Part shown: piece after piece, positions 1 to 12,393 of the stretch
Layout: each line of letters begins with the position of its first letter
Numbering within the stretch: position 1 is the first letter of the stretch
NCBI GenBank assembly: GCA_003990745.1
Contig: RBNI01005569.1
Span: forward strand, 1-12,393
Length of the DNA stretch: 12,393 bases
Reading direction: 5' to 3'
Source: Jimgerdemannia flammicorona
Taxonomy: Eukaryota; Mucoromycota; Endogonomycetes; Endogonales; Endogonaceae
Translations under genes and position numbers: made by a program
The notes under the pieces: model-generated
Told to the model about the DNA's origin: nothing
The model's input: the letters and a program-made list of their open reading frames with translations, nothing else
Database searches by the model: none

Positions 1-202
1 ATAAGGCCTTTCTAATGATACCAAGAACATTATAATCGGATTACGTGTTGCCGAGATATTAAGGAAAACGTTCCATTTGACGAAATTTCCAAAATCGGCA
101 AATCAAAGAATTTCCAAAATCGGCGATTCAGACGTTTTCCTTCATAACTCAGCAACGCATAATCGGATTTCAATGTTCTTGGTATCATTAGATAGGCCTT
201 AT
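1..202. repeat. Imperfect inverted repeat (foldback or MITE-like)
   Basis: Bases 1-71 pair as an imperfect inverted repeat with 132-202. Both arms begin from the outside with ATAAGGCCT and continue with CTAATGATACCAAGAACATT; the inner ends share AAGGAAAACGT. The 60-bp loop (72-131) holds two direct copies of AATTTCCAAAATCGGC (84-99 and 109-124). No long open frame is credible here; the short - strand frame is a shadow of the palindrome. The left arm starts at the first base of the window, so the true outer limit and any target duplication cannot be seen. It could be a miniature inverted-repeat element, a foldback element, or two head-to-head copies of a dispersed repeat. No transposase is visible. 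Confidence 0.8.
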
Positions 203-280
203 TAAGGGCTTTCAAATGACACCAAGATCATCAAATTTGGATGATTATTCATCAAGTTATTGATGTAAACATTTAATTGT
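203..280. repeat. Degenerate third copy of the inverted-repeat end
   Basis: Just after the right arm, 205-245 (AAGGGCTTTCAAATGACACC and onward) aligns without gaps to 3-43 (AAGGCCTTTCTAATGATACC and onward), matching at roughly three quarters of positions. It has the orientation of the left arm. The rest to about 280 is AT-rich and only loosely similar. This suggests the 71-bp unit is a dispersed repeat present in several tandem and inverted copies rather than a single hairpin. Confidence 0.5.
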
Positions 281-307
281 CTAATTTGGAAATCAAAACA
301 ATGGTTG

Positions 308-387
308 ATTCGAATCCATCCGGATGGGATTCGAATCCCATCCGAGTTGATCCGGATGGGATTCAATCCGAATCAATCCGAATCCAA
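308..387. repeat. ATCCGGAT palindromic repeat cluster
   Basis: A low-complexity block is built from ATCCGGAT, GGGATTCG, GAATCC and AATCCG words. The clearest palindrome is CGAATCC-ATCCGGATG-GGATTCG around 311-333. Further ATCCGGAT or AATCCGGATT cores lie near 350-357 and 376-385. The block separates the repeat DNA on the left from the truncated - strand retroelement on the right. I see no gene in it. Confidence 0.55.
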
Positions 388-393
388 TCCGGA

Positions 394-925
394 TTAAATT
401 GACTTGTTAGGAGCACTATTCAGTAGTAACTTGACACTTTCACTAATTGATAGCTTCTTGTCTTCTTTCTTTGGTCGGATCAGTGCCACAAAGGTACAGA
501 AGGGCCTTCTTGAACTGAATTTCTGAAAGAGTAGCAATTGGGGTTCTTGTCTGAGTCTTGTCTGACTTGATGGTAATGTTGGCTCCATTCTGAATCAAGG
601 TGACTTCATTCTTGATCCAATCAATCTGAGGGTTGTGCTGTGTAAGCCAGGGTTTGCCTAGGATCAGGTCATAGTCTCTTAGTAGTGCTACCTCGAAATC
701 TAAATGTTCCCAGTACTTCTGGATCTTGAGGGGAAGTTTAGCAGCAATTGAGTTGATTGGTAAGGTAGTGCCATCTGTGGTGACAACTCCACCATTCTTG
801 CCAGCTGGTTTGGTAAGAATCTTGAGCTTGTTGATGAGGTTCTTATTGATGAAGTTTCCAACAGCTCCGCTGTCTATAAGAACATCTAGTTCTTGTTCCT
901 TGACTAGACCTTTGAAAATGAGCAT
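394..925 (-). pseudogene. Aspartic protease and linker, frameshifted and truncated
   Basis: Continuing in frame after the dUTPase, LDVLIDSGAVGNFINKNLI carries the catalytic DSG (866-874) of a retropepsin, followed by the flap-side DGTTLPI and the C-terminal DYDLILGKPWL typical of Ty3/gypsy protease. The enzyme would cleave the polyprotein. After about position 520 the original frame ends at TAG 443-445. A second - strand frame (ending at TAA 394-396) then gives ALIRPKKEDKKLSISES, which resembles the linker of the + strand element (AISIRPSKGEPENSEED). A single-base indel near 490-520 is therefore likely. Homology is lost at about 394, before RT. Confidence 0.8.
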
Positions 926-1357
926 TGAATTGGCTTGGTTCTTGGCTATACTTGCAACTTTGTCAGTGCTGCCAAAGCCTTTCTGATCTCACTTAGTTAA
1001 GGACAGCTTGGTGACTTCTTTGATGACTGGTAGGGTGGCTCGCTCTAGAATGAGCTGTGTGATTCTGTCACCTTCATTGACGGTGTATGGCTAATTCTTG
1101 TGATTGACTAGCAGAACTTGCATTTCGCCTCAGAAGTCAGAATCAATGACTCCAGCACTAATATCCAATGAGTGCTTAAAGCTGAGACCAGATCTTGGTG
1201 CAATTCTTGCATAATGTTCCTTGGAGATTTCAACTGAAAGGCCAGTTGGAATAAGCCTTCTCTCATGTGCTGGAATAGTAACTTGTTGTACTGCTTAAAG
1301 GTCTAAACCAATGGCTCCTTCTGACTGTGCTTGAGGGATCTGGGTCTTGGGGTTGAC
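926..1357 (-). pseudogene. dut: Retrotransposon dUTPase domain, disrupted
   Basis: In the same frame as the gag and protease, the - strand shows the five trimeric-dUTPase motifs in order. Motif 1 is GAIGLDL-stop-A (about 1292-1318), motif 2 RIAPRSGLS (about 1182-1211), motif 3 GVIDSDF-stop-GE (1124-1153), motif 4 GDRITQLIL, and motif 5 KGFGST (965-982). The enzyme family hydrolyses dUTP to dUMP and pyrophosphate, limiting uracil in newly made DNA. Stops lie at 1295 (TAA), 1130 (TGA), 1091 (TAG) and 989 (TGA). Each sits where Gln or Arg is expected (for example the Arg of DYRGE), consistent with CAA, CGA or CAG mutated by C-to-T. Motif 2 is intact, unlike in the + strand element. Confidence 0.88.
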
Positions 1358-2015
1358 TCACATGAAATTGAGTACTACTTCTTGTTCAACTGATTGACCT
1401 TGGGTGTCTTTGGATAGGACCAGAATTCTCTTTAGTTTGGCAGTTTTCTTAGGATATTTGGTTGCAATGTGGCCAGGCTGATGACAAAAGAAGCAGGCTC
1501 CAGCCTTCTTGAGGTGCTCCTTTTCCTCGGGTGTAAGCTTGCCTTTCTTGTTCTTATCAATGATGTCTAGGTCCATGGGAGCAGGTCCAACAGTTCTGAC
1601 TTTGGATTCCTCCCTTCTGTGATTGTTGTTGTTGTTGAAAGGCGGTCTCTTCTGTTCAAAGCAGTGACCATAGGTGATGACATCAAATCTATCAGCAATT
1701 TTCATTACTATATCTAGGTCCTTGGGTTCTTCTAGTTCAATACGAACTCCTTTCAGGCCTTGGATGTACTTGTCGACCTTCTTGTCTTCAGTGACATGTG
1801 GTAATTCTAGCAGGATTGATAGGAATTGTACATTGTATGCTTGCACAGACTTGAGTTGTTTGACATTTGCCAGATAGTCTTGTGTGGCCTTAATGTTGTT
1901 GACTGGTTTGAATTGGCCTTGAATGGCATCAGAGAATTTACCCCAGGTCTTGATTTAGCCAGAGAATCTAGTATTCTGGACACGATTTTGCCACCAGATT
2001 GCAGCATTCCCTTGG
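1358..2015 (-). pseudogene. gag: Gag capsid and nucleocapsid fragment
   Basis: The - strand frame from 2015 starts inside capsid with AAIWWQNRV, a tryptophan pair usual in the Retrotrans_gag fold, and continues through KTWGKFSDAIQGQF and ELPHVTEDKKVDKYIQGL to a knuckle at 1454-1495. The knuckle reads C-FF-C-HQPG-H-IATK-Y. The final zinc-binding Cys is replaced by Tyr, a G-to-A change on this strand. TAA at 1955-1957 interrupts the frame where CAA (Gln) is plausible, and TGA at 1358-1360 closes it just before the dUTPase. The N terminus is missing because of the nested insertion. In life the product would be the structural protein of a retrotransposon particle that packages element RNA. Confidence 0.85.
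2011..2015. repeat. Probable 5-bp target site duplication, CTTGG (5' copy)
   Basis: CTTGG directly precedes the TG of the 5' LTR. The window ends two bases after the CA of the 3' LTR, and those bases (12392-12393) are CT, the first two of CTTGG. A 5-bp duplication is usual for Ty3/gypsy integrases (4-6 bp). The other three bases lie outside the window. Confidence 0.65.
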
Positions 2016-2124
2016 TGTAAGCGCACAACCTCCAAGCCACAGAAACCACACGTCATCCTCTGAACAAGCCACCGAAATCACACACGATCTTTGAACAAAT
2101 CTGGAAATCACCTGCAAGATCACG

Positions 2125-2180
2125 AAGCTGAGTCAAACAGAAGTCACAGCGCACAAAGCTGAGTCAATACCAAGTCACAG
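2125..2180 (+). promoter_or_regulatory. Twin 25-bp repeats with TGAGTCA sites
   Basis: Two direct 25-bp repeats (2125-2149 and 2156-2180) match at 21 of 25 bases. Each contains the palindromic bZIP (Gcn4/AP-1 class) consensus TGAGTCA, at 2129-2135 and 2160-2166. They end 18 bp before the ATG of the LTR-borne frame at 2199, so they could drive that frame or act as U3 enhancers. In the 3' LTR the first site is kept (10438-10444) while the second is TGAGTTA, a C-to-T loss. Function is inferred from the motif alone. Confidence 0.4.
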
Positions 2181-2198
2181 AATACAAGATTCACACAA

Positions 2199-3401
2199 AT
2201 GGGATCTTACCAATCCAGAACAAATACATATATACCCAGCCCCGAGATGCGTCGAAACAAAGAACCAAAACAAATAACAACCATAACTTCCAAACACACA
2301 AACATGACCACCGAGATCTACAAATGCATCCGTACTGACATTTGGAATGCTATTATCAACCGAGCCACACCCCCTCTGCCCCTCATGAATATCTACAGCC
2401 AAGCACCCCTCTACTTCGTAGAAGCCTGATGGAATGCCCTGAACATGCTTAATGAGGCCCACCGGATTGGACAAATCTCAAGCTACTACCAGATCGGCTG
2501 CCTCCTGGAAGACATGGTCGAACACCACCATGACACAGATATTACCCAGATGTCCCAACACCAGAAACTCATTGCCCGCAAACACCGAGAACTCTTTTAT
2601 GAGTACAGCACCTTTATTCCCTGCCTCTGAGTTACTACTAGCGAAATGGTTGCTACCCTGTCCTATGGCCAAATCAACAACATGATACAAGAACTCAACC
2701 ACAAGTACCTTGAGTACGTTGAAACCACAGACAGAACCTTCCCGCACCCCGACAATCACATCCTGCAAATGCCCCAAGTTGGATATACCATGAAGGATAT
2801 CTATGATATAATTAACTTCGACAAAGATGAAGCAGAAGACAATGATCCTTCTGATGCCGACATGACCTCAAGCCAAGGATCCCTTCCAACTCTGATCACA
2901 CCGCCAACTCTGCCGATGAACTTACAACAGTTCATAACCATGTACGAGACTTATTGGGACAATGACCACTGGTATGAATACCAATCTGCATTCACCCCCG
3001 ATTACTTCAACTACAATGAAGAGACCGGAGAACACAATCTGTACCTTCAGACAACCCTTGAGATTGAACCAACCACTCCACCACCCGAGTACAAATGACA
3101 TGAACCACAACCGCCAGCATACTACAACCTCGCGACTCATAGTGCTGTAACCTACAGAAGGTACGCAGATAGCGAATCCGATGAAAACGAAGACGATGCA
3201 CCACCTCTTCGCCCCCCAACACCTTATCCAGCATACGAGACAGATGATGCGATTCTGTGGGACGGAGATGAAGTTCCAATGTATTATTACCTCAGTGAAC
3301 AAGGAGAAGTAATCCACGAACTACTCTTCCTAGACAACTACTTCTTCAGAGATGATGCAATTGATGGTGATATCATCGAAGACTACCCAGACAGCGCCTA
3401 A
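2199..3401 (+). pseudogene. LTR (U3)-borne 401-codon frame, unknown protein, 5' copy
   Basis: A sense-strand frame starting at ATG 2199 and closing at TAA 3399-3401 lies entirely within the 5' LTR upstream of the TATA box. It has three in-frame stops, all TGA: 2427, 2628 and 3096. At 2427 the 3' LTR has CGA (Arg), so this stop is a C-to-T change; the other two TGAs are shared by both LTRs. The predicted product starts MGSYQSRTNTYIPSP. It is rich in Asp, Glu, Tyr and Pro, with an acidic serine cluster (SESDENEDD, about residues 323-332) followed by PPLRPPTPYP (about 335-344), and ends IIEDYPDSA. I see no signal peptide, membrane span, zinc finger or known catalytic motif, and I do not recognise it. 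U3-encoded proteins are known in some retroviruses but are unusual in fungal gypsy elements. Confidence 0.6.
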
Positions 3402-3444
3402 ACCTATAAATAGATTAGCAGTCATGGTATAGTTAGATTAGCCT

Positions 3445-3537
3445 TGTACGATGTGACTGTGAACTGACTCAGCAGTCAGACGATCTCTTGACATGTCAGA
3501 TTACACTTGTACTACATGACTGCATTCCGACTCAGCA
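3445..3537 (+). promoter_or_regulatory. 30-bp direct repeats upstream of the TATA box
   Basis: 3445-3474 and 3508-3537 match at 22 of 30 bases, sharing TGTAC, TGACTG and GACTCAGCA. The first contains a perfect TGACTCA (3465-3471), a Gcn4/AP-1-type bZIP site; the second has CCGACTCA instead. They lie about 55-145 bp upstream of TATAAATA, the usual place for U3 activating elements. The same pair is at 11754-11783 and 11817-11846 in the 3' LTR. Binding is inferred, not shown. Confidence 0.4.
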
Positions 3538-3590
3538 AAGCACTTAGTACTACACCTATATTTAGCATAGTCCAGATAGCCCCTCACTAG

Positions 3591-3598
3591 TATAAATA
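3591..3598 (+). promoter_or_regulatory. LTR TATA box (5' LTR)
   Basis: TATAAATA is followed by a CCCCCTCCCCC pyrimidine stretch. It is preserved in the 3' LTR. It would place the RNA start, and hence the U3/R border, near 3620-3630. It is the only strong TATA candidate correctly placed upstream of the AATAAA signal. Confidence 0.7.
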
Positions 3599-3714
3599 CC
3601 CCCTCCCCCAGACCTCAGAATCTCAGACCTGAACAATCCGAACACAACTCCTGAGCACTTCCCCACAATATCCCCCACACAACTACTCCTAGTATAGCAA
3701 TATCATGAATAGAG

Positions 3715-3720
3715 AATAAA
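3715..3720 (+). terminator. Poly(A) signal AATAAA in 5' LTR
   Basis: AATAAA lies about 125 bp downstream of the TATA box, inside the predicted R region, with A/T-rich sequence after it. R must contain the signal so that only transcripts reaching the 3' LTR are ended there; the functional copy would be at 12028-12033. Confidence 0.6.
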
Positions 3721-4078
3721 TCTATACAATAACCCACAAACCACTCTTAAGTAAATCTACTCCCTGTTAGGTCCTACTCCTAACCCCGTCACGAAATTTC
3801 CTTATTGGGTATTGTCTGCAGCGATATGCCAATTCAACTAAGCTGGCCTTAGTTTCTTGAACTTCCTGAAATACGGAAAATCCTGAACATCCAGAACTAG
3901 TCCAAAAAAGGACTTTGGTTGAGACGTCAACCCGATCTTGAAATCAATAAGCGTAGAGGACGTACTCCATACGAAATTGATCTTGACCATAAGAAAACGG
4001 TCTTCCAGAATATCCAGAACTTCCAGAAAACCCTTCCAGAACTACGTAACGGTTACTCTAAAAAGCAACCCTCTTACA
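3721..4078 (+). other. R/U5 region with in-frame open stretch
   Basis: This part of the LTR has repeated CCAGAA/TCCAGAAC words (for example around 3890-3897 and 4007-4045). From 3901 onward the gag frame is already open, reading RRGRTPYEIDLDHKKTV, and it continues through the LTR end and the PBS to TGA 4183. No ATG occurs in this stretch in that frame. It may be leader RNA that happens to be open, or the decayed N terminus of gag starting inside the LTR. Confidence 0.35.
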
Positions 4079-4081
4079 ACT

Positions 4082-4098
4082 TGGTAGCAGTGGTTTAC
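4082..4098 (+). other. Primer binding site (initiator-Met tRNA type)
   Basis: TGGTAGCAGTGGTTTAC begins 3 bp after the CA end of the 5' LTR. TGGTAGCAG is complementary to a tRNA 3' end CTGCTACCA, the acceptor end typical of eukaryotic initiator methionine tRNA, the commonest primer for gypsy elements. The match to a specific host tRNA past the first nine or so bases cannot be checked here. Confidence 0.7.
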
Positions 4099-4185
4099 AA
4101 TCCAATTCCGCTTCAAGACGCTTCCTCACCCCACTACAAACCCTTCTGCGAATTCCTACAAGTTGGTATAAAGCCCAACCTCTGA

Positions 4186-5085
4186 ACTAGAATTTATTCT
4201 GAACCATCTGACAATCTGGAGAGAATTGAACCTGACATACAAGGACAATTTGACCTCCACACCTGCAACAAGTGGGATAAACTTCACTCAAAGAAAGAAG
4301 TACTCCGATTAAACCAACAAATAGGTGAAACCCTATTCACTGAACTCCTTGTACTATACCCAGCAAGTCAAGACGAAGAAGGTCTTATAGAAGCCTTCTT
4401 TACTCTTCTCAATAAGAGTTTTGTCAGCTCCACAAACCCGAGCGACCTAGGACAACCAGCAGCAGTCTTTCTAGCCTTAGTTTCTCACGAAGCCCAAGCC
4501 TCTGTAGCCAAGTGGCTCAACTCTACCAATTTTCACCGCACCAGGACCAAGACCGCGTTATACTACCGATTCCAGAACAGCAAGGCCTACCATATTCTTA
4601 AGGAAGAAGCAAGAGAAACCCTTCATCAACTACCTGACCCCGAACCTGAAGCAGGCCCTGCTACAGCCCTATCTGAATCTGAAACCAATACTGAACCAGA
4701 ACTTGACTTTGAATTAAGTCTCTCTGAAATCAGATATACAACTGATTCTGTCTACTTTGACGCCGAGCAAACCCAAGTACACAGGGACCAAACCGAAGAG
4801 GAGGAGGAGTATCTCAGTGAATTCAATCCCGGATATACCGCCGAAGGAAATGAACCTCCATCAGGACAGAATACACCTACACAGCAACAGACAGCTATCT
4901 ATCAAGCCCTTACTCCAGACCCACAACTATTACTCCAGCAACTTATACAGACCCAAAGAACCCCATCACACTCTGCACCAGTACCTTAAGTAGTACCAGT
5001 AACACCACTATCAGCAGTCCAACCGCCTCCAGTAAACAATATAGCAAACCAACAGATTATAGACCTCACAGCCCAGGTAGCTATA
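4186..5085 (+). pseudogene. N-terminal gag extension, unrecognised
   Basis: About 300 codons precede the capsid-like part of gag in the same frame. The first half (for example LNQQIGETLFTELLVLYPAS and AAVFLALVSHEAQASVAKWL) looks helical and folded. The second half, after about 4620, is Pro/Glu/Ser- and Gln-rich (EPEAGPATALSESE, EEEEEYLSEF, QNTPTQQQTA) and probably disordered, ending at TAA 4987. Most gypsy gag proteins start much closer to the capsid. It could be a matrix-like or assembly region. I do not recognise a family, and the true start codon is unknown. Confidence 0.6.
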
Positions 5086-6057
5086 ATGGCAGCAACCATT
5101 ACTGCCTTAGCTGAACAAACCCGACCTACAAAAAATCTGAGTCTACCTACCTTCAATGGTACTGCACAAGAAGTCCAAAGCTTCATTAGTGTAGTTGACA
5201 CCAACTTCGAAGCCAATCAATGGACCAATGAGCGAGTTGCTGACCGTGTTCTGATGAACAATCAAGACCACACTCTGGAACAACTCTTTGCTACTACTAC
5301 AGCCTATGTCTGCCAAGTTGTTACATTCTTCCGAGGACCTGCCGAAGAATGGTAGTAAACCCTTCCTGAAAAACACCTCACATGGGACACCCGACCTGCA
5401 GTAGTTGCTCAGAATGCAGCAAACAATGCCCCAGGATATGGAGCCCATCCTGCAGCCCCTGGACTCAAACAACTCATGATTGCTCAATATCGCAGCGAAA
5501 CCATGATCACTGAGTCTCGAGTAAAACTTCGCAACCTCAAATTTGATGTACATGGCAAGGAGGAATTCGAAACCTTCTGTACAAAACTCGAGTCACTTCT
5601 GAACACCGTTGGCCTAGGATACATTACCAATGACAAAGCACGAAATAGTACAAGAGCAGACCATTTATTCGATGCCCTGCCTGAATGGCTTACTAGAAAA
5701 ATCCGAGAACAAGGATGCCCAGTTGGTTGTGACCATCAACAATGGTGTCTAGTAAGAATCAAGACTATGGTCAAGCAGATCCTAACAGCCGGACCCATTC
5801 TGCCCAGAAGACAATTCAATAACAAGGAAAAGACTTGGACTAAGAAAGAAGAACCCAAGTATGAAGCATCCCGAGCTCCCTTATCATCCACTTCGTGGAT
5901 ACCCAGAAATCATGAACCCACCCAGCCGAGTACCTTCAAGAAACTCACTGAAGGTGAAAGAAATGAACTTAGAAGAAGTGGAGCATGCTTCTATTGCCGA
6001 AAGACAGGACACATGGCCAGTGCCTGCCCTAACCGAAAACCACGAACAGCAACATGA
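5086..6057 (+). pseudogene. gag: Gag capsid and nucleocapsid with CCHC zinc knuckle
   Basis: The capsid begins around LSLPTFNGTAQEVQSFI (5137-5187), the usual N-terminal signature of Ty3/gypsy gag, continues through GPAEEW at 5335-5352, is broken by TAG-TAA (5353-5358), and resumes with TLPEKHLTWD. After a basic linker, the knuckle C-FY-C-RKTG-H-MASA-C (5986-6027) has all four zinc ligands in the CX2CX4HX4C spacing. The product would form the particle and bind RNA. TGA 6055-6057 follows the knuckle by nine codons; it may be a mutated codon or the real gag terminator. Confidence 0.88.
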
Positions 6058-6627
6058 GCAACTATTACCACTCTCCACCACCTCAACAACCTGACTACCA
6101 GAACCCTAGACTTTGTCAAGTTAAGACCAACGGCCAAAGCCCCAACCAAAGGAAGCCAAAAAGCAGCTGGATATGACCTGTATGCAGCCGAAGAAGCTAC
6201 AGTCTCTAACCGAGAAGTCAAACAAGTCTACACAGGAATCAGTATCCAAATCCCTGAAGGACATGTTGGAAGAATATGCTGTCACAGCAGCCTAGCATTG
6301 AAAGGACTCTCAGTAGAAGGAGGAGTCATTGACGAAGACTACACAGGCGAAATTATTGTCCTCATCCGAAACCACAGTTGGACACCCTTCAAGATTCCCA
6401 TTGGATTCTGTATTGCCCAGATCCTATTCGAAAAAATCGAGTCAAACCTGATAGTCAAGGAAGTCCCTGAATTACTGCCCACTATCCGAGGATCCAAAGG
6501 ATTCAGTTCATCAAACAAGGCCTCAGTCCAACCTACCATGAACAAGGAAGAACAATTCTATAAGAAAATCGAAGATGGATATATACCAAGTGGCCGATGC
6601 CCCCATGGTATTGGAATGTACTCTTCC
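6058..6627 (+). pseudogene. dut: Retrotransposon dUTPase domain
   Basis: All five trimeric-dUTPase motifs are present in frame between gag and protease. Motif 1 is AAGYDLYA (6163-6186), motif 2 GRICCHSSLA (6268-6297), motif 3 GVIDEDYTGEI (6322-6354), motif 4 GFCIAQIL (6403-6426), and motif 5 RGSKGFSSS (6487-6513). The family hydrolyses dUTP to dUMP and pyrophosphate. The Asp of motif 3 that positions the catalytic water is kept. Motif 2 has lost the usual P-R-S-G (now C-H-S-S), motif 3 the Arg of DYRGE, motif 4 the Arg of GDRIAQ (now Cys) and motif 5 a Gly. Several of these fit C-to-T or G-to-A decay, so this copy is probably inactive. Residues beyond motif 5 (to TGA 6628) form a linker to protease. 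Confidence 0.92.
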
Positions 6628-6630
6628 TGA

Positions 6631-7050
6631 ATGATTGATGATTGCTTCTCTTGTGTCAACGAACTGGCTCAAAGAAGAACTAACAGAAGGAAAGCTCCTA
6701 CAACCGAAATCACCACCATTGGATCAGACAAACTGCTTACACTTAAAGCTTTTGTCAACCGAGTACCTGTCAAGATCATGATAGACAGCGGTACCTTAGG
6801 TAACTTCATCAATGAAGAAACAGCCAACAGACTCAAGGTCTTCACCTCTCCAGTACAACAAACCCAAGCAGTTGCCACAGCTGATGGAACCTCACATATC
6901 ATTAGTAAGGAAGTCCGCAATCTGCCCTTCCAAATCGGTGACTATCGAGTACATGTTACCCTCTAGATCGTACCACTCCCAGACAACAAAATCATCCTTG
7001 GAACTCTATGGTTAAAACAAGAAAACCCCATGATCGATTGGGTAAACCAT
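6631..7050 (+). pseudogene. Retropepsin-like aspartic protease
   Basis: VPVKIMIDSGTLGNFINEE carries the catalytic DSG (6784-6792) in the form common to Ty3/gypsy proteases (DSGAxxNFI). The flap region includes ADGTSHII, and the C-terminal strand is IILGTLWLKQENPMIDW, close to the consensus ILGxxWL...P.IDW. TAG 6964-6966 interrupts just before it (VTL-stop-IVPLP) where CAG is likely. The enzyme would process the polyprotein as a dimer. It is similar in layout to the - strand element's protease but not nearly identical. Confidence 0.9.
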
Positions 7051-7329
7051 TCTCTGACCATCAAGAAAGGACGATACAACTTCAAACTGCAAGGTGAAAA
7101 GGACCCACTCAACTCTAATGACTCTGGACCAAAGATCACCCACATCAACAAGCTACAACTTAAGAAATTAGCCAAGAAATGCCCTCTCTTTGCTATCTCC
7201 ATCCGCCCATCTAAAGGAGAACCTGAGAATTCTGAAGAAGACTTTTCCAAAGTTGACAGCCATGTCAGACCACTACTCCAGAAATTCCGAGACATATTTC
7301 CGAAGAAGCTTCCGAAAGGCCTACCTCCC

Positions 7330-7998
7330 AAACGAGCAGTAGACCATGCCATCAAGACTATTCCAGATGCCAAGCCAGCCTTCAAGTCAATCTACCACAT
7401 GTCTCCGAGAGAAATCGATGCACTCAAAAAAGAAATTGACGAACTCCTGGAATAAGGATTCATCAGACCCAGTGTCTCACCTTATGGTACACCAGTCCTC
7501 TTTGTTGTCAAGAAGAGAGGAGACCTGCGAATGTGTATTGATTACCGTGACCTCAACGAACAGACCATCAAGAACTGTTGCCTGCTACCCAGAATTGATG
7601 AAATATTCGATAGACTTACCAACCCACAATTCATGAGCTCTTTTGACCTGCGAAATGGTTACTGGCAAATTGCCATGAAAGAAGAAGACATCTATAAGAC
7701 AGCCTTCCGAACCTGCTATGGACATTTCGAATTCCTAGTTATGCCCTTTGGCTTAACTAATGCTCCTGCAACCTTCCAAACACTGATGAACACCATCCTG
7801 CATCCATACCTGGACAAATTTGTTGTTGTCTATATTGATGACATCCTAGTCTTCAGCAAAACCCTGGAGGAACATCTCGAACACCTTGAACTAGTACTAC
7901 TGAAACTCTGAGAAAACAGACTCTTCGCAAAACTCAGCAAGTGCGAATTTCTCCTGAAAGAAATCCAATTCCTTGGATACATTGTCACTCTAAATGGA
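7330..7998 (+). pseudogene. pol: Reverse transcriptase domain
   Basis: Classic Ty3/gypsy RT blocks are seen in order: the [16 protein letters not shown] palm entry, [29 protein letters not shown] with the first catalytic Asp (7645), [19 protein letters not shown] and [12 protein letters not shown], then [14 protein letters not shown] with the YIDD active site (7831-7842), and AKLSKCEF...LGYIVT. The enzyme copies the element RNA into cDNA. Stops at 7453 (TAA in LLE-stop-GFIRPS) and 7909 (TGA in LLKL-stop-ENRLFAK) replace expected Gln and Arg. The usual KNRYPLPRID reads [10 protein letters not shown], with Arg-to-Cys and Pro-to-Leu changes of the C-to-T type. Confidence 0.95.
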
Positions 7999-8004
7999 AT
8001 CAAA

Positions 8005-8655
8005 GTGGACTCTAGCAAAATCTCTGCAATCAAGGATTGGCCCAGACCCAAGAAGCTAAAAGACCTCCAGTCATTCCTGGGATTAGCAAACTATTACAGG
8101 AGATTTGTTGCCAACTTCGCCAAAATCGCCACTGCCCTTACTCAAATGACCAAGCACAACAAGAAAGAAGAACAACCCTGGACCATGAAACAAGAAAAAG
8201 ACTTCAACAACCTTGCAAATTGGGGACCTGAACAAGATACCGCCTTTCAAGCATTGAAAGATGCCTTGATAACCACACCAGTACTTCAAGTGGCAAATCC
8301 TGCCCTACCATACGAAGTTACCACTGATGCCTCTGACCTAGCTCTTGGAGCAGTACTCATGCAGGAAGGACACCCTGTGGCCTATCACTCCCGCAAGTTC
8401 AACGATGCCGAAATCAATTATGCAACTCATGAGAAGGAAATGTTAGCCATCATAGATACTCTGATCAAATGGCGACCATACCTAGAAGGAGCACACTTCA
8501 CCGTATTGACTGACCATAAGTCATTAGTCAATATCAAGACCCAGGCTACCCTTTCTCGAAAGCAAGCCAGATGGATGAAAGTCCTCACCAACTTTGACTA
8601 TGAAATCCAGTACCGCCCTGGTAAGGAAAACATTGTTGCTGATGCAATCTCCAGA
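8005..8655 (+). pseudogene. pol: RT thumb/connection and RNase H domain
   Basis: An uninterrupted frame follows RT. It holds LQSFLGLANYYRRFVANFA of the connection, a Lys/Glu-rich insert (MTKHNKKEEQPWTMKQEKDF) longer than usual, then RNase H with TTDASDLALGAVL (Asp at 8326), YATHEKEMLAII (Glu at 8437) and FTVLTDHKSL (Asp at 8512), and the closing PGKENIVADAISRPP. The catalytic acidic residues are all present. It would degrade the RNA strand of the hybrid and leave the purine-tract primer. Confidence 0.93.
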
Positions 8656-9900
8656 CCACCTATTGAAGAAGTCATCCAAACTCTCACTCTGGTTACAAAC
8701 TCCATCATGGAACAAATTATCGCAGCATGTGCTAATGATAAAGAAGCTCAAGCACTCCGAGAAATTCTAAACAGTGATGATACTGACAAGTATACCCAGT
8801 ACAATCAATACCAACTCAAGGACAATGCTATCTACTACAAAGACAGATTATATGTTCCAAACAACCGAGACCTCCGAAGGACTATCTTATTCGAATGTTA
8901 TGATGCCCCTATAGCTGGACATTTAGGATTTGATAAATGCTATGAAGTTATCTCCCGAAACTTCTATTGGCTCCGAATGGCAGATCAACTCAAGACCTAC
9001 ATCACTTCCTGTGATGCCTGCCAACGGAACAAGTCCTCAACACTAGCAAAACCTGGTCTACTCCACCCTATCCCAGTGCCATCCGCTAATTGGGAACAAG
9101 TCTCTATGGATTTCATTGTACAACTACCCTGAACCAAGAACGGGAAAGATGCAATTGTTGTCTTTGTGGACTATCTCAGCAAACAAGCTCACTTTGTACC
9201 AACCACCACCACTGCAACAGCACCAGACATAGCTATACTCTTGTTTGACAATATCTTCTGCTATCATGGTCTTCCTAAGATTATTGTTAGTGACCAAGAT
9301 CTGAAATTCACCAGCCATTTTTGGAAAGCCCTCCATACATACCTTGGAACAAAACTTGCACTATCTACAGCCTTTCACCCTGAAACTGATGGCCAAACTG
9401 AAAGAATGAACTGAACTCTGGAACAAATGCTAAGAAACTATGTTTCCTACAGACAAGATGATTGGTATGAACACCTCACTGCAGTCGAGTTTGCCTATAA
9501 CAACAGCAAGCAAGCCTCTCTTGGAATGACCCCATTCTTCACCAACACTAGACAAAACCCAAACACTCCTCTGACACTCATCCGAACCACTGAAGAACTC
9601 TCTACAGTTGAAGCTGTTGAAGAATTCTTACTCCGAATGCGTAATCTAAGCCAGATTGCAATTGAGAACTTATCATGAGCTCAAGAACAACAGTCACAGT
9701 ATGTTAACCAACATCGCCGAGAAGAAACTTTCAATATTGGAGAAAAAGTTCTACTAGACATCCGAGGATACCGAGTTGATAACCTCAAGCACAGACCATC
9801 TACAAAGCTGAACAGCAAGTTCATCGGACCATTTGAAGTTATTTCACAAGTCTCTCCAACCTCCTACAAATTGGCGCTACCAGATACTATTAAGATTCAC
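8656..9900 (+). pseudogene. pol: Integrase (zinc-binding, DDE core, GPF module)
   Basis: The zinc-binding domain reads GHLGFDKCYEV to SCDACQRNKS, with His 8920 and Cys 9010 and 9019; the first His of the HHCC set is Tyr (TAT 8899-8901), a C-to-T change from CAT. The core has Asp 9169 (FVDYLSK), Asp 9292 (VSDQDLKF) and Glu 9400 (DGQTERMN), the last two spaced DX35E. A GPF motif at 9826-9834 inside KLNSKFIGPFEVI marks the GPY/F C-terminal module. TGA stops at 9130, 9412 and 9676 fall at Arg positions of the consensus (LP-R-T, MN-R-TLE, S-R-AQ). The enzyme inserts the cDNA into the genome. Confidence 0.94.
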
Positions 9901-10008
9901 CCAGTCTTCAATGTCCAACATCTCAAGTGATACAATGACAATGATGATGAATTATTCTCAAACAGAACTACAAAACCACCTGCACCTGTCATTATTAATG
10001 ACCAGGAA

Positions 10009-10161
10009 GAATACGAAGTTGAACAAATTCTCAACAAATGTGGCCACAAGAACCACCCCGAGTATCTCATTAAATGGAAAGGTTATCTGATCCATGATAC
10101 AATATGGGAACCCAAGACCAATCTCCAGAATGCTACTGACTTAGTTCAGGAATACGATTCC
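10009..10161 (+). pseudogene. Integrase C-terminal chromodomain
   Basis: EYEVEQILNKCGHKN, YLIKWKGYLIHDTIWEPKTN and ATDLVQEYDSL form a full chromodomain. The three aromatic cage positions (Tyr 10012, Trp 10075, Tyr 10084) are kept, so methyl-lysine binding is plausible. In chromoviruses this domain is thought to steer integration to marked chromatin such as H3K9-methylated heterochromatin. TGA 9928 precedes it (HLK-stop-YND). TGA 10171 follows it, yet the frame stays open and basic (RRPR-stop-GRRKLRRGEL) to the LTR, so 10171 may not be the original end. Confidence 0.9.
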
Positions 10162-10310
10162 TTGAACAACTGAAATCCAAATACTCCAACACCTATCAGT
10201 GCACAACATACATATACTACTCCCTCAAACACTATAATTATCATGAACCTAATCAAAAACTCAGCAAGACTGAACAAAGTTAGAAGGCCCCGATGAGGAC
10301 GTCGAAAGCT

Positions 10311-10324
10311 AAGAAGGGGAGAGT
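10311..10324 (+). other. Polypurine tract
   Basis: AAGAAGGGGAGAGT directly precedes the TG of the 3' LTR; 13 of its 14 bases are purines. It would serve as the plus-strand primer left by RNase H. It lies within the open polyprotein frame, coding for a basic tail. Confidence 0.8.
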
Positions 10325-10507
10325 TGTAAGCGCACAACCTCCAAGCCACAGAAACCACACGTCATCCTCTGAACAAGCCACCGAAATCACACATGATCTT
10401 CGAACAAATCTGGAAATCACCTGCAAGATCACGAAGCTGAGTCAAACAGAAGTCATAGCACACAAAGCTGAGTTAATACCAAGTCACAGAACACAAGATT
10501 CACACAA

Positions 10508-11710
10508 ATGGGATCTTACCAATCTAGAACAAATGCATATATACCCAGCCCCGAGACGCGTCGAAACAAAGAACCAAAACAAATAACAACCACAACTTCC
10601 AAACATACAAACATGACCACTGAGATCTACAACCGCATCTGTGCTGACATTTGGAATGCCATTATCAACTGAGCCACACCCCCTCTGCCCCTCATGAATA
10701 TCTACAGCCAAGCACCCCTCTACTTCATGGAAGCCCGATGGAATGCCCTGAATATGCTTAATGAGGCCCACCGGATTGGACAAATCTCAAGCTACTACCA
10801 GATCGGCCACCTTCTGGAAGACATGGTCGAACACCACCATGACATAGATATTACCCAGATGTCCCAACACCAGAAACTCATTGCCCGCAAACACCGAGAA
10901 CTCTTTTATGAGTACAGCACCTTTATTCCCTGCCTCTGAGTCACTACTAGTGAAATGGTTGCTACCCTGTCCTATGGCCAAATTGACGACATGATACAAG
11001 AACTCAACCACAAGTACCTTGAGTACGTTGAAACCATAGACAGAACCTTCCCGCACCCCGACGATCACATCCTGCAAATGCCCCAAGTTGGATATGCCAT
11101 AAAGGATATCTACGATATAATTAACTTCGACAAAGATGAAGCAGAAGACAATGATCCTTCTGACGCTGACATGACCTCAAGCCAAGGATCCCTTCCAACT
11201 CTGATCACACTGCCAACTCTGCCGATGAACTTACAACAGTTCATAACCACGTATGAGACTTATTGGGACAATGACCACTGGCACGAATACCAACCTGCAT
11301 TCACCCCTGATTACTTCAACTATAATGAAGAGACCGGAGAACACAATCTGTACCTTCAGACAACCCTTGAGATTGAACCAACCACTCCACCACCCAAGTA
11401 CGAATGACATGAACCACAACCGCCAGTATACTACAACCCCGCGACTCATAGTGCTGTAACCTACAGAAGGTACGCAGACAGCGAATCCGATGAAAACGAA
11501 GATGATGCACCACCTCTTCGCCCCCCAACACCTTATCCAGCATACGAGACAGATGATGCGATCCTGTGGGATGGAGATGAAGTTCCAATGTATTATTACC
11601 TCAGCGAACAAGGAGAAGTAATCCATGAACCACTCTTCCTAGATGACTACTTCTTCGGAGATGATGCAATTAATGGTGATGTCATCGAAGACTACCCAGA
11701 CAGTGCCTAA
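10508..11710 (+). pseudogene. LTR (U3)-borne 401-codon frame, 3' copy
   Basis: It has exactly the same length (ATG 10508 to TAA 11708-11710) as the copy in the 5' LTR, with no indel. In-frame stops are TGA at 10670, 10937 and 11405. At 10670 the 5' copy has CGA, while the 5' copy's own stop at 2427 is CGA here, so the ancestral frame lacked both. The two remaining TGAs are shared; they were either already in the parent element or fixed by recurrent CpG deamination. The product is unrecognised. As the 3' copy is also transcribed at the end of the genomic RNA, expression could be from a subgenomic or internal promoter. Confidence 0.6.
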
Positions 11711-11903
11711 ACCTATAAATAGATTAGCAGTCATGGTATAGTTAGATTAGCCTTGTACGACATGACTGTGAACTGACTCAGCAGTCAGACGATCTCTTGA
11801 CATATCAGATCACACTTATACTACGTGACTGCATTCCGACTCAGCAAAGCACTTAGTGCTACACCCATATTTAGCATATGTAGTCCAGATAGCCCCTCAC
11901 TAG

Positions 11904-11911
11904 TATAAATA
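11904..11911 (+). promoter_or_regulatory. LTR TATA box (3' LTR)
   Basis: TATAAATA is identical to the 5' LTR copy and in the same context (CACTAG before, CCCCCTCCCCC after). Here it could drive read-out transcription into the flanking host DNA. Confidence 0.6.
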
Positions 11912-12027
11912 CCCCCTCCCCCAGACCTCAGAATCTCAGACCTGAATAATCTGAACACAACTCCTGAGCACTTCCCCACAATACTCCCCACATAACTACT
12001 CCTAGTATAGCAATATCATGAATAGAG

Positions 12028-12033
12028 AATAAA
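12028..12033 (+). terminator. Poly(A) signal AATAAA in 3' LTR
   Basis: This is the copy expected to end element transcripts. It is conserved with 3715-3720 at the LTR offset (8313 after the 4-bp indel), in GAGAATAAATCTATAC. Confidence 0.6.
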
Positions 12034-12393
12034 TCTATACAATAATCCACAAACCACTCTTAAGTAAATCTGCTCCCTGTTAGGTCCTACTCCTAACCCT
12101 GTCACGAAATTTCCTTATTGGGTATTGTCTGCAGCGATATGCCAATTCAACTAAGCTGGCCTTAGTTTCTTAAACTTTCTGAAATACGGAAAATCCTGAA
12201 CATCCAGAACTAGTCCAAAAAAGGACTTTGGTTGAGACGTCAACCTGATCTTGAAATCAATAAGCGTAGAGGACGTACTCCATATGAAATTGATCTTGAC
12301 CATAAGAAAACGGTCTTCCAGAATATCCAGAACTTCCAGAAAACCCTTCCAGAACTATGTAATGGTTACCCTAAAAAGCAACCCTCTTACACT

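What the first reader, a model, noticed from the sequence alone, without database searches (positions are those of the whole stretch)
2199..3401. Conserved 401-codon frame inside the U3 of unusually long LTRs
Seen: a sense-strand frame of exactly 1203 bases in both LTRs (2199-3401 and 10508-11710), no indel, and only TGA stops. One TGA in each copy is private and is CGA in the other copy, so the parent frame was more open than either copy now shows. The product is acidic and Tyr/Pro-rich with no recognised domain. Known: a few retroviruses code accessory proteins in the LTR (U3 sag of MMTV, Nef overlap); this is not a standard feature of fungal gypsy elements. Inference: an accessory protein or captured host gene that explains the 2-kb LTR.
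Basis: partly seen in the sequence, partly recalled or inferred. Interest (0 to 1): 0.8.

Follow-up and report, generated by a model that had tools for sequence, protein, structure and literature searches.

The report
Conserved gene inside retrotransposon end repeats
A jumping element in a fungus carries a full-size protein gene inside each of its two end repeats, where normally only switches are found, and evolution has guarded that gene about as strictly as the element's own copying enzyme.

Summary
The frame 2199-3401 lies in the U3 of a fungal Ty3/gypsy chromovirus (element 2016-12391, LTRs of 2063 and 2067 nt). A degenerate pattern for one peptide of the product has 918 sites in this genome, reversed control 0. 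Across 89 compared copies the frame from codon 36 (ATG 2304) to the stop at 3401, 365 aa, behaves as a gene: a stop at codon 401 in 89 of 89, few frame-breaking indels, shared transversions N/S 0.58 against about 5.4 without selection, dN/dS 0.22-0.24 against 0.27 for RT-RNaseH of the same ten elements. Codons 1-35 look non-coding: ATG 2199 is present in 31 of 56 copies. 54 of 67 full-length copies now carry premature stops, 13 have none; the decay is nearly all C-to-T. A conserved TATA (3591) and AATAAA (3715) lie downstream of the ORF, which places it in U3. The product is acidic, Tyr/Pro-rich, without known domain or membrane span; one relative was found (247 aa, 64%). Function is unproven; I favour a regulatory accessory protein.

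The parts
2016..4078 (+). 5' LTR (2063 nt), TGTAAG...TTACA
   Evidence: 95.6% identical to 10325-12391; in 53 loci whose upstream edge was read, 50 show TGTAAG at the boundary and 20 have the polypurine tract before it, the others unrelated-looking flanks; letters
2011..2015 (.). putative target-site duplication CTTGG (only CT visible at 12392-12393, where the contig ends)
   Evidence: weak, 2 of 5 bases
2228..2234 (+). TATA-like ATATATA, 70 nt upstream of the inferred start codon; candidate promoter of the LTR gene
   Evidence: kept in the six commonest forms, 46 of 56 readable copies; the other 10 were not listed; promoter role inferred
   Evidence: ATG in 31 of 56 copies; dN/dS 1.25, 1.31 and 0.79 in three sets; 20 indels in 5.9 kb, but only 1 in the 13 flank-picked copies
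2304..3401 (+). LTR gene, 365 codons + TAA (5' LTR copy; three internal TGA)
   Evidence: start ATG in 84 of 87 readable copies, stop in 89 of 89
3591..3598 (+). TATAAATA, presumed promoter of the genomic RNA (places the ORF in U3)
   Evidence: in 51 of 51 readable copies; role inferred
3715..3720 (+). AATAAA polyadenylation signal in presumed R; may serve both the genomic RNA and the LTR gene
   Evidence: in 49 of 52 copies that reach it, the other 3 not aligned there; role inferred
4079..4096 (+). presumed primer-binding site, TGG at 4082-4084
   Evidence: sequence; tRNA not identified
4186..6057 (+). gag frame (broken), CCHC knuckle near its end
   Evidence: PF00098 E 8.3e-5 in 5476-6057
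6058..6627 (+). dUTPase domain between gag and protease
   Evidence: PF00692 E 2.2e-33
6631..10167 (+). pol frame (broken): protease, RT, RNase H, integrase, chromodomain
   Evidence: PF13975, PF00078, PF17917, PF17919, PF17921; PF00385 E 6.7e-14; rve core weak, E 0.002, below cut-off
10308..10324 (+). polypurine tract before the 3' LTR
10325..12391 (+). 3' LTR (2067 nt)
10613..11710 (+). LTR gene, 3' LTR copy (three internal TGA)
11904..11911 (+). TATAAATA of the 3' LTR

Best explanation
SHOWN: the U3 of this fungal chromovirus family holds a protein-coding gene of 365 codons (2304-3401), present in both LTRs, kept under purifying selection in the lineages that transposed, about as strictly as RT-RNase H. 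INFERRED: it is expressed as its own short mRNA from a TATA box at 2228-2234 with a start codon at 2304, and ends at the poly(A) signal in R (3715), so the whole transcription unit fits in one LTR; the genomic RNA starts from a second TATA at 3591. GUESSED (about 0.3): the acidic product, with aromatic residues scattered in an acidic tail, is a regulatory accessory protein that activates or de-silences the element's own LTR, as transactivators of complex retroviruses do. Because the ORF is in U3, each full-length RNA would carry it once (3' end) and reverse transcription would restore it at both ends.
For: Pooled inter-copy dN/dS 0.14-0.17 in frame against 1.0-1.8 in the two other sense frames. 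Transversions seen in two or more of 89 copies: 26 S, 15 N, 1 stop-making, against a neutral N/S of 5.3-5.6; transitions in nine or more copies N/S 0.57 against 2.0 expected, singletons 1.71. Same ten elements: LTR ORF 0.218 and 0.240, RT-RNaseH 0.269 (about 950 of 1128 nt of the latter read in most). Between-element minus within-element divergence leaves pS about 0.10 and pN about 0.01. Indels in 58 copies: 7 in 63.4 kb of codons 36-400 against 103 in 33.3 kb of LTR downstream; in 13 copies picked by similarity downstream of the ORF, 11 have none. Stop at codon 401 in 89 of 89 (87 TAA, 1 TGA, 1 TAG), start ATG in 84 of 87 readable. A relative, P0001, 64-70% identical, covers codons 150-400. 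Acidic and soluble by sequence: pI 4.3-4.4, maximum 19-residue hydropathy 0.57-0.76 in the four copies computed.
Against: 54 of 67 full-length copies have at least one premature stop, and 12 of the 13 copies picked without regard to the ORF do, so most copies read cannot now make the full protein. Neutral decay itself gives a low apparent dN/dS here (0.36 in 11 within-element LTR pairs), and an arbitrary frame in the LTR downstream gives 0.56-0.64, so raw values must be read against those. Singleton transversions also have a low N/S (1.58 against 5.4), so they are not a clean neutral class. No transcript or protein data. No known domain, no solved relative, a structure model of no use (pLDDT 36). 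The regulatory role rests on composition alone. The genomic context of P0001 is unknown.
Confidence: 0.7

Rival explanations
1. The LTR protein is real but works in the particle or in replication (a Gag-side helper, chaperone or host-factor adaptor) rather than in transcription.
For: The protein is about as constrained as RT-RNaseH, as expected of anything needed for transposition; PPxY-like spots occur in most of the ten open copies aligned (that PPxY is a WW-domain ligand is recalled).
Against: No similarity to the family's own gag N-terminal region (best BLASTP E 3.5); the PPxY-like spots are not kept in P0001; net acidic in every fifth of its length, so direct nucleic-acid binding is unlikely.
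Confidence: 0.3
2. A captured host gene, now carried by the element.
For: Only P0001 was found among 5.8 billion proteins, so a source outside known elements is possible.
Against: No host copy seen: the 60 loci of the first two searches match LTR sequence around the ORF as far as their contigs allow. The search scored only the best 150 of 3317 candidates, so a diverged host gene would be missed.
Confidence: 0.25
3. Not a gene: a stop-poor stretch that looks open by chance, or a relic that had no function during the family's spread.
For: Most copies read carry stops.
Against: Selection signals; 2000 Markov sequences never gave fewer than 9 stops.
Confidence: 0.03
4. An envelope-like protein or a Sag-like membrane protein.
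For: Position in U3 is that of MMTV sag, and this element also has a dUTPase, as MMTV does (PMC11998498, passages seen).
Against: No hydrophobic span (maximum 19-residue hydropathy 0.76 in four copies, 0.97 in P0001); no Pfam match.
Confidence: 0.03

Closest known systems
Fungal Ty3/gypsy elements with a dUTPase (Postia placenta PosPlaTy3-3 to -5, Phanerochaete elements, Tuber Tmt1; PMC2864245, section 5 and passages read)
   Same: Ty3 order of pol, dUTPase in the polyprotein, fungal host; many fungal families there are chromoviruses
   Different: Here the dUTPase lies between gag and protease (that paper gives the amino-terminus of Pol, its carboxyl-terminus, or between PR and RT); the text read names an 'add. 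ORF' only in a figure legend and no ORF inside an LTR
MMTV sag
   Same: ORF inside the LTR; the virus also has a dUTPase
   Different: Sag is a type II transmembrane superantigen; this product is acidic and soluble by sequence, has no detectable homology, and the host is a fungus
Additional ORFs of bdelloid rotifer LTR retrotransposons (PMC5408684, abstract start and passages seen)
   Same: LTR retrotransposons with extra ORFs and dUTPase
   Different: Their extra frame is ORF3, next to gag and pol; the passages seen do not describe it as lying in the LTR
Nef, Tax and foamy-virus transactivators (recalled, no call)
   Same: Accessory reading frames at or near the 3' LTR; some activate the LTR
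   Different: Overlap the LTR only partly or lie before it; no Pfam match here

Membership tests
Ty3/gypsy chromovirus | Direct LTRs with TG...CA ends | tested here: met
   2016-4078 and 10325-12391, TGTAAG...TTACA
Ty3/gypsy chromovirus | pol order PR-RT-RH-IN | tested here: met
   integrase zinc-binding domain E 1.2e-18, core domain weak (E 0.002, below cut-off) in a broken piece
Ty3/gypsy chromovirus | C-terminal chromodomain | tested here: met
   PF00385 E 6.7e-14 at 9931-10167
Ty3/gypsy chromovirus | polypurine tract next to the 3' LTR | tested here: met
   in the window and in 20 of 53 loci read, those being 3' LTRs
Ty3/gypsy chromovirus | primer-binding site for a host tRNA | tested here: inconclusive
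   TGG-start stretch at 4082; tRNA not identified
MMTV Sag family | ORF within U3, upstream of the genomic promoter | tested here: inconclusive
   ORF ends 3401, conserved TATA at 3591; transcription start not measured
MMTV Sag family | membrane-spanning segment | tested here: not met
   maximum 19-residue hydropathy 0.76 in four copies
MMTV Sag family | sequence homology | tested here: not met
   no Pfam family at E 1 for any of 11 sequences; no direct comparison with Sag was made
Envelope-like third ORF | transmembrane segment | tested here: not met
Captured host gene | homologous gene in the host | tested here: inconclusive
   only LTR copies among 60 loci; diverged homologues out of reach of the listing
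Protein-coding gene | purifying selection and kept start, frame and stop | tested here: met
Protein-coding gene | transcript and protein | not testable with these tools
   no RNA or peptide data held

The most novel reading that the evidence does not exclude
The LTR is a self-contained gene cassette: its own promoter, ORF and poly(A) signal lie within one 2-kb repeat, so each insertion, and even a solo LTR, can spread a working gene whose product regulates the family in trans. That would be a complex, retrovirus-like control circuit in a fungal chromovirus, arising independently of MMTV sag in an element that also has a dUTPase.
Probability: 0.35. Interest if true: 0.8.

Novelty: new variant of a known kind. 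Interest (0 to 1): 0.62.

Why it matters
LTRs are treated as regulatory DNA; here about half of an LTR is a gene that selection has kept about as strictly as the polymerase. Repeat annotation usually masks LTRs, so such genes could be missed in other genomes. If the product controls silencing, it gives a handle on how fungal elements reach high copy number despite cytosine-targeted mutation.

Tried and rejected
Chance frame: rejected. Start at 2199: rejected, ATG in 31 of 56 copies and no constraint in codons 1-35; in the 13 flank-picked copies codons 1-35 had only 1 indel (one of the 13 not covered there), so the indel contrast is weaker than in the first 58 copies. Antisense frames: the best has a mean of 5.7 stops over 365 codons in 62 copies, against 2.0 in the sense frame. 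Duplication of gag: no similarity. Routes that gave nothing: Pfam, PDB sequences, AlphaFold pLDDT 36, so no fold search was run, viral and prokaryote contigs (two short peptide patterns each). dN/dS of 1 as the neutral yardstick: rejected, because within-element LTR pairs give 0.36; I used those pairs, transversions and pol instead. One of the 11 pairs (L086-L087) has 16 transversions and is probably not one element; it is kept in the pooled figures and left out. Host: fungal by 22 PF04082 matches, with none in the 14 control genomes; species not identified; a fungal rhodopsin search rang nowhere and says nothing. The nearest RT-RNaseH protein in the large database is 48% identical.

Start codon and AATAAA were recounted there too.

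Literature: ten searches were answered, all in open-licence PMC only. None of the listed titles and abstract openings reports an ORF inside an LTR of a fungal retrotransposon; the Tmt1 paper itself was not seen.

Full report
What was checked. The window is one contig of a 134.8-Mb assembly with 22 matches to the fungal transcription-factor domain PF04082, so the host is a fungus; the species is not known. Self-comparison gives LTRs at 2016-4078 and 10325-12391, 95.6% identical, starting TGTAAG and ending TTACA. In 53 loci (two of them the window's own LTRs) whose upstream edge was read, 50 show TGTAAG at the boundary; 20 have the polypurine tract before it, the others sequence that looks unrelated from copy to copy. 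So the repeat is an LTR. Between the LTRs one broken frame runs gag (CCHC), dUTPase (PF00692, E 2.2e-33), protease, RT, RNase H, integrase zinc domain and chromodomain (PF00385, E 6.7e-14): a chromovirus.

The frame. Both copies are 1203 bases without an indel, with only TGA stops inside. A TATAAATA box found in 51 of 51 readable copies lies at 3591, and AATAAA, in 49 of 52 copies that reach it, at 3715. Both are downstream of the ORF, so the ORF is in U3 if that TATA drives the genomic RNA (inferred).

Copies. A DNA search scored 40 of 2814 candidates, a protein search with the relative P0001 150 of 3317. A degenerate pattern for the peptide FTPDYFNYNE has 918 exact sites, control 0. Among the 100 sites listed there I count 12 same-strand pairs 8.37-8.60 kb apart, as expected of the two LTRs of one element. 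The copies compared came to 89 distinct places after dropping four repeats of the same place (L032, L044, L086, L097). They are relatives near the window, not a random draw from the genome.

Selection. In codons 36-400, 58 copies have 7 indels in 63.4 kb; codons 1-35 have 20 in 5.9 kb; the LTR downstream 103 in 33.3 kb. Those copies were chosen by ORF similarity, which favours intact ones, so 13 more were taken by similarity to 3560-4060 only: 11 of 13 have no indel in codons 36-400 (one of them, L075, covered only in part), one has small indels that balance, one a 15-base deletion. Nei-Gojobori dN/dS pooled over pairs is 0.171 (13 flank-picked), 0.165 (30) and 0.139 (28) in codons 36-400; 1.25, 1.31 and 0.79 in codons 1-35; 1.0-1.8 in the other sense frames; 0.56-0.64 in an arbitrary frame of the LTR downstream. 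These values need a yardstick, because decay is nearly all C-to-T, strongest at CpG (0.50 per site over ten pairs) and CpA (0.23), weakest at CpT (0.015). Within-element LTR pairs, which diverge after insertion, give 0.36; between-element pairs of the same 11 elements give 0.226; the excess between elements is pS about 0.10 and pN about 0.01. Transversions seen in two or more copies are 26 S and 15 N against a neutral N/S of 5.3-5.6; transitions in nine or more copies have N/S 0.57 against 2.0; transition singletons 1.71 and transversion singletons 1.58. In ten elements where both were read, the LTR ORF has 0.218 and 0.240 (its two LTRs) and RT-RNaseH 0.269. So the LTR protein was guarded about as strictly as the polymerase in the copies that gave rise to others.

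Start and stop. ATG 2199 is present in 31 of 56 copies, the ATG of codon 36 in 84 of 87 readable, and codon 401 is a stop in 89 of 89 (87 TAA, 1 TGA, 1 TAG). Premature stops are a minority state at every codon where they occur; 13 of 67 full-length copies have none, 54 have one to six.

The protein. 365 aa; pI 4.3-4.4, Tyr and Pro about 8% each, net charge -17 to -20 in the last fifth, no hydrophobic span, in the four copies computed. No Pfam match, no PDB relative, AlphaFold pLDDT 36. The only relative found among 5.8 billion proteins is P0001, 247 aa, 64-65% identical over codons 150-400 (up to 70% against other copies), from a 998-base ENA contig. The exact peptide of one of its blocks does not occur in this genome, so it probably comes from another species. 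Whether it lies in an LTR is unknown.

Mechanism. Shown: coding, selection, position in the LTR. Inferred: a separate promoter at 2228-2234 and a shared poly(A) signal at 3715. Guessed: a regulatory protein that acts on the LTR, from its acidic, aromatic tail only.

Known cases. MMTV has both a dUTPase and an LTR-encoded Sag (PMC11998498, passages seen). dUTPase in fungal Ty3/gypsy elements is known (PMC2864245, section 5 and passages read). Rotifer elements carry extra ORFs (PMC5408684, passages seen). I found no report of an LTR-encoded protein in a fungal element in ten searches, which cover open-licence papers only.

Noticed in passing
6058-6627 (+): dUTPase domain between gag and protease of a fungal chromovirus, E 2.2e-33; together with the U3 ORF this repeats two accessory features of MMTV.
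   Followed up: partly
4186-5085 (+): Three hundred codons upstream of the first in-frame ATG (5086) are in frame with gag, with one stop at 4987, but hold no ATG; gag may start by splicing or at a non-ATG codon.
   Followed up: no
LTR ORF copies, ten within-element pairs: Decay is almost all C-to-T, at CpG and CpA, hardly at CpT; ACG and CCG are hit more than TCG. Looks RIP-like or methylation-driven.
   Followed up: partly
2033-2064 (+): Two length variants of the U3 5' end: 12 of 53 loci read have the window's long form, the other 41 appear to lack about 32 bases near the LTR start.
   Followed up: partly
443-1846 (-): Protease and gag-like parts of a second gypsy element on the minus strand beside this one.
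   Followed up: no
1-202: Imperfect inverted repeat, arms 1-71 and 132-202, 87% complementary.
   Followed up: no
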